Shown here: positions 1-64,000 of the stretch, piece by piece
Numbering within the stretch: position 1 is the stretch's first letter
Layout of the letters: the number at the start of each line of letters is the position of its first letter
DNA from: Candidatus Nitrosopelagicus sp.
Lineage (GTDB): Archaea > Thermoproteota > Nitrososphaeria > Nitrososphaerales > Nitrosopumilaceae
Direction of reading: 5' to 3'
Assembly: GCA_028345195.1 (NCBI GenBank)
Contig: JAOMCX010000006.1
Span: forward strand, 1 to 64,000
Length of the DNA stretch: 64,000 bases
Translations under genes and position numbers: made by a program
The notes under the pieces: generated by a model
The model's database searches: none
What the model was told of the DNA's origin: nothing
What the model saw: the letters and a program-made list of their open reading frames with translations, nothing else

Positions 1-1717
1 CAATTGTTTTGACTGCTTCAAGTTTTTGTTTAATTTGTTCCGAGTCTTGTGATAATGAATCTTTTAGTTCCTTAACTGCATCTGTAATTTGAATGCCTTT
101 TTCTTGAGGTATTTTATCTTTAAGATCTTGATTTACTAATTTTTCAGTAGTGTAGATGAAACTTTCAGCCTCATTTTTAATATCAACTGCTTCTTTCTTC
201 TTTTTGTCTTCTTCAGCATGACCTTCAGCATCTTCTTGCATCTTTTTAATTTCATCATCTGACATTTTTGTTGTAGATTGAATTGTAATTTTAGCATCTT
301 TACCTGTACCCAAATCTTTTGCAGTTACATTCAAGATACCATTTGCATCAATGTCAAATTTTACATTGATTTGAGGTACACCTCTTGGTGCAGGTGGAAT
401 ATCAGTTAGATTAAAGGTACCTAATGACACATTATCAGCAACCATCGGTCGTTCACCCTGTACAACATTAATGGTAACTGCAGTTTGACTATCTGCAGCG
501 GTTGTGAATGTTTTATCTTTAGATGTTGGGATTGTTGTGTTTCTTTCTATAATTGGTTCTCTTACACCTCCCAATGTTTCAATTCCAAGAGTTAAGGGTG
601 TAACATCAAGCAACACAATATCACTAGTTACATCACCTGCAATAATTCCCGCTTGAACTGCAGCACCAAATGCTACGGCTTCCATAGGATCAACACCGGA
701 TTCACCTTCTTTTCCAACAGAATCACTTACAAATTTTTTGACAATTGGCATACGTGTTGGACCACCTATCAAAACAATTTTTGTAATATCAGATGTGGTA
801 AGTTTTGCATCTTCTAGTGCTTTATCAATAGAGGACTTACATCTTTGAACGATTGGGCCAACCAAGTCATCAAGTTTCGCTCTTGTAATTTTAACTTCAA
901 GATTTTTTGCACCAGATGAATCTTGAGCAATAAATGGAAGATTTACATCAGTTTCCATTACAGTGGATAATTCAATTTTTGCTTTTTCTCCAGCTTCTTT
1001 AATTCTAGTCACCGCCGTATTATCATTAGAAAGATCTATTCCTTCCTTTTTTCTAAATTCATCAATTACATAATCAATTATCGCTTGATCCATATCAGCT
1101 CCACCTAGTTTTGTATCACCAGAAGTACTCATTACTTCAAAGACACCTCCTCCCATTTCCATGATTGTTACATCAAGTGTACCACCACCAAAATCAAAGA
1201 CCAATATTTTCATGTCTTCTTTGCTTTTGTCTAATCCAAATGCTAGAGATGCAGCAGTTGGTTCATTGATAATTCTTACAACTTCTAGTCCGGCAATTGT
1301 TCCAGCATCTTTTGTTGCTTGTCTTTGATTATCATTGAAATATGCGGGAACTGTGATTACAGCCTTGTTTATTGTGTCACCAGTAAATGCTTCAGCGTCA
1401 CGTTTAATTTTTTGAAGAATAAATGCAGAGATTTGTTGAGGTTTGTACTCTTTTCCTTGTATTTTATACAAGAAGTCCTCTCCCATCTTTCGTTTTGCCT
1501 CACGAATAGTATTATCAGGATTTGTTACTGCTTGTCTTCTTGCGGGTTCGCCAACTAAAAGTTCACCATCTTTTGAGAATGCTACAACTGATGGAAATGC
1601 CTTACCAGCTACAGTTGTACCTTCTGCTGCAGGTATCAACGTGGGTTTTCCACCCTGCATAACAGATGCAGCGGAGTTGCTTGTTCCTAGATCAATACCA
1701 ATAATTTTTTCAGCCAT
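1..1717 (-). CDS. dnaK: Molecular chaperone DnaK (Hsp70), 3' end outside the window
   Basis: ATP-dependent Hsp70 that folds cytosolic proteins with GrpE and a J-protein. Translating back from the ATG at 1717 gives [17 protein letters not shown], the phosphate-1 loop of Hsp70 nucleotide-binding domains. The frame stays open to the window edge, giving about 572 residues, so roughly the last 60 of a normal DnaK are missing. The substrate-binding domain and the start of the charged helical lid lie near 1-450. grpE ends 20 nt upstream on the same strand, so the two are probably co-transcribed. DnaK is a bacterial-type chaperone acquired by only some archaea. Identity is secure. Confidence 0.97.
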
Positions 1718-1737
1718 ATTTTACACATTCTTTAATT

Positions 1738-2250
1738 TTATTTCTTTGATACAATAACCTTAGATGGTTTTAAAATAGCTTTGCCAGAAATATAGCCTTT
1801 AGATACCTCTTGAGTAATTGTTCCTTCATCAAGAGTCTCATCTACAATCATAGAAACAGCCTCATGAATTTGTGGATCAAAAATCTCACCAACAGCATCT
1901 ATCGGTTTGATCTTATTTTCTGATAGAAGACTTTCCATGTTTTTTATAACAGCAATGATTCCAGATGTATCAATTTTTTCTTTAGATAAAGAATTTTCAG
2001 CACGAACAAAATCTTCATAAATGTTAATAAAATTTAGAAGTAGATCATTAGTTTTACTAGAAACTCTTTGAGATACTTCAACTTGTGTTCGTCTTTCTAA
2101 ATTTTGATAGTCAGCTAATGCACGTTGCCATTTATCCTTTAAATCAGAATTTTCTTCTTGTAATTTCTTAATTTCATTGTCAACTATCTCTAAATTTTCT
2201 TCAACTTCATCTATTTTTTCTTCTTTGATTGATTCTTTATTTTCAGACAT
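1738..2250 (-). CDS. grpE: Nucleotide exchange factor GrpE
   Basis: Releases ADP from DnaK and so resets the chaperone cycle. The 170-residue product has the GrpE plan: a Glu/Lys-rich N-terminal coiled coil (residues about 1-60, with DKWQRALADYQNLERRT near 40-55), a helical middle, and a beta-rich head ending in GYISGKAILKPSKVIVSKK. Length is normal for archaeal GrpE. It lies 26 nt downstream of the Rossmann-protein gene and 20 nt upstream of dnaK, all on the minus strand, which suggests one operon. No dnaJ is seen within this operon before the window edge; a J-domain protein is at 13.7 kb. Confidence 0.95.
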   Translation of the reverse strand: MSENKESIKEEKIDEVEENLEIVDNEIKKLQEENSDLKDKWQRALADYQNLERRTQVEVSQRVSSKTNDLLLNFINIYEDFVRAENSLSKEKIDTSGIIAVIKNMESLLSENKIKPIDAVGEIFDPQIHEAVSMIVDETLDEGTITQEVSKGYISGKAILKPSKVIVSKK

Positions 2251-2276
2251 TATAGATCACTTGATTTTTGAACATA

Positions 2277-3413
2277 TTATTTTTGTGCCATTAATTGACA
2301 TAATGGATTAGCTTTGAGTATAATCAATTCATTATCTTTGTTATGTTTTATAATATAATCAAAATCATGTTTTGAACAAACAACTACAATTGTGGTTTTA
2401 TCATTTTGGAATATATCTATCGGTTGACTGATTGATTCAACATCACCAATGTAATCTTTAAGTTTAGTTTCCAATTCTTGAAGTTTTTCAATTTTTTCTC
2501 CTTTCATTTCATGTTGATCTAAAGTCCATAAAAGTAAAATTTTTGTTCTACTAGCCTTTAATTCATTTTTCTTTAGAATTAATCTAGTTTCATCAATCAA
2601 TCGTTTGATGTATCCATCTAATCCTTTCATACTTCCATTAATTAGATACATCAAACTGCTTGCGCCTTCAAATGAACTACTTAAGGATCTTAAATCAAAT
2701 AGACCATCAATTAAATCATTAAGAAAAAGTTCCCCTAATTTTTCTGAATTTAAATCAGATTTAGTTACTGAATCCTTAGCAAATTTACAAACTTCAAGTA
2801 TACTTGTTTGATTAGAAAATTGTTTCAGAATATCTATAGCATGAAAATATTCTGATGAACTTAGTGTTAGAAAATTGAAGTTTTTGTTATTTACAAATAA
2901 TTTTTTTAAAATGTCATTTTCTTTTCCATCTGATGAACCAATGTATTGCTTCATTGTGGTTTCTTTTGATAAAGGATAATAGAAATATGATATATTTTTT
3001 CCTACCTTTAATCCTGTGACATGTTCAAGTAGTGAGATATTTTCAGAATTTCCACCAAAACCAGTACCTAATCCATAAACAACATTACAACCTTTTTTGA
3101 TATTTGAGACTGCATCTTTGAATTTTGAATTTATTTCAATTTTAGTATCTTGACCAATTTTTCTAATTCTTGGTGCAAAAATTAATACTTGTGCTTTAGA
3201 AATTGCTGCATCAATTGATGTCATTGCAAGTAGCGGTTCATCATCTTTTAATGCCTGTACAGAAGGATATGATTTTGCTATATCTTCTTTGATAGAGATA
3301 GCCGAAGGAGTAGATTCATCAATTATTTGAACATCTCCTCCATTAAGAGCAATCTGACATGCAAGAGAGTAACCTTCAGTACTTAATCCATATATTACAA
3401 CTTTTGTTGCCAT
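2277..3413 (-). CDS. Rossmann-fold protein resembling nucleotide-sugar dehydrogenases
   Basis: The 378-residue product opens with a dinucleotide-binding pattern (VVIYGLSTEGYSLACQIALNG, glycines near residues 9-14) followed by an acidic residue (IIDES) at the end of beta-2, as in NAD-dependent enzymes. Overall it resembles the N-terminal and middle domains of UDP-sugar dehydrogenases, but I see no clear catalytic Cys/Lys motif of that family, and the C-terminal 100 residues are unfamiliar. Catalytic activity is therefore doubtful. It is first in the apparent grpE-dnaK operon, although no link to chaperones is obvious. The fold call is fairly firm, the function unknown. Confidence 0.55.
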   Translation of the reverse strand: MATKVVIYGLSTEGYSLACQIALNGGDVQIIDESTPSAISIKEDIAKSYPSVQALKDDEPLLAMTSIDAAISKAQVLIFAPRIRKIGQDTKIEINSKFKDAVSNIKKGCNVVYGLGTGFGGNSENISLLEHVTGLKVGKNISYFYYPLSKETTMKQYIGSSDGKENDILKKLFVNNKNFNFLTLSSSEYFHAIDILKQFSNQTSILEVCKFAKDSVTKSDLNSEKLGELFLNDLIDGLFDLRSLSSSFEGASSLMYLINGSMKGLDGYIKRLIDETRLILKKNELKASRTKILLLWTLDQHEMKGEKIEKLQELETKLKDYIGDVESISQPIDIFQNDKTTIVVVCSKHDFDYIIKHNKDNELIILKANPLCQLMAQK

Positions 3414-3474
3414 TAAGGACTATAATATCAAGACTAAGAAATACTTATTGCAGTTATCTATGAAGTGGTAATAC

Positions 3475-4503
3475 TTGAAGATCTGGTTTGACATTCTAAC
3501 ACCAAAACAATACTTGTTTTTTGAATATTTTATACAAAAACTTAGAAAACAACACAAGATTTTTTGTACATCTAGGAAATATGAACAAGTAAATGGTATT
3601 GAAAAATTTGGTACACTTAATTCAGTAATAGTTGGAAAACATGGTGGAAAGAATAATGTAAGTAAATTATTAGCAAGTTTGGATAGAAGTAAATTATTAA
3701 CAAAGAAAATTGAAAAATGGAGTCCAGATTTACTAATCAGTTTTTGTTCTCCTGAAGCATCTAGAGTTGCATATGGATTAGGTATTCCGCATATAGCATT
3801 TTCAGATTCACCTCATGCAAAAGCTGTAATGAGATTATCATTACCTTATACTACAAAATTACTAATACCATGGATTATTCCAAAACAAGATTTTGATGGA
3901 TTTGGTATTGATTATAAAAATATTATAAAATATAGAGCAATTGATGCAGGAGTAATTATTAAAAATTATAAAAAAAATAAACAAAAGAAATCAGAAGAGA
4001 GGAAAATAATTTTAATTCGACCTGAAGAATCTGAAGCTGCATATATTACAAAGAAAAGTAAAACGATTAAAATTATTAAAAAAATTGTTGAAGACTTTCC
4101 AAATGAAGAAAAAATTGTATTATCTAGATACAAAGATCAATCTAAAAACCTAAAGAAGATTTTTGGAGATAATATTTCTCTTTTATCAAAACCAGTTAAT
4201 GGAAAAGAATTATTAAATAATATAGATTATTTTATTGGTTCAGGAGGAACAATGACTGCAGAATCAGGATTGTTAGGAATTCCAACGATCTCAGTAAATG
4301 CAGTGCCAAACAGGATTGAAGACTTTTTAGTTAAAAAGAGAATAATTGTTAGAAGTGAGAATCCAAATAGAATTTCTAGAGAAATTCAGCAGTCACTAAA
4401 TAACCTCCAAATTATAAAGAAAAAGAAAGAAAAAGCTAGAAAATTAGTTGCATCATTTGAGGATCCATATCAAGTTCTTTTAAAAACAATGAGATCATTA
4501 TAA
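3475..4503 (+). CDS. DUF354 family protein (glycosyltransferase-like fold)
   Basis: The 342-residue product begins MKIWFDILTPKQYLFFEYF, the DUF354 signature (MKIWFDI.TPKQ), and carries a C-terminal SGGTMTAESGLLGIPTISV segment like the nucleotide-sugar-binding loop of GT-B glycosyltransferases. Biochemical activity of the family is not established to my knowledge; a role in glycan synthesis is an inference from the fold. The start is TTG at 3475, chosen because it gives the conserved first residue and lies about 30 nt below an AT-rich element (near 3440-3448). It is divergent from the Rossmann-protein gene and followed by tRNA-Gln. Confidence 0.75.
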   Translation: MKIWFDILTPKQYLFFEYFIQKLRKQHKIFCTSRKYEQVNGIEKFGTLNSVIVGKHGGKNNVSKLLASLDRSKLLTKKIEKWSPDLLISFCSPEASRVAYGLGIPHIAFSDSPHAKAVMRLSLPYTTKLLIPWIIPKQDFDGFGIDYKNIIKYRAIDAGVIIKNYKKNKQKKSEERKIILIRPEESEAAYITKKSKTIKIIKKIVEDFPNEEKIVLSRYKDQSKNLKKIFGDNISLLSKPVNGKELLNNIDYFIGSGGTMTAESGLLGIPTISVNAVPNRIEDFLVKKRIIVRSENPNRISREIQQSLNNLQIIKKKKEKARKLVASFEDPYQVLLKTMRSL

Positions 4504-4540
4504 AATAATATTATAGGGGTAGATTGTTTTTTTATTTAGA

Positions 4541-4612
4541 AGCCCAGTAGTGTAGCGGCAAGCATAGGGGCCCTTGGAGCCTTTGACCTCGGTTCGAGTC
4601 CGGGCTGGGCTA
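4541..4612 (+). tRNA. tRNA-Gln (anticodon TTG), with C33
   Basis: Folds as a complete cloverleaf: acceptor AGCCCAG/CTGGGCT with A73, D stem GTGT/GCAT, anticodon stem GGGGC/GCCTT, loop CCTTGGA, four-base variable region, T arm CTCGG-TTCGAGT-CCGGG. The anticodon at positions 34-36 is TTG (Gln). Archaeal tRNA-Gln genes normally have CTTTGGA in the loop; here base 33 is C rather than the near-universal T. No CCA is encoded and no intron is present. It is flanked by T-rich DNA and lies between two convergent genes. Confidence 0.93.
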
Positions 4613-4621
4613 TACTATTTT

Positions 4622-5392
4622 TCAGAAATCTAATTTTGTTAGTAATTTTGTGGCGATAACAAATAGAATTGCTGCTAAAGCAACTAAAAGTAACATTTCA
4701 GTAATCACAAAATCCGTAACTTGACCAAAAATTCCAGCTCGTATGATATCTACCAAATATGATAATGGATTTAAATAAAATATGGTTGCTAATGGTTGCG
4801 GTGCGCCCTGAACAGGATAAAATGCCGTACTTGCAAATGCGCAAAAAAGAAAAACTGTGTTAATAATTACATTAAATCCTTCACTAGAACGTAGTTTTGT
4901 AGAAATTATCGATGCAATTGAACCAAATAATATTGCACCAACTACTGAACCAAAAATTATTAGCGGAATGGTCACAATACTAAATTCAACAGACTGGAAA
5001 AATACAGGATAGCCTACTGCCGTAATTAATGCAGCGCTAAATAATCCAATAATTCCAATTGTTACAATATTACTTAGGATGTAATGAGTTCTTGTGAATG
5101 GACCAGACATGATTTGTTCAAACATACCATGACGTCTATCATTCCAGATAATTATTCCAGAAATTAATGTACTATTCATAATGTTAAACCCAATCATTCC
5201 AGATGCAAGAAATGCAGGATAATCTAGATCTTTTCCTCCAAACGGAACACTATCAATTAATGAAGTATAAGCAAAACCTGCAACAAAAATATAGATTAAT
5301 GGAAAAAGTATTTGCCAAATAATAAATCCAGGATTAATAGAAATTGTTAGATTTCTATTTACTAGTCTAATTATTGGATTAATTCGAATCAC
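4622..5392 (-). CDS. ABC-2 type exporter permease
   Basis: Membrane half of an ABC exporter. The 256-residue product has about six hydrophobic spans and the ABC-2 signature between spans 2 and 3 (NDRRHGMFEQIMSGPFTR, near residues 84-101). It overlaps the upstream ATPase gene by 14 nt on the minus strand, so the two are translationally coupled and form one transporter of the DrrAB/NodIJ type. The substrate is unknown; such exporters move lipids, polysaccharides or drugs. Length is normal for the family. Confidence 0.88.
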   Translation of the reverse strand: MIRINPIIRLVNRNLTISINPGFIIWQILFPLIYIFVAGFAYTSLIDSVPFGGKDLDYPAFLASGMIGFNIMNSTLISGIIIWNDRRHGMFEQIMSGPFTRTHYILSNIVTIGIIGLFSAALITAVGYPVFFQSVEFSIVTIPLIIFGSVVGAILFGSIASIISTKLRSSEGFNVIINTVFLFCAFASTAFYPVQGAPQPLATIFYLNPLSYLVDIIRAGIFGQVTDFVITEMLLLVALAAILFVIATKLLTKLDF

Positions 5393-6311
5393 CCACTACT
5401 TTGAGAAATATTTCTTCAAGATTTGTTGGAATTGCAGATAAATCATTTATTTTTGTCTCAGTTTCATTTAAAATTTTTAAAATGTTCATTAAGATAATTT
5501 CAGATTTTGTGGAATTAATTATGACAGTTGGTTCCGGTTCTAGTTTGATCTGGCATTCTGGAATTTCAGATAATCTAGATTTTAGTTGTTCAGAGACTTT
5601 AGAAATATGAATTTTAATTGTTTTTTCATGACCGAATCTATTTTTTAATTCAGATGGAGAATCAACTGCCATTATTTTGCCATTACTTATGATTGCAATG
5701 TTATCACAAAGATATTCAGCTTCAGAGAGGACATGAGTTGTATAGAAAATTGTGAGTCCAGAATTTTTTACTTGTTCTCTAAGAAAATCTAGTAGTTTTC
5801 TTCTTGCAGCAGGATCTAAACCAACGGTAGGTTCATCCAAAAATAATAACTCCATGTCATGCATGAATTCTCTAGCTACCTGCACCCTTCTACGCTGACC
5901 AATTGACAGATCGTCCATCTTCTTTTTTCTGATTTCTTCTAAACCAAAAGCAGAAAGTAGTTCTTCTGTTCGTTTCTTTCTTGTGTTTTTATCAATATTC
6001 CACATCATGCCATATTTTTCAAGTGATTTTTCAGCTGAAAGAGTTGGTTCATAGCTAGGTTGTTGTAAAACGACACCAATTTTTTTTCTAATTTCAAGAG
6101 GATGTTTGGCCGAATCTATTCCTAAAATAGAAATTTTGCCGTTAGAAGGAGGAATAAGAGTAGTTAACAATTTGATAACAGTAGATTTTCCCGCACCATT
6201 TGGTCCTAAAAAACCAAAGACTTGACCAGATTCTATTTGAAGATCTACACCATCAACTGCAATCGTTGAAGCATATTTCTTTCTCAAATCTTTTGTTTCA
6301 ATACATAGCAT
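5379..6311 (-). CDS. ABC transporter ATP-binding protein (DrrA/CcmA-like)
   Basis: ATPase subunit that powers the adjacent ABC-2 permease. In the 310-residue product the Walker A motif is GPNGAGKST (about residues 37-45), the signature is LSIGQRRRVQVAREF (about 135-149), and Walker B is LLFLDEP followed by a switch histidine in TTHVLSEAE. The C-terminal 90 residues form the accessory domain typical of DrrA-like ATPases. The gene overlaps the permease by 14 nt. It is divergent from the RPA gene. The family is certain, the cargo unknown. Confidence 0.93.
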   Translation of the reverse strand: MLCIETKDLRKKYASTIAVDGVDLQIESGQVFGFLGPNGAGKSTVIKLLTTLIPPSNGKISILGIDSAKHPLEIRKKIGVVLQQPSYEPTLSAEKSLEKYGMMWNIDKNTRKKRTEELLSAFGLEEIRKKKMDDLSIGQRRRVQVAREFMHDMELLFLDEPTVGLDPAARRKLLDFLREQVKNSGLTIFYTTHVLSEAEYLCDNIAIISNGKIMAVDSPSELKNRFGHEKTIKIHISKVSEQLKSRLSEIPECQIKLEPEPTVIINSTKSEIILMNILKILNETETKINDLSAIPTNLEEIFLKVVGDSN

Positions 6312-6383
6312 AATTGAGATTTATGCAAACCACTAATGTGTTTAATGATAATTTTATTAACAATCTCTTTCTTGTAATAATAA

Positions 6384-7778
6384 TTGTCTGAATTTGAAGA
6401 ATTAATATCAAAATTATTGGAAAAAGTTCCTGAATTATCTAGATCGGTAATTGAAGAGAGAATAAACGAGAAAAAAGAAAAAGTAGGCGCAGGCTACCTA
6501 ACAGATCAAGGAGCTATTTTCCTAGTTGCAGCAGATTTAGGCGTATCACTAGAACAAACACAAAATTCAGAAGTTGCAATAAAAGATCTCTACATTGGAG
6601 CAAAAGAAGTAACGTTAGAAAGTCGAGTTTTGAATATTTCACCTACAAAACAGTTTACAAAAAAAGACGGCTCTTCGTTTTCTTTGAGAACAATTACGGT
6701 TTACGATAATAACTCTACAGCAAGTGTAAAACTATGGGATGAGAAAGCAAATCTTCCAGGACTTGAAGAACTAAAACCTGGAGACTTGATTAAAATTATC
6801 AAAGCATATGTAAAATCAGATTTAACAGGTGCACCTACAATAAACATTGGTTCTGGTGCAACAATAGAAACATCAGAATCAGAAAGTGACATTGTTTCAA
6901 TTGATTCAAAAATTAGTGATGTTAGTGAAATTAAAGATGATCAAAGAGATTTGATTGTTGCGGGAACATTAGGTAGTGCAATGAGTCTACTTGAATTTAC
7001 AAATTCAAAAGGTCAACCTTCAAAGGCTTTGAAATTTAGATTAAGAGGTGAAAACAAAAATTTAGTCAACGTAGTGCTTTGGGGAAAAGATGAATCAATT
7101 CTTCCAAAAGTAATTACCCAAGATGCCAAAGTCAAATTGTTTGGAGTTAGAACAAAAACTGGAATGCAAGGACTAGAAATTCATGGAAATGATGCAACAA
7201 TAATTGATGTTGAAGGAGATGCAGAAATTCAACCTACAATAGTAAGACTTCTAGCAATTGAAAAGGATCAAGCAGGTAATACAACAGGCTTAGCCATAGA
7301 TAAATCAAAAAAATTGGTTAGAATTACAGATGTTGCAAATACAATTGGTAGTTTTGTAAAAGATGATATTTTAGAATGCATGCCATCAAAGATTTTTGGA
7401 AATACAATGCAAATTGATCAAGACTCATTTGTAAGAAAAATTGATGACAAGACAGTTCCAACTGTAGCAGAAATTAGAACAAAAATTACAGAAGTTAGTG
7501 AAGGTAATGATTATTCAGTAGAGGCGATTGTTCTAAAAGCACCAGAAAGAAAAGATATTCAAACCAAAAATGGTGACAACATACAACTATCTGAAATGTT
7601 TGTCGAAGATGATAGTGGACAAGTTTGGATTAAAGGATGGAGACAGCAAGCAGACCTGATGGATAGTTTTACACTAGGAGACATAATTACAATTTTAGGA
7701 GTTAATGCAAGACCGGGACTAGAAGGAAAATTAGATTTGGTATTGACACCTTATTCAAAAATAATTAAGAAAAACTAA
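6384..7778 (+). CDS. Replication protein A (ssDNA-binding, multiple OB folds)
   Basis: Archaeal RPA-like protein that coats single-stranded DNA in replication and repair. The 464-residue product contains successive OB-fold repeats, visible from recurring segments such as SVKLWDEKA, NVVLWGKDE and VWIKGWRQQ near residues 112, 231 and 416, each preceded by a TIxVxD or LRG strand. An N-terminal helical stretch (1-60) precedes the first OB domain. I see no Cys4 zinc finger. The start is TTG at 6384, giving MSEFEELISKLLEK. Its stop interlocks with that of the convergent helicase gene over 4 nt (7775-7778). Confidence 0.88.
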   Translation: MSEFEELISKLLEKVPELSRSVIEERINEKKEKVGAGYLTDQGAIFLVAADLGVSLEQTQNSEVAIKDLYIGAKEVTLESRVLNISPTKQFTKKDGSSFSLRTITVYDNNSTASVKLWDEKANLPGLEELKPGDLIKIIKAYVKSDLTGAPTINIGSGATIETSESESDIVSIDSKISDVSEIKDDQRDLIVAGTLGSAMSLLEFTNSKGQPSKALKFRLRGENKNLVNVVLWGKDESILPKVITQDAKVKLFGVRTKTGMQGLEIHGNDATIIDVEGDAEIQPTIVRLLAIEKDQAGNTTGLAIDKSKKLVRITDVANTIGSFVKDDILECMPSKIFGNTMQIDQDSFVRKIDDKTVPTVAEIRTKITEVSEGNDYSVEAIVLKAPERKDIQTKNGDNIQLSEMFVEDDSGQVWIKGWRQQADLMDSFTLGDIITILGVNARPGLEGKLDLVLTPYSKIIKKN

Positions 7779-10543
7779 TCTTTCCAAAATCCTCTTGTCA
7801 AGGTATAGGTCTTTTCTGCGATAATGATTTGTTTTATCAAATAATCATCATCATCTTCTACTCTATTTTTTAAAATTCTAGCTCCGGTATCAGGACCAAC
7901 TCCATAAGCAGCCATAACGATCAATGCTGTTTTTCCAAAACTAGACAATAATGATGATACTTTCCAGGCTTTGTCAAAATTCTTTTTTTCATCAGGAGTT
8001 AATTTTTTTCCTTGATGCTTTTTTTGAATTGTTTTTACAAGTTCATGATCGTATTCATAAGTACAGGTGATCTGTTGGCCCTTACAATATTTACATTTGA
8101 GTGGGTGTGTTTCACTAGGAGTCATAACACGTTGCCAGAGTCCACATCGTGCACAAATCAATCGTTGTTTAGTCTCCATGAGACGTTTTCTAACTTTTAG
8201 TAACATTTCTTTGTCTATACTTGCAGGATTTGTATACGACATCACAGTTTGATCTAATACGGGTTCTGCCAATTTAGAAAATTTATCAACATCAATCCAT
8301 TCAATCTCAATTTTATTTTGTTTGATTAACTCGATGATTTTTTGAGCACCTTCAAGGTCAAATTTTTCATGAAATAATTCTCTAAATGCCTCTTTTACAA
8401 GAGGAGTATTGATATTTCGTTCAAAATCATATCTAACTTCATTTTTTACATAGACATCACCTCTGTCGTAAAAACCAAATTTCTTTCCCACACAGAATGT
8501 TTTCCAAGTAATATCATTTTTACCCTTTAGCGCTACGGACATTATTTCATTAATATCAAAATTAGAAGAAAATACATCAGTAATGTGTTTTTTTGTAAAT
8601 TTAGACTCAACAGATAAAAGAATTCTATATGCATCAGAACTAGACTTAACTTTAGAAGCTAAAGAAGCATCTAACATCGTCTCCAAAATAATTTTTAATG
8701 TTGAATTAATTTTTGTTCCAAAACATGAATGCAAAATTAATACACTTTGTTGTGGAAGTCGATGTGATTCTATAACAATTGTTTTTTCATTTGGCATTTT
8801 AATAAAATCTAAATTTGAAACTACATCATTCATCATTTTTACTGAACCGTTACGAACTCTAGTCCTAAAGCTTCCAACTTTGTTAGCAGTTTTGTAATCA
8901 ACAGGTATGTTTACACCTTCCCATTTAGGAACCGGTATTTCTTTTGATGATCTAATAGGTAAAACATTCACTTTGAATGCTTTTTCATCTATATTCAAAA
9001 CCCTCCATTGTGACCCACGTAAAACAAAAATTTGATCTTTATCAAGATCACCTACAAATCTTTGATCCAACGTGCCAATGAATTTATTCTCTATTGTATC
9101 AATTACTTTGAATTTTAGAATATCTGGAATTGTAGATAGATTTTGAAAATGATATTTTGTTGCAAAAAAAGCATTATTTTTTTTATATTCGGTTTTTTCT
9201 TTATTAAAAATTATTAAATTTTGTTCCTCAAGAATATCTAAAACATCAAAAAACTCTTCTAGTGTAATATCTCGAAATGGATATGCCTGTTTTGTTAATT
9301 TAAGCGCAACTTCAATAGGAACGTTTCCTACTTGCATAGATAACCCAACTAAATGATGTGCAAGAACATCTAATGATCCATTGTGAATTCTTTGTTCTTC
9401 AATTGAACCCTCTTTGATTCTTTCAATTATTGCTTGAATCTCAAATTCATCATCTGCACTTTCAGTAATAATTAATCCTCTAGCAGAATCGCCTCGATTA
9501 TGTTTACTTCTTCCAATTCTTTGCATAAATTTTGAAACTTGTCTTGGTGATCCATACTGAATAACTAATTCTACAGAACCGATATCAAGACCTAGTTCAA
9601 GTGATGAAGTACAAACAACTATACCAGATTTTCCTTCTCTAAGAATATCTTCAGTCTCCTCTCGGACTTGCCTTGAAAGTGAACCATGATGTAATTCAAC
9701 ATTAAGTGATGTTTTCTGTTTTAAAATAGATGATAAACGCTCAGATTCACCTCTTGAGTTTGTAAATAATAAAACTGGAGAAGTAATTTGTTCTTTTTTC
9801 ACATATTCAATAATTTCAGAAGCAACATCATCCATAATTCCATCAACAAATACAACATCTACATCATAATTCCTAAGAGACGTATCGTGTATTAGTTCAA
9901 ATTTTCTTTCTGAACCAACTAAAAAACGTCCAGCTTCTTCAGGATTACCAACGGTAGCAGATAATCCAATACGATGAATTTCATTTTTTGATTTTATTTG
10001 TAACCGTTCAAGACTAAGAGATAATTGTGAACCTCTCTCACTTGCAAGTAGTTCATGGACTTCATCTATGACTACCCATTCTAATTCAGATAATGCTTCA
10101 AGATGTTTTTTTTGTGATAATAAATTTACAAGTGTCTCAGGTGTTGTGATTAAAATATCTGGAGGATTATCTGCAATTCTTTTTCTGTTTGCTTGTGAAG
10201 TATCACCATGTCTAATCTCAATTTTTAAATCTTCATTTTCTGCATAATTGATAATTCTTTTGAAAACATCTCGGTTTAAAGCTCGCAATGGAGTTATGTA
10301 AAGTACTTTTATTTTATTTGGGGTTTTTCTAGTTTTTAATTTAGAAAATATTGGAATAGTTGCACATTCAGTTTTACCAGAACCAGTTGGTGCAATAATT
10401 AAACAATTTTTTTCTTCTAGAATTTCAGGTATTGCTTCTTTTTGAATTTCAGTTAGAGTTTCAAATCCTATTGACTTGAATTTTTTTGAAATTGTAGGAT
10501 CAAGTATCTTGTTTTTTCTCTTGTCTAAGTCTAGTTCGTTCAT
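7775..10543 (-). CDS. lhr: Lhr-type DEAD/DEAH-box ATP-dependent helicase
   Basis: Superfamily 2 helicase of the large-helicase-related (Lhr) family, implicated in archaeal DNA repair. The 922-residue product has a Q-like motif (about 33), Walker A APTGSGKTE (51-59), TPLRALN (motif Ia), DEVH (160-163), SAT (motif III) and motif VI QRIGRSKHN, followed by a long winged-helix/Lhr-core region. Near the C terminus is a zinc-knuckle-like cluster CARCGLWQ...CKYCKGQQITC. The first residues overlap a small membrane-protein ORF upstream by 44 nt. It is convergent with RPA, a plausible functional partner. Confidence 0.92.
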   Translation of the reverse strand: MNELDLDKRKNKILDPTISKKFKSIGFETLTEIQKEAIPEILEEKNCLIIAPTGSGKTECATIPIFSKLKTRKTPNKIKVLYITPLRALNRDVFKRIINYAENEDLKIEIRHGDTSQANRKRIADNPPDILITTPETLVNLLSQKKHLEALSELEWVVIDEVHELLASERGSQLSLSLERLQIKSKNEIHRIGLSATVGNPEEAGRFLVGSERKFELIHDTSLRNYDVDVVFVDGIMDDVASEIIEYVKKEQITSPVLLFTNSRGESERLSSILKQKTSLNVELHHGSLSRQVREETEDILREGKSGIVVCTSSLELGLDIGSVELVIQYGSPRQVSKFMQRIGRSKHNRGDSARGLIITESADDEFEIQAIIERIKEGSIEEQRIHNGSLDVLAHHLVGLSMQVGNVPIEVALKLTKQAYPFRDITLEEFFDVLDILEEQNLIIFNKEKTEYKKNNAFFATKYHFQNLSTIPDILKFKVIDTIENKFIGTLDQRFVGDLDKDQIFVLRGSQWRVLNIDEKAFKVNVLPIRSSKEIPVPKWEGVNIPVDYKTANKVGSFRTRVRNGSVKMMNDVVSNLDFIKMPNEKTIVIESHRLPQQSVLILHSCFGTKINSTLKIILETMLDASLASKVKSSSDAYRILLSVESKFTKKHITDVFSSNFDINEIMSVALKGKNDITWKTFCVGKKFGFYDRGDVYVKNEVRYDFERNINTPLVKEAFRELFHEKFDLEGAQKIIELIKQNKIEIEWIDVDKFSKLAEPVLDQTVMSYTNPASIDKEMLLKVRKRLMETKQRLICARCGLWQRVMTPSETHPLKCKYCKGQQITCTYEYDHELVKTIQKKHQGKKLTPDEKKNFDKAWKVSSLLSSFGKTALIVMAAYGVGPDTGARILKNRVEDDDDYLIKQIIIAEKTYTLTRGFWKD

Positions 10544-10619
10544 AAATCATTACACCTGCAATACCTAATGCTAATAAAATTACAGTAATGGTAGGAATTG
10601 AGTCAAAGAAATCAGCCAT
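10500..10619 (-). CDS. 39-residue single-span membrane protein overlapping the lhr start
   Basis: A short ORF beginning with ATG at 10619 encodes MADFFDSIPTITVILLALGI, continuing to a basic tail (ERTRLRQEKKQ) and ending at TGA. Residues about 9-26 form one hydrophobic span; the positive charges after it suggest a cytoplasmic C terminus. The last 44 nt overlap the 5' end of the helicase gene in another frame, so translation may be coupled. I do not recognise a family. It fills the gap between lhr and the RadB-like gene, and its composition looks like a real membrane peptide rather than chance. Confidence 0.55.
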   Translation of the reverse strand: MADFFDSIPTITVILLALGIAGVMIYERTRLRQEKKQDT

Positions 10620-10641
10620 ACTATAATTTATTCAAACGACG

Positions 10642-11301
10642 TTAAATAGATTCAGTTTCTTCTATTCCAGAATTTGTTATTTTATAATCAAATTTTATTT
10701 CTTGAATAAATGGAGATGAAACTTTACAAATATACTTATTTTTGATTTTTTCAAGTTGAATTTTTTGATGAATATAATTTTCAAGATGCATATGCATTCT
10801 TTGGTATTTTATATTATCATGAGAAAAGATTTGATTAGTAATTATAATTGGAATATTCATTAATTGAGTCAATTTAGAAAGTTTGATCATATAATTACCA
10901 AAGTTAGTATTTTTTTCAATTAGATGTTCTTTTTTTGAATATTCAAAGGAGAATAGATCAGTTATGTTGTCAATTATGAGTAAAGAAAAATCATCATTTT
11001 CAAGATTTTTTAAAATTTCAAATTGTTTTTGCGTATCAGTCACATGTGAAACATGTAAATTTTCAAGTATAGATGGAGGCAAATTTCGGGATTGTATAAT
11101 TTGAAGAAATCGCTCAGGTCTAAATTCAACAGTGGTGTCAATAAATAATATTTTTTTATTATCACTTAGTGATTCAATTGCAAATTGTAAAGCAAGTTGT
11201 GTTTTTCCAGTTCCACGTAAACCTGAGATCTCAGTAATTATTCCATTTTGTAGTCCACCTGAGAAAATTTTATCTAATGAATCGATCTGTGAGGAAATCA
11301 T
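10642..11301 (-). CDS. RadB-like RecA-family ATPase
   Basis: Recombinase-paralogue ATPase. In the 219-residue product Walker A is GLRGTGKT (residues 27-34), Walker B is FSLLIIDNI (near 103-111), and a later strand IPIIITNQI matches the L2-proximal segment of RadA/RadB. It lacks the N-terminal helix-hairpin-helix domain of full RadA, and its length fits RadB, which assists RadA in strand exchange. It sits upstream of the small membrane ORF and lhr on the minus strand, with LSm-metK divergent. RadB is the best call; a KaiC-type relative is possible. Confidence 0.72.
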   Translation of the reverse strand: MISSQIDSLDKIFSGGLQNGIITEISGLRGTGKTQLALQFAIESLSDNKKILFIDTTVEFRPERFLQIIQSRNLPPSILENLHVSHVTDTQKQFEILKNLENDDFSLLIIDNITDLFSFEYSKKEHLIEKNTNFGNYMIKLSKLTQLMNIPIIITNQIFSHDNIKYQRMHMHLENYIHQKIQLEKIKNKYICKVSSPFIQEIKFDYKITNSGIEETESI

Positions 11302-11354
11302 ATAATGAATAATAAATAATAAAAATAAAAAGTTCTTTCTAATCTAAGCAAGAC

Positions 11355-11362
11355 TTTATATT
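11355..11362 (+). promoter_or_regulatory. TATA-like box for the LSm-metK unit
   Basis: TTTATATT centred about 38 nt upstream of the LSm ATG at 11397. With the usual archaeal spacing of about 25 nt, transcription would start near 11384 and leave a leader of a dozen bases. Inferred from sequence only. Confidence 0.45.
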
Positions 11363-11396
11363 CTCTAGAAAGTCGATTCATCACAAGAGAAAATTT

Positions 11397-11642
11397 ATGT
11401 CACAAACTACAGCTGCCAAAAGACCACTTACAACATTACAAAAAAATGTAAAAAAAACTGTAATTGTAAGATTAAAGAATGAAGTTGAGTATAAGGGTAA
11501 AATGAAAAATGTTGATTCTTACATGAATTTGATTATGACTGAGGCTGAAGAATTAGTTGATGGTAAAACAGTGGGTAAATTTGCTAGAGCAATTTTAAGA
11601 GGTAACAACGTACTATTCATAAAATTAGAAGACGAAATCTAA
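11397..11642 (+). CDS. Sm-like archaeal protein (LSm)
   Basis: Small RNA-binding protein that forms heptameric rings on U-rich RNA. The 81-residue product has both Sm motifs: Sm1 with VRLKNEVEYKGKMKNVDSYMN (residues about 25-45; the conserved D41 and N45 are visible) and Sm2 with ARAILRGNNVLFIKL (about 63-77, the IRG-like core being LRG). Length is normal. It is followed after 9 nt by metK on the same strand, so the two are probably co-transcribed. Confidence 0.95.
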   Translation: MSQTTAAKRPLTTLQKNVKKTVIVRLKNEVEYKGKMKNVDSYMNLIMTEAEELVDGKTVGKFARAILRGNNVLFIKLEDEI

Positions 11643-11651
11643 TTTTAAATC

Positions 11652-12809
11652 ATGACCAAAAATTATCTATTTACATCTGAATCTGTTACCGAAGGTCATC
11701 CAGACAAAGTTTGCGATATGATATCAGATTCAATTCTAGATGAGTATCTTAGAGGTGATCCAAATTCAAGAGTTGCAGTAGAAACAATGACAACAACTAA
11801 TTTTGTAGGTGTAGCAGGAGAAGTTACATCGAAAGCAAGTTTTGATATTGAAAGTGTTATACGAAAAACAATTACAGAAATTGGTTATGACAATCCAGAT
11901 TTAAAATTTGATTCACACTCTTGCGAAGTAATGATAAAATTAGATCCACAAAGCCCACATATCTCTCAAGGAGTTACTGCAAATGATGAAAAAGAACAAG
12001 GTGCGGGTGATCAAGGTTTAATGTTTGGATATGCTAGTAATGAAACCGAAGAATTAATGCCATTACCAATACTTTTAGCTCATAAATTAACAAAAAAATT
12101 GACAGATGTTAGAAAAAGTAATGAACTAACATGGGCCAGACCTGACGGAAAATCTCAAGTATCAATCAGATATGAAGATGATAAACCAAAAGCAATTGAA
12201 GCAATAGTACTGTCTACACAACATTCTCCAGAAATAACAAATGAAGAGATAACATCACAATTAATTGAACATGTAATCAAACCGGTCTGTGGAAGTCTAT
12301 GGAATGAAAATATCAAAATTCATGTAAACCCAACAGGGAAATTTGAAATTGGTGGACCGCATGGAGACGCTGGCTTAACTGGAAGAAAAATAATTGTAGA
12401 CAGTTATGGTGGAATGGGTCGACATGGTGGTGGAGCATTTTCAGGAAAGGACCCATCAAAAGTAGATAGATCAGCATGTTACATGTGTAGATATGTTGCA
12501 AAAAATATTGTTGCTGCAGGTTTAGCAGATAGATGTGAAGTACAAGTTGCTTATGCAATTGGGGTTGCAGAACCAGTTTCTTTAATGGTAAATACATTTG
12601 GTACAAATAAAATTTCAGAAGATAAAATTGAAGAATTAGTTAAAAATAATTTCGATATGAGACCAGCAGGAATTGTATCACAATTAGATTTGAAGAGACC
12701 AATTTACAAAAAGACCGCAGCGTATGGTCATTTTGGTAGAAATGAGCCAGAATTCAACTGGGAAAAAACAGATAAAGCTGAAAAATTGAAAACAGAATCA
12801 GGTATTTAA
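11652..12809 (+). CDS. metK: S-adenosylmethionine synthetase, bacterial/eukaryotic type
   Basis: Makes SAM from methionine and ATP. The 385-residue product carries the signatures of the bacterial/eukaryotic enzyme: GHPDK (residues 15-19), GAGDQG (117-122, ATP binding) and the glycine-rich [16 protein letters not shown] loop (about 258-273). Most archaea use a very different SAM synthetase, so this version points to an ancient transfer retained in the lineage. It follows LSm by 9 nt. SAM supplies the many corrinoid methyltransferases of the pathway encoded nearby. Its 3' end overlaps the convergent SDR gene by 12 nt. Confidence 0.96.
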
Positions 12810-13613
12810 TGATTCAATTTTTTTAAATTTAAAATCACATAAATTTTGTAATTTTTTATGATTTCCAACATAATTACCAACTAGTATATTCAAATCTTCA
12901 ACACCATATTCAAAATTAATATCATTTAATGCTTTTTTATATGCCAGTTCAAGATTAATTTTTTTAATTTTTATCTTAGAAGAGATAGATTTTTTGATGA
13001 GATTTTGAAATGTTATTTCTTTAGGTCCTACTAGATCAATAATTTTATTTGAAAATTTTGATGAGTGTAATGCAGCATTAATACACATACAAGCATCATC
13101 AATGGATATTGGTTGGAGAAAGAATTTTCCAGAGCCAGGTACAAGTACCTGTTTTTTTAGAATTTGTTTTGAAATATTTTTTGTTAGATAATCATCATTA
13201 CCTAAAATGTATGAAGGTCGAAATATTGTGTATTGAAGACCAGAATTTTTTATTAATTGTTCAGCATTAAATTTAGAAATAAAATATGAGGAACGGGAAT
13301 TTTTTGATACTCCTAAACCACTAAAGTAAATTATATTTTTAATATTATTTTTTTTACAAAGATTAATCACAGTTTTTGTTAATTCAATGTTAACTTGCAC
13401 AAATGAATCCTGATGAACAGATTCTGAACCGACTCCCGCAAGATGAACAAAATGTGATGTATTTTTTAATGAAGGGAATTTATTATTTTTAAAATTTTGA
13501 CGAGATATTGGAATTGATGAAATTCCATTTGAAGAGAGAAATTTTCTTAGGTTTTTCCCAACAAATCCCTTTGCACCAGATATAACTATACGATCAGTAA
13601 TTTCCGTACTCAT
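12798..13613 (-). CDS. NAD(P)-dependent epimerase/SDR family protein (NDUFA9-like)
   Basis: Extended short-chain dehydrogenase relative. The 271-residue product starts with a Rossmann glycine motif ([12 protein letters not shown], about residues 12-23) and has a Y-x3-K-like pair in [12 protein letters not shown] (near 109-120), plus FRPSYILG, the signature of atypical SDRs such as the complex I NDUFA9 subunit and nucleoside-diphosphate-sugar epimerases. The substrate cannot be told. It is divergent from the J-protein gene and overlaps metK by 12 nt at the 3' end. Confidence 0.8.
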
Positions 13614-13660
13614 GATGAGATGATAAAATATTTTATTTTAAACATATCCAGAGAAGGTAC

Positions 13661-14134
13661 ATGACAACAAAAATTCATGTTAAATTTGGTAAGAATGCAC
13701 AAGAATGTAGAGAGATTTTAGGAGTGACTAAAGATTCCAGTCATAAAGAGATCAAACAGGCTTATAGAAAATTATCTTTGAAATATCATCCAGATAAAAA
13801 TACTGAAATTAATGCTAGTAAAAAATTCAAAGAGATTACAGAAGCATATCAATATCTAAAATCTCATCGAAAAAACCAATCAAATAAAGATGAACATGTA
13901 TCAGGAGAAGACTATCAAAATTTTTGGAAAGCACAAGGAGAAAAGATGGGAGATGATATGAGATTTAATTTTGAGGAATTGAGAAGAGAAAATCAAAAAT
14001 TTGGAGGAGATTATAATCAAGAGACACATAATAGAGAGAAACCAATATCACAAAAAACAACACATTTGTTACTTTATGGGGGATTAGGTGTTGTTACATT
14101 ATGGATTATTCTTAATGAAATTCTTCGTTTGTAA
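13661..14134 (+). CDS. J-domain protein with C-terminal membrane anchor
   Basis: Co-chaperone that stimulates Hsp70. The 157-residue product contains a J domain at residues about 15-68 with the essential HPD motif (YHPDKN, near 43-48) and the preceding [10 protein letters not shown] helix. It lacks the Gly/Phe, zinc-finger and substrate domains of full DnaJ. A charged linker leads to one hydrophobic segment ([16 protein letters not shown], about 136-151), so it probably sits at the cytoplasmic membrane and recruits DnaK there. Unlinked to grpE-dnaK; the cbiD operon follows on the same strand. Confidence 0.87.
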
Positions 14135-14168
14135 CAAAAGTTATTACATAAAAAATTAAAAATTTCAC

Positions 14169-15278
14169 GTGGATACAAATACAGAAACTAAAAAGAAATT
14201 ACGTACAGGATTTACAACAGGAAGTTGTGCTACAGCATCATCAAAGGCAGGAATTTTATCAATTATTAATCAAAAGAAAATTGAACAAACAGATATCATA
14301 TTACCAAAACGCTCAAGATTAGATATTAAAATTAATTCATGTGAGTTTACTAAAGATTCAGCAAAGTGTTCTGTAATAAAAGATGGTGGAGATGATCCGG
14401 ATGTAACACATGGTGCAGAAATTATTGTTAACGTTGAGTTAACAAACAAGATTGATAAGATCGAAATTGATGGTGGAGAAGGCGTAGGCCGAGTTACTAA
14501 GCCAGGATTAGGATTAGAAATTGGAAGTGCAGCAATTAATCCAACACCAAAGAAGATGATTTTGGAAAATGTTAGAGAAGTTGGTGAAGAATTACTTAAA
14601 AAAAATGGAATCAAGATTACAATATCTGTACCAAAAGGAAAAGAATTAGCAACAAAAACAGATAATCCAAGAATTGGAATAATTGGAGGGATTTCTATTT
14701 TAGGAACAAGTGGAATCGTAATTCCATATTCAACTGCATCGTTTGCAGCAGCTATACGACAACAGATTGCAGTTGTAAGTTCTATGAATGATGACTATGT
14801 TGTTTTAACAACTGGAGGAAGAAGTGAAGACTTTGCAAGAGAAATTATAGAATTACCAGATCATTCATTTATTCAAATGGGAGATTTTTCAGGTTACACA
14901 ATCAAACAATGTGCAAGAAAAGAATTGAAAAAAGCATATGTTGCAGGATTCATTGGTAAATTAGCAAAAATGGCAGCAGGTGTAAAGCAGACTCATGTGA
15001 AAGGTGGAAAAGTAGACATGAAATTTCTTTCTGAACTTGCAAAAAGATGTGATGCAAAATCAGAAACTATTAGTAAAATTCTAGGTGCAAATACTGCTAG
15101 AAATGTTCAAGAGATCATCATGGAAGACAAAGTAGAGGGATTTTTTGATCAAATTACAAATGAAACATGTAAACAAATGATACAACATTCAGAAGGAAAG
15201 ATTCCAGTTGAGGTAATACTGTTTGATTTTGATGGCAAAGTGTTATCCAGAACAAAAATGGATACAGAGACACTTTAG
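14169..15278 (+). CDS. cbiD: Cobalt-precorrin-5B C1-methyltransferase CbiD
   Basis: Methylates C1 of cobalt-precorrin-5B with SAM in the anaerobic (early cobalt) route to cobalamin. The 369-residue product starts with the CbiD hallmark RTGFTTGSCATAS (residues about 12-24) and contains KDGGDDPDVTHG (about 71-82) and GEGVGRVTKPGL (about 99-110), all typical. The start is GTG at 14169. It is the first gene of a plus-strand run cbiD-cbiG-cbiX-cbiC. Confidence 0.96.
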   Translation: MDTNTETKKKLRTGFTTGSCATASSKAGILSIINQKKIEQTDIILPKRSRLDIKINSCEFTKDSAKCSVIKDGGDDPDVTHGAEIIVNVELTNKIDKIEIDGGEGVGRVTKPGLGLEIGSAAINPTPKKMILENVREVGEELLKKNGIKITISVPKGKELATKTDNPRIGIIGGISILGTSGIVIPYSTASFAAAIRQQIAVVSSMNDDYVVLTTGGRSEDFAREIIELPDHSFIQMGDFSGYTIKQCARKELKKAYVAGFIGKLAKMAAGVKQTHVKGGKVDMKFLSELAKRCDAKSETISKILGANTARNVQEIIMEDKVEGFFDQITNETCKQMIQHSEGKIPVEVILFDFDGKVLSRTKMDTETL

Positions 15279-15320
15279 AAATAGAGTAAGGCATTTAATT
15301 AATTCAGAATTTTTAATATT

Positions 15321-16379
15321 ATGAAGAAAATAGCGGTTTTAGCAATTACAAGAAATGGAATAGAAATAGGTTTAAAATTAAAAGAACATTTTTCAGATTT
15401 TGACATATTTGCACCAATGAAATTTTCAAATAATGATAAAAAAATTCAGTGGTATGAGGATTCCACAACTCAAAAGATTGTTGAATTGTTCAAAAATAAC
15501 GATGGAATAATTTGTTTATTTTCATTAGGTGCAGTAATTAGATTACTTGCGCCACACATCAAAGATAAGAAAACAGATCCAGCAGTAATTGTGATTGATG
15601 ATAATGCTAATTTTGTAATTAGTGTTTTATCAGGACATTTAGGAGGAGCAAATGAGCTTTCAAATGAAATTGCAGAAAAGATGGACGCCACTCCGGTCAT
15701 TACTACAGCAGCAGATGTTAACAAAACCATAGCAGTAGATCTTGTGGGTAGAGAATTTGGTTGGAAAATTGATGATGATAGCAATGTAACTAGAATTAGT
15801 GCATTCATGGTCAACAAAGAAAAAATTGGAGTTTTTCAGAATACAGGTAAAAAAGAATGGTGGAAAGGAAAACTTCCAGAAAATATTACAATGTTTTCAA
15901 AAATAGAAGATTTGAAAGATTCTGATTCTAAGGGATATTTGATAATTACAAATGACCAAATCAACGATGAAGAAGTACTGAAAGATTCTGTAGTATATAG
16001 AGTTCCAAATTTGGTTGTAGGAATAGGATTACACTGGGATACATCTAAAGAAACTATTTTGAATGGTGTAAATGCAACATTAGAAAAATATGAATTAAAA
16101 CAAAATCAAATAGCTAGGTTTGTATCTATTAAAAAAGACAAAGATATCATAGGACTGATTGAATTGGGTAAAGAGATGGACATACCAATAGAATACATTG
16201 ATAGAGAAGAGCTAGCAACAATCACTGCACCAAATCCTTCAAAAACAGTTCAAGCGTTTGAAGGAACAGCAAGTGTTTCAGAGGCTGCTGCAATAAAATC
16301 ATCAGAAGGTAAATTAATAGTTGAGAAACAGAAATTTCCTCCTAATCTAACAGTAGCTATATCGAGGATAATAAAATGA
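15321..16379 (+). CDS. cbiG: Cobalt-precorrin-5A hydrolase CbiG
   Basis: Opens the lactone ring of cobalt-precorrin-5A with release of acetaldehyde. The 352-residue product has the N-terminal and central CbiG parts (FSLGAVIRLLAPHIKDKKTDPAVIV and LSGHLGGANELS near residues 95-110) and the conserved C-terminal domain beginning LVVGIGLHWDTSKE (about 230-243). Its last codons overlap cbiX by 4 nt (ATGA), showing translational coupling. cbiD lies 42 nt upstream. Length is normal for a stand-alone CbiG. Confidence 0.95.
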   Translation: MKKIAVLAITRNGIEIGLKLKEHFSDFDIFAPMKFSNNDKKIQWYEDSTTQKIVELFKNNDGIICLFSLGAVIRLLAPHIKDKKTDPAVIVIDDNANFVISVLSGHLGGANELSNEIAEKMDATPVITTAADVNKTIAVDLVGREFGWKIDDDSNVTRISAFMVNKEKIGVFQNTGKKEWWKGKLPENITMFSKIEDLKDSDSKGYLIITNDQINDEEVLKDSVVYRVPNLVVGIGLHWDTSKETILNGVNATLEKYELKQNQIARFVSIKKDKDIIGLIELGKEMDIPIEYIDREELATITAPNPSKTVQAFEGTASVSEAAAIKSSEGKLIVEKQKFPPNLTVAISRIIK

Positions 16380-17128
16380 AAAGAGGATTAATGATAATTG
16401 ATAGAGGAAGTAGGGAAAGAGAAGCTGGTGAAGAGCTGGAAATGATTTGTGAGAAAGTTAAAGAAAAAGGAAATTATGATTTTACAGAGTTTTGCTTTTT
16501 AGAAGTTGTTCCACCATTTATTGAAGATGGAATGGATGTATGTTTGAAAAAAGATGTGGAACAAATGACAATAGTTCCATATTTTCTATATCCAGGAAGA
16601 AAAGTGAAGATTGCGGTAGCAGATGCAATGAAGTATCAAAAAGATACAAAGATCAAATTTCTAGTTACAAAACCAATGACTATGCATAAAAAATTAGTAG
16701 AATTAGTAGATAACAGAGTAATTACCACATTAAAAGAAAATTCAGTAGATATTCCAAAAGAAAAGGTGGATGTGCTCATTATTGGACATGGAAGTAAGGA
16801 TCCAAATTCAGGAATATCAATTGATTATGTTGTAGATGAGCTAAAATCATCTTATAGAAATGTCAGTCGATGTTATTTGGAAATTGAAGGGCCTACAATA
16901 GAAGAAGGAATACAAGCATGTCAAAAGAATAATCCAGAAGTTTTGGTAATTGTTTTTTATTTTTTACATGAAGGGGCTCATGTAAAGATAGATGTCAATA
17001 ACGATCTATTACCAGCTTTAGACAATGCAAATTTAAAGAAAGTATTTGTTACAAAACACTTAGGTACAGATGAGAAAATGATTGATTTAATTTTAGAAAG
17101 AGCTAAAGAGGTAGAAGATGCAAACTAG
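16376..17128 (+). CDS. cbiX: Sirohydrochlorin cobaltochelatase CbiX, two-half form
   Basis: Inserts cobalt into sirohydrochlorin, the entry to anaerobic corrinoid synthesis. The 250-residue protein is a tandem of two CbiX halves. The C-terminal half has both metal-handling histidines (GHGS at 137-140 with H138, and H202 in FLHEGAHVKID). In the N-terminal half the corresponding positions appear to be R10 (DRGS) and K76 (GRKVKIA), so that half probably serves structure only. Archaeal CbiX is usually a single half of about 120-140 residues. The gene overlaps cbiG by 4 nt and cbiC by 11 nt. Confidence 0.9.
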   Translation: MKRGLMIIDRGSREREAGEELEMICEKVKEKGNYDFTEFCFLEVVPPFIEDGMDVCLKKDVEQMTIVPYFLYPGRKVKIAVADAMKYQKDTKIKFLVTKPMTMHKKLVELVDNRVITTLKENSVDIPKEKVDVLIIGHGSKDPNSGISIDYVVDELKSSYRNVSRCYLEIEGPTIEEGIQACQKNNPEVLVIVFYFLHEGAHVKIDVNNDLLPALDNANLKKVFVTKHLGTDEKMIDLILERAKEVEDAN

Positions 17129-17753
17129 AAAGGGACAAGAGATAGAAGATGAAAGTATGCAGATTATTGAAAGTGAGATAGGTTCTCATCCATACAATGA
17201 AATGGAATGGCCAATTGTTAGAAGAATAATTCATTCAACTGCAGATTTTGATTTTGCTAGAGAAAATAAGCTTCTTTTTCATAAAGATGCAATTTCAAAT
17301 GGAATTAATGCATTAAAAAATGGACAGAGTATAGTTGCAGATGTAAATGGTGTTATTGGATTAATGAATAAACAAAATCCAAAAGATTTTGGAAATAGCA
17401 TGATTTGTAATATTTCAGATCCATCTTTAATGGAATCTGCAAAAAAAGCAGGAAAAACTAGAGCACAGATGTCTATGAGAGTGGCTGAAAAAGAAATTGA
17501 TGGAGGAATTGTTGTTGTAGGAAATGCCCCAACTGCACTTTTAGAAGTAATGGAAATGTTTAGAGAAGGATTGGTAAAGCCTGCATTGGTTGTTGGTATG
17601 CCAGTAGGTTTTGTTTCAGCAGTAGAATCAAAAGACGAGTTATCAAAAACAGAAATTCCATTTATAACAAATATTGGTCGTAAAGGAGGAAGTCCTTGTG
17701 CATCTGCAATAATTAATGCATTATACAAATTGTTAAGACAAGGAAATAACTAA
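17118..17753 (+). CDS. cbiC: Cobalt-precorrin-8 methylmutase CbiC
   Basis: Moves a methyl group from C11 to C12 in cobalt-precorrin-8 to form cobyrinate. The 211-residue product has the family segments RRIIHSTADFDFA (about residues 35-47, containing the catalytic His), GNAPTALLEV (about 135-144), VVGMPVGFVSAVESK and GRKGGSPCASAIINAL near the end. It overlaps cbiX by 11 nt. The stop interlocks with that of the convergent zinc-ribbon gene over CTAA (17750-17753). Confidence 0.96.
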   Translation: MQTRKGQEIEDESMQIIESEIGSHPYNEMEWPIVRRIIHSTADFDFARENKLLFHKDAISNGINALKNGQSIVADVNGVIGLMNKQNPKDFGNSMICNISDPSLMESAKKAGKTRAQMSMRVAEKEIDGGIVVVGNAPTALLEVMEMFREGLVKPALVVGMPVGFVSAVESKDELSKTEIPFITNIGRKGGSPCASAIINALYKLLRQGNN

Positions 17754-18004
17754 AATTTTTTTTTGTATTTAATTTTTTTACAGTTGTGTGGTCGACCAGT
17801 ATTTTTGTCTATTGGAATGAATTTATGATCTTCTGTTTTAAAATCCTCATCAAAGTAAATTTTTCCTCCACATCCCTTATCACAACTATTAATTTTTTGA
17901 TTTGAATAATCTGAAAATTTTATTCTTTTAGGAAGTTTATCCTTATCACAAGTAGTACAAAAGTCTCCATTCATTCTATCATTGCATTTTTCACAAAATT
18001 TCAT
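17750..18004 (-). CDS. Small zinc-ribbon protein
   Basis: 84-residue protein with two cysteine clusters: C4-x2-C7 with C16-x2-C19 (a classic zinc ribbon) and C41-x3-C45 with H73/C75, which could bind a second metal. The rest is very basic, ending KKIKYKKKF, so nucleic-acid binding is plausible but not shown. It lies 5 nt downstream of aglB on the minus strand and may share its transcript. I do not recognise the specific family. Confidence 0.7.
   Translation of the reverse strand: MKFCEKCNDRMNGDFCTTCDKDKLPKRIKFSDYSNQKINSCDKGCGGKIYFDEDFKTEDHKFIPIDKNTGRPHNCKKIKYKKKF
17756..17764 (+). terminator. T9 tract just after cbiC, probable U-rich terminator
   Basis: A run of nine T begins 3 nt after the cbiC stop, the form of a U-tract archaeal terminator. 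The same bases are the Lys codons at the C terminus of the convergent zinc-ribbon gene, so the signal lies inside coding DNA. Confidence 0.5.
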
Positions 18005-18009
18005 AATTT

Positions 18010-20289
18010 TTAAGAATTGTAATCATGATTGATCTTATAAATTAAAACTGCAGACATAGCCCCTCCTTGTTGATTGTAAAAACTAGGCGAGGCATATACT
18101 AGATAAAATGGATCATTTTCAGGATCTTTTAATTTTAAGTCATGAACATAAACAGGGATTAAGCCACTTTGGTATTCATTGAATGTTCTACCAGTATTAG
18201 GTTCTACATACTTGAAGATTGAAAATGGCATTAATTGCCCTAGTGTTGAATTTTTCATGAAATAATTAGTAGGGGTTATGTTATCATCTTGAATAAATTT
18301 AGAAACTTGATGATTTGAAATTGCGGCATACCATGTTTTTTTACTTTCATCACCACCATGTTCAAGTGTGTATAATGGTGCATTAGAATTTTCTACGAAA
18401 AATCTTTCACCAGCAACATAGATTAGCAAATAATCAGCATCCATGCCTTTTGTAATAGGATTACAACTTTGTTCCACTATGTTTAATGTTTGAGCTTCAT
18501 TTTTGAAAATTTGTTCACAAGATTTACCATATTTTTCTAAATAATTTTTATTAAATTCAGATTCCAACTGTCCTCCAAATTTTAATATATTTTCATTTCC
18601 AAGATAAGGAGAAATATCTTGAGTATAATCAGAACTAAGAATATGCCAAGAGTTTTCAGGAGTGGTGATCAATGCGTAACCCATTTTTTTGATCTGCCAA
18701 TCAATCAATGTTGAATTATCAACTAAAGTGGTACGTTCACTTAGTGTAGTTATCCAATATCCATAATCCCACCAAGATGCAATCACTGCATCTTCAGAAG
18801 TATTTTGTTTTAACCATAGTGTTGCATCTATCCAATCATTGGATGCGAAATAAGTAAAATTTGAACCACCACTCAGTATAGACGGTGCAAAGTCAGCCCA
18901 ACCTAACCAAGTATTGCCTTCAGGCATAGTTAAAGGAATAATGAATAAAATAATTATTACGGCTGGAAAGATTATTTTAGTGAAATTTTGTTTATTCTGT
19001 TCAAATATTTTCTGTGTTAAGATAGTTAGTCCAATAGAACCTAGAATTATAATTGCAACTGATGCAAATAATTCTAATCTAATAAACGCAGAACTAACAT
19101 AAATTGCAATAATACTAGTTAATATAGCAAAAACTCTCATGTCAGTTTTTAGATTAATCGTTTTTTTAGAGAAAAGAAACCACATTCCAATTGTTGCAAA
19201 TATAAGAAAAACCGATAAAAATGTAAACGATAATGTTAAACTGGTAGTCATATGTTCTGCAACAGAATCAGTTAATGTGTCCTGAGTAGTTAAGAAAGGA
19301 TTTAGAGCGTTAAGGTATCTAAAGGAGGGTAATGGAATTAGTCCAGAACTAGATATTCCTATACCCGATACAACAAATGAGATTAAAACAAAAATACAAT
19401 TACGAATTTTCGTACGTTCACTACTAAACTTCATTATAATTCCAGAAATTATTATGAAGATTGTTGGTAGTAAAATTGCCACACCGGCATAGCCAATTAT
19501 GAATGTAGAAGTTCTTTCAAAAATTAAAGAAAATAGTATTAGTGAAATTGAAAATGCAGGAGCAGCCCACATTATGAAATTATCTTTATTCTTAAGAAAT
19601 GGCAATGCAAAATAAAATAGTACAATAGGCATCACAAATAATAAAATTCCACCCCATGCGGAAAGTCCAAGCGATAAAAATAATCCTGCTGCAATTAATT
19701 TAATTAAAGAGATTTTACCTTTATTGAATTTTAATCCTGAAACAAAAAGGTACATTGCTAAAAATGCAAAGAATAGTCCTAGAGGTTCGGATTTAAACCA
19801 ACCAATTAAGCCTCGAGTAAAAATTGGAAGAGATACTGAAAAAATTAATGCGGCAAATAATCCAGCAGTCGTACCACCTAAAACACGAACAAATGCAAAG
19901 ACCACAAGTGCAGTTAAAGAACCAAATACCAAAGGCAAAAGTATTGTAAAATCATAAACAGAGGAACCAAAATTAAAGATTGGATAAAGTGATGCGGCAG
20001 TAACATGAAGTGTAACTTGTGAAGTTTCAGATACATTTCTACCAAATGGATGCCAACTTTTTTCGTCTATCCAGTTAAAGTATGCATCAGTTCCATTATC
20101 TAAAATATATTCAGTTGCACGAAAATTAAAGAATGGATCAAATTCAAATAATTCAAAACCATACGATGCAGGAGTAGAACGAATCGTCATTGAAATTGAT
20201 ACAGATAATGCTAATACTCCAATTACAAGTAAATGTTGTAATCTAAAATCAAAATTTCCTACTGAAAATAATTTCTGATTGGATACCAT
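18010..20289 (-). CDS. aglB: Oligosaccharyltransferase AglB (STT3)
   Basis: Membrane enzyme that transfers a lipid-linked glycan to Asn in N-x-S/T sequons of exported proteins. The 759-residue product has a long N-terminal membrane region of roughly a dozen spans, an early acidic motif in EFDPFFNFRATEYI (near residue 50), and the catalytic/sequon-binding WWDYGYW near residues 503-509 at the start of the soluble C-terminal domain. This implies N-glycosylated surface (S-layer) proteins. It is upstream of the zinc-ribbon gene by 5 nt and downstream of the PEBP gene by 40 nt. Confidence 0.95.
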   Translation of the reverse strand: MVSNQKLFSVGNFDFRLQHLLVIGVLALSVSISMTIRSTPASYGFELFEFDPFFNFRATEYILDNGTDAYFNWIDEKSWHPFGRNVSETSQVTLHVTAASLYPIFNFGSSVYDFTILLPLVFGSLTALVVFAFVRVLGGTTAGLFAALIFSVSLPIFTRGLIGWFKSEPLGLFFAFLAMYLFVSGLKFNKGKISLIKLIAAGLFLSLGLSAWGGILLFVMPIVLFYFALPFLKNKDNFIMWAAPAFSISLILFSLIFERTSTFIIGYAGVAILLPTIFIIISGIIMKFSSERTKIRNCIFVLISFVVSGIGISSSGLIPLPSFRYLNALNPFLTTQDTLTDSVAEHMTTSLTLSFTFLSVFLIFATIGMWFLFSKKTINLKTDMRVFAILTSIIAIYVSSAFIRLELFASVAIIILGSIGLTILTQKIFEQNKQNFTKIIFPAVIIILFIIPLTMPEGNTWLGWADFAPSILSGGSNFTYFASNDWIDATLWLKQNTSEDAVIASWWDYGYWITTLSERTTLVDNSTLIDWQIKKMGYALITTPENSWHILSSDYTQDISPYLGNENILKFGGQLESEFNKNYLEKYGKSCEQIFKNEAQTLNIVEQSCNPITKGMDADYLLIYVAGERFFVENSNAPLYTLEHGGDESKKTWYAAISNHQVSKFIQDDNITPTNYFMKNSTLGQLMPFSIFKYVEPNTGRTFNEYQSGLIPVYVHDLKLKDPENDPFYLVYASPSFYNQQGGAMSAVLIYKINHDYNS

Positions 20290-20329
20290 AATTCAATTCA
20301 ATTTTGATAGTTATTTACAGTTTATTGCA

Positions 20330-20755
20330 CTATGGTGCAAAAGTACCAGTTAGTTTGGCTTCTGCAAGAATGTGACCTTTCATTGCATCTTCTAATTCCT
20401 GTTTTGAAAAACCTTCTTTGAGTTCTAATTCTGTATCTAATGCATATGCTTTGAAAATGTAAGTATGTTTTCCGTCTGGAGGAGCAGGTCCACCGTAACC
20501 AATTTCACCAAAATCTGTTTTACCTTCTATCGGAGATACTTCAGTTAGATTATGATATTGTAACCAATGTAACCAAACTTTTCCTACAGCACCCATTGCA
20601 TCCGGATCATCCATGATTAATGCTAATGTAGTGGTACTAGGTGGTGGACGATTAAATGAGATATTTGGTTCTTCATTTTTAAATTTATAACCAAATTTTT
20701 CAGGTATTGCATCTCCATCATCAAAATCAGAACAGACAATAGAGAATTCAGACAT
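20330..20755 (-). CDS. PEBP family protein (YbhB/YbcL type)
   Basis: Member of the phosphatidylethanolamine-binding/RKIP superfamily. The 141-residue product shows the two anion-pocket motifs: LIMDDPDAMG followed by WLHWLQYH (about residues 46-68), and GYGGPAPPDGKHTY (about 88-101). Bacterial and archaeal YbhB-like proteins have no settled function; ligand binding or kinase/protease modulation is suggested for relatives. There is no signal peptide, so it is probably cytosolic. It lies between the PIN/aIF2-gamma genes and aglB on the same strand. Confidence 0.9.
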   Translation of the reverse strand: MSEFSIVCSDFDDGDAIPEKFGYKFKNEEPNISFNRPPPSTTTLALIMDDPDAMGAVGKVWLHWLQYHNLTEVSPIEGKTDFGEIGYGGPAPPDGKHTYIFKAYALDTELELKEGFSKQELEDAMKGHILAEAKLTGTFAP

Positions 20756-20789
20756 ATTTTATAAAATATTATTTTTAAAATAAAGTTTT

Positions 20790-21158
20790 CTAGTTCTCAA
20801 GAACAATCTTATCATTGTGAATAGATAAAATTGAACTTCTTGATTGTTTTATCTTATTTTTCAGTTCTCTATCCATTGTAGCAACAATACTTCTATTTTC
20901 TTTTATGAAATTAAGAATTGCTACATCGGCATTACTGCCATCAATATCATTTATTTTAAAATTTTTAATGAAATCTAAGGTTTGTTCTGAAATAATTTTC
21001 TTATCGGGATCTCCAGCAAGATGTTCTAATTCTTTTTTTACAATTTTAGGAACAATGAATGATAATGTACCAATTTCAGTCTCTATAGAATCAATATTTT
21101 TTATTCTATGAGTGGCTAAATGAATTAAAAAACTAGTATCAGCGATTACTTTAACCAA
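20790..21158 (-). CDS. PIN-domain RNase-like protein next to aIF2-gamma
   Basis: 122-residue PIN-domain protein with the acidic tetrad visible as D7 (IADTSFL), E43 (KKELEHL), D78 (SNADVA) and D96 (ATMDREL). These residues bind Mg/Mn in PIN nucleases. It resembles the Fcf1/VapC9-like stand-alone archaeal PIN proteins rather than a toxin: no antitoxin gene is next to it, and its start overlaps the end of the aIF2-gamma gene by 8 nt. Coupling to a translation initiation factor supports a role in RNA processing or ribosome maturation, by inference. Confidence 0.87.
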   Translation of the reverse strand: MVKVIADTSFLIHLATHRIKNIDSIETEIGTLSFIVPKIVKKELEHLAGDPDKKIISEQTLDFIKNFKINDIDGSNADVAILNFIKENRSIVATMDRELKNKIKQSRSSILSIHNDKIVLEN

Positions 21159-22413
21159 TTATTCCAGCACCGATTAATCTCCATCTATCAGCGATTCGTC
21201 TACTAATTGCAACATTACTTTTCTCAAACAAACATGCAGGACGTCTTAATGTTACTTCAATGTCAGTTCCTTTAACTTTGGTAACTTTTCCTGGAATTGG
21301 AGCAGTACCAATGTTTAGTCTCAGCATCTCACCCATATTGATAGGAGCGATTTTTTCATTACCTGTAGAACCAACTGCAGAATCAAATAAACTAACTTTT
21401 AATTTTGCAGTATCAGAATTTTCTGGTAATGAATCCGGTTTACCAATTACAGAACCAATGAACGAATCACCACGTGTTAGATTTGGATCAAGTTTAGTTC
21501 CAATTGCAACTAGACCACCAGGTTTTACATTATCAACAGTCCCTGCTCCAGTTCCCAAAGAAACAATTTCAGTAATTAGTGGTTCATAATTTTTTTTCTT
21601 TTCATTTAGTAATCCAGGTTTAATTTCAATTTCATCTCCAATGTTAAATTGACCTTCAGTTAAACTTCCTCCAATAACTCCACCTTTGATATTTGCAATT
21701 TTTGAGCCAGGCTTGTTAATATCAAATGAGCGTAAAACATGCATTACAGGAGATTTTTTTACATCATGTTCTGGTGTTTTGATTTCAGTTTCAATTGAAT
21801 AAATGAGTGCATCCAAATTTAGATTGGATTGTGCAGATACAGGAATTACAGGAGATTTTGCTGCATTGGTTCCTTTGATGAATTTTGAAATATCAGAATA
21901 ATTACCCATTGCTTCTTTGTATGTGATTAGATCTACCTTATTTTGAACTACAACGATTTGTTTAATTCCTAATGTTTGAAGTGCTAATAGATGTTCTTTA
22001 CTTTGCATTTGTGGAACCTTTTCATTTGCGGCTACCAAGAGTATAGCACCATCCATTAATGCAGAACCAGATAACATGTTCGCCATCAAACTTTCATGTC
22101 CAGGACTATCAACAAAACTTACTACCCTACTTAGTTCTCCCTCCTGTTTACAGTTTGGACATTTAGGTGATGTAGAATAATTTGTTGGAGGTTCACAATC
22201 AGGACATTTGTAAAATGCTGCATCAGAATAACCAACTCGAATTGTAATTCCTCTCTTCAATTCTTGGCTGTGGACACTGGTCCATTTACCTGTTAATGCC
22301 TGAATCAAAGTGGTTTTACCATGATCTACATGACCTGCAGTACCAATGTTTACACACGGTTGATTGCCATATTTTTTTACATACGAGTCAGGAAGTGAAT
22401 CTTTCCAATGCAT
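21151..22413 (-). CDS. Translation initiation factor aIF2 subunit gamma
   Basis: GTPase subunit that carries initiator Met-tRNA to the small ribosomal subunit. The 420-residue product has G1 GTAGHVDHGKTT (residues about 25-36), a zinc knuckle CPDC...CPNC (about 68-91), G3 DSPGHE (about 102-107), NKVD (about 157-160) and SAQS. Domains II and III follow to the C terminus. Length is normal. The ATG at 22413 is upstream of GTP-loop residues conserved in the family. It overlaps the PIN gene by 8 nt, an arrangement I associate with archaeal genomes. Confidence 0.96.
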   Translation of the reverse strand: MHWKDSLPDSYVKKYGNQPCVNIGTAGHVDHGKTTLIQALTGKWTSVHSQELKRGITIRVGYSDAAFYKCPDCEPPTNYSTSPKCPNCKQEGELSRVVSFVDSPGHESLMANMLSGSALMDGAILLVAANEKVPQMQSKEHLLALQTLGIKQIVVVQNKVDLITYKEAMGNYSDISKFIKGTNAAKSPVIPVSAQSNLNLDALIYSIETEIKTPEHDVKKSPVMHVLRSFDINKPGSKIANIKGGVIGGSLTEGQFNIGDEIEIKPGLLNEKKKNYEPLITEIVSLGTGAGTVDNVKPGGLVAIGTKLDPNLTRGDSFIGSVIGKPDSLPENSDTAKLKVSLFDSAVGSTGNEKIAPINMGEMLRLNIGTAPIPGKVTKVKGTDIEVTLRRPACLFEKSNVAISRRIADRWRLIGAGIIG

Positions 22414-22461
22414 AGTAAAATTACAAATCGAGAGTATGTTAATTTATGCATTAAATTTGAG

Positions 22462-23778
22462 TTATGCAGATTTTTTACTAATCATTGGCAATTTGCCTTT
22501 CTTGTACAGAATTGCAATAATTGCAACAATAATGATTATTCCAGCAATTGCACCCATTGGTGAATCTCCCTCTTCAGTATCTAACATAGATAATGCAGAA
22601 ACATCAATTGTGGTATCATATGATAAAATGTGCTCTTCTCTCATAGAATCTTTGTATCTAACTTCAATTGTAATGTCATGTTTACCATCTAATGATACAC
22701 CATCAAAATCAATTGGAATGTTAAATGGAACAGGACTGTCAGGTTCTATTTCATCAATATATTGCGTAGATTCTATAATGTTAGAGTCTCCTCTTGGTTT
22801 TAGAGTAACAAATCCAAATAATCCATCACTATTTCCTTCATTTAGAATTTCACCAATTACTGTTTGTTTTCCAGATAAATCAATTACTTTAACACCATAG
22901 ATTGATGGGTCAACTAATCCATTAATGTAAAAGTCAGTTACCCTGGTAACAGTTTCTAATTCACCATGAGCATCATAGTATGAAATTGTCATAGGAAGAT
23001 GTAATGGTTCATTTTTGATTGTTTCAGGAACAAATACTTTCAATGAAAATGTTACAGAAGATTGTGGTTTTATTGTTCCAACATCCCAATGTGTTTGATC
23101 AAAAATTACATTTTCTAGATTAGTAACAGAAGATGAAGTAGATGCAACAGAAGTTTGATCATTTTGCAAAACAATATCCACATTGTTTAATGGTGCACTA
23201 CCAGCGTTTGAAATCTCAATTACTACATTATTGTTTATGATAGAAGTGAGAGGACCAGATATTGGTCTTAAGTTAACTATACTATCGCCAGTAAGTTTGA
23301 ATGTAAAGGGAAAATTCTCACTTCTTTCACCAGATTCTCTTAATCTTGAAAATGTAAGGTCAATGGTTCCAGAATAATCTTTGATAGGTGCTAGTTCAGA
23401 AACATCTACAAAAAATGTTAGAGCAAATGTATTACCTGCGGATGCTTTTTGATCATTATCAGCCATCATAGCTACACCTCTTCCACTTGGAGATTGATAT
23501 GGTGCAGGAAGAGAAAGTTTTCCTTTGATTCCAGTAATATCTTGTGTTCCTACATTACTCATTATTACAGTAAATGGAACATTTTTGTCTCCAGGTGCAA
23601 CTTCAATTTTATTCCCTTCAGTTCCAAAATATGCATCTAAGAATTTTATACTAATTACAAAGTCTCGTAACACACCTAGAGGCACATCAGCAGGTCCAAG
23701 TCTAGCATCTCCAAATGATAATGGAGTAAGTGAGCTTACCATTAAAAATGCTAGAAAAACTATAACGAATTTTTTCAT
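22462..23778 (-). CDS. Secreted, membrane-anchored beta-sandwich protein (CARDB/S-layer-like)
   Basis: 438-residue exported protein: signal peptide (residues about 1-23, ending SLTPLSFGDA), then several Ig-like/CARDB modules (repeated 'N.G....V...L.LP' strands near 65-105, 170-215 and 300-340), then one C-terminal span (about 412-428) and a short basic tail. This is the COG1361-type layout of archaeal cell-surface proteins. Its 5' end overlaps the ABC ATPase gene by 4 nt, so it is part of the ABC/permease operon and may be the extracytoplasmic partner of that exporter, like the periplasmic adaptor in MacAB systems (an inference). Confidence 0.75.
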   Translation of the reverse strand: MKKFVIVFLAFLMVSSLTPLSFGDARLGPADVPLGVLRDFVISIKFLDAYFGTEGNKIEVAPGDKNVPFTVIMSNVGTQDITGIKGKLSLPAPYQSPSGRGVAMMADNDQKASAGNTFALTFFVDVSELAPIKDYSGTIDLTFSRLRESGERSENFPFTFKLTGDSIVNLRPISGPLTSIINNNVVIEISNAGSAPLNNVDIVLQNDQTSVASTSSSVTNLENVIFDQTHWDVGTIKPQSSVTFSLKVFVPETIKNEPLHLPMTISYYDAHGELETVTRVTDFYINGLVDPSIYGVKVIDLSGKQTVIGEILNEGNSDGLFGFVTLKPRGDSNIIESTQYIDEIEPDSPVPFNIPIDFDGVSLDGKHDITIEVRYKDSMREEHILSYDTTIDVSALSMLDTEEGDSPMGAIAGIIIIVAIIAILYKKGKLPMISKKSA

Positions 23779-24476
23779 ACCGTAATCTCCATTGTGTTTT
23801 CTTCTTCATACGATTTACCATCTTTGATTGTAATTATCCTATCAACATCTGGGAATTGATGTTTATCGTGTGTAACAATAATGAATGTTTGATTTAATTC
23901 CTTAGCCATTGTTTTTGCTAGTTTTACAACTTTTCCTGCAGTAACTGAATCTAGATTTCCTGTTGGTTCGTCAGCTAAAACCACAGTTGGACGATTAACC
24001 AATCCTCTGGCAATTGCGGCTCTTTGTGCTTGACCACCAGAAATTTTGTTTGAACGTTTGTTAATTTGATCCTCTAATCCAACTTTAATCAATAAATCAG
24101 TTGCATTTTGGCGAATATCCTCAGAGCTTCCTTGAATTTGCTGTGGCAACATTACATTTTCTAAGACTGTTAAATCTGGTAACAAATTTGCGAATTGAAA
24201 TACAAATCCTAGTTTTTCATTTCTATATTGTGAGACTTGTCCATCTTTTAGAGTAGTCGTTTCTTTTCCGTCTAAGATTACTTTTCCAAGTGTTGGTTTA
24301 TCTAATAATCCAATCATGTTTAGTAATGTAGATTTTCCAGAACCTGAACTTCCCACTATTAGAACAAATTCGCCACGTTTAATTTTAAATGAAACATCAT
24401 CTAATGCCTTTACTTGTGTATCACCTTCTCCAAAAATTCTTGAAACATTTTGCAGCTCTAAAACAATATCAGACAT
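23775..24476 (-). CDS. ABC transporter ATP-binding protein, LolD/MacB family
   Basis: 233-residue ATPase with Walker A GSSGSGKST (about residues 42-50), Q-loop FQFANLLPDLT, signature KISGGQAQRAAIARGLV (about 143-159), Walker B VVLADEPTGNLDS and H-loop VTHD. The LADEPTGNLD form marks the MacB/LolD/FtsE group, which pairs with FtsX-type permeases and usually drives mechanotransmission or lipoprotein/peptide export. It lies between the FtsX-like permease (8-nt overlap) and the secreted beta-sandwich protein (4-nt overlap). Confidence 0.94.
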   Translation of the reverse strand: MSDIVLELQNVSRIFGEGDTQVKALDDVSFKIKRGEFVLIVGSSGSGKSTLLNMIGLLDKPTLGKVILDGKETTTLKDGQVSQYRNEKLGFVFQFANLLPDLTVLENVMLPQQIQGSSEDIRQNATDLLIKVGLEDQINKRSNKISGGQAQRAAIARGLVNRPTVVLADEPTGNLDSVTAGKVVKLAKTMAKELNQTFIIVTHDKHQFPDVDRIITIKDGKSYEEENTMEITV

Positions 24477-25665
24477 TTCTCATCGCCTCCACTGGTTGTA
24501 GTTTAGTCGCTCTATAAGAGGGATATATTGCTGCAAGAATTGCTAAGAAGAAAGCTAAGAGTGCGGTTTCTGCAATTTTTGACCAGTTATAGTTTACCTC
24601 AAGCGCTAAACTTCCTTGAAATTGCATATTGGTTTCTTTTGCATATGTTGTATATGCTAAACCAATTCCAGTTCCAGCACCTGCACCAATTGCGCCAATA
24701 ATCATTCCTTGTAAAATAAATACCATTAAGATATCTTTTCGTTTTGCACCAATTGCTCGCATAACACCAATTTCCCTAGTCTTACTGTTTACAAGCATCA
24801 TTTGTATAGTAACAATTGCAAATGCAGAGGACCCCATTCCAAAGTAACCAATTAAATTAATCATTGCAATTCCAGAGCGAAATCCTTTAAGTGTTGCCTC
24901 AGCTGCTTCTTCAATTGTTTGTGCTTTTAGATCATCATTTGCATATGCAGCTAAGAACTGTTTTCTAATTTCTAGTGCAGCCTCTGGATTTTTTTCATTT
25001 AGTTTTACAAAGATTGAATTTGATTCATTAGGCCTATCAACTAAACTTCGTAAAGTATCAATATGAACAATGACGCTTGTATCAAATCCTTGACCTCCAG
25101 CAGTTTTTGAAATTCCAGTAACAACAAATCTTTTTGAATTTTCTTCTCCACCTTGATTTGTCATAATTAATTTGAGATTATCACCAACTCTTACGCCACC
25201 TAAATCTTCTGCAACTGTTTCACCAACTACAATTGAATTTCTAGCATAGACATACTGACCATCACTAATTGTTGTATGAATTTTTGATGCTTGTATATCA
25301 GATACAGGTTCTACACCAACTACGGGAACATCGTATTCTTCGTGAAATTCTCCCATGCTTCTAAATTCTATATCGGCACTGCCCGAAAGCCGGGGCGTCG
25401 CGGACTGCACAAGTGGTACTCTTTCAAACCAGTTTGTGTAAACTACATGAGATCTTTCAATAGTTGCTTCTTCTTCATGGCTTACAAAAATATCTCCAAA
25501 TCTATAATCAGTCATATCACGAATTATTGCATCATAAATTCCCTGAAAAATTACAAAGTTAACATGAATTACCAAAATTCCAATTGACACGGCAAGTACC
25601 GCGCCAATCAAACTACCTCTCTTGTTTGCAAGCATTCTAGCTGCTAGGTTTACTCGATAATCCAT
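24469..25665 (-). CDS. FtsX/MacB-type ABC permease
   Basis: 398-residue permease with the MacB layout: one N-terminal span (about residues 18-40, starting LIGAVLAVSIGIL), a large extracytoplasmic domain (about 45-255), then three C-terminal spans with the FtsX signature KTREIGVMRAIGAKRKDI (about 295-312) before the third. The frame stays open upstream to 25788, but I chose the ATG at 25665: it gives MDYRVNLAARML, fitting the cytoplasmic lead-in of the family, and a strong TATA element lies 25 nt upstream. It overlaps the ATPase gene by 8 nt. Confidence 0.9.
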   Translation of the reverse strand: MDYRVNLAARMLANKRGSLIGAVLAVSIGILVIHVNFVIFQGIYDAIIRDMTDYRFGDIFVSHEEEATIERSHVVYTNWFERVPLVQSATPRLSGSADIEFRSMGEFHEEYDVPVVGVEPVSDIQASKIHTTISDGQYVYARNSIVVGETVAEDLGGVRVGDNLKLIMTNQGGEENSKRFVVTGISKTAGGQGFDTSVIVHIDTLRSLVDRPNESNSIFVKLNEKNPEAALEIRKQFLAAYANDDLKAQTIEEAAEATLKGFRSGIAMINLIGYFGMGSSAFAIVTIQMMLVNSKTREIGVMRAIGAKRKDILMVFILQGMIIGAIGAGAGTGIGLAYTTYAKETNMQFQGSLALEVNYNWSKIAETALLAFFLAILAAIYPSYRATKLQPVEAMRNV

Positions 25666-25684
25666 AACATGTATAGAAATGTCG

Positions 25685-25695
25685 AATATATAATA
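25685..25695 (-). promoter_or_regulatory. TATA box for the MacB-like operon (leaderless start)
   Basis: On the minus strand the element reads TATTATATATT, centred near 25690. The ATG at 25665 lies 25 nt downstream, the spacing expected for a leaderless archaeal transcript. This is the main reason for preferring the short permease start. Confidence 0.6.
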
Positions 25696-25780
25696 CTGAT
25701 CAAGTATAGTGCTAACATTTAGGACATAATCAAGTAAAATGGTAAGATTAATTAGATAAATATACAATTTACTTTGCATA

Positions 25781-26680
25781 TTGGACATTTTAGATATGAA
25801 AATTCTCAGTAGATTACTGAATAATTGTAGAAAACCAGATAGGCAAATTGGAAGAGAATTAGGAATTTCTGGCGGAGCAGTTGGTTCAAGAATTAGTAAA
25901 ATGCAAAAGTTAAGAATTATAGAAAAATTCTGTCTTAAAGTTGAACCACCACTTTTAGGATTGAATATGTTTTACATTGTAGTAAATACTCAAAATCAAA
26001 AAGAGATTATCAAAAATGTCAAACTAGCTGGAATGCCATTTGCAATTGTTCCATGTGTAGGAGGAAATACTGTCATCGGAGTTATAGTTAAAGAAGATAT
26101 GAAACAAAAAATTGAATTATTAGAGAAATTAATGGAAAATGTACGTGTGATGTCAGTTTTTGAAGCTGACAATACTAAGATCACACATAATCTAACTAGG
26201 ACCGATTTAGAAATTTTAAATCAATTGATAGAAGATCCTAGAAAAAAGATTGAACAATTATCAAAGGATACAAAACTATCAACAAAAACAATCAACAGAG
26301 GATTAGAGAAATTACAAGATAATGAATTAATACAATTTACACTTGTATATGATCCTAGTAAAATTGAAGGTTTCTTGTGTTATGCAGTTGTAGCAATCAC
26401 ACAAGAAGATATTCCAGAAATGTTAAAGAAATTTGAAAAAGAGTTTTCAGAAGATTATCTAATGACACCATTTTTAGCGAAAAATCAGATTGTTTTATTT
26501 TTGTATAGTGAAAGTATTTTCAAGATGGATGAGATGACAGAAAGAGTGGCAAAAGTGGAAGGCACCATAACAACTGAATTATTTATTCCAAAAAAAATTG
26601 ATATGCCAGAAAAATGGTTAGAAAAAAGATTGGAAACATTAACAAAGTCACAAACATTACATATTTCACAGACAAATTAA
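25781..26680 (+). CDS. Lrp/AsnC-like regulator with two helix-turn-helix domains
   Basis: 299-residue DNA-binding protein. The N terminus ([19 protein letters not shown]) is an Lrp/AsnC-type helix-turn-helix with recognition helix [14 protein letters not shown], followed by a RAM-like ligand domain. A second HTH begins near residue 143 ([17 protein letters not shown], recognition helix [16 protein letters not shown]) and a second alpha/beta segment follows. The start is TTG at 25781; AAATATAC lies about 20 nt upstream. It is divergent from the MacB-like operon across 115 bp and is the obvious candidate for its regulator, though that is inference. Confidence 0.82.
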
Positions 26681-26682
26681 AA

Positions 26683-27198
26683 ATGAAAAAAGAAAAATTA
26701 TACAAAGGAAGATTATTTGAAATAAATGCATATAATATACAAGTAGAACATAGAAAAGTTAGAAGAGAGGTGATAGAACACCCAGGTGCTGCGGCAATGC
26801 TTGCATTTGATGAAAAGGGAAAAGTGCTTTTAGTTAAACAACATAGATTTCCTCATGGATATATTCTAGAAATTCCAGCAGGTACTTTGGAAAAAGGAGA
26901 AAAACCAATTGATTGTGCATATAGAGAAATTATTGAAGAAACCGGCTACAAGGCCAAAAAGATGACTAAATTAGTCTCATATTTCCCTTCAGTAGGCTAT
27001 AACAAAGAAGAAATTCATGTTTTTGTAGCATCAGGAACAAAAAAAGAATTTGAATTAAAATTAGATAATGATGAATTTATCACCGTTGTTAAAATGGATA
27101 TTAAAAAATTAATTGGGATGATTAAAGCTGGAAAAATTATTGATTCAAAAACAATATGTGCGGTAATGATTTATGCAGCAAAGAAAAAATTACTCTAA
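26683..27198 (+). CDS. NUDIX hydrolase (ADP-ribose pyrophosphatase type)
   Basis: Hydrolyses nucleoside-diphosphate-linked compounds, probably ADP-ribose or a related sugar nucleotide. The Nudix box G-x5-E-x7-REIIEETGY is complete (residues about 67-89), preceded by [19 protein letters not shown], typical of ADP-ribose pyrophosphatases. The frame is open further upstream into the regulator gene, but ATG at 26683, 2 nt after that gene's stop, gives the normal length (171 residues) and removes a 67-nt overlap. Co-transcription with the regulator is likely. It abuts the convergent PhoU-type gene with no gap. Confidence 0.9.
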
Positions 27199-28176
27199 CT
27201 ATTTGTAACTTGGTTTAACTAAATCTGCTATATCTGACCAAGATTGTAATACTTTTTCAAACATATAGATAAGATCAAAAAATTCAAGAGAAATTTGTTT
27301 TTTACTTTCTAATGAAGATCTAATTTTAGAAATTTTTGTAGCATTATTTCTTTGTAATCTAATTGCATCAATTGCAAGTGTTCTATTATTAGAAATAAAA
27401 GAATCAATAGATTTTATCTGTATTTCTTCCATATCTTTTGCAAAATCATGAAGTTTCTTTAGCTCAACTTTAGAAAGATTTGATTTAATTAACGATTGAG
27501 ATAACTCAACAATAGTATCACCTGCAATTTCAAGTGTATTTGCTGCAATTCTATAATCAAGAATATCAATATTTTCTAAATTAAAAATATTAGCTAATCT
27601 AGCATCCATTATAGTACTTCTAATTAATCTAACAAGAAGAAAATATTGTCTATTAATTTCGGCATCACGATTTACTATAGTTTCTAGATTTGTTTTATCA
27701 CCACTTTGTAATGATGATACAACATCACTAAACATTCCTAGTGCAATGGAGCTCATTCGTTTTAGAATATTTTGTGGATTAATTGATGTCTCATCAAGTA
27801 AAAATTGGACCGAGATATTTGTTGCATCTTCATCTATAATTTCCATTCCAACTAATCTTCTTGTTGAACCACGAACACTTTCCCTATCAGTAATCGAAAT
27901 TGGGGATTTACTTACAATTTTGATCATATCAAATCCTAAAAGATACGCACCAGTGATTGTTGGTACAATGCTTTCACCTTTTGGAAGAGGATAAGTAATT
28001 TCAATATCCTTTGATGGTCTTTTACTTAGCTGTGTTCTAATAGAAAGATTATTTTTGTTTGTTTCAATTTCAACTTGGTTAGTTTTATCTAGATTATTTG
28101 CATCAATCCATTCTTTTGGAAGAGATACTAGAATACTACTTCCAATCTTTTGCAGGCGTCGTGTGAACGTAGTCAA
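27199..28176 (-). CDS. PhoU-domain regulator with N-terminal AbrB-type DNA-binding domain
   Basis: 325-residue archaeal phosphate-uptake regulator type. The N-terminal 45 residues (TRRLQKIGSSILVSLPKEWID) form a SpoVT/AbrB swapped-hairpin domain; the rest is two PhoU-like three-helix bundles, with the E/D-rich helix patterns LANIFNLENIDILDYRI and LHDFAKDMEEIQIKSID. PhoU proteins sense phosphate status and control phosphate transport. No phosphate transporter is nearby. It is divergent from the pantoate kinase gene across 48 bp. Confidence 0.88.
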   Translation of the reverse strand: MTTFTRRLQKIGSSILVSLPKEWIDANNLDKTNQVEIETNKNNLSIRTQLSKRPSKDIEITYPLPKGESIVPTITGAYLLGFDMIKIVSKSPISITDRESVRGSTRRLVGMEIIDEDATNISVQFLLDETSINPQNILKRMSSIALGMFSDVVSSLQSGDKTNLETIVNRDAEINRQYFLLVRLIRSTIMDARLANIFNLENIDILDYRIAANTLEIAGDTIVELSQSLIKSNLSKVELKKLHDFAKDMEEIQIKSIDSFISNNRTLAIDAIRLQRNNATKISKIRSSLESKKQISLEFFDLIYMFEKVLQSWSDIADLVKPSYK

Positions 28177-28224
28177 TTTATACTAATTTATATTATTTAA
28201 GCCAAGTATTAATATTTTCCAAAT

Positions 28225-29133
28225 ATGTCAAGTTTGATCATGATGGCAACAGCATTTTGTCCTGCACATATCACGGGTTTTTTCAAGGCAGAATTAGATA
28301 AAGAAGATTCTAAACAACTTGGATCTTTAGGTGCAGGATTTTCTATACAGAAAGGTGTTAAAACAACAGTTACTGTAAGAGAGAGAACAAAACATGACAT
28401 TTCAGATTTTGCAATAAAGGTAAATGGTTTTGAATCAGGAGATATGCGAGTATCAGAATTAGTTCTAAGTAAATTTAGTGTAAAAGGAAAATTCATTGAT
28501 GTTACACATAATATTGATGTTCCAGTTGGTTATGGGTTTGGTTGTAGTGCTGCAGTTGCACTATCACTATCTATTGCATTAAATGATGCATTAGATTGTA
28601 AATTAACAAAAATTCAGGTAGCACAAATAGCACATGACATTGAGATAGAATGTAGAACAGGATTAGGAGATGTTTTAGCATCTTACCACGGAGGATTTGA
28701 GGTTAGAGTAAAACCAGGTGCACCAGGAGTTGGCCAAGTAAAAAGAATTAATTCAAAAGAAAAACGTGACGTGATTATAATTTGTTTTAATCCAATTTCA
28801 ACAAAAAAATTTCTCAAAGAAAAAATTTCATCAATTAATGGACTAGGTGGAAAAATGGTGAAAAAACTTATTGAAAGTAATGATACAGAAGAGTTTCAAG
28901 ACATGTCAGTGAAGTTTGCAAAATATGTAAATGTAATAACGCCAAAAATGAATCAAGTTATCAATCTTTTGCATAAAAATGGAATAAAATGTGGTGTAGC
29001 ATTATTTGGTGAGACAGTATTTTCACTAGTAACAAAAGATGAAAAAAATAAAGTAAAAGAAATTTTAAAGCAATTTGACGATGGATTAATAATTACATCA
29101 AAGATTGATAATTCTGGTGCCAGATTACAATAA
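28225..29133 (+). CDS. Pantoate kinase (GHMP family, archaeal CoA pathway)
   Basis: Phosphorylates pantoate to 4-phosphopantoate, the archaeal alternative to bacterial pantothenate kinase. The 302-residue product shows an early AFCPAHITGFF motif (about residues 10-20), the GHMP ATP-binding loop PVGYGFGCSAAVALSLS (about 96-112) and a C-terminal GVALFGETVFSLV segment. Assignment is strengthened by the neighbours: phosphopantothenate synthetase, panB and coaBC follow in the same direction, making this the archaeal CoA operon. Confidence 0.92.
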   Translation: MSSLIMMATAFCPAHITGFFKAELDKEDSKQLGSLGAGFSIQKGVKTTVTVRERTKHDISDFAIKVNGFESGDMRVSELVLSKFSVKGKFIDVTHNIDVPVGYGFGCSAAVALSLSIALNDALDCKLTKIQVAQIAHDIEIECRTGLGDVLASYHGGFEVRVKPGAPGVGQVKRINSKEKRDVIIICFNPISTKKFLKEKISSINGLGGKMVKKLIESNDTEEFQDMSVKFAKYVNVITPKMNQVINLLHKNGIKCGVALFGETVFSLVTKDEKNKVKEILKQFDDGLIITSKIDNSGARLQ

Positions 29134-29140
29134 TTTTTTG

Positions 29141-29884
29141 ATGTACATGAATATTCCAAAGTCTCATCCTCGATATTTGTCTCTTCAAATTAGAGAAAAA
29201 TTAGTTAGTGGTTTCAATAATAACTTAGTTGCAAAAGAAGGACTGTTAGCTCATGGTAGAGGAGAAGCTTTTGATTATCTGATAGGTGAGAAAACAACAA
29301 AATCTGCAAAAGATGCAATTAAAGCTGCATCAATTATGCTAAATCAGGCAGAAAATTCAGTAATTTCAGTTAATGGAAATTTTGTTGCACTTTGTCCAAA
29401 AGAAATTATTCAGTTAGCAAAAATAACAAACTCAAAGATAGAAGTAAATTTATTTTATTCAAGTGAAAAACGAAAAAAAGCAATTTCAAATATTTTGAAA
29501 AAATCTGGCGCAAAAGAAATTCTAGGAATGAATAAAAAACAATCTACTAAACTAAAGGGAATAGATAGTGCTAGGAGAATTGTTGACAAAAATGGGATAT
29601 TTTCTGCAGATGTGGTCTTAGTTCCATTAGAAGATGGAGATAGAACTATTGCTCTAAAAAAGGCAAAAAAGAAGATTATCACATTTGATCTAAATCCACT
29701 TTCAAGAACTGCACAAACTGCAGATGTGACAATTGTAGATAATGTAACGCGTGCGATGAAATTACTTATTTCTGAATCAAGAAAACAATCAAAAAAACAA
29801 AGTTCATTTGACAACAAGAAAAATCTAAAAATTACAATTTTAGAGATTCAAAAAAATCTAAAACGGAGAGCAAAAAATGTCTAA
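29141..29884 (+). CDS. 4-phosphopantoate--beta-alanine ligase (phosphopantothenate synthetase)
   Basis: Joins 4-phosphopantoate and beta-alanine in the archaeal CoA route. The 247-residue product begins NIPKSHPRYLSLQIREKL (near residues 4-21), the conserved N terminus of the family, and contains AKEGLLAHGRGEAFDYLIGE (about 38-57) and VLVPLEDGDRT...TFDLNPLSRTAQ (about 165-200). An ORF is open from 29105, but ATG 29141 (or 29147) just after the pantoate kinase stop is the sensible start. It overlaps panB by 8 nt. Confidence 0.93.
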   Translation: MYMNIPKSHPRYLSLQIREKLVSGFNNNLVAKEGLLAHGRGEAFDYLIGEKTTKSAKDAIKAASIMLNQAENSVISVNGNFVALCPKEIIQLAKITNSKIEVNLFYSSEKRKKAISNILKKSGAKEILGMNKKQSTKLKGIDSARRIVDKNGIFSADVVLVPLEDGDRTIALKKAKKKIITFDLNPLSRTAQTADVTIVDNVTRAMKLLISESRKQSKKQSSFDNKKNLKITILEIQKNLKRRAKNV

Positions 29885-30692
29885 AACTGTAAATGACATA
29901 ATACAAATGAAGTCAAAAGAAAAAATTACTGTATTAACCGGATATGACTCAACTATGACTACGCTGTGTGATAAAGCAGATGTAATTCTAGTCGGAGATA
30001 GTGCTGGAATGGTGATGTTAGGATACGATAGCACAAAAGATGTGACAATGGATGATATGGTGCGTTTTACAACTGCCGTAAAAAATGCAAAAACTAATTC
30101 ATTAATTGTTACAGATCTTCCAATTAATTCTTATGAAAATGAAGATTCAGCTATAACTAATTCAAAAAGATTGGTACTAGCAGGAGCACATGCAGTAAAA
30201 TTAGAAGGTGGAAAAGAGGTTGCAGATATTATTAGAGCGGTAAAAGATTCAGGTATTCCGGTAATGGGACATCTTGGATTACTTCCACAAACTGCAGAAA
30301 AATATTCTGTTCAAGCAAAAAAAAGTGAAGATGCAGTTAGATTGATAGAAGATGCCAAAATTTTAGAACAATCAGGAGTATTTAGTATTGTTTTAGAGAT
30401 GGTCACAAATGATGTTACAAAAATTATTACAAAAGATGTCAAAGTTCCAACCATAGGAATTGGTTCAGGCAAGGATTGTGACGGTCAAGTATTAGTTATT
30501 CACGATATGCTAGGAATGTTTGAGAAAATAAAGCCAAAATTTGCTAAGAGATATTTGAATTTATCAGAAGAAATTAGAAATGCAGTTAGTTCATACGTAA
30601 AAGATGTAAAAGAAGAGAAATTTCCTGGAGAAGAACATACATTTTCTATGGAAAAAGACGAGTTAGAAAAGTTGGAGAAAGAAAATGTCTAA
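29877..30692 (+). CDS. panB: 3-methyl-2-oxobutanoate hydroxymethyltransferase PanB
   Basis: Makes ketopantoate from 2-oxoisovalerate and methylene-tetrahydrofolate or an archaeal C1 carrier. The 271-residue product has the Mg-binding VGDSAGMVMLGYDST (about residues 37-51), VKLEGGKE (about 107-114), PVMGHLGLLPQTA (about 127-139) and GIGSGKDCDGQVLVIHDMLG (about 193-212). Length is normal. It overlaps the synthetase upstream by 8 nt and coaBC downstream by 8 nt, so translation of the operon is tightly coupled. Confidence 0.96.
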   Translation: MSKTVNDIIQMKSKEKITVLTGYDSTMTTLCDKADVILVGDSAGMVMLGYDSTKDVTMDDMVRFTTAVKNAKTNSLIVTDLPINSYENEDSAITNSKRLVLAGAHAVKLEGGKEVADIIRAVKDSGIPVMGHLGLLPQTAEKYSVQAKKSEDAVRLIEDAKILEQSGVFSIVLEMVTNDVTKIITKDVKVPTIGIGSGKDCDGQVLVIHDMLGMFEKIKPKFAKRYLNLSEEIRNAVSSYVKDVKEEKFPGEEHTFSMEKDELEKLEKENV

Positions 30693-31920
30693 GAAAGGAT
30701 TACCACATCCATCACTTGACATTGTAGAAAGTCATGGTACTGAGCTTACTGGAAAAAATATTGTTCTTTGTGTTGCAGGTTCAGTTGCTGCATACAAGTC
30801 AATTGAACTTGCTAGATTACTAATGCGACATGGGGCAAATGTCAAATGTGTAATGTCAAATGCCAGTACAAAATTAATCAAACCAGACTATATGAAATGG
30901 GCTACAGGAAATAATGTAATTACAAAATTAACTGGAGATATGGAACATATTGAATTAGCAGATTACAAAAGATCTGATTTACTAATCGTATATCCTTCAA
31001 CTGCAAATACCTTAGGAAAATTAGCAACAGGTATAGACGATACACCAATATCTACAGTTCTTACCGTTGCATTTGGTTCAAGAATTCCAATAATTATGGG
31101 TCTTGCAATGCATCGTTCAATGTATGAAAATGCTGCTGTCAGGAAAAATATGGACTTTCTAAAAAGGAAAATAGATTTTGTATCTCCACAAATGATTGAA
31201 GGAAAGGCAAAAGCACCAGAACCAGAAGATATGCTATCATTTGTTTTGAAAAAATTTGGAGGTTCAGAAAAATTACGTGGAAAGAAAGTTTTGATGACTG
31301 CAGGTCCAACTATAGAAAAAATAGACTCGATTCGTGTAATAACAAATCAAAGTTCTGGAAAAACAGGAACGTTATTAGCTTCGGAATTAATTTCAGCAGG
31401 AGCAAAAGTCACTTTGGTATATGGCCCAGGAACAAGTGAACCACCAAAAGGTGCGAAAGTAATTCGAGTAAATTCTGTAGAAGAAATGAATAAAGCAATC
31501 AATGAATGTTTGAAGAAAAAATTTGATATTGCAATAATGGCTGCAGCTGCATCAGACTATGTAGTCAAAAATACAATCTCAAATAAAATAAAAAGTGACA
31601 AAAAGGAAATTAATGTAAAGCTTGTAAAAGCACCAAAGATTATTGATGTTATAAAAAAGAAGCAAAAAGGAATTTTTCTCATTGGTTTCAAGGCTGAAAC
31701 TGATATTTCTAAAAAGGAATTAGTTAATCGTGCAAAAAAGAAATTAAAAGAATCAAATGCGGACATGATAATTGCAAATGATATTGGCCAAAAGTATAAC
31801 AAAGATTCAAGTTATAACGAAATTATAATTATAGATTCTAAAAAAATAACAAATATTCCAAGAACTAAAAAAGAGAGACTTTCTAAAATAATTTGTAAAA
31901 ACATTGAAAAAAGATTCTAA
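30685..31920 (+). CDS. coaBC: Bifunctional phosphopantothenoylcysteine decarboxylase/synthetase CoaBC
   Basis: Adds cysteine to 4'-phosphopantothenate and decarboxylates the product to 4'-phosphopantetheine. The 411-residue product has the CoaC flavoprotein half (LCVAGSVAAYKSIELARLL near residues 28-46, YPSTANTLGKLATGIDD near 109-125) and the CoaB half (LMTAGPTIEKIDSIRVITNQSSGK near 206-229, IMAAAASDYV near 283-292, LIGFKAETD). Last of the four CoA genes; a methyltransferase gene overlaps its end by 17 nt. Confidence 0.96.
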   Translation: MSKKGLPHPSLDIVESHGTELTGKNIVLCVAGSVAAYKSIELARLLMRHGANVKCVMSNASTKLIKPDYMKWATGNNVITKLTGDMEHIELADYKRSDLLIVYPSTANTLGKLATGIDDTPISTVLTVAFGSRIPIIMGLAMHRSMYENAAVRKNMDFLKRKIDFVSPQMIEGKAKAPEPEDMLSFVLKKFGGSEKLRGKKVLMTAGPTIEKIDSIRVITNQSSGKTGTLLASELISAGAKVTLVYGPGTSEPPKGAKVIRVNSVEEMNKAINECLKKKFDIAIMAAAASDYVVKNTISNKIKSDKKEINVKLVKAPKIIDVIKKKQKGIFLIGFKAETDISKKELVNRAKKKLKESNADMIIANDIGQKYNKDSSYNEIIIIDSKKITNIPRTKKERLSKIICKNIEKRF

Positions 31921-32746
31921 AGGTGTAAAATACAAACAACGTACAATTTCAGTTTGGAATGAGGTTGCACCATTTTATCATAAGAGATGGGCAAAAAATG
32001 AAGTTGGGCCATTTGGCGTTACAAAGAAACTGTTAGAGTTGTCTAAAATAAAAAAGAATGATACAGTTTTAGATCTTGCATGTGGTACAGGGCTTGTTAC
32101 AAAGAAACTAATCAGAAAAGTTGGAAGTAAAGGTGAAATTTATGCGATAGATTCATCAGAATCTGCAATTAAAATAGCAAAAAGATGGACAGGTAGTACT
32201 AAAAACGTACATTTCATTAGAGCAGATGCTGAAAAAATTCAATTTAATACAAAATTGGATGCAATTACATGTCAATATGCATTATTCTTTTTTCCTAATG
32301 AACAGAAAGTATTAAAAAATATGAAAAAGTTTTTGAAGAAAAATGGAACAATTACACTTGCCGTTCATGGAAAATACAATGTTCCATACTTTGATTGTAT
32401 TTTAGAATCAGTAAAGAAATTCATTCCAGATTACTTACCAAAATATCCAGAGATGGATAGATTTGGAACAAAAGAAACCTTTGCAATGGCGATAAAAAAA
32501 GCAGGATTTAGTAAAATTATAGTCAAGAAGTTTGTTTTCAAATACAGTCCAGGTACATTTTCAGAGTATTGGAATAATTATAAAAAACATCTATCAAAAC
32601 CTCTAAAAGAAAAATTTGATTCTCTAACAAAATTTCAAAAAGATAATCTCAGAGAGATGATTAAAGATAAGACCATAGAATATACTAAAAAAGATGGAAA
32701 GATTGTATTTCCATGGGAAGTTCTAGTCTTGACAGCAAAAAAATAG
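31904..32746 (+). CDS. Class I SAM-dependent methyltransferase (UbiE/MenG-like)
   Basis: 280-residue methyltransferase with the SAM-binding glycine motif VLDLACGTGLVTKKL (about residues 52-66), an acidic end of beta-2 (IYAIDSSESAI) and post-I motif FIRADAEKI. The N terminus (RTISVWNEVAPFYHKRW) resembles UbiE/COQ5 quinone methyltransferases, but acceptor specificity cannot be deduced. The TTG start at 31904 lies within the end of coaBC (17-nt overlap), suggesting co-transcription. No in-frame ATG is available before the conserved region. Confidence 0.82.
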   Translation: MKKDSKGVKYKQRTISVWNEVAPFYHKRWAKNEVGPFGVTKKLLELSKIKKNDTVLDLACGTGLVTKKLIRKVGSKGEIYAIDSSESAIKIAKRWTGSTKNVHFIRADAEKIQFNTKLDAITCQYALFFFPNEQKVLKNMKKFLKKNGTITLAVHGKYNVPYFDCILESVKKFIPDYLPKYPEMDRFGTKETFAMAIKKAGFSKIIVKKFVFKYSPGTFSEYWNNYKKHLSKPLKEKFDSLTKFQKDNLREMIKDKTIEYTKKDGKIVFPWEVLVLTAKK

Positions 32747-32787
32747 TGACATCAGACATAAATTCAGATTAACAATGCATTTAGAGT

Positions 32788-33855
32788 GTGAAAGTTAGAA
32801 GAAAACGACTTTTGAAACACTGTAAAGAAATTACAGGTTGTGACATGATAGTTGCATTAGAGCCTGAAAATCTATTTTACATGACTGGGTTTTGGGGAGA
32901 AGCAATTGGGATTTTAGAAAAGAATGGAAAGACTACAATCATTGCACCAGAATTAGAAATAGGTAGAGCAAAAGAAGAAGGAATTGATTGTACAGTAATT
33001 CAATCTGATCGTGGAATGAGTTCTTTGTTAACATTGAAGAAATTTCTCAAAGGAAAGGTCTGTACAGATTGTCAGAATTATTCTGTAATGCAGTCGTTGA
33101 AAAAAACATTTCCAAAAATTAAAAATTCAATTGAACCATTTAACAAATCAAGAGAAATTAAAGATGATAATGAAATTAAAATTCTAAAAAAAGCATCTAA
33201 AATAATTGATGAAATGTTTGGAATTTGTCAGAAAAAGATCAAAGTAGGACAAAAAGAATCTGAACTTCAAGCAATTTTAATGTCATATGCAGTAGAAAAT
33301 GAAATGTTTGATACAGGATATCGTTCTACATTAAATCCGTTAATTATTGCAGGTGGACCAAATGGTGCATTACCACACGCACAAGTAACTAATAGAAAAT
33401 TTAAAAAAAATGAATTAATTGTTATAGATTTAACATTAAGATACAAAGGTTATGTTTCAGATGCAACTAGAACATTTGCAATAGGAAAAATATCTAATGA
33501 AGAAAAAAATGTTTATGAAATTGTTAAAGAATCACAAAAAGCTGGACTAAAAGCTGTTAAACCAAACATAGATTGTAAAAAAATTGACGATGCATGTAGA
33601 AAAATTATTGATGAATCAGGTTATGGTAAATATTTTATTCATTCAACTGGACATGGTATTGGATTAGATGTACATGAATTACCAACAATTGGTCCAAGAA
33701 GTTCTACAAAGTTAGAAAAAAATATGGCAATAACTGTAGAACCGGGAATTTACATTCCAAAAAAGTTTGGTGTACGAATTGAAGATTCATTAGTTGTAAC
33801 ACAAAAAAATCCAATTCTTTTGCACAAATTTACAAAAGACTTGTGTGTCGTATAA
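32788..33855 (+). CDS. Xaa-Pro aminopeptidase/dipeptidase (M24 family)
   Basis: Cleaves peptides with proline in the second position. The 355-residue product has the creatinase-like N-terminal domain and the pita-bread domain with all five metal ligands in order: D in VIDLTLRYKG, D in YVSDATRTF, H in STGHGIGLDVHE, E in VEPGIYIP and E in VRIEDSLVV. The start is GTG at 32788. It follows the methyltransferase by 41 nt and precedes sepF by 57 nt, all plus strand. Confidence 0.93.
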   Translation: MKVRRKRLLKHCKEITGCDMIVALEPENLFYMTGFWGEAIGILEKNGKTTIIAPELEIGRAKEEGIDCTVIQSDRGMSSLLTLKKFLKGKVCTDCQNYSVMQSLKKTFPKIKNSIEPFNKSREIKDDNEIKILKKASKIIDEMFGICQKKIKVGQKESELQAILMSYAVENEMFDTGYRSTLNPLIIAGGPNGALPHAQVTNRKFKKNELIVIDLTLRYKGYVSDATRTFAIGKISNEEKNVYEIVKESQKAGLKAVKPNIDCKKIDDACRKIIDESGYGKYFIHSTGHGIGLDVHELPTIGPRSSTKLEKNMAITVEPGIYIPKKFGVRIEDSLVVTQKNPILLHKFTKDLCVV

Positions 33856-33912
33856 TTTTTGAGGCTAAATAGATCAAAAGAGTTTATGAAGGTGTAGATC
33901 GGGAATAAAGCT

Positions 33913-34191
33913 GTGCAAAAACAAGAAAACACAACGTACTTGAAAGCAATCACTATTCGTGATCCTAGTGATTTACATTCAATAAAAGAAGACATTAAAA
34001 AAGGAATGGTTCTCATTTTAAGAGTTACACCATTAGCACAGTCAGATGTTGAGAAATTACGTAAGGTTGTTGAAGAGCTTTATGTCATTGCACGCAATGC
34101 AGAAGCGGACATTGCAAGATTAGGAGAAGAAAGAATCATTGTAACTCCACCAAATGTAAAAATTTGGAAACCAGATTATGATTTAAAATAA
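33913..34191 (+). CDS. sepF: SepF-like cell-division protein (core domain only)
   Basis: SepF anchors FtsZ to the membrane in many archaea and Gram-positive bacteria. The 92-residue product corresponds to the SepF core (DLHSIKEDIKKGMVLILRVTPL..., ending in IIVTPPNVKIW). With the GTG start at 33913 only about eight residues precede the core, so the N-terminal amphipathic membrane helix usually expected is absent or very short. No ftsZ is nearby; crenarchaeal-type Cdv genes are not in the window either. It overlaps the convergent aCPSF1 gene by 9 nt. Confidence 0.8.
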   Translation: MQKQENTTYLKAITIRDPSDLHSIKEDIKKGMVLILRVTPLAQSDVEKLRKVVEELYVIARNAEADIARLGEERIIVTPPNVKIWKPDYDLK

Positions 34192-36120
34192 TTTTATAGC
34201 TTCTTGAACTTGTGGGTAATGAGTTGTAACTCTATACATTCTATTAATTGCTGATGAAAGATTTTGAGATTTTCTTCTTTCTCCATGATTAACAAGAACT
34301 CTACGAAGTTTTGGTCTCAATCTTTGCACATATGACATTAATTGATTATAATCACTATGACCACTAAATCCTTCAAGTTTTTCTGTGCCACAATTAATTG
34401 AAACAACTTCAACTTTTCCATCTCTTCCCATAATTGTTACCTGTCTTGCACCATCCATTACCCTTCGTCCTAAAGTTCCATTTACCTGATAAGAAACAAA
34501 GAGAATCTTATTTTTTGGATTTGGTGCAAAATTTCTAAAGTATTCTAAAACTGGACCACCTTCAAGCATTCCAGATGTAGCAATTACAATACATGGTGAA
34601 TCTTCTCTTAGAGGTTCATCTCTTCCATCTGCATGCTCAATATTTGTGAAATATTCCGAATCAAATGGATTATCGTCTGTTTCTAAAATTTTCTGTTTCA
34701 ATGATCTCTCAAGATATTCAGGATGTGCTTCATGAATTGCAGTTGCTTCTTGAATCATTCCCTCCATGAAAACAGGTGATTCTGTTAATTGACCAGATTT
34801 CATGTACTTGTCAATAACCATCATTAATTCTTGTGCACGTCCTACAGCTGGAATTGGAATTAGAACTTTACCACCACCTTTTAGAATTTCATTTACAGAT
34901 TTGATAAATGCCCCTTCAACTTCTTCTCTTGTTGGTTGAATGTCTTCTTTTGCACCGTATGTACTTTCGACTAATAGTGTTTCAACACGTGGAAATCTTG
35001 TATCAGCACTTTCTAAAAGCATACTTTTTCCATATTTAATATCACCAGAGTAAACAAAATTGTGGTCACCATTACCAATATGAAAGTGACATGATGCAGA
35101 ACCTAAGATATGACCTGCGTTTGCTAGTACAAGTTTGATGTCAGGAGAAATGTCTGTAACAGTTCCATACGAAAGACCAATTGTTTGTCTCATAATTTGA
35201 TGAACGTCTCTTTCTGCATACATTGGTGTTCTACCTTGTGCACCTGCAACCTTGATTGCATCTAATTGAATTAGATTCATCATAGGAAGGGTTGGTTCAG
35301 TACAATAGATTGGTCCTTTGTAGCCATATTTTGTTAATACAGGTAAGAATCCAGTATGATCTAAGTGGGCATGCCCAATTACAATAGCATCTAATTCATC
35401 TAATGAGATATTTGCCCAGTCTAAACGAGGGAATGCTTCAGACGGAGTTCGTGCACCAGGGTTGATACCACAATCAATTAGCACCTTACTGTCTGGAGTA
35501 GTTAAAAGCATACAGGAACGTCCAACCTGTCCAAATCCACCTAATGTTAGTAAGGATACCTCAGATTTTTGTACTAGTCTAGGTCTAAAGATTTCTTCTC
35601 CAACAGATTTTAGTTGTTTTGCTCTATCTGCAGATGATATTTTTAATTGGTAATTGATAGATTTGATTGTGTTAGATGGTTTTGTAGTTGATTTTTTTAT
35701 TCTTAATCTCCAACCAGTTTGTTCAGTAACTTCTGTATGATTGAATTCTTCTGCATTTCTTTGACAGAGCCATGGTCTTTTTAGCTCAATTGAAACTTCA
35801 CCTGTTGCAGTATCAAAAAATGTAGCCTCTAATCCAGCATCATCTGGTACTAAATTATCTAAAATTTTTCTTGCATCTTCTTCAGACTTGCGAATTTTTT
35901 CATCAGTTCTAATTACAATTCGTTTTTTAATTTGATTAACTAGGGTAGAAATTATGTCGTTATGTTCCATCAAAAAGCGTGGCGTATCTGTATAAAGAGC
36001 AATACGAGGACCCTCATAATCAATTTTTGTGACATTTGCTTCTTTGGGTATACTTGTCAGTATGGTCGCCATTATATTCTGGCTAGATTGATCTGCTTGC
36101 TGCTGTTGTTTTTTTTGCAA
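34183..36120 (-). CDS. aCPSF1/FttA: KH-domain beta-CASP ribonuclease, transcription termination factor
   Basis: Archaeal homologue of CPSF73 that cleaves nascent RNA and terminates transcription. In the 645-residue product, N-terminal KH-like domains (about residues 15-170) precede a metallo-beta-lactamase domain with GHAHLDHTGF (HxHxDH at 250-255) and a beta-CASP region with VESTYGA, IATSGMLEGGPV and the C-terminal GFSGHSDYNQL. The start may be TTG at 36120 or the ATG 16 codons later. It lies 5 nt downstream of the proteasome beta gene, so the two are probably co-transcribed. Confidence 0.95.
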   Translation of the reverse strand: MQKKQQQQADQSSQNIMATILTSIPKEANVTKIDYEGPRIALYTDTPRFLMEHNDIISTLVNQIKKRIVIRTDEKIRKSEEDARKILDNLVPDDAGLEATFFDTATGEVSIELKRPWLCQRNAEEFNHTEVTEQTGWRLRIKKSTTKPSNTIKSINYQLKISSADRAKQLKSVGEEIFRPRLVQKSEVSLLTLGGFGQVGRSCMLLTTPDSKVLIDCGINPGARTPSEAFPRLDWANISLDELDAIVIGHAHLDHTGFLPVLTKYGYKGPIYCTEPTLPMMNLIQLDAIKVAGAQGRTPMYAERDVHQIMRQTIGLSYGTVTDISPDIKLVLANAGHILGSASCHFHIGNGDHNFVYSGDIKYGKSMLLESADTRFPRVETLLVESTYGAKEDIQPTREEVEGAFIKSVNEILKGGGKVLIPIPAVGRAQELMMVIDKYMKSGQLTESPVFMEGMIQEATAIHEAHPEYLERSLKQKILETDDNPFDSEYFTNIEHADGRDEPLREDSPCIVIATSGMLEGGPVLEYFRNFAPNPKNKILFVSYQVNGTLGRRVMDGARQVTIMGRDGKVEVVSINCGTEKLEGFSGHSDYNQLMSYVQRLRPKLRRVLVNHGERRKSQNLSSAINRMYRVTTHYPQVQEAIKLF

Positions 36121-36125
36121 TTATT

Positions 36126-36758
36126 TTAAAGAGGAAGTACTGCTTTCTTTTGTTCTTCTGTTAAAAGACGGAATCCATTTTTATCAACCAATGCTACATT
36201 GATTCCATCACCAGTTCCAATATTTCGTGTTATGGCTGCTTTGACTGCACGTAATGCAACATTTTTTGCATCTTCAAGTGTCAAGTCTTTGGTATATTCT
36301 TCTTCTAACAGACCATATGCAACTGGAGAACCACTACCAGTTGTTACATAATTTTTATTTTCTACAGAGCCAAACATGTCGATATTAAATAAAGCAGGAC
36401 CTTTTGCATCAACACCACCTACTAGGATGTCTGCAATGAATGGATAACCTCTGTTTTGATGAAACATCAAAGAGGTGAGTCGTGCTAATGAGTTAACTGG
36501 AATAGGTTCTTGGTTTTGAATTCTGTGTAAGTTTGCATGGTAACGTAATACATCCACAATATTTTGTGCATCGGCTACACCACCTGCTAAGGTAAGACCA
36601 ACATGTTGTTCAATTTTTTGAATTTTCATTGTATTGTTATTTGCAATAAAATATCCTGCGCTTGCTCTCATGTCTGCACACAATACTACACCATCAGTAG
36701 CCTTGATACCTACAGTGGTTGTTCCGTGTAATATTTTTTCTTCAACATTGTTTGACAT
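36126..36758 (-). CDS. psmB: Proteasome beta subunit
   Basis: Catalytic subunit of the archaeal 20S proteasome. With the start at 36758 (210 residues) a 12-residue propeptide ending ILHG precedes the mature N terminus TTTVGIKATDGVV, where T13 becomes the nucleophile; the D and K of the active site follow (DGVVLCADMRAS). A longer ORF reaches 36788, but GAGAGG lies 8 nt above the ATG at 36758 and fits a Shine-Dalgarno, so the shorter start is better. It is divergent from G1P dehydrogenase and upstream of aCPSF1. Confidence 0.95.
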   Translation of the reverse strand: MSNNVEEKILHGTTTVGIKATDGVVLCADMRASAGYFIANNNTMKIQKIEQHVGLTLAGGVADAQNIVDVLRYHANLHRIQNQEPIPVNSLARLTSLMFHQNRGYPFIADILVGGVDAKGPALFNIDMFGSVENKNYVTTGSGSPVAYGLLEEEYTKDLTLEDAKNVALRAVKAAITRNIGTGDGINVALVDKNGFRLLTEEQKKAVLPL

Positions 36759-36766
36759 AAGATTAA

Positions 36767-36772
36767 CCTCTC
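36767..36772 (-). promoter_or_regulatory. Shine-Dalgarno deciding the psmB start
   Basis: GAGAGG on the minus strand, 8 nt before the ATG at 36758. It supports the 210-residue proteasome beta over the longer open frame that begins at 36788. Confidence 0.55.
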
Positions 36773-36800
36773 TTTGAGATAATATCAATGATATTAGACC

Positions 36801-36812
36801 CTTTTAAATAAC
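36801..36812. promoter_or_regulatory. Shared TATA-like element between psmB and G1P dehydrogenase
   Basis: CTTTTAAATAAC contains the palindrome TTTAAA. Read to the right, it places a start near 36830-36833, exactly at the GTG/TTG of the dehydrogenase (leaderless). Read to the left, it places a start near 36780, leaving psmB a leader of about 20 nt that holds its Shine-Dalgarno. Confidence 0.5.
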
Positions 36813-36829
36813 TTTGTCATAGGATCGAA

Positions 36830-37888
36830 GTGTTGAACAAGAAGGCAAATTCTCACACAATGGAGCTTCCAAGACAGATCGTTGTCGGTGAAAAGAACAT
36901 TGGACAAGTTGGAAAATTTTTACGATCACTTTCTAATCCAAAAAAAGTTTCAATAATTTCTGGTAAAAATGTAAAGAAGATAATTGGAGAAGAGATTGAC
37001 AAGTCATTAAAAAATGTAAAAATTTCATCTGTTTGGCATTTAGCAAGATCAAATCAAGTGAAAGAGACTAATGTAATACAAAAAAAAGTCAAATTAGCAA
37101 AGAGTGACATCATTATAGGTTTAGGAGGAGGGCGCTCAGTAGATGTTGCAAAATTATGTGCATTTAATCTAAAAAAACCATTTGTTAGCATACCTACTTC
37201 TGCATCACATGACGGCATAGCAAGTCCATTTGTTTCAGTTAGAGGTGAAAAACCACATTCACTAGTTGCAACCGCACCTCTAGGTGTGTTTGTGGATTTA
37301 GATATAATCAAAAAAGCTCCTAAAAAATTACTGGCAAGTGGATGTGGTGATTTGATGGCAAAAGTAACTGCAGTTCATGATTGGGAATTAGGTCGTGATA
37401 AGGTAGGAGAATATTATGGAAGATATTCAGCAAACCTTGCTTCAATGAGTGCAGAGATATTAATTGAAAGTGCAGAAAATTTTTCAAAAAATAAAATTGA
37501 TGTGAGAGTAATTGTTGAGGCATTAATCAGTGCAGGTGTTGCATCATGTATTGCAGGAAGTAGTAGGCCTTGTTCAGGTGCAGAACATCTATTTTCACAC
37601 GCAATTGATCATTTAGAATTTGGAATTGGATTACATGGAGAAAAATGTGGTATAGGTTCTATAATGATTGCAAAGTTACAAGGACAAAACTGGAAAAAGA
37701 TTGTAAAAACTTTGAAGAACTCGGGTGCGCCAACTACAGCAAAAGAGATTGGATTAAAACCAAAGACATTAGCTAAGGCATTAGTTATAGCGCAATCATT
37801 ACGACCTGAGAGATATACAATACTAAAAGAAGTTAAAATGACTGAAAAAGATGCATTAAAGCTTGCAAAAAGTACAGGCGTTCTATAA
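36830..37888 (+). CDS. egsA: sn-Glycerol-1-phosphate dehydrogenase
   Basis: Makes sn-glycerol-1-phosphate from dihydroxyacetone phosphate, the backbone step for archaeal lipids. The 352-residue product has the iron-containing alcohol dehydrogenase fold: GLGGGRSVDVAKLCAF (about residues 96-111, NAD binding), PTSASHDGIASPF (about 122-134) and the Zn-binding histidines in CSGAEHLFSHAIDH and GLHGEKCGIG. Start is GTG 36830 or TTG 36833; an ATG lies at 36860. It abuts the convergent FKBP gene with no gap. Confidence 0.95.
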   Translation: MLNKKANSHTMELPRQIVVGEKNIGQVGKFLRSLSNPKKVSIISGKNVKKIIGEEIDKSLKNVKISSVWHLARSNQVKETNVIQKKVKLAKSDIIIGLGGGRSVDVAKLCAFNLKKPFVSIPTSASHDGIASPFVSVRGEKPHSLVATAPLGVFVDLDIIKKAPKKLLASGCGDLMAKVTAVHDWELGRDKVGEYYGRYSANLASMSAEILIESAENFSKNKIDVRVIVEALISAGVASCIAGSSRPCSGAEHLFSHAIDHLEFGIGLHGEKCGIGSIMIAKLQGQNWKKIVKTLKNSGAPTTAKEIGLKPKTLAKALVIAQSLRPERYTILKEVKMTEKDALKLAKSTGVL

Positions 37889-38644
37889 TTATTTAGATTT
37901 TTTTTCAGCAGGTTTTGCTGGTTTGTCTTCTTTTTTGGCTGGTTTGTCTTCTTTTTTGGCTGTTTTATTTTCGTATGATTCTACAAAATTTACTTTCCCA
38001 AGTGATGGAACAAATTTGAACAAGTCCATCTGAGTGAAGTGTTTGATAATTGCTAATCCATCTGCTCTAAAAATTTCTTCAGGAATTGTGATTTCTACTA
38101 CATTACCAGTTTTTTTGAAATTAATTTGATCATTTTCTACAGGTAATCTTGATTTTAAAATTTCAGAAATTTTATCATCGTCTGTATCAAGAGATTTTTT
38201 TACGTTAACATCATAGATGATTGTTTTTCCTGCAAATCTATGATTGTAATCAATTTGAACTCTACCTGAACCGATAAAACGGATAATTCCTTTTTTGTTA
38301 TCAATTTCTACGGTATCACCTACGGATACTTTTTCTTGATCTTCTCCAAGTTTTCTTAGAGGAATCATTCTGACTTTGCCTTTGTCTCTTGCACCAAATC
38401 CTTTTTCAGCAGAAACTTCTATTGTCTTTTTTTCACCTTCTTTTGTTTCAGGTAAAGCATCATCTAGTCCTTTGAGAACCCATGCCTCTCCAACAGAAAC
38501 AAGTTTTGGCATATATTTTAGATTAGGATCATGAATGGAGTGTTTTTTTGCTTCTTCCTCATTTGTGCTTTCAAAAACTTCTCCGCTATCTTTTATCTTA
38601 GCAGTATAATCAAGTAAAATTAATTGTCCTTTTTTGAATGTCAA
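37889..38644 (-). CDS. FKBP-type peptidyl-prolyl isomerase (SlyD-like, long archaeal form)
   Basis: Protein-folding enzyme. The 251-residue product opens with KGQLILLDYTAKIKDSGEVF and has LVSVGEAWVLKGLDDALP, with an insert-in-flap domain following (VRMIPLRKL...FAGKTIIYDVNV), as in archaeal SlyD-like FKBPs. An additional alpha/beta domain and a low-complexity tail of repeated KKEDKPA units end the protein. The tail DNA also contains the T8 tract likely used as terminator by the convergent dehydrogenase gene. It is 31 nt downstream of the aminotransferase. Confidence 0.92.
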   Translation of the reverse strand: MTFKKGQLILLDYTAKIKDSGEVFESTNEEEAKKHSIHDPNLKYMPKLVSVGEAWVLKGLDDALPETKEGEKKTIEVSAEKGFGARDKGKVRMIPLRKLGEDQEKVSVGDTVEIDNKKGIIRFIGSGRVQIDYNHRFAGKTIIYDVNVKKSLDTDDDKISEILKSRLPVENDQINFKKTGNVVEITIPEEIFRADGLAIIKHFTQMDLFKFVPSLGKVNFVESYENKTAKKEDKPAKKEDKPAKPAEKKSK

Positions 38645-38675
38645 CGTTGTCGATTTTGAATTTCCTTATATTAAG

Positions 38676-39830
38676 CTAAAGGGAATCAAGTGGCTTTAGT
38701 TTTTCCTCAGCTACCTTAAGACCTGCTTGAGCGTCAGTATCATAACCCATCATTGCTAATGTTGATGCAATTCCAGATATACATCTCATAACATGATAAC
38801 GATCAACTTCACCCATACAGCCAACTCTGAAAACTTTACCTTTTAGGTTTCCAAATCCACCTGCTACTAGGATTCTGAATTTCTTTGCTAATGTATCTCT
38901 GAATATTTTATCTTCTAATCCATCTAGATAATTTAATGCAATTACAACTGTAGAACGAGAGTTTTCATCTGCAAATGGAGATAATCCTATTGCAGAAAGT
39001 CCAGAATAAAGTGCATCAGAACATGTTCTATGTCTTTGAATTCTTTTTTCCATTCCTTCTTCTAAGATTATTCTCATTGCTTCCCTGTATGCATAAAGAA
39101 CTGGTAATGCAGGAGTGAATGGTGTATGTTTTGCCTCTTCATAATATTTGAAGTATCTTGGTAAATTGAAATACATTGTATTAGGTGGATTTGCTTCCAT
39201 GTATTTTCTAGTTCTACCGTTAATGCAAATTGGTGATATTCCAGGTGGACATGCAAATGCTTTTTGTGCACCAGTCATTGCAATGTCAATTCCCCATTTA
39301 TCCATGTGAAGTTCTTCTCCACCAACAATTGATACACCATCTAAAACATAATAGGAATCATTTCGGGATGTCAAGTCTTTGATTCTATCAAGATAATTAA
39401 TCATGGTTCCAGTTGATGTTTCATTCCAAACACAGTAGAATGCTTTAACATCTTTATTATTATCAAATGCTTCTTTTACTTGATCATAAGTTGCATTTAT
39501 TCCAGGTTCAGTTTCAATTCTAATTGTTTGACCTCCTGCCCATTCAATTTGTTGTGCTAAACGAGTACTGAATTCACCATTAACTGGAATTATTACTTTA
39601 TCATCTTTTTTAATTAAATTTACAACAGAACATTCGGTTGCACCTGTTCCAGAAGCAGAAAGACAAACTGCATCACCTTCTGTTTCAAATATTTTTTTTG
39701 TGTTGTTAACACATTCTTCGTATAGTTCAACGAAATCGTCACTTCTATGGTTAATTGATGGAGTAACCATTGCGCGTGTAACACGTTCTGGTACGTTTGT
39801 TGGACCCGGTAACATTACTAAATATTCCAA
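38676..39830 (-). CDS. Class V aminotransferase (alanine-/serine-glyoxylate aminotransferase family)
   Basis: PLP enzyme that moves amino groups from alanine or serine to glyoxylate or similar acceptors. The 384-residue product begins with MLPGPTNVPERV, the family N terminus, has the PLP Asp region VLDGVSIVGGEE and the Schiff-base lysine in TGAQKAFACPPGIS (near residues 192-205). Alternative starts are TTG 39830 or ATG 39815. In this lineage, glycine/serine metabolism is a plausible role; exact substrates cannot be told. Confidence 0.9.
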   Translation of the reverse strand: MEYLVMLPGPTNVPERVTRAMVTPSINHRSDDFVELYEECVNNTKKIFETEGDAVCLSASGTGATECSVVNLIKKDDKVIIPVNGEFSTRLAQQIEWAGGQTIRIETEPGINATYDQVKEAFDNNKDVKAFYCVWNETSTGTMINYLDRIKDLTSRNDSYYVLDGVSIVGGEELHMDKWGIDIAMTGAQKAFACPPGISPICINGRTRKYMEANPPNTMYFNLPRYFKYYEEAKHTPFTPALPVLYAYREAMRIILEEGMEKRIQRHRTCSDALYSGLSAIGLSPFADENSRSTVVIALNYLDGLEDKIFRDTLAKKFRILVAGGFGNLKGKVFRVGCMGEVDRYHVMRCISGIASTLAMMGYDTDAQAGLKVAEEKLKPLDSL

Positions 39831-39874
39831 ATTCTATATCTCCTAAGCTTAAGATGTTTGGAGGTTATTTATAA

Positions 39875-40369
39875 TTAAAGATCTGACAATCGTTTTTTTG
39901 GATCAATTTCAGATAAAACGTCTACTGTTCCTGAAGGAAGAAATTGTTTCCAGTTTTGATCGGTTAAGATGAGACTTCGAATATTTGTTCCCGATAAATC
40001 ACTACGAGATTTTAGTTCTACAGAAATAATTGATTTTCCTCTTTTACCGTAAAGCTCATGAGTAAAATCATCATTGGAAAAAACGACATCATATTCAGGA
40101 ATTATTTCATCTACAAGATGTGTCCATTTAGAATGATCATTAACATCGGGAATGTAATGAATTGACAAATTTTTTTGCAATTCATCATCTATCGATGATA
40201 AAATCATCTTTTTCCTTTCATCAGCAGTGAAAGGATTTCTTTCTTCATGACTTTTGTTTGAACTACCTATTCCAACATGAAGATGTTCAACTTTACCCAA
40301 TGCAAATTTTATCGCCTCTAAATGTCCTAAATGAAATGGTTGGAATCTACCTATTAGAAACCCAATCAT
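39875..40369 (-). CDS. nadM: Nicotinamide-nucleotide adenylyltransferase, archaeal type
   Basis: Forms NAD from NMN and ATP. The 164-residue product begins GFLIGRFQPFHLGHLEAI (residues 2-19) with the HxGH nucleotidyltransferase motif (H14 to H17 region) and has the C-terminal SGTNIRSLI (ISSTxxR-like) motif. Length matches archaeal NadM. It overlaps the upstream CopD-like gene by 4 nt. Confidence 0.93.
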   Translation of the reverse strand: MIGFLIGRFQPFHLGHLEAIKFALGKVEHLHVGIGSSNKSHEERNPFTADERKKMILSSIDDELQKNLSIHYIPDVNDHSKWTHLVDEIIPEYDVVFSNDDFTHELYGKRGKSIISVELKSRSDLSGTNIRSLILTDQNWKQFLPSGTVDVLSEIDPKKRLSDL

Positions 40370-40866
40370 AATTGTCCACCAGCATTGAGTACTGATGCTA
40401 AGAATAGAATTATGATGGATAAAACAACAGTTACTTCTCCCAATATGATAATTTTTTTTCTTAATTTTTGTAATTCTTCTTGTGGCATTTCTTTAGCAAT
40501 AATTTTGTCTTCAACATCTTTTCTAATTATTCTCACATGAACAGCATATAGAACTAACAATGCGGCAACCAAGATCATTTTGATAATTAAAACGTGACCA
40601 TAGCTAGTTTCATACAAAATATCAGATTTTTGTAATACAAGATGTGCTTGATACATTCCTGTTGCAATTAAGATAAACAAAGCGGGTAAGGCTAATTTAT
40701 TAAAACGTCTTCCAACTTGTACCATTAATTGTATTCTTTCTTCAACAGGCATTGACATTTTTTTTAAAATTGGTGCAAATACAACACCTATGAATAAGGA
40801 ACCACCAACCCAAATTGCTGCACTTGTAATGTGAATCCATGTTAGTAATGCTTGCTCTAGTGCCAT
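40366..40866 (-). CDS. CopD-like integral membrane protein
   Basis: 166-residue protein with four hydrophobic spans (about residues 8-30, 56-75, 88-110 and 136-160). The first span, WIHITSAAIWVGGSLFIG, carries the His and Trp pattern of the CopD/YeaB-like family, which bacterial members use in copper transfer. Copper handling would suit an ammonia oxidiser rich in copper enzymes, but this is inference. Overlaps nadM by 4 nt. Confidence 0.78.
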   Translation of the reverse strand: MALEQALLTWIHITSAAIWVGGSLFIGVVFAPILKKMSMPVEERIQLMVQVGRRFNKLALPALFILIATGMYQAHLVLQKSDILYETSYGHVLIIKMILVAALLVLYAVHVRIIRKDVEDKIIAKEMPQEELQKLRKKIIILGEVTVVLSIIILFLASVLNAGGQL

Positions 40867-40936
40867 GACAATTAATGATTAGAACTCTATTTGACTCTTA
40901 ACAAGGTTTTTTAGTATAAAACCTAAAAAAATTATA

Positions 40937-41431
40937 ATGAATCCACCAGGTCGTTCGATACTTGTTGTTGCAATTCTTGCATTGTTGGGAATGATGGGAG
41001 GAATTGTTTATTATGCAAGTTTGGATAATGACGATCTTTCTATGGCTACAATTGAATTAGATTCTGTTGAACTAACTGATGTAAACAGTGTTGAAAGTCG
41101 TGCAACACTAAAAGTAACATTTCTAGTTGCAAATCCAGGTGAAGTTACAGTTACTGTACCAGTAATTACGTATACGTTGTATGCGGATGGAAGTGATATT
41201 GGAAGTGGAACATACTCAACAGAAGATGTGGCAATGCCAGGTCGTGCAGCATTTTATCCTGATGCAGAAATTCCATTAAAAAATAAATTAACTATTGTAA
41301 TGTCAGAGATGAATGAAACAGTCTATAAGAAAATAGTTAGTGGACAAGTTATACAATATGCTGCAGCAGGACAAATGACTGTAGAATCAGCATGGAGTAT
41401 TGTAGAATTAGATTTTGATACTAGGTCTTAA
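40937..41431 (+). CDS. Membrane-anchored LEA14/WHy-like beta-sandwich protein
   Basis: 164-residue protein with one N-terminal span (residues about 8-27, VVAILALLGMMGGIVYYA) and an exported domain. The segment ATLKVTFLVANPGEVTVTVP followed by TYTLYADGSDIGSG (about 55-95) follows the water-stress/LEA14 pattern of fibronectin-like domains. Function is unknown in archaea. It is divergent from the CopD-like gene and followed by a convergent tRNA-Val. Confidence 0.65.
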   Translation: MNPPGRSILVVAILALLGMMGGIVYYASLDNDDLSMATIELDSVELTDVNSVESRATLKVTFLVANPGEVTVTVPVITYTLYADGSDIGSGTYSTEDVAMPGRAAFYPDAEIPLKNKLTIVMSEMNETVYKKIVSGQVIQYAAAGQMTVESAWSIVELDFDTRS

Positions 41432-41446
41432 TTTTAAAATTAAAAG

Positions 41447-41521
41447 TGGGCCTGGAGTGATTTGAACACTCGATCACTGCCATGTCGAGGCAGCATCATA
41501 ACCAAACTAGACCACAAGCCC
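41447..41521 (-). tRNA. tRNA-Val (anticodon GAC), with C33
   Basis: On the minus strand: acceptor GGGCTTG/CAGGCCC with A73, D arm GTCT..., anticodon stem CTGCC/GGCAG, loop TCGACAT, T arm GAGTG-TTCAAAT-CACTC. The anticodon at positions 34-36 is GAC (Val). The base before it is C where U33 is nearly universal (archaeal tRNA-Val usually has CTGACAC-like loops). No CCA is encoded; no intron. Confidence 0.92.
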
Positions 41522-41586
41522 ACGAATTAAAAATTCTGAAAGAACATTATTAACGTTTAAGACATGTTGAAAATGAGGCTAGAAAA

Positions 41587-42291
41587 TTGAGCGACGAATT
41601 TACAGATGAGGAAAAGGCGGGATTTTACAAAGCAATCTACTCTAGAAGAGATGTTAGATCACATTTCACACAAGAATCGATTAAGGAAGAGACATTAACA
41701 AAAATTCTTCATGCTGCACATCATGCACCGTCTGTTGGATTTTCACAGCCATGGAACTTTATTCTGATTAAAGATATGAAAACTAAACAAAAAGTTAAAG
41801 AATCTTTTCAAAAAGAACACGAACGAGCATCAAAATTAGTTGAAGACCCAAAAAGATCGGAATATCTATCAATGAAATTAGAAGGAATAATGGAATCAGA
41901 TGTCAATGTTTGTGTTACATATGATCCCACAAAATTTGGACCATTCATTATAGGAACAACAAGTATGCCTGAAGCAGGAATTTACAGTGTTTGTGGTGCA
42001 ATACAAAATTTATGGTTGGCTGCAAGAGCAGAAAATATTGGACTAGGTTGGGTCAGCATAGTATCTAATGATGTGTTAAGAAAAGAGTTGAATTTACCCG
42101 AACACATTGTACCTGTTGCATATCTTTGCCTTGGTCATGTAACAAATTTTGAAACAAAACCAGACTTAGAACGTTCAGGTTGGCTTCCAAGATTAGAACT
42201 AAAAGATGTGATTTATTTTGAAAAATGGGAACAAAAAGAAGATGAATCTTGGAATATGATTCAAAAAATGATTAAATCCAATATCAAGTAA
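41587..42291 (+). CDS. bluB: 5,6-Dimethylbenzimidazole synthase BluB
   Basis: Oxygen-dependent enzyme that breaks down reduced FMN to dimethylbenzimidazole, the lower ligand of true cobalamin. The 234-residue nitroreductase-fold product has BluB-type segments: AIYSRRDVRSHF (about residues 16-27), HAPSVGFSQPWNFI (about 45-58), CGAIQNLWLAARAENIGLGWVSI (about 137-159) and VAYLCLGH. Start TTG at 41587. A flavin reductase gene lies 146 nt downstream past tRNA-Arg and could supply FMNH2. The enzyme needs oxygen, consistent with an aerobe. Confidence 0.92.
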   Translation: MSDEFTDEEKAGFYKAIYSRRDVRSHFTQESIKEETLTKILHAAHHAPSVGFSQPWNFILIKDMKTKQKVKESFQKEHERASKLVEDPKRSEYLSMKLEGIMESDVNVCVTYDPTKFGPFIIGTTSMPEAGIYSVCGAIQNLWLAARAENIGLGWVSIVSNDVLRKELNLPEHIVPVAYLCLGHVTNFETKPDLERSGWLPRLELKDVIYFEKWEQKEDESWNMIQKMIKSNIK

Positions 42292-42321
42292 GCTTAAATT
42301 ATTTCAAGTTATTTTTCTGCT

Positions 42322-42396
42322 GGGCTCGTGGCGCAGCATGGATAGCGCAGTAGCTTCCTAAGCTATAGGTCGAGGGATCGAAGCCCTTCGAGCCCG
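42322..42396 (+). tRNA. tRNA-Arg (anticodon CCT)
   Basis: Cloverleaf with acceptor GGGCTCG/CGAGCCC and G73, D stem GCGC/GCGC, anticodon stem GTAGC/GCTAT, loop TTCCTAA (normal T33, anticodon CCT), variable AGGTC, T arm GAGGG-ATCGAAG-CCCTT. The T loop has A rather than T at position 54, which is uncommon. No CCA is encoded. A T6 tract follows directly. Confidence 0.94.
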
Positions 42397-42397
42397 C

Positions 42398-42403
42398 TTT
42401 TTT
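42398..42403 (+). terminator. T6 tract after tRNA-Arg
   Basis: Six T begin 2 nt after the tRNA discriminator base, a likely U-rich termination signal for the tRNA transcript. Confidence 0.4.
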
Positions 42404-42436
42404 ATTACTTAAATTATGTACTAGTCGACAAGATAC

Positions 42437-42964
42437 ATGAAAGTTGTAGTTTTATCTGGAAGTCCAAGAAAAAATGGCAATACACAGATTATGATGAAAC
42501 ATGTTTTAGAATATGTAAATCAAAAAGATGTAGATGTAAAATTCATCAATCTGGCAGATGATGGTTTCGAATCTTTCAAAGGTGCTGCTAATGAGGTTAA
42601 TTATAATGAAAAAACATTACAAGCTGCCAAAGACATTACAGAAGCAGATATCTGGCTAGTTGGAGTTCCAGTCTATAATTCCATGTTTAGTGCAGCCCTG
42701 AAAAATATATTTGAATTTGTAAATTATAAGGAAACTGAAGGAAAAACTGCAGGACTTACTATTGTTGCAGGTGGGATGATTAGCTTTGGAGATGTGCAAA
42801 CATTGTTTACACAATTAATGTCATATTTCAGAGTAATTACAAATCCTACTGCGGTTTATTCAACAGGAGAAAAAATTGTAGATGGAAAGATTACAGATGA
42901 TGAAGTAAAATCTAGATTAAATGAAATGGTAAATAAAACATTAGAGTTAGCAAAAAGGAATTAG
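42437..42964 (+). CDS. NAD(P)H-dependent FMN reductase (flavodoxin fold)
   Basis: 175-residue flavoprotein of the iron-sulfur flavoprotein/FMN reductase group. The FMN phosphate loop is SGSPRKNGNTQIM (residues 6-18), and GVPVYNSMFSAALKNIFEFV (about 76-95) matches the second FMN-contacting segment. It could provide reduced flavin, notably for the neighbouring BluB, but this is inferred from proximity. Its stop interlocks with that of the convergent secreted-protein gene over TTAG (42961-42964). Confidence 0.88.
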   Translation: MKVVVLSGSPRKNGNTQIMMKHVLEYVNQKDVDVKFINLADDGFESFKGAANEVNYNEKTLQAAKDITEADIWLVGVPVYNSMFSAALKNIFEFVNYKETEGKTAGLTIVAGGMISFGDVQTLFTQLMSYFRVITNPTAVYSTGEKIVDGKITDDEVKSRLNEMVNKTLELAKRN

Positions 42965-43368
42965 ATTAGATTTTTACCTGTAATTTGTATTGATTTGAAG
43001 ATTTTGACTTCGTAATCACCTTCGTATACATTTACCACATTATTTCCATCTAGGTTTCTTGCACGAAATTTGTATTCGTATGTACCATCTTCATTTACAT
43101 TAGTTTGTGCAAAATGAACCGGTTCATCGTTTTGATAAATTTGAACAATTACAGGATAACCATCTGCATGATTTTCTATTGAACCCTCAACAAATGCCCA
43201 TGGCATTGTATTGTCAGAAGAAATTGACATTGGTACAACAGTTTTTGTTAGTTGTACACCGTCATTTGTAGAAAGTACAATTGTGTTAGAGTCAGCAAAG
43301 GATGGTGACATACCAATCATTGCAACTAGCACAAATAATCCAGCAAAAATTCCAATTTTTGTCTTCAT
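42961..43368 (-). CDS. Small secreted beta-sandwich protein
   Basis: 135-residue protein with a clear signal peptide (MKTKIGIFAGLFVLVAMIGM..., cleavage near the SFA at about 23-25) followed by one Ig-like beta-domain (TYEYKFRARNLDGNNVVNVYEGDYEVKI strands). No cysteines or metal motif and no membrane anchor are seen. Probably extracellular or surface-attached; a family cannot be named, although the domain resembles those in thaumarchaeal surface proteins. Confidence 0.68.
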   Translation of the reverse strand: MKTKIGIFAGLFVLVAMIGMSPSFADSNTIVLSTNDGVQLTKTVVPMSISSDNTMPWAFVEGSIENHADGYPVIVQIYQNDEPVHFAQTNVNEDGTYEYKFRARNLDGNNVVNVYEGDYEVKIFKSIQITGKNLI

Positions 43369-43420
43369 TAAAAAAATTATTGCATCAATAATATATTAAG
43401 ATGACTGATAATTCATCGTG

Positions 43421-43540
43421 ATGGAAATAGAAGAAAGCCAAAAGTGTGAATGTGAATGTCACTTCGGAGGGGCAGAAAGTTGCCCTGGTTGTAAAAAGAA
43501 TCATAATTTTGAATTTAAGTGCGAACACTGTAAGGAATAA
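43421..43540 (+). CDS. 39-residue cysteine-rich zinc-binding protein
   Basis: ATG at 43421 opens a short ORF with seven cysteines (C9, C11, C13, C21, C24, C34, C37) and H14, arranged as CxCxC...CPGC...CEHC. The CxxC pairs look like a zinc ribbon. Strong cysteine spacing and an exact end-to-end abutment with the convergent gene (no gap) argue for a real gene. Function unknown. Confidence 0.6.
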   Translation: MEIEESQKCECECHFGGAESCPGCKKNHNFEFKCEHCKE

Positions 43541-43954
43541 TTATTTTTGTTGTGCTAATATTTTTAGATTATAAATTTCTGCACGAATCGTTTCAATCTC
43601 AACTTTTGTCTTGAGATTCTCGATTTCATTTTTTAGGTGTGATATTTCATCGTCTTTTGCATCATGTATGTCAGAAAGATCTTTTTCTAAACCTAGTTTG
43701 TACGTAGTAATTTCTTTTTCTGTTAATTCATGGTTTTTTTTTTCGTCATGATCATGAGATGCACCGTGATTGCGATCCGCTGCTAATTGAGCAATCCAAA
43801 TTACAAATACCATGAACCACATGATTGGCACAGCCATTAAGAAAATGAATGAAAGTGATGGTGCAAAGTCGACTAATGGGAAGTATAATCCAGTCAAAAC
43901 GATTGCCCATACGCCTGAAACAAGCGTGGCGAGATGGTTTCTTACATAACCCAT
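43541..43954 (-). CDS. Membrane protein with two spans and a cytoplasmic coiled coil
   Basis: 137-residue protein: two hydrophobic spans (about residues 8-28 and 33-58), a His-rich linker (NHGASHDHDEKKNHE), and a C-terminal coiled coil of about 60 residues with heptads (ISHLKNEIENLKTKVEIETI). The His-rich stretch may bind metal. No family recognised. It could act as a membrane scaffold. Confidence 0.7.
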   Translation of the reverse strand: MGYVRNHLATLVSGVWAIVLTGLYFPLVDFAPSLSFIFLMAVPIMWFMVFVIWIAQLAADRNHGASHDHDEKKNHELTEKEITTYKLGLEKDLSDIHDAKDDEISHLKNEIENLKTKVEIETIRAEIYNLKILAQQK

Positions 43955-44028
43955 TGTTGAACAAGAAAAATCTCCAAAATATAACGTTAATGGTAGATTT
44001 GGAACTAGTTCAATATAGAAAAGGGGAA

Positions 44029-44265
44029 TTATTGCTCTGCAGGAACTTCTACAGTAGCAGTTGATGTTTTAGTATCAGATTGTAGTATTTGGATTTTCTC
44101 TAATAGTTCATTTCTCAAATCACGAGCAACTCTTCTTACAGTTGGCCTTGGAACTCCTAATTCGTCAACGACTTTAGTATAGATGTCTTGTTTGTCTGTA
44201 ACACCTTTATCAAGCAAAGAATTGATTGCTGCTTTGATTACAGTGCTTTGATTAGTACGATTCAC
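44029..44265 (-). CDS. Small helix-turn-helix DNA-binding protein
   Basis: 78-residue protein with a helix-turn-helix: KAAINSLLDKG...DIYTKVVDELGVPRPTVRRVARDLRNEL, recognition helix near residues 40-54. The tail is acidic/Thr-rich. A longer frame opens at 44301, but the GTG at 44265 lies 26 nt downstream of a TATA element (44287-44295), as expected of a leaderless start, so I prefer it. Likely transcription regulator; target unknown. Confidence 0.72.
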   Translation of the reverse strand: MNRTNQSTVIKAAINSLLDKGVTDKQDIYTKVVDELGVPRPTVRRVARDLRNELLEKIQILQSDTKTSTATVEVPAEQ

Positions 44266-44286
44266 AAGGATCGTGTAATACTGATC

Positions 44287-44295
44287 TATATAAAA
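44287..44295 (-). promoter_or_regulatory. TATA box of the small HTH gene
   Basis: TTTTATATA on the minus strand, centred about 26 nt upstream of the GTG at 44265. It supports the short start and a leaderless mRNA. Confidence 0.55.
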
Positions 44296-44435
44296 TTTCA
44301 ATTGTCAAAATTATAGAAACGTCATTCGTAGTTTCATATAAAAAAATCATGGAAATATCACAATGATAAAAGGATTTCATTAAAAAAATAATTGTGATCA
44401 AAAGGTTATTATGATAATCGTATGTCGTTGCGACA

Positions 44436-44918
44436 TTGACTAGCGTAAATATAGAAACCAATCATGGAAATATTTCATTTAACTTGTTACCAGAGTTAGC
44501 ACCAGAAACCGTAAGGAGCTTTGTTAAATTAACAAATGATGGATTTTATGATGGTACATTATTTCATAGAGTTATTCCTGGATTCATGATTCAAGGTGGA
44601 GACCCAAATACAAAAGACCCAAGCAAGAAAAGTCAATGGGGAATGGGCGGACCAGGTTTCAATGTAAAGGGCGAATTTAGTACAAGATCACATTTACGAG
44701 GAATTGTTTCAATGGCAAGAGCAACTGATCCTGACAGTGCAGGTTCACAATTTTTCATAGTAACAAAAGATAGTACATTTTTAGACAGAGAATATACCGT
44801 ATTTGGAGAGGTAACAGAAGGAATGGATGTGGCAGATAAAATAGTAAGTCTTGATAGGGATGGAAATGATTGTCCTCTTGAAGATGCAAAAATGCTCAAA
44901 GTTTCAATTTCAGAGTAA
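44436..44918 (+). CDS. Cyclophilin-type peptidyl-prolyl isomerase
   Basis: 160-residue single-domain cyclophilin. Active-site segments are visible: FHRVIPGFMIQGGDP (about residues 48-62, catalytic Arg in HRV), SMARATDPDSAGSQFFIV (about 91-108) and FGEVTEGMDV. Start TTG at 44436. No signal peptide, so cytosolic. The signal-peptide gene that follows begins 4 nt after its stop. Confidence 0.94.
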   Translation: MTSVNIETNHGNISFNLLPELAPETVRSFVKLTNDGFYDGTLFHRVIPGFMIQGGDPNTKDPSKKSQWGMGGPGFNVKGEFSTRSHLRGIVSMARATDPDSAGSQFFIVTKDSTFLDREYTVFGEVTEGMDVADKIVSLDRDGNDCPLEDAKMLKVSISE

Positions 44919-44922
44919 AATC

Positions 44923-46137
44923 TTGGAAAAGAAAATTTTATTTATAATATTTTCAATTGTATTAATTTCAATTACACCGCAAGTCTTTGCTGAAGAGAAT
45001 TTAGATACATTGCTCAAAGAAAAAAATGGCGTAATGATTGAACAGCAAAAGATAATTTTTGAAGTAGGGAAACAATCAGATACTCATGTAAAACATGTAA
45101 TAGAAACAGGCGCATGGAGCGCGGACAGACCTAGATTTATTGAGATATTGTCGGGTGAGCATTCAAATTTGACGGTAACGGATGAAGATGGAGACAAATT
45201 AAGTTTCTCGTATGACAAAGAAACATTTGAAGAATCAAATTTCATCATTCTAAACCAAAAATTAGGTAATTATGATTTGATTGTGGAATATGATTTAGAT
45301 GAGTTTATGAAATTGAAAGATGGAATATGGAAAACGGAATTATTATTTCCATTTGACATAATGGTGATGGTTGAAGATGATATAGGAATTATTTTTGTAA
45401 ACTCTAGACCGATAGATGTTAGTGATGCAAAGGGAATTAATTGTATGGGATGTGGTATGACATTAGAATATTTTAAAGATGAAAGAGTAACTACAAAAGA
45501 AGTTTCATCTGGCGAAAATAAATTTGATGTAGAAGTTTTATCAAATAAAGAAATTTTTGAAATTGAATTTATTGAAGGTGGGAATCAAATTGAAAGAGTA
45601 ACACAATTACTAAATTTTAGTGTAGAAGATAATGATCAGTTACATATTTTAAAAATTCCTATCGAAAATTTTCTAAATCCATATGAAGTTTATTTTACTG
45701 TGGAAGATGATGTTAGTTTAGATCAAATAGATAAAATTAGAAAAACAGAATTTTCTCAAGATGAAACTCATGTAAGTATATCTTTTAGAACAAATAGCGA
45801 AGGAACTGTTTCGATTGTTGGCGCAACACCAGAAGAACATCAAAAAAGATTAGAACAAATTGAAAATATGAAAGCAAACGAAGTAAAAAATGAAAAAGTA
45901 GAGGAAAAGAAAGGAATTGCGCTTCCAATACCTGGAACTAAAGCTGCTTCAGAATTAGCTTCAGAATTTACTCAAATGGATGAGGGAGAAAAAGAAGATA
46001 CATTATCTTTTGCTGATGAATTGAAGAAAGGCCAAACACAAAATTCAGATAATAGTATGACAATTATAGGAATTATTGTAGGATTAATTATTATAGGAAT
46101 TATTAGCGGAGTTATTTTTAAACTAAAGAAAAACTAG
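44923..46137 (+). CDS. Secreted, C-terminally anchored surface protein
   Basis: 404-residue exported protein. I place the start at TTG 44923, which gives MEKKILFIIFSIVLISITPQ, a good signal peptide ending near VFA; the open frame further upstream only runs through the cyclophilin gene. The ectodomain is beta-rich with a CMGCG motif near residue 176. A Glu/Lys-rich segment (about 310-375) precedes a C-terminal span (about 380-400) and a basic KLKKN tail. Family not recognised. The stop shares CTAG with the convergent small zinc protein. Confidence 0.72.
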   Translation: MEKKILFIIFSIVLISITPQVFAEENLDTLLKEKNGVMIEQQKIIFEVGKQSDTHVKHVIETGAWSADRPRFIEILSGEHSNLTVTDEDGDKLSFSYDKETFEESNFIILNQKLGNYDLIVEYDLDEFMKLKDGIWKTELLFPFDIMVMVEDDIGIIFVNSRPIDVSDAKGINCMGCGMTLEYFKDERVTTKEVSSGENKFDVEVLSNKEIFEIEFIEGGNQIERVTQLLNFSVEDNDQLHILKIPIENFLNPYEVYFTVEDDVSLDQIDKIRKTEFSQDETHVSISFRTNSEGTVSIVGATPEEHQKRLEQIENMKANEVKNEKVEEKKGIALPIPGTKAASELASEFTQMDEGEKEDTLSFADELKKGQTQNSDNSMTIIGIIVGLIIIGIISGVIFKLKKN

Positions 46138-46289
46138 TCACCTTTTGAATCACAAGCACATCCTTCAAACTCATCAAATCTAGAATTACATAAGGGACAT
46201 TTGTCACCATATTCTACTTCCCATGCTTCTTTTCCAAATAGTTTGAAATGATCATCAATTTCTTTTGGAATTTCTTGTTTTTCATCCAT
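46134..46289 (-). CDS. 51-residue zinc-knuckle protein
   Basis: ATG at 46289 opens a 51-residue ORF with C31-x2-C34 and C44-x-C46 near the C terminus (KCPLCNSRFDEFEGCACDS), preceded by an acidic helix. The four cysteines suggest one zinc site. The gene ends in the same CTAG as the convergent secreted-protein gene. Function unknown; I consider it real because of the cysteine pattern and the tight packing. Confidence 0.62.
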   Translation of the reverse strand: MDEKQEIPKEIDDHFKLFGKEAWEVEYGDKCPLCNSRFDEFEGCACDSKGD

Positions 46290-46338
46290 GACATAATATT
46301 GTTATTTGAGTATGTATAGATTATCTAAAATTTTATTT

Positions 46339-46767
46339 TTAATTTGTCAATAATGCTTCTTTTGAAACATATTGATTTCTATCGTCAACTATATTTTTCA
46401 GAAATTCTTTGTTAAATGCCATCTTTGTTAATGCAACGGATACATCAAATGGACTTGCAGTCCATCCATATTCAGACATTTGTGCAACTGTTTCTCCAAC
46501 GGTTTTTGGTTGATCGAAGAAAGAATCTTTTGCTAGAATTCTTAACTTGTGTCTAATATCATCAACTGCAATTGTAGATGGAGATGAAAATTCAGGCTCA
46601 TGGAATTCAGCATCCTCTAATGAGCTCATCACATCAGGTTGTGATCTTTCATTAAGTAATTGTTTTAGTGATTCAACTACTTCGGCTACAGAATCATTAT
46701 CAACATAAAAATCTCTAGAATCGATCTCGATTTCATTAGGACCTTGTTTGATTCGTATTTTTGCCAT
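46339..46767 (-). CDS. Conserved-looking protein of unknown function
   Basis: 142-residue soluble protein. Residues 1-40 form a beta-rich start (AKIRIKQGPNEIEIDSRDFYV), the middle is acidic and low in structure (SSLEDAEFHEPEFSSPS), and the last 70 residues are helical, with KTVGETVAQMSEYGWTASPFDVSVALTKMAF resembling a winged-helix recognition region. I chose ATG 46767 rather than 46782 because it removes a basic MRRLH lead-in not needed for the fold. Function not recognised; DNA binding is only a possibility. Confidence 0.6.
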   Translation of the reverse strand: MAKIRIKQGPNEIEIDSRDFYVDNDSVAEVVESLKQLLNERSQPDVMSSLEDAEFHEPEFSSPSTIAVDDIRHKLRILAKDSFFDQPKTVGETVAQMSEYGWTASPFDVSVALTKMAFNKEFLKNIVDDRNQYVSKEALLTN

Positions 46768-46902
46768 GTGTAATCTACGCAAATATTGATTTATTTTACT
46801 AGCTCAAAGTTGCTTAGAGAAATAATCAAAAGATATACACAAATCATTAACAAGTAATTTTTTTGACAAGGGATTTATAGATAATTTCTGCTAAAAAGAT
46901 AC

Positions 46903-47796
46903 ATGTTAACGGTTTTTGGTTCAACTGCACTAGATACAATCAGAACACCAAAAAAAACTCTGAAAAATGTACTAGGTGGAGCAGCAACATTTGCAGCGGT
47001 TTCAGCAAGTTTTTTTACAAAACCAGGATTGATTGCAGTTGTTGGTAGTGATTTTCCTAAGAAATATCATGCAATATTGAAAAATCATCTTGATCTAAAA
47101 GGACTAACAGTTCTAAATGGAAAGACATTCAGATATGATGGCAAATATGATGCAACGATGAGTGTACGAGAAACACTCAAGACAGAACTAAATGTATTAG
47201 CAGATTTCAAACCTAAAGTACCTGATGCATATAAAAAATCAGAATTTGTTTATTTAGCAAATAATGATCCTGAACAAAATGCAAAAATCATAAAGGAATT
47301 TGATAATGTAAAATTTTCAATGTGTGATACAATAGAATATTGGATTGCAACAAAACGTAATGCGGTAATTAAAATGATAAAATCAGTTGATGCAGTAGTG
47401 ATTAATGATGAAGAGGCAAAACTACTCACGAAAGAAGACAATTTGATAAAATGCGCAAAAAAAATGATGGGATGGGGTGCCAATTATGTTGTAATTAAAA
47501 AAGGAGAACATGGTGCATTACTATTTCATGAAGATGTAATTTTTCCATCAGTTGGGTTTTCATTAGAATCTGTTGTAGACCCAACAGGTGCAGGAGATTC
47601 TTTTGCAGGTGCAATGATTGGACATTTAGCTACAAAAAATAAAACTAGTTTTTCTGAAATAAAAAAATCAGTTATTTATGGAAATGTAATGGGATCATTC
47701 GCTGTTGAGAAATACGGATTGGCAGGATTAACATCATTGAAGAAATCAGATATTTCAAAAAGAATAAGACAATATGAAAAAATGGTTACTTTTTGA
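46903..47796 (+). CDS. PfkB-family carbohydrate/nucleoside kinase
   Basis: Sugar or nucleoside kinase of the ribokinase fold. The 297-residue product has the PfkB-2 signature VVDPTGAGDSFAGAMIGHLA (residues about 225-244, with the catalytic Asp in GAGD) and an N-terminal FGSTALDTI/VLGGAATFAAV substrate-side motif. The GG before AAT is typical. Substrate cannot be told; candidates include ribose, adenosine and sugar acids. It is followed after 32 nt by the NTP pyrophosphatase-like gene. Confidence 0.9.
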   Translation: MLTVFGSTALDTIRTPKKTLKNVLGGAATFAAVSASFFTKPGLIAVVGSDFPKKYHAILKNHLDLKGLTVLNGKTFRYDGKYDATMSVRETLKTELNVLADFKPKVPDAYKKSEFVYLANNDPEQNAKIIKEFDNVKFSMCDTIEYWIATKRNAVIKMIKSVDAVVINDEEAKLLTKEDNLIKCAKKMMGWGANYVVIKKGEHGALLFHEDVIFPSVGFSLESVVDPTGAGDSFAGAMIGHLATKNKTSFSEIKKSVIYGNVMGSFAVEKYGLAGLTSLKKSDISKRIRQYEKMVTF

Positions 47797-47828
47797 AGAG
47801 TTATAGATAAGATTTTTTTTTATAAATT

Positions 47829-48161
47829 ATGGAAGATAGACTGGATTCAATTTTTTCTATGCAAAAAGGTTTGTCAGAGATGATGAATCTTGATAGATAT
47901 CCAAAAGATACTGAAGGTAAAGTATCTGCATTGTGTACTGCAATAATGCATGAAGCAGTAGAACTACAACGCACTACAAATTGGAAGTGGTGGAAGACAC
48001 CAACCGAATTTAATGAAGCAGAAGCAAGAGAAGAGCTGATAGATATTTGGCACTTTGTGGTTCAAGCATCACTTGAGCTAAACCTCACACCTGACGATAT
48101 CTTGAAAGAATATGAGAGAAAAAATGAGATTAACAGGCAACGACAGAAAGATGGTTACTAG
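47829..48161 (+). CDS. MazG/dUTPase-like all-alpha NTP pyrophosphatase
   Basis: 110-residue helical protein with the metal-binding acidic pairs of dimeric dUTPase/MazG enzymes: MHEAVELQRTTNWKWWK (about residues 39-55; E41 and E44 positions) and AREELIDIWHFVVQAS (about 70-85, EExxD). Probably cleaves dUTP or another non-canonical nucleotide to the monophosphate, keeping the pool clean. Located just after the PfkB kinase on the same strand. Confidence 0.85.
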   Translation: MEDRLDSIFSMQKGLSEMMNLDRYPKDTEGKVSALCTAIMHEAVELQRTTNWKWWKTPTEFNEAEAREELIDIWHFVVQASLELNLTPDDILKEYERKNEINRQRQKDGY

Positions 48162-48219
48162 TTTCATCGTATAATGTGATTGAAATAATTTTATAGTAGG
48201 TCTATTAAAAACCGATGAA

Positions 48220-48795
48220 ATGAAAGTTCGTCATCTACAAGAAAGTGATAAGCAGTACAGAGTTTTCCTGTACATATTTTATACTGCTTCTGCAATGATG
48301 GTAACTATCATGATATACGGTATGGTCATGATGATTGGCGAATGGCAAGAAACTGGATATTATGTAATGGGAGAAGTTTTAGTAAACACACATGTTCCAT
48401 TTGAAAACTTTGCAAACCTCACTACATGGTTATCATTTGCATGTATAATTTCATGGTACTGTGTTTCAAGAATTGGTTGGAAAAGAACAGTCGGATTACA
48501 ATCATACAGAATGGCCTTACTGCAACTAATGTTGTTAGGTTTTGCAGTAATTTGTTTATACGAAGTTTTATGGAGTTTTACAGTACTAAATGCAGAAATT
48601 ACATCACAAATGGTAATTGATGGAACAACTCCAGACATAGACAAACTAGCGGTACACTATCCAGATCCAGATAGACCATGGAATTTAATATTTGCAACAA
48701 AAATTTGGTCTGTAGGATTTTTGATTAGTGCACATGCATTTTACTTGAGTACAAGACCTAGAAAATCAAAAGAAGAACTAGTGCCTGAAGAGTAA
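48220..48795 (+). CDS. Four-span membrane protein of unknown function
   Basis: 191-residue integral membrane protein with spans near residues 16-40, 64-83, 98-120 and 158-180, and an exported-looking loop TTPDIDKLAVHYPDPDRPW (about 136-154). Charged tail KSKEELVPEE. It is not AmoA, AmoB or AmoC, whose signatures are absent. It forms a run with a second membrane protein and a winged-helix regulator (48.2-49.8 kb). Function unknown. Confidence 0.7.
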   Translation: MKVRHLQESDKQYRVFLYIFYTASAMMVTIMIYGMVMMIGEWQETGYYVMGEVLVNTHVPFENFANLTTWLSFACIISWYCVSRIGWKRTVGLQSYRMALLQLMLLGFAVICLYEVLWSFTVLNAEITSQMVIDGTTPDIDKLAVHYPDPDRPWNLIFATKIWSVGFLISAHAFYLSTRPRKSKEELVPEE

Positions 48796-48830
48796 TTTAG
48801 TAATAAAAATTTCATTTGGATTAAATATTC

Positions 48831-49235
48831 TTGAATGAGTATTATTCTATGACATACTTATTCAATGAAAAAAAATATTCAATATTTCTTATTGCAATAA
48901 TTGGTTCAATTGCAATCTTATCAATACCATTGATTTTGAATCAGGTTTTAGAAGGTGAACATTTACTTCATGTTGCAATTCATGAGATTGGTTTTGTTCT
49001 AGCAGCATTTTTGTCAATAATGGCAGGAATTGCGTACATGAAAACCAGAATTTCTAGAATGTTATTTTCTGCATTTGCATTTGGAGTTTTAGCATTTGGA
49101 CAAGCAGCTTACATGTATTCAGAAATTTTACAACCACATCCTGAGGAAGATATGTTTAGCGGGGGGGAAATTTTAGATATTTCGATATTAATTATGACAG
49201 CATTATTCGCGGTCGGTATTTTTTACAAACGATAA
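48831..49235 (+). CDS. Four-span membrane protein with conserved-type histidines
   Basis: 134-residue integral membrane protein; spans near residues 15-35, 46-66, 72-92 and 112-131. Two histidines at the start of span 2 (LLHVAIHEIGF) and HPEED in the third loop could bind metal or haem. Start TTG 48831, with ATG 48849 as an alternative. The G7 run near 49159 keeps the reading frame. It follows the previous membrane-protein gene by 35 nt. Family unknown. Confidence 0.68.
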   Translation: MNEYYSMTYLFNEKKYSIFLIAIIGSIAILSIPLILNQVLEGEHLLHVAIHEIGFVLAAFLSIMAGIAYMKTRISRMLFSAFAFGVLAFGQAAYMYSEILQPHPEEDMFSGGEILDISILIMTALFAVGIFYKR

Positions 49236-49332
49236 ATGTACTAGATTACATTTAATTTTATTAAAGTAATTCTAAAAATTTAAAAAAATGGATTTATATT
49301 CTAAGATTATAGAAAGTATATTAGAGAAGTAA

Positions 49333-49827
49333 TTGGATAGAAGAAAAACTGTTTTAGAAATTGTAAATAAAAATCCTGGAATTAGATTTAATGAAATAAT
49401 GAGGGTTTCAGACATTAGAAATGGTACATTAAGTCATTATGTAAAAAAATTAGAAGATGAAAAAAGTATAGCACTGGAAAGAACACCAAGAGTGACACGC
49501 CTATATCCTGCAGGAATATCAGCTGAAGAAGCTAAAATTTGCAAATATATGACAAAATCAAGCCAAAAAAAATTAATTTTATTTTTACTTAAGAAAGGAA
49601 CCGCTACATCACTTGAAATTAGAGATTTTATAAAAAAATCACCTTCAGTGATATCTGTTAATCTAAATGAATTATTCAAAGAAAAGATTGTTGAAAGACA
49701 ATACGATATACCTTCAAACAAATATTCATTAAGAAATCCTGAACAGATAGAAGGAATATTGAAGGAATATTATCCAGAAACAATTGATAAAATTACAAAC
49801 AATACAATAGAAATGTTAGATTTTTAG
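49333..49827 (+). CDS. Regulator with two winged-helix domains
   Basis: 164-residue protein with two winged-helix repeats. The first is VLEIVNKNPGIRFNEIMRVSDIRNGTLSHYVKKLEDE (recognition helix about residues 31-42); the second begins KLILFLLKKGTATSLEIRDFI with recognition helix SPSVISVNLNELFKE. The pattern is an archaeal transcription regulator of the ArsR/MarR-like type. TTG start at 49333. It may control the two membrane-protein genes before it (inference). Confidence 0.83.
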   Translation: MDRRKTVLEIVNKNPGIRFNEIMRVSDIRNGTLSHYVKKLEDEKSIALERTPRVTRLYPAGISAEEAKICKYMTKSSQKKLILFLLKKGTATSLEIRDFIKKSPSVISVNLNELFKEKIVERQYDIPSNKYSLRNPEQIEGILKEYYPETIDKITNNTIEMLDF

Positions 49828-49921
49828 TGTGTAATAGAAAATAGACATCGACAAATTTTATCATATAATTATAAAAATTAATACAATACTTTATAGATAA
49901 ACAAAAGAAAAATCTGTTAAA

Positions 49922-50968
49922 ATGGATGTTGCGGAAAAAGTAGAATTAATCAAAAGACCACCTACAAAAGAAATAGTAAAAGATGAAGCAGAGTTAATTG
50001 AACTTTTAAACACAAACTCAAAACCAAAGCACTACATTGGATTAGAGATCTCTGGATTTTTACATCTTGGAAGTTTAATCAGCACAGGTTTTAAAATTAA
50101 TGATTTCATGAAAGCAGGAATTGATTGTACTGTATTTTTAGCAGACTGGCACACTTTGATTAATGATAAACTTGGTGGAAATTTAGAGACAATTTCTAAG
50201 GTTTCAAAATATTATGCAGATGCATTTCGATTAGTTTGTCCAGGTGTAAACATTGTAATGGGTACAGAACTTTATGATTCAAAAAAAGAGTATTGGGCAG
50301 AACTTGTGAAGTTCACAAAACATATGACTCTTGCAAGAACAATGCGTACACTAACAATTATGGGGAGATCAGAAAATGAAGATAAAATTGATTTAGCAAA
50401 ATTACTATATCCACCAATGCAGGCAGCAGACATTCACTCTTTAGATTTAGACATTGTTCACGCAGGAATGGACCAACGAAAAATTCACATGCTAGTAAGA
50501 GAAATTTTTCCAAAAATGAAATGGAAGGTTCCTGTTGCTGTACATCATTCATTGTTACCAGGATTAACACAACCAAAAGGTGATGCTACAGCAGAACCTG
50601 GAAAAATGAGTAAATCAGATCCAAATTCTGGAATTTTTATACACAATTCTGATGATGAGATTACAAAGAAGATTAGAAAAGGCTGGTGCGAAGAAGGATT
50701 AACAGAAAATAATCCAGTCTTGGAACTTGCAAGACAAATTGTATTTCACGAATATGATTCAATATCAATAGAAAGACCCGAAAAATTTGGAGGAAACATA
50801 ACATACAACTCATATGAAGAGTTAGAATCAGATTTTTCTCAAAAGAAGTTACATCCAGGTGATTTGAAAAATACAGTAGGAGAATATATGGTGAAAATTA
50901 TTGCCCCGATTAGAGATAAAATTTCATTAAGTAATGAATTATTTGAATTAATTAAAAATAGTCACTAG
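49922..50968 (+). CDS. tyrS: Tyrosyl-tRNA synthetase
   Basis: Charges tRNA-Tyr. The 348-residue product is of the archaeal/eukaryotic short form: HIGH-equivalent HLGS (in SGFLHLGSLIS, residues about 43-53), LLYPPMQAADI (about 161-171), MDQRKIHMLVRE and PGKMSKSDPNSGI with the KMSKS loop (about 226-238). No editing or C-terminal S4 domain. The stop interlocks with the convergent cbiH stop over CTAG-type bases 50965-50968. Confidence 0.95.
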   Translation: MDVAEKVELIKRPPTKEIVKDEAELIELLNTNSKPKHYIGLEISGFLHLGSLISTGFKINDFMKAGIDCTVFLADWHTLINDKLGGNLETISKVSKYYADAFRLVCPGVNIVMGTELYDSKKEYWAELVKFTKHMTLARTMRTLTIMGRSENEDKIDLAKLLYPPMQAADIHSLDLDIVHAGMDQRKIHMLVREIFPKMKWKVPVAVHHSLLPGLTQPKGDATAEPGKMSKSDPNSGIFIHNSDDEITKKIRKGWCEEGLTENNPVLELARQIVFHEYDSISIERPEKFGGNITYNSYEELESDFSQKKLHPGDLKNTVGEYMVKIIAPIRDKISLSNELFELIKNSH

Positions 50969-51750
50969 TTTTTAATTTCTGGCTCTTCTAGATTATACTT
51001 TGATTTGTAACCACGTGGATTAATCATTAAATCCTTAAAGTTGTATGTTGAAGAGTTACCAACAATTACAGTACTAGTCATTCCTAATTGCTCTTCATAA
51101 TTTTCCATGTGTTCTAAATCAGTCATAATTACAGTTTCAGTTTCTCTATATGCTCCTTTAATTATTGCAACAGGTGTTGTTGGTTTTCTATATTTTAGTA
51201 ATATTTTTCGAGTATCTTGTAATTGGTGAACTCTTTTCTTACTGGCAGGATTGTAAATTACTAAAACAAAGTCTCCTTGAGCTGCAGCCTCTACTCTTTT
51301 TACTATAATTTCCCACGGAACCATCAGATCACTCATACTACAAACCGCAAAGTCTGTCATTAATGGAGAACCAATTATACTTGCACAAGAGTTCAATGCA
51401 GAGACTCCAGGAATTAATTCAACATGTAAACCACTTTTTGGATCCCAGCCAGATTCTGCAAGTACTTCAAAAATTAATCCAGCCATTCCATAAATTCCAG
51501 GATCACCACTTGAAACAAGTGATACAATTTTTCCTTCTTTAGCTAAATCAATACATTGATGTGCACGTTCTACTTCTTGAGTCATTGCATAACTATGAAT
51601 TTCTTTCCCTTGAATCAAATCTTGAACTAAATCGACATAAGTTGTGTAACCAACTATAGTATCACTTTCTTCAATAACCTGTTTTGCTCGAAATGTCATA
51701 TGATCGTTATTACCTGGACCAACTCCAACAATGTACAGTTTACCTTCCAT
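50965..51750 (-). CDS. cbiH: Cobalt-precorrin-3 C17-methyltransferase CbiH
   Basis: Methylates C17 and contracts the corrin ring with SAM. The 261-residue product shows the tetrapyrrole methylase N-terminal motif YIVGVGPGNNDHMTFRA (residues 6-22), VSSGDPGIYGMAGLIFEV (about 79-96) and EVLIPGVSALN (about 110-119), matching CbiH/CobJ. It is separated by 33 kb from cbiDGXC and is last in the run rpoL-tfs-pcn-lysC-cbiH. Confidence 0.94.
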   Translation of the reverse strand: MEGKLYIVGVGPGNNDHMTFRAKQVIEESDTIVGYTTYVDLVQDLIQGKEIHSYAMTQEVERAHQCIDLAKEGKIVSLVSSGDPGIYGMAGLIFEVLAESGWDPKSGLHVELIPGVSALNSCASIIGSPLMTDFAVCSMSDLMVPWEIIVKRVEAAAQGDFVLVIYNPASKKRVHQLQDTRKILLKYRKPTTPVAIIKGAYRETETVIMTDLEHMENYEEQLGMTSTVIVGNSSTYNFKDLMINPRGYKSKYNLEEPEIKN

Positions 51751-51787
51751 GAAAATTGAAGATTGTTTGAATAATTTATCCCTTATC

Positions 51788-53188
51788 TTACTTTATGGTG
51801 TTTAGTTTGAACTCATTATGTAGTGATTGGACTACTGCCTTGCAGTCATTATCTTTTACAACAAATGCCAAGTTTAGTTCTGAGGAGCCTTGAGCGATCA
51901 TCATAACATTGGAGTTTGATTTTTGTGCAGCAATAAATACTCTAGATGCGATTCCAACTTTACCTCTCATTCCAGAACCAATCACTGCAATTATAGCAAC
52001 ATTTGGAATTGTTTCAATTTTTTTAAGAGTAGTTCCAAGCAGATTAATTTCTAATGCATTTTCTGCTTTTGGAAGATCTTCTTTTCTTACAACAATAGTT
52101 ATGCTTGACTCAGATGGATTTGATGATACCATCATTGCGTTAATGTTATTTTTAGCAAGAACTGAAAAGATTTTTGCAGCAGCGCCAGGTCCTGCAAATA
52201 GAATACCACCGGTTAAATCAAGTAATCCTACTTTTCTGATTGCAGACACACACTTTACAGAATCTTGAGATTTAGAATTAGGTAATGTGACAAGAGTTCC
52301 TTGATTGTTCACATCAAAACTACTTCTAATTCGCATTGGAATTTTTTTAGATAATAATGGCTCAAATGTTCGTGGATGGATTTGTTTTGCACCAAATCTA
52401 GCCATCTCAATCGCTTCAGCATATGAAACTTGTTTGAGGAGTTTTGCATTTTTTATCAACTTTGGATCTGCAGTCATCATTCCTTCAACATCACTCATTA
52501 GCCAGATTTCGTTTGCGTCGATACATGATGCAATTATTGTTGCAGTATAGTCAGAACCTCCACGACCAAATGTAGTGGTATGATCATGTTGATCTGCTCC
52601 TGCAAATCCAGCTACAACAGGAATGCTATTTTTTGACAAATGTTCATTAATTATTTTTGAGAGACGAATTCTTGTTGTATCCATTAGAGGTCTTGAATCA
52701 CCAAAATTAGAATCAGTAACTATTCCTGCTTCTCGACCACTCAATGGTACAGATTTATTTTTTAATTCTTGTAATGAAAACGATACCAAATCGATTGATA
52801 GTTTTTCACCAAAAGATATTAGATAATCATATGAACGTGATGTCACCTCTCCTAGTAAGATCAGTCCATGAACTAACTCTTCTAATTCAGATAAATCAGA
52901 ATTAAGTTTATTTGAAAGTGATTTTAGAATTTTAGGGTTAGTAACTAAATGTGCAGCAAATTGTTTATGTTTTTGAGATATCTTTGCAAGCATTCTGTTT
53001 GCATCTTTTTTATTTCCTTTTTCTATTAACGATGATATCTGAATTAACTCATCAGTAATTCCATCCACTGCAGAACATACAACTACAGTTTTGTTCTTTT
53101 TTGCTATTTTATCTACAGTTTTTGCTACATTTTTGATGTCCTTGACGGTTGCCAATGATGTTCCACCAAATTTTACTACTAATTTCAA
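51788..53188 (-). CDS. lysC: Aspartate kinase
   Basis: First step of the aspartate-family amino acids (Lys, Thr, Met). The 466-residue product has KFGGTSLA at residues 5-12, GFAGADQ...TTFGRGGSDYTA (about 199-217), and two C-terminal ACT domains (from about 320 and 400) that sense pathway end products. Length is normal for a stand-alone kinase. It follows PCNA by 33 nt and precedes cbiH by 37 nt. Confidence 0.95.
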   Translation of the reverse strand: MKLVVKFGGTSLATVKDIKNVAKTVDKIAKKNKTVVVCSAVDGITDELIQISSLIEKGNKKDANRMLAKISQKHKQFAAHLVTNPKILKSLSNKLNSDLSELEELVHGLILLGEVTSRSYDYLISFGEKLSIDLVSFSLQELKNKSVPLSGREAGIVTDSNFGDSRPLMDTTRIRLSKIINEHLSKNSIPVVAGFAGADQHDHTTTFGRGGSDYTATIIASCIDANEIWLMSDVEGMMTADPKLIKNAKLLKQVSYAEAIEMARFGAKQIHPRTFEPLLSKKIPMRIRSSFDVNNQGTLVTLPNSKSQDSVKCVSAIRKVGLLDLTGGILFAGPGAAAKIFSVLAKNNINAMMVSSNPSESSITIVVRKEDLPKAENALEINLLGTTLKKIETIPNVAIIAVIGSGMRGKVGIASRVFIAAQKSNSNVMMIAQGSSELNLAFVVKDNDCKAVVQSLHNEFKLNTIK

Positions 53189-53221
53189 ATCTGTTTCACC
53201 TGAACAATTGGTCTTAAAATT

Positions 53222-53968
53222 CTAACTCTCAACACGAGGAGCTAAATAGAAATGAATTTGGCCTAAATTTGAAACCTTGAATTCGACTCTTAGAGGTTTT
53301 GCTGTAGAATATTCACATGTAACAACATCAACACTACTGCCGACAGCCTTGATTATAGGATTTAGATATTCTAGGCTGTATGTTCCAGTGCTTTCTTGTT
53401 TTACTGATAATTCCTGAATTTCATCTTGACTACTTTCTAATTCAATATCAACTTCTCCAGAGTCACCCTTTCCAGAAAATGTGGTAGAAGATTCACTAGA
53501 AGTGATGGTTAGATAATCAGAGACAACTTGAACATCTCCAAGAATTTTATCTAAAGCTGATGAAGTTAATGATATTTTTGCATCATATGGAATTTTTGGT
53601 AATGGTGTATCAGATGCAGAGCTTTCAATTAATCTCATTTTGTATTTTTTGTTCTTGCCTATAGTTACTAGAAGCATATTATCATCAGATATGTTAATTT
53701 CAATTGAATTACTTTTATCAGATCTTTTAATTAATTTTGAAAACTCATCTATACGAACTCCAAATTTTATATCACTATCACAATTGTATTTTTCAAATGC
53801 AGAGTTTGGCCAATTAATATCAATTAATGCTACATGAGATGGATCCATTCCTCTAAAGGATATTCCTTCCACAGTTGCCTCAAATGTTGCCTCTTCTACA
53901 AGTGTAGAAATTGCAGAGATAATTGCCTTCCATTCTTCGGCACCATTTGTCTTTGCTGAAAAAACCAA
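53222..53968 (-). CDS. pcn: DNA sliding clamp PCNA
   Basis: Homotrimeric ring that tethers polymerases and other DNA enzymes. The 248-residue product has the two-domain PCNA plan: EGISFRGMDPSHVALIDINWP near residues 35-55, the LLVTIGKNKKYKMRLIES strand, the interdomain connector after residue 117, and a C-terminal YLAPRVES. Located in a minus-strand run directly after tfs (34 nt). Coupling of clamp and polymerase-subunit genes is usual in archaea. Confidence 0.95.
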   Translation of the reverse strand: MVFSAKTNGAEEWKAIISAISTLVEEATFEATVEGISFRGMDPSHVALIDINWPNSAFEKYNCDSDIKFGVRIDEFSKLIKRSDKSNSIEINISDDNMLLVTIGKNKKYKMRLIESSASDTPLPKIPYDAKISLTSSALDKILGDVQVVSDYLTITSSESSTTFSGKGDSGEVDIELESSQDEIQELSVKQESTGTYSLEYLNPIIKAVGSSVDVVTCEYSTAKPLRVEFKVSNLGQIHFYLAPRVES

Positions 53969-54002
53969 ATCATTATTTTGTTGTGAGTGCTAAAGTTAAA
54001 CC

Positions 54003-54326
54003 TTATGCGTAATTTCGCCAAGTGTGTTTACATTTTGTGCATCTAAAGAATTGAGTCGTTGGCTCATCAGCGCTTCTTGTTTGAAGCATCCACCATACAG
54101 CCTCTCTATTATTACATTCTTTATTTTCACAATCAATTTCCATTGTTGGTAAAACATCTTTTCCTTCATTTTCCTCTAATACGAGAAAATCAGATTCTGT
54201 TTTTTGTGAAGTAGATTGTTTTTCTGTTTTTTGTCCACCTTCAGTGTAATTACATTTTGGACACGTTAGAACTAAAGTATTGGAATCTTTTTTGAGCCTG
54301 ACATCACAGGTAGGACAGAATTTCAT
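54003..54326 (-). CDS. tfs: Transcription factor S (TFIIS-like RNA cleavage factor)
   Basis: Stimulates cleavage of backtracked RNA by RNA polymerase. The 107-residue product has an N-terminal RPB9-like zinc ribbon (C4, C7, C22, C25) and a C-terminal TFIIS ribbon with CENKEC... and CTKCKHTWRNYA. The catalytic loop TRSADEPTT (with D-E) is intact. It lies 9 nt after rpoL and 34 nt before pcn. Confidence 0.95.
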   Translation of the reverse strand: MKFCPTCDVRLKKDSNTLVLTCPKCNYTEGGQKTEKQSTSQKTESDFLVLEENEGKDVLPTMEIDCENKECNNREAVWWMLQTRSADEPTTQFFRCTKCKHTWRNYA

Positions 54327-54335
54327 CTGTTAAAA

Positions 54336-54608
54336 TCACTTTATTTTTGAGTTGATTAGTTTCTTTAAACTTTCAACTTCAGCAATGGCAGTATCTGCTG
54401 CTGCAGAAATCTGAGTCATTGGGTTGGATTGTGAATTAACTCTCATCCATATTTCATTGGTTAATGGATGCTTGATTATAACACCTGCAAAATCTGTATT
54501 TTTGTCTCTTAAGAGTTCGTGTTGAATAATGTAAAGAGCGCCTATATCAGCATCTTTAATTTGCAAACTTGCCTCTTTTTTATCTGAATTAATTAATTGA
54601 ATGTTCAA
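54336..54608 (-). CDS. rpoL: RNA polymerase subunit L (Rpb11-like)
   Basis: Assembly-platform subunit that pairs with subunit D. With a TTG start at 54608 the product is 90 residues, the normal size: NIQLINSDKKEASLQIKDAD (residues about 2-21) followed by GALYIIQHELLRDKNTDFAG and a C-terminal helix. An open frame reaches 54650 but would give an N-terminal tail foreign to the family. First in the run with tfs, pcn, lysC and cbiH; divergent from the gene at 54644. Confidence 0.9.
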   Translation of the reverse strand: MNIQLINSDKKEASLQIKDADIGALYIIQHELLRDKNTDFAGVIIKHPLTNEIWMRVNSQSNPMTQISAAADTAIAEVESLKKLINSKIK

Positions 54609-54643
54609 TTGATCAAAAAAGAACTTATTGTGGATATAAATCA

Positions 54644-55189
54644 ATGTCAATTATGTCCGAAACTCAGATTTCAGCAATAAGTCTTGGTAAAGAAAAAGAT
54701 GAATTCACAAGTGATGAGAAAATTACCATTACTGCCAGATTTTCATTAACAGGCGGATTAAGAGATGCATTTAATGAAAAAAATTGGACACAAGCATATG
54801 ATGAAAATGATAATACTATCAAACTAAAGTATGGCATAAAATTGGCAAAAGGCGGTATTCGAAAACATGAATTGGGCAAGCCTGTAGACACATACAGAAA
54901 GGCATCAATTTTTTGGACTAGAAATCCAAAGTTGGTAAACCCAATGAAAGATAGAAGAATATGGGTTCAAGTAGCAAAGAATTTTGAGCCATTTATTGCA
55001 TTGACTGAAGAGGATGTACAAAAGGAGTTTTTTGATTTTGAGGAAAAATTCACATTTAACGCATCAGAGTTAGGAACTGGTAATCATAAAATTTCTGCAG
55101 AAGCATTTGCTTCATGGGAAACACATCCTTACATCAAGAAAGGAGATGCAAAGAACCAATCTAATGAGATTGAAATAAGTATTAATTAG
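54644..55189 (+). CDS. Protein of unknown function, beta-rich
   Basis: 181-residue soluble protein, no signal or membrane segment. The sequence alternates beta-type strands (KITITARFSLTGG, KASIFWTRNP, RRIWVQVAKNFEPF, KFTFNASELGTG) and carries no cysteines. The last part (GNHKISAEAFASWETHPYI) resembles an Ig-like fold used in surface or complex-forming proteins. I do not recognise the family. It precedes the two 50-residue paralogues by 20 nt and may be co-transcribed with them. Confidence 0.6.
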   Translation: MSIMSETQISAISLGKEKDEFTSDEKITITARFSLTGGLRDAFNEKNWTQAYDENDNTIKLKYGIKLAKGGIRKHELGKPVDTYRKASIFWTRNPKLVNPMKDRRIWVQVAKNFEPFIALTEEDVQKEFFDFEEKFTFNASELGTGNHKISAEAFASWETHPYIKKGDAKNQSNEIEISIN

Positions 55190-55209
55190 TTGAATTTGGT
55201 GGTTATAGT

Positions 55210-55362
55210 ATGGCAAAATATGATGGATTACTTGGACAACCAGTTTTAGAAGTTGAAGAACCGGACAAAGAAGGCGGAATTACAATAATTCTCAAAGATA
55301 ATAGATTCATGTTCATTAAAGCAGTAGATGGTAAAATTGAAACCGTCTCAATTCCGGAGTGA
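55210..55362 (+). CDS. 50-residue protein, first of a tandem paralogue pair
   Basis: ATG at 55210 encodes a 50-residue protein starting MAKYDGLLGQPVLEVEEPDK and ending DGKIETVSIPE. It is mostly beta by pattern (alternating hydrophobics in ITIILKDNRFMFIKAV), acidic, with no cysteines. It is 52% identical (26 of 50 positions, by eye, no gaps) to the next ORF, so the reading frame is under selection. Family and function unknown. Confidence 0.72.
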   Translation: MAKYDGLLGQPVLEVEEPDKEGGITIILKDNRFMFIKAVDGKIETVSIPE

Positions 55363-55368
55363 TTCAAA

Positions 55369-55521
55369 ATGGCAAAATTTGATGGAATAAGAATGCAAGA
55401 TATAATCGAAGTTCAAGATCCGGATGCAGAAGGTGGCTTAACTCTAGTTTTCAAAGATGATATACGATTAAAAATTAAAATTGTTGATGGAAAACTAGTT
55501 TCTGAATCAATTCCAGAGTAA
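55369..55521 (+). CDS. 50-residue protein, second of a tandem paralogue pair
   Basis: ATG at 55369, 6 nt after the previous stop, encodes exactly 50 residues starting MAKFDGIRMQDIIEVQDPDA and ending DGKLVSESIPE. Shares MAK.DG, P-D.EGG.T, KD, IK.VDGK and SIPE with its neighbour. Same length and aligned ends show a gene duplication. Function unknown. It ends 1 nt from the convergent phosphatase gene. Confidence 0.72.
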   Translation: MAKFDGIRMQDIIEVQDPDAEGGLTLVFKDDIRLKIKIVDGKLVSESIPE

Positions 55522-55522
55522 A

Positions 55523-56017
55523 TTAATCATTTAGAGTTTTTGCATACTGGAAAATCATTTCTTCTTGTACAAATGACTGAATTGAACCACGTCTTTGTTC
55601 TCTGACATGTTGAATAGCATCTTCGGCTGACATTTTTTCATATTTTATCAAATAACAAGCAAGAATTGTTCCGGTGCGTCCTAAACCTGCTAAACAGTGT
55701 ACCATTACAGGTTCTTTATTTTGAATTTTTTCATGAACATAATCTACAGAATTTTTTAGATCATCAAAACTTGGAACACCCATATCATCAGATAAAACAT
55801 GTAGATAATTCATCTCATTTATCCAATTTTCATCTAATGGTTCTTCTCTAATTGTTACAATTGTTTTCACGCCTTCTTCTTGCATCCATTCAATTTCTTT
55901 TTTTGATGTAGGAATTGCGCTTCCTGCAAGTTTACCATCAATTAACCAGGAAAAGTTATCTGGTCTTCCAGTAAGTTTTCCGTGAAGTTTTCGCTTAGCA
56001 TCTCCAATTTTGGTCAT
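55523..56017 (-). CDS. Dual-specificity protein phosphatase
   Basis: 164-residue Cys-based phosphatase. The P-loop HCLAGLGRTGT (HCxxGxxRT; C108 nucleophile, R114) is complete, and an acidic D in VLSDDMG (about residues 75-80) fits the general acid loop. The C-terminal EDAIQHVREQRRGSIQS is typical of archaeal/eukaryotic DUSPs. Likely removes phosphate from Ser/Thr/Tyr or a small molecule. No kinase is adjacent. Confidence 0.92.
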   Translation of the reverse strand: MTKIGDAKRKLHGKLTGRPDNFSWLIDGKLAGSAIPTSKKEIEWMQEEGVKTIVTIREEPLDENWINEMNYLHVLSDDMGVPSFDDLKNSVDYVHEKIQNKEPVMVHCLAGLGRTGTILACYLIKYEKMSAEDAIQHVREQRRGSIQSFVQEEMIFQYAKTLND

Positions 56018-56080
56018 AAGATATGAAATATGAGATCATAATATAAGATAAAAGATAATAAAAAGAAGTTTTTGTTGGAC

Positions 56081-56380
56081 TTAATCTACTAATTCAGTCC
56101 AACCTTTGACGAAGACAGAGTTTCTGTATAGTGGGACAGGTTGTCCTACAGTAAAGTCCATTGGTCTCATCCAAAAGATTGCTTTTGTTGGGCAAACTCC
56201 GATGCATGCACCGTCGGTGATACATCTTTCAGGATAAAAGACAAATGCTTTTCCTCTTTTCCAGCCTTCGACTGGTTTTACTCTTAAAACATCAGGTCCT
56301 AATGATGTACAAATTTCAACACATAAAGCGCATCCAATGCACATTTGTTCTCCGATGTCTGGAAGAATTGCTACTGGCAT
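56081..56380 (-). CDS. Ferredoxin with two iron-sulfur sites, one lacking a cysteine
   Basis: 99-residue electron carrier. Site I motif C14-x2-C17-x2-C20-x3-C24 is complete. Site II has C53, C59 and C63-P but D56 stands where the second Cys of CxxCxxC is expected (CITDGAC). Aspartate can ligate a [4Fe-4S] cluster, as in Pyrococcus ferredoxin, or leave a [3Fe-4S]. The C-terminal 30 residues are an extension. Electron partner not evident from neighbours. Confidence 0.9.
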   Translation of the reverse strand: MPVAILPDIGEQMCIGCALCVEICTSLGPDVLRVKPVEGWKRGKAFVFYPERCITDGACIGVCPTKAIFWMRPMDFTVGQPVPLYRNSVFVKGWTELVD

Positions 56381-56472
56381 GAAAAATTATGCTAAATTGA
56401 TCTTAATATAACTTACCTCAAAATCGCGAATTATAACGCCGTTTCGATTTTTTATAACACTGTTTGAAAAAA

Positions 56473-57024
56473 TTATTTTTCAAATATTATTTTGGATCGA
56501 TCAGAAATTGTAAATTTTTTGATTTCTTGATTTTCAAGAATTTGACGACCATTTGGAAGAACCCAATCATTTTCTTTTTTTCCAGCCAACGCCGAAATGA
56601 TCAAAATTGATTTTGAGAATGAAATGTTTCTCACAAGTAACATCAAAATTGCATTTACAAGTCTTCCAGAATCTGCATCATTAGAAAGTGTGTTGTATAA
56701 TCCATTTATTGAATCAAAAATTACTAAATGAGGTTCTATTGTAAGTTTTGTAAAAATTTTAGGAAGGATTTCGTTTATTTTTGAGTCTAGTGTAGTAAAT
56801 AGTGTCAAATTAGAGATTGTAAAAAGTTTTGATTTAACATACCCAGAAAAAAGAAAATCAAGATCAACGTACAGAACTGGAAGAGTTTGTTCAGATGTAA
56901 TTTTTTGGATTAGTTTAATTTTAGAGAATGCATTTTCGTAAAAAAGTAGATTAGAACTTGATGGAGTTAGGCGCTCTTCTAATAATTGAAAATTTTCAAA
57001 TGTTGCATGGTTTTTATCCAACAA
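56473..57024 (-). CDS. Degenerate RecA/KaiC-like ATPase homologue
   Basis: 183-residue protein with the beta-alpha succession of RecA-like domains. A Walker-B-like strand HLVIFDSINGLYNTLS (residues about 96-111) and a later SILIISALAG strand are visible, but where Walker A should be (NLLFYENAFSKIKLI, near 25-39) the GxxxxGK[ST] loop is lost. Probably a non-catalytic paralogue, perhaps a partner of the RadB-like protein at 10.6 kb. Divergent from the class V aminotransferase gene; family call is tentative. Confidence 0.5.
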   Translation of the reverse strand: MLDKNHATFENFQLLEERLTPSSSNLLFYENAFSKIKLIQKITSEQTLPVLYVDLDFLFSGYVKSKLFTISNLTLFTTLDSKINEILPKIFTKLTIEPHLVIFDSINGLYNTLSNDADSGRLVNAILMLLVRNISFSKSILIISALAGKKENDWVLPNGRQILENQEIKKFTISDRSKIIFEK

Positions 57025-57049
57025 TAATTATTCTTGAATCGGATATATA

Positions 57050-58195
57050 ATGAATTTTGAAGTAGTTTCTAAAGAATTTCAAACTGATAAGATCTATCTG
57101 AATAATGCATCTGTTTCAGTAATGCCTAAAATCAGTATAGAAGCAATGAAGCAGTTTCTCATAGATTATTCAGAAATGGGACCAGATTCTCCAGAATCTG
57201 AAATTTTCATAAAAGAATTATGGGGGAAAACACGAAAGGCAGTTTCAAAAGTGGTAAAGTGTCATCCTGATGAGATTATAATTACACAAAGTGTAACTGA
57301 TGGAATAAACATTGTAGCCAATGGAAGGAAGTTTGAAAATGATTCCAATATTGTAATTAGAGGAGGAGAACACGAACATCATGCAAATTACTTTCCTTGG
57401 TTGAAACTTGGAAAGAGGATTGATGTACGAAGTTTGCCAGTTGATGATAATGGGGGGTTTGAATATTCAGATTTAAAAAAAATATTAGATGAAAAAACTA
57501 AATTGATGGCGTTAAGCCACGGCTTATACAATTCAGGTTTAATCCTACCAGTAAAAGAAATTGGAAAAGAATTACAAAAAGAGAATGTACCATATTTTTT
57601 GGATACAGCCCAAACTGTAGGATGTATTGGTGAATTTGATTTTGCAGATACGGGATGTGATTTTATGTCGTTTAATGGTTCCAAATGGCTGTGTGGCCCA
57701 ATGGGTACAGGAGTGTTCTACTGTAAACGAGAATCAAGTGATCTGCTAGAACCATCCAGTATTGGAGGGGAAACTGCAGAAACAAATGAAAATGGTGAAT
57801 TAACATACAAAGAATTACCTGATAGATTTCAGGCCGGATTTAGAAATTATGTAGGATTAGCAGGAATGGAATCCTCAATTACATTTTTACAAAATTTAGG
57901 ATGGGATAATATTAGAAACCATATCATGAATTTATCAAATTTATTCATAAATGAAATTGGAAAGATTCCAGAATCCAAAGTTTTTGGTCCTGAAAATGAA
58001 GCAGATAGAACAAGCATAGTTTCATTTGAAATTGAAAATCATGATCCTGAAAAAATTGTATCAACAATGGCTGAAAAAGGAATAATCATTGCAAAAAGAG
58101 AAATCTATGAAAAACCAGTTTTAAGAATTTCTCCTCATGTATACAACACAAAAGATGAGATTTTAGGGCTAGTAGAAAAATTAAAGAAATTATGA
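57050..58195 (+). CDS. Class V aminotransferase (cysteine desulfurase-like)
   Basis: 381-residue PLP enzyme of the cysteine desulfurase/isopenicillin N epimerase group. YLDN-like start IYLNNASVSVMP (residues about 14-25), SHGLYNSG (about 161-168), PLP Asp in FLDTAQTVG (about 183-191), and Schiff-base Lys in FNGSKWLCGPMGTG (about 209-222). I see no clear catalytic Cys loop of SufS or IscS, so the substrate is uncertain. It overlaps the convergent small Lrp-like gene by 6 nt. Confidence 0.85.
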   Translation: MNFEVVSKEFQTDKIYLNNASVSVMPKISIEAMKQFLIDYSEMGPDSPESEIFIKELWGKTRKAVSKVVKCHPDEIIITQSVTDGINIVANGRKFENDSNIVIRGGEHEHHANYFPWLKLGKRIDVRSLPVDDNGGFEYSDLKKILDEKTKLMALSHGLYNSGLILPVKEIGKELQKENVPYFLDTAQTVGCIGEFDFADTGCDFMSFNGSKWLCGPMGTGVFYCKRESSDLLEPSSIGGETAETNENGELTYKELPDRFQAGFRNYVGLAGMESSITFLQNLGWDNIRNHIMNLSNLFINEIGKIPESKVFGPENEADRTSIVSFEIENHDPEKIVSTMAEKGIIIAKREIYEKPVLRISPHVYNTKDEILGLVEKLKKL

Positions 58196-58456
58196 TTTTT
58201 CTTGTTGTTCAATTACTAGCATTGTTAAAGTAGATTGAACATTTTCAATTTTTCGAATATCATTTGTTACAATTGATTTCAATTTTTCACTATTGTCAGA
58301 GGATAGTTTGACAATTATGTCATAAACGCCGTACACACCCTGAATTTCGAGTTTAACATCATTTTGGTCTGCTAACATTTCTTTAACTTCTTTAATGATT
58401 TGAACATCTGTTCCTAAATTTGAGTTGATCAATACATAAGAAATAGGCAATACCAA
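58190..58456 (-). CDS. Stand-alone Lrp/AsnC ligand-binding (RAM) domain protein
   Basis: 88-residue protein equal to the C-terminal RAM domain of Lrp/AsnC regulators (VLINSNLGTDVQIIKEVKEM; VYGVYDIIVKLSSDNSEKL) without a DNA-binding domain. Such stand-alone RAM proteins form oligomeric amino-acid sensors and may associate with full-length Lrp proteins such as that at 25.8 kb. Start is TTG 58456 or 58450. Confidence 0.85.
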   Translation of the reverse strand: MVLPISYVLINSNLGTDVQIIKEVKEMLADQNDVKLEIQGVYGVYDIIVKLSSDNSEKLKSIVTNDIRKIENVQSTLTMLVIEQQEKS

Positions 58457-58503
58457 AAAGCCTCAAATACAATATTTAACTTTTCATAGATGTACCAGTT
58501 GAT

Positions 58504-59151
58504 ATGAAAGTAATCGATTTAACATTAACAATTTCAGAAGATATTCCAACATTTCCAGGTTCACCACAACCCAGTTTCATCAATTGGGAGAGTATAGAAA
58601 AAGATGGATACAATCTTGAATTGCTATTTCTCAGCACCCATACAGGAACTCACATTGATGCACCCTACCATTTTGTCAAAAAAGGTCAGAAAATTGATCA
58701 GATAGTGACTAGAAGATTAGTTACAGAGGCCATTTTGATAAAAATTAGAAAAGGTTCAGACCAAGCAATTACAAAAGCCGACATACAAAAATTTGAGAAA
58801 AAATATGGTATGATAGATGATGGCTCAACTATCATATTTCACACAGGCTGGCAGAAAAATCTAAACAAGAAATCTTACTTTATAAAAAATCCAGGATTGG
58901 CAATATCTGCTGCAAAATATCTAGCATCAAAGAAAATCAATCTAATCGGGATTGATTCACCAAGTATCGATTTGGGAAAAGATGGGAAATTTTCTGTTCA
59001 TCATGTTTTAGCAAAAAACAATATTTTGATTGTAGAGAATTTAACAAATCTTGATAAAATTAATTCAGAAAAATTTCATCTAATTGTAGCACCCTTAAAA
59101 CTCAAAAATGCTACAGGCTCACCTGTTAGAGCAATGGCATTAGTTAATTAA
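58504..59151 (+). CDS. Cyclase-family metal hydrolase (kynurenine formamidase-like)
   Basis: 215-residue protein with the family's metal-binding signature HTGTHIDAPYHF (HxGTHxDxPxH, residues about 46-57) and an early DLTLTISEDIPTFPG. Members hydrolyse N-formylkynurenine, isatin or similar amides/lactones. Substrate here cannot be inferred. No signal peptide. Plus strand, 47 nt after the divergent RAM gene start. Confidence 0.88.
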   Translation: MKVIDLTLTISEDIPTFPGSPQPSFINWESIEKDGYNLELLFLSTHTGTHIDAPYHFVKKGQKIDQIVTRRLVTEAILIKIRKGSDQAITKADIQKFEKKYGMIDDGSTIIFHTGWQKNLNKKSYFIKNPGLAISAAKYLASKKINLIGIDSPSIDLGKDGKFSVHHVLAKNNILIVENLTNLDKINSEKFHLIVAPLKLKNATGSPVRAMALVN

Positions 59152-59181
59152 ATTACCACTAGTTGATATTGTTAGCACTTG

Positions 59182-59189
59182 GTTATATG
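59182..59189 (+). promoter_or_regulatory. TATA box for the small membrane protein at 59209
   Basis: GTTATATG centred near 59185, about 25 nt upstream of GTG 59209. Spacing fits a leaderless transcript and supports that start. Confidence 0.5.
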
Positions 59190-59208
59190 TTCTGAGCGCG
59201 TAAGTACT

Positions 59209-59538
59209 GTGAGGAAAATGCAACAAACATCACTCAAAAGCGAAAGTATATCGCGGATAGCAATGGTGGGACTGGCTGTAGCAGGAATAGCCGTAATCCT
59301 AACACTATTGCTTGCTCCGTGGAACTGGATGCCAACAGAATACGCAGAACAAATTACTGTGATTGCAGTGACCGACTACGGATGTGTTGGTGAATCCCAG
59401 ATGGGTAACTCAGTCGTAGTAAGTGATTGTTCAGCAAGCGTTGGTGATGTAATTTCCGCAGAATTTTACGCACCAGCTAGCGACAAAAACGGATACTACG
59501 ACAGAATCTATGAAAAGCTAGCAGTAGTGGAACCATAG
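59209..59538 (+). CDS. Small membrane-anchored exported protein
   Basis: 109-residue protein (GTG 59209; ATG 59218 also possible) with one N-terminal span (about residues 20-41, AMVGLAVAGIAVILTLLLA) and an exported beta-rich domain with two cysteines (DYGCVGESQ and VSDCSASVG), which might form a disulfide. Codon use is richer in C-ending codons (gac, tac, aac, tcc) than most neighbours, as in highly expressed genes. Function unknown. A T-rich stretch follows the stop. Confidence 0.68.
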   Translation: MRKMQQTSLKSESISRIAMVGLAVAGIAVILTLLLAPWNWMPTEYAEQITVIAVTDYGCVGESQMGNSVVVSDCSASVGDVISAEFYAPASDKNGYYDRIYEKLAVVEP

Positions 59539-59600
59539 ACCCACTCTCTCTTTTTGTTTTCAAAAAAACATTTTTTAATCAATTTTTTTAGAATTGCAAC

Positions 59601-59762
59601 ATGGGTTTATTTGGAAATAAAGGAAAAAAAGTAGTCATCACAGGTACATTATGCCGAATTTGTGGAATGAATTTTGCTGCCACAGATAGATTGATGAGAC
59701 ATATGGTAAAGGCTCATGGTAAGGCCAAAAAGGACACAGGTCCTAGTTGCCCAAACTGTTGA
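59601..59762 (+). CDS. 53-residue C2H2 zinc-finger protein
   Basis: ATG at 59601. After a basic head (GLFGNKGKK) there is one classical C2H2 finger: C18-x2-C21-x12-H34-x4-H39 (LCRICGMNF...RHMVKAHG), then a Lys-rich stretch and a final C50-P-N-C53. The finger is textbook for nucleic-acid binding. No family name. First of a group of small nucleic-acid-binding-type genes in the next 2.5 kb. Confidence 0.78.
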   Translation: MGLFGNKGKKVVITGTLCRICGMNFAATDRLMRHMVKAHGKAKKDTGPSCPNC

Positions 59763-59852
59763 TTTTCTAGAAAATTTTAACTGAATGATTCTTTTGAAAA
59801 ATTAGTGAAATTGTCTTATCCGACGTGTTAGTAGGGAATTAGGCTAATCAGT

Positions 59853-60047
59853 TCAAGATAACCGGTAAATTCTAGATTCACGTTCTAAACGAATAAGATT
59901 CAACCTCACTCCTAGTTTTACTAAATTAACAAATTCTCTAGAATTTTCCTTTCGATAACCGCATTTGGATTTAAGGTCAGAATATGACATCGGAGTTTCT
60001 TTGAGAACTTCTAGAATATTCAGTTTTTTAGAATCAGTGTTTACCAC
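59853..60047 (-). CDS. Small winged-helix protein
   Basis: 64-residue protein with a minimal winged helix: NILEVLKETPMSYSDLKSKCGYRKENSREFVNLVKL, where the recognition helix is near residues 33-45, then a two-strand wing (LIRLERESRIYRLS). Resembles thaumarchaeal one-domain regulators. Convergent with the C2H2 gene across a 90-bp gap in which I see no other feature. Confidence 0.7.
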   Translation of the reverse strand: MVNTDSKKLNILEVLKETPMSYSDLKSKCGYRKENSREFVNLVKLGVRLNLIRLERESRIYRLS

Positions 60048-60089
60048 ATATTGTAGATATGTAGGATTTAGTTAAAATTTTCTAGAATA

Positions 60090-60398
60090 TCATCTTTCAT
60101 AGTATTCAACCGGAAAATCAAACTGCTTGTTGTAATCAACTGCTTCCCAGAACTTTTCATCATCAATATCCCGGCCTTCTGAAATCCAAACATTGAGTAC
60201 TTTTTGCATGAAAAGTTTTGTTGTATCATCAATGTCAGGTCTCTTGCCTGTACTATGTTCAATTTGATCACGATTTTCTTTTAGAGCGGTAAGAACCTGT
60301 TTTAGAGACTTGCCGTTTTTGAGCGCCTGCTTTGCCTGCGCTTCAGCCATCTTTTCCTGTTTTGATTTACCAAAAAATCGCATGTCAGATGAAGGCAT
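60090..60398 (-). CDS. Helical protein of unknown function
   Basis: 102-residue, highly charged helical protein. The middle (QKMAEAQAKQALKNGKSLKQVLTALKENRDQI) forms an amphipathic helix; the last part (NVWISEGRDIDDEKFWEAVDYNKQF) is acidic and aromatic. No membrane span, cysteines or named motif. ATG 60398 or 60383. Family not recognised. Confidence 0.58.
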   Translation of the reverse strand: MPSSDMRFFGKSKQEKMAEAQAKQALKNGKSLKQVLTALKENRDQIEHSTGKRPDIDDTTKLFMQKVLNVWISEGRDIDDEKFWEAVDYNKQFDFPVEYYER

Positions 60399-60474
60399 TT
60401 TGTATGTTTAAGTCTAATTTGAAATTGATCCCTTAGTATAATTAGGGGAAATGTAGTGGAAGTTCAGAAAGATT

Positions 60475-60900
60475 ATGGGTTACGATAGACCACCAAGAGA
60501 AATGCATGACGCAACATGTGGAGATTGCGGTAAAGAATGTCAAGTTCCATTTGAACCAAGACAAGATAAACCAGTTTATTGTAACGATTGTTTCCAAGAT
60601 CACAAACCAGCAAGAGACGACCGTGGTGGAGGCCGATTTGGTGGACGCGGCGGTGGCGGATATGGTAGAGGTAGAGACGACCGTGGACGCGGAGCAGGCG
60701 GATATGGTAGAAATAGCCGTGGTGGAGGAAGATTTGGAAGAGACAGACCACCAAGAGAGATGCATGACGCAACATGTGGAGATTGCGGTAAAGAATGTCA
60801 AGTTCCATTCAAACCAAGCGGAGATAAACCAGTTTATTGTAACGATTGTTTCCAAGATCACAAACCAGCAAGAGACGACCGTGGACGCGGAAGATATTAG
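60475..60900 (+). CDS. Two-module zinc-ribbon protein with RGG-rich linker
   Basis: 141-residue protein built as zinc module, RGG/GYGR linker, zinc module. Each module has CGDCGKEC (C15, C18, C22; and C101, C104, C108) and YCNDC (C36, C39; C122, C125). The linker (about residues 49-92) is rich in Arg-Gly-Gly and Gly-Tyr-Gly units like those in RNA-binding proteins. The modules are near-identical at DNA level. Probably an RNA-binding or RNP protein; the CxxC...VPF...YC..C motif is widespread in small prokaryotic zinc proteins. The RGG segment is far richer in GC than its surroundings. Confidence 0.78.
   Translation: MGYDRPPREMHDATCGDCGKECQVPFEPRQDKPVYCNDCFQDHKPARDDRGGGRFGGRGGGGYGRGRDDRGRGAGGYGRNSRGGGRFGRDRPPREMHDATCGDCGKECQVPFKPSGDKPVYCNDCFQDHKPARDDRGRGRY
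60487..60626 (+). repeat. Direct repeat copy 1 (zinc module)
   Basis: 140 bases that recur at 60745-60884 with six mismatches by eye (about 96% identity). Encodes zinc module 1 of the RGG protein. The offset is 258 nt, so the frame is kept. Confidence 0.9.
60745..60884 (+). repeat. Direct repeat copy 2 (zinc module)
   Basis: Second copy of the 140-base unit. Differences from copy 1 cluster around the PFEPRQD/PFKPSGD segment; the other codons are the same, including synonymous sites, indicating recent duplication or gene conversion. Confidence 0.9.
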
Positions 60901-60933
60901 TCATTTTTATACAAATAATCTACTAAAAAATTA

Positions 60934-61125
60934 TTGAATTTCAATTGTGTTTATCCATCTTGTGATTTTAAAAAAAATGACATTGAAGAAGAAGAGTTTC
61001 TAAAGCATCTGAATGATATGCATCATGATGAGATGAAGGAAGCATCAGAAAGAGAAAGCATTCCGATTAAGATGATTGAGATGATATCAGTATCAAATTC
61101 TAAAGTTTTCATAAATTCGGGATAA
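60934..61125 (+). CDS. 63-residue C2H2-like zinc-finger protein
   Basis: TTG start at 60934 gives MNFNCVYPSCDFKKND. Pattern C5-x4-C10-x14-H25-x4-H30 (or H31) with EEEFLKHLNDMHHDEM fits a divergent C2H2 finger; the rest is an acidic helix and a short tail. 33 nt after the RGG protein and perhaps co-transcribed with it. Function unknown. Confidence 0.68.
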   Translation: MNFNCVYPSCDFKKNDIEEEEFLKHLNDMHHDEMKEASERESIPIKMIEMISVSNSKVFINSG

Positions 61126-61163
61126 TTAGGCACAAGTAGTCATGAATTTTGATATTTACAGGA

Positions 61164-61400
61164 TTAGATTAAATCTGCATATTTGCCTTGTGGTTTGGTA
61201 TGTTTAAAATCGTCTAGATAATTAGACACATCATTAGTCTTAACAATATTTTTAACAAATGTATCAAAATCTGATTTTGAAAAATTAAGTGTAATACCCT
61301 TGTCAACTAAATGGATATAGAAATTTTCTTCATCTTTCCATGATGTAAAAACATCCGGATCTGTGATTATGTCAGCTAATGGTTTCTTGTGTTGCCCCAT
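61164..61400 (-). CDS. Small acidic protein of unknown function
   Basis: 78-residue soluble protein (starting MGQHKKPLADIITDPDVF). Mixed alpha/beta pattern: FYIHLVDKGITLNFSKSDFDTFVKNIVK. No cysteines or motif recognised. The region between it and hsp20 (about 100 bp) shows no further gene. Confidence 0.58.
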   Translation of the reverse strand: MGQHKKPLADIITDPDVFTSWKDEENFYIHLVDKGITLNFSKSDFDTFVKNIVKTNDVSNYLDDFKHTKPQGKYADLI

Positions 61401-61501
61401 AAAATTTGTTAAAATTTTGAGAATAAATAGGGAGCTTCATTTTGAGAAACGATAATCAAATGATAATCATTTTTGAAATTTGATAATAAGGAAAAAAGGG
61501 A

Positions 61502-62035
61502 TTAGAGTACGTCTACAGATCTACCGCTTGGTTTGGTATCCAAATTGAAGGTTAGTTCAAGGATGCCGTTTGTGTATGTAGCTTTTGGAGAGTCTGAATC
61601 GACCTTGTGATGAATTGGGACATTAACATGGTAGTCTTTTTCGCCATGCTTGGCATCTATATGGACAATATCTTCATCCACAAAGACTTTCACATCGGTC
61701 TTTTCAACACCTGGCATCTCGGCAACAATCTTGAGAGTTTGTTCCTTGTCGTCAACCAAGGTGTCTATCAGAGGTTCTCTTTTCTCGGCAGTAGCTACTT
61801 GTGGTTGGTTGTCGCATCCACAAGCGTCTGTAGTAGGTAAAGTGTCTGGCTTGACATTTCCGTACTCTTGGATAACGGGTTTTCCATCAGGTCCAACGGT
61901 CATGGTATAACCGTAGTAGACTGGACCAGAAACCCCGTTAGTGTTTTGTAGAGCCTCAAAGATGTCATCTACACTTCCAAAGGAGCGTGACATTTCTTTG
62001 AAGATTCTATTGATTTCGTTGTTAAACGTTGTCAT
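61502..62035 (-). CDS. Small heat-shock protein Hsp20
   Basis: ATP-independent holdase. The 177-residue product has the alpha-crystallin domain in its C-terminal part (LKIVAEMPGVEKTDVKVFVDEDIVHIDA from about residue 100, and YTNGILELTFNLD near 157-169, the A-x-x-x-n-GVL-like signature). The N-terminal half is long and Gly/Pro-rich with a DACGCDNQP motif. Strong TATA element and a GAGGT ribosome site precede the ATG at 62035. Divergent from the ACT gene. Confidence 0.92.
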   Translation of the reverse strand: MTTFNNEINRIFKEMSRSFGSVDDIFEALQNTNGVSGPVYYGYTMTVGPDGKPVIQEYGNVKPDTLPTTDACGCDNQPQVATAEKREPLIDTLVDDKEQTLKIVAEMPGVEKTDVKVFVDEDIVHIDAKHGEKDYHVNVPIHHKVDSDSPKATYTNGILELTFNLDTKPSGRSVDVL

Positions 62036-62064
62036 ATTTACCTCTATAATGTAATAGGTATGAC

Positions 62065-62074
62065 ATTATATAAG
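62065..62074 (-). promoter_or_regulatory. TATA box of hsp20
   Basis: CTTATATAAT on the minus strand, centred near 62070, predicting a start near 62044. AGAGGT at 62040-62045 then serves as the ribosome site 4 nt before the ATG at 62035. Confidence 0.6.
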
Positions 62075-62128
62075 TTTTATTTTCTATTCATGAATATACT
62101 TACAATAGCGATCTAAAATTACATAATG

Positions 62129-62137
62129 TTATTATAT
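62129..62137 (+). promoter_or_regulatory. TATA box of the ACT-domain gene
   Basis: TTATTATAT centred about 25 nt upstream of ATG 62158, matching a leaderless start. Confidence 0.5.
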
Positions 62138-62157
62138 CTGTTCATATATTACACTCT

Positions 62158-62814
62158 ATGAGAACTAGCGGTGTTTCCATGCCTGAAGTTGTGCGTGAAA
62201 TCATTACTAGAAACCGCTCAATTTACGACTGCATGAAAATGGATGTGATTAACTTCACAGCATTGGCAGTCAAAATTCAGGCTGATGTTGAAAAAACAAT
62301 GGGAGGCCCTGTCAACCTCAACACAATAGTAGTTGCCATAAAGCGATACGCTGACTCTTTTGAGACCACAGATGAGATGATAGATGATCCTGTTCTAAAA
62401 GATGCCAGACTAACCCTAACTGATGGAATCATGGGTCTATCATGGAATATGACTGATGCAGGAGATGAGATGGCAAAAATGCTCAACGAGTTCCACAAAG
62501 AGTTTACAGATTCTGAGTTTTTCAGATTTGGAGATTCCTTTAGAATTTTAGCTGAGGATAGCGATAGAGTTAGACGACATTTTCAGTCCTTGCCAAGAGA
62601 AAATCAATTCAATTCAGGATTGGCAAAAATCAAGGTGGCAGTTCCTGAGAATCATAGTCGCTCTGATGTAATGGCATTTGTGACTGAAATCTTGCATTAT
62701 AATGGAATCGATATGGCAGATGCCTTATTCACCCAAGATGGCTTAGTAATAGTCCTCAAAGAAGAGGATGCTCCAAGAGCATATGAAAAGTTACGTGCTC
62801 AGATTTCCCGATAA
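62158..62814 (+). CDS. ACT-domain protein
   Basis: 218-residue soluble protein. The C-terminal 65 residues (GLAKIKVAVPENHSRSDVMAFVTEIL...LVIVLKEEDAPRAYEKL) form an ACT-like small-molecule sensing domain. The N-terminal 60 residues are helix-turn-helix-like (VVREIITRNRSIYDCMKMDVINFTALAVKIQ), so a ligand-dependent regulator is plausible. Divergent from hsp20. Codon use is higher in G+C than the 1-59 kb genes. Ligand unknown. Confidence 0.7.
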   Translation: MRTSGVSMPEVVREIITRNRSIYDCMKMDVINFTALAVKIQADVEKTMGGPVNLNTIVVAIKRYADSFETTDEMIDDPVLKDARLTLTDGIMGLSWNMTDAGDEMAKMLNEFHKEFTDSEFFRFGDSFRILAEDSDRVRRHFQSLPRENQFNSGLAKIKVAVPENHSRSDVMAFVTEILHYNGIDMADALFTQDGLVIVLKEEDAPRAYEKLRAQISR

Positions 62815-62859
62815 TTCTATAATGCAATCTTAAATTAGCATTAATGAGGCTGAAATATC

Positions 62860-64000
62860 ATGAATTTGATTTTTCTGGGTATTTTCGAGGAGTTTCAAAA
62901 CCTGTTCAAAGATGGGTTTTTGTCAAAAATCGATACTGATGCGCTAGCAGAGTCTAATGCTCGAGATTTAGTCAGGTCATATTTTGAGAGAAATCCGCTT
63001 CCGGAAGTTGATGCCGATTATCCAGGCATGGAAATAATACTGAATGGATTATCAAACATTCAAAGTTTCATAGGTGAGATTTCGATGGGAGAAGGTTCGC
63101 TCATTGCGTCTGCTCCAATTTTGTTACTTGCAGCAAGTGTTGTAATTATTTTAGGTGTTTTAGGTGAGGCATTTTTCAAAAAGACTGGAATTCCAGACAT
63201 TGCATTTTTGATGATACTAGGAGTTATGATTGGACCGGTAATTGGAATCGTACAACCTGCTGCAGTTATAGAAATTGTTCCATACTTTGCAGCACTTGCA
63301 TTAATCATCATCATGTTTGATGGTGGATATAATCTAAAGATTGGACAAATTCTAAAGACTGCACACTTTTCAGTTATTCTTGTAGTTTTGGGATTTGCAG
63401 CAGCTGTTGGAACTGTTGGAACATTTGCTCATTACGGTTTAGGATGGGAATGGCTTGACAGCATATTGCTTGGAACTATAGTGGGTGGAAGTAGCTCGAT
63501 TATTGTTTTTGGGTTGGTAAGAAAACTGAGAATTTCAGACAAAGCAAAATCAATGTTAAGTTTTGAATCTGCATTAACTGATATTTTATCAACAATTGTT
63601 GCATTCATTTTGTTTGAAGCTGTACTGTCAGGTTCATTCAGTATCGATCTCCTAGGTGAAACGCTTGGAAGAGCAATCGCTGTTGGTTTGATACTTGGAT
63701 TTGGAGTAGGAATCCCATGGATGTTTATAATTTCCAAGCTAAGTAATGCACAGCACAACTACATGCTGACACTAGGTGTTTTGTTCTTGCTATTCTTTTT
63801 GGCAAACTCCTTTGGAGAATCTGGAGCACTAACAGCACTAGTGTTTGGATTAATGCTTGGAAACAAAAAGTATCTGCTCAAAAAATTACGAATCAAATTA
63901 CCAGAACATACCATAGATAACTCACTACACAGTCAGGTTACATTCATTGTTAGAGCATTTTTCTTCGTCTTCGTAGGACTACTAGCAAGCTTTGGTCAAA
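62860..64000 (+). CDS. Cation/proton antiporter (CPA/NhaP type), 3' end outside the window
   Basis: ATG at 62860 opens a frame that reaches the window edge (380 codons). An N-terminal cytosolic part of about 80 residues is followed by many hydrophobic spans. Family signs are GIPDIAFLMILGVMIGPVIG (about residues 108-127), IMFDGGYNLKIG (about 148-159), GGSSSIIVFGLVRKL and ESALTDILSTIVAF (about 229-242), as in Na+/H+ or K+/H+ antiporters. Likely sodium or potassium homeostasis. A C-terminal regulatory domain may lie beyond the edge. Confidence 0.88.
   Translation, partial: MNLIFLGIFEEFQNLFKDGFLSKIDTDALAESNARDLVRSYFERNPLPEVDADYPGMEIILNGLSNIQSFIGEISMGEGSLIASAPILLLAASVVIILGVLGEAFFKKTGIPDIAFLMILGVMIGPVIGIVQPAAVIEIVPYFAALALIIIMFDGGYNLKIGQILKTAHFSVILVVLGFAAAVGTVGTFAHYGLGWEWLDSILLGTIVGGSSSIIVFGLVRKLRISDKAKSMLSFESALTDILSTIVAFILFEAVLSGSFSIDLLGETLGRAIAVGLILGFGVGIPWMFIISKLSNAQHNYMLTLGVLFLLFFLANSFGESGALTALVFGLMLGNKKYLLKKLRIKLPEHTIDNSLHSQVTFIVRAFFFVFVGLLASFGQ

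Follow-up and report, generated by a model that had tools for sequence, protein, structure and literature searches.

C33 in place of U33 in the glutamine tRNA genes of Nitrosopelagicus and its association with a G28oU42 pair

The window, a stretch of 64,000 nucleotides of a Candidatus Nitrosopelagicus assembly, carries a tRNA-Gln(UUG) gene with C at base 33. U33 is nearly universal in tRNAs and is a textbook invariant, since the U-turn in the anticodon loop depends on it. Both glutamine tRNA genes of the genus (UUG and CUG) encode C33. We consider it likely that they yield genuine, functional tRNAs whose transcripts contain C33, and that these are most probably used in that form, together with a softer anticodon stem. 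A tolerated C33 is the best-supported reading and is favoured over C-to-U editing of the transcript.

Structure and conservation of the tRNA-Gln genes

The following features of the window were used:

3475..4503, plus strand: ORF of 342 aa flanking tRNA-Gln, putative glycosyltransferase/DUF354-like, kept beside tRNA-Gln family-wide
4541..4612, plus strand: tRNA-Gln(UUG) gene (ARAGORN and Rfam RF00005); no other UUG-reading Gln gene was found in the genome
4567..4583, plus strand: anticodon stem-loop of tRNA-Gln(UUG), GGGGC-CCUUGGA-GCCUU
4573, plus strand: base 33 of tRNA-Gln(UUG), C and not U (T in DNA), read from the bases and conserved in the genus
4574..4576, plus strand: anticodon UUG (ARAGORN, Rfam)
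4622..5392, minus strand: putative ABC-2-type permease-like ORF (named from its own sequence), flanking tRNA-Gln with the same synteny
41446..41521, minus strand: tRNA-Val(GAC) gene, loop TCGACAT, with C33 at 41487 (ARAGORN, Rfam, census)

The tRNA-Gln(UUG) gene scored 51.7 bits against Rfam RF00005 (cut-off 29), in agreement with the ARAGORN call. Every stem pairs and the conserved motifs of the D- and T-loops are present, as expected of a functional gene with an intact cloverleaf. Base 32 is also C (4572), G37 and A38 follow the anticodon, and two G-U pairs lie in the anticodon stem, G27oU43 (4567/4583) and G28oU42 (4568/4582). A first-pass annotation had described a clean cloverleaf with the loop CCTTGGA and C33, and base reading and both programs confirmed this. 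Its usual archaeal Gln loop, CTTTGGA, was recovered in genes of the family and among the matches listed in a phylum-wide scan, and the second C33 tRNA it had seen in the window is tRNA-Val(GAC).

Base 33 was then counted over whole genomes. In the assembly from which the window was taken (1.12 Mb, 31 contigs, 85.5% complete), 3/40 tRNAs lack T33, namely Gln(TTG), Gln(CTG) and Val(GAC). The same three have C33 in a closed genome of the genus, G019 (3/42). A closed genome of another genus, G017, has one C33 tRNA among 42, Val(GAC); its single Gln gene is UUG with U33, and no CUG Gln gene was found there. The CUG gene of the genus, almost a duplicate of the UUG gene, likewise has C33; in the present assembly it lies at a different locus (G000:C12:40285-40356; L033, L043).

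Conservation was surveyed with a Gln pattern that left bases 32 and 33 open, and genes were counted by hand from the resulting table. A Gln gene with C33 was present in 31/31 Nitrosopelagicus genomes, which include single-cell genomes, MAGs and a one-contig genome. By isoacceptor, C33 was found in 27/27 UUG and 25/26 CUG genes, or 52/53 in total. The lone exception is the CUG gene of the Caspian MAG casp-thauma4 (G061:C20, L185), which reads U32U33 beside a UUG gene with C32C33. As G061 is nested beside the present genome within the C33 clade of the permease tree, its U33 looks like a reversal in one isoacceptor of a single MAG.

Two simple explanations can be judged from these counts. Conservation across 31 genomes of such different kinds excludes chance, and the probability that C33 is a sequencing or assembly error is practically nil. 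That the gene is a backup or a pseudogene beside a normal U33 tRNA-Gln is very improbable. It is the sole UUG gene, the CUG gene has C33 as well, and no U33 Gln gene was found in the present assembly or in closed G019; moreover, all stems are intact and the C33 gene is kept genus-wide. For Gln, C33 is thus encoded, fixed across the clade and unaccompanied by a U33 replacement gene, as in a natural C33 tRNA. Among the three options first considered for C33, tolerance gained support from genus-wide conservation and from the lack of U33 Gln genes, and the backup gene was rejected.

Recurrence in other genera and association with G28oU42

For base-by-base comparison, 48 Gln(UUG) genes of the family were used, five of them from Nitrosopelagicus. 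U33 was found in 41/48 and C33 in 7. In many genera the UUG gene lies between the same two protein genes, which makes the C33 gene an orthologue of the U33 gene; at this ancestral locus, U33 changed to C33. A restriction of C33 to Nitrosopelagicus was rejected, as Gln(UUG) also has C33 in G031 (genus g13) and G040 (genus g3), with sisters G012, G002 and G024 having U33. In trees of the two flanking proteins, G040 grouped with G024 (99/99) and G031 with G012 (91/65 and 84/95). From these relationships, C33 in Gln(UUG) probably arose about three times, separately; short-tract recombination, or one gain followed by losses, keeps some probability. Outside the family, all Gln genes among the matches listed in the phylum-wide scan have U33 (at least about 50, hand count), and no viral copies of tRNA-Gln were found.

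In several Nitrosopumilaceae genera, Gln(UUG) contains an insert of ~20-30 bases after the 5' acceptor strand (AGCCCGGTAGAGGA...CCGCCGA[A/G]TGTAG; L072-L076, L191, L199, L070, L200). The genes of G031 and G040 carry it in their 5' half. The insert is probably a noncanonical intron, and ARAGORN misses or mis-ends the genes that bear it.

The C33 genes share a feature of the upper anticodon stem. G28oU42 was present in 7/7 C33 Gln genes, from three lineages, and in 1/41 U33 genes of the same set; the other 40/41 have G28-C42 or A28-U42. G27oU43 is common in U33 Gln genes too. Counted by lineage, C33 occurs in 3/4 lineages with the G-U pair and in 0/17 others (Fisher's p ~0.003, calculated by hand for a pattern spotted post hoc and resting on three events). 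The exceptional U33 gene, in G004, has G28oU42, a hint that softening of the stem may precede C33. The idea that a G28oU42 stem requires C33 was rejected on account of this G004 gene and of the G061 CUG gene.

In a folding model, U42 weakened the anticodon arm by 2.6 kcal/mol. With C33, bases 33 and 37 were predicted to pair at about 10% instead of about 1%, and GGGCCC self-pairing became stronger, an effect offset by U42. These values are no more than suggestive. C33 could still permit a loop resembling the U-turn, in which the 33-to-36 phosphate contact is weaker; the softer stem top could offset its cost by making the arm less rigid and by reducing C33-G37 pairing or GGGCCC self-pairing.

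tRNA-Val(GAC) (in the window and at L262, L298 and L163-L165) behaved differently. It has C33 in 11 or more of the family's genera, with U33 in genera g9 and g10 and in members outside the family among the matches listed. Its anticodon stem contains no G-U pair. C33 is therefore not always dependent on such a pair, and the coupling is not general. In genus g15, base 32 of Val(GAC) is also C, and two genomes of that genus, G174 and G215, each gave two matches to the C33 Val(GAC) anticodon-to-T-arm pattern.

Editing, wobble modification and decoding

A post-transcriptional change of C33 to U33 by a tRNA cytidine deaminase would leave the mature tRNA ordinary. Such editing has a precedent at another position, base 8 in Methanopyrus (CDAT8; PMC3695527), and the long retention of C33 in tRNA-Gln and tRNA-Val, with repeated origin in one family, is what an editor that made C33 harmless would lead one to expect. 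Against this, C33 affects only 3/42 tRNAs, far from the pattern of a CDAT8-like system, in which most tRNA genes are affected at one position, and a literature search found no report of editing at base 33. No PF00383 protein was found in the present assembly (85% complete). Closed G019 has a single one, of the dCMP-deaminase type, which genera with U33 Gln also have; no PF00383 deaminase specific to the genus was found in this search, which covered that one deaminase fold. C-to-U editing of C33 is possible but unsupported, and we regard it as unlikely.

A second alternative is that C33 is adaptive. It would block Elp3, leave U34 of tRNA-Gln(UUG) without cm5 and so tune the decoding of CAA and CAG beside the CUG tRNA. 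Human ELP123 binds C33 tRNA-Gln(UUG) and acetyl-CoA hydrolysis is not triggered; in yeast, U33C abolishes mcm5U34 (PMC11096365). Loss of Elp3 as the cause of C33 in the genus was rejected, as Elp3 is intact: it scored above the curated cut-off in 77/81 family genomes, the present one included, and the residues equivalent to the U33-coordinating human R242, R402 and H476 are conserved (R226, R386 and H456). The CUG gene of the genus, with none found in G017, also fits an adaptive role. Against it speaks the presence of C33 in the CUG tRNA, where U34 is missing, and in Val(GAC); escape from Elp3 is irrelevant for both. C33 as an adaptation of this kind appears quite unlikely.

The modification state can be considered apart from its cause. 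The human and yeast requirement for U33, together with an intact archaeal Elp3, leads to the prediction that tRNA-Gln(UUG) of Nitrosopelagicus is without cm5U34; the U33 need of the archaeal enzyme is here extrapolated from its human and yeast counterparts. By analogy with human Elongator, this tRNA would escape cm5U34 formation by Elp3 while other U34 tRNAs would be modified, and the extra CUG tRNA would perhaps be the main reader of CAG. A depletion of Gln codons was not seen: usage was normal, at 30.5 per 1000 in the genus and 29.8 in other genera (mechanically called ORFs).

Significance and comparison with known systems

In eukaryotes, U33 is also the trigger of Elongator. Nitrosopelagicus, a marine ammonia-oxidising archaeon abundant in the ocean, is a natural lineage in which all Gln tRNA genes have C33, Elp3 is present and Gln use is normal, and it thus provides a ready test of both the U-turn and the Elongator rules. 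Retention of C33 in the mature tRNA would mean that an elongator tRNA can do without U33 when its stem is suitable, whereas editing of C33 would point to a so far undiscovered archaeal enzyme for tRNA editing. A wider proposal can be put forward tentatively, and with more doubt than confidence: that loss of U33 is recurrent and structurally coupled (C33 with G28oU42) in Nitrosopumilaceae, that it removes tRNA-Gln(UUG) from wobble modification by Elp3, and that one of the ocean's most abundant archaea thus reads all its Gln codons without the U-turn base. The C33 Gln tRNAs are a new case of a known rarity. Their interest is raised by recurrence, by the link between C33 and G28oU42 and by the conflict with what is known of Elongator.

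The Methanopyrus CDAT8 system is similar in that tRNA genes carry C at the place of an invariant U. There, 30/34 tRNAs of M. kandleri undergo C8-to-U8 editing by a dedicated deaminase (PMC3695527), whereas 3/42 tRNAs are concerned here and no dedicated PF00383 deaminase was found.

Mammalian initiator tRNA-Met has a natural and functional C33 (PMC8080527, PMC9023262). In contrast, the tRNAs described here are elongators, and passage through the A site is required of them at two codons for Gln and two for Val.

The engineered U33C mutants of tRNA-Gln concern the same tRNA species and the same base change (yeast SUP70, PMC3664417; human tRNA-Gln(UUG) with ELP123, PMC11096365). Yeast cells whose only tRNA-Gln(CUG) carried U33C still grew and showed a mild phenotype (PMC3664417), and the Elongator trigger was lost in the human system. 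Those are artificial mutants, whereas C33 is the natural wild type here.

A close likeness is to tRNA-Cys(GCA) of Sulfolobales, an archaeal elongator in which C33 is fixed clade-wide and is accompanied by a G-U pair in the upper part of the anticodon stem, G27oU43 (PMC7668247). The combination of C33 with a G-U pair at 27-43 or 28-42 is found in the Gln tRNAs described here and is absent from Val(GAC). The present case differs in that Gln and not Cys is concerned, that all Gln tRNAs are affected, that the distinctive G-U pair is 28-42, that one of the tRNAs has U34 and is a possible Elp3 substrate, and that the change recurs in three lineages.
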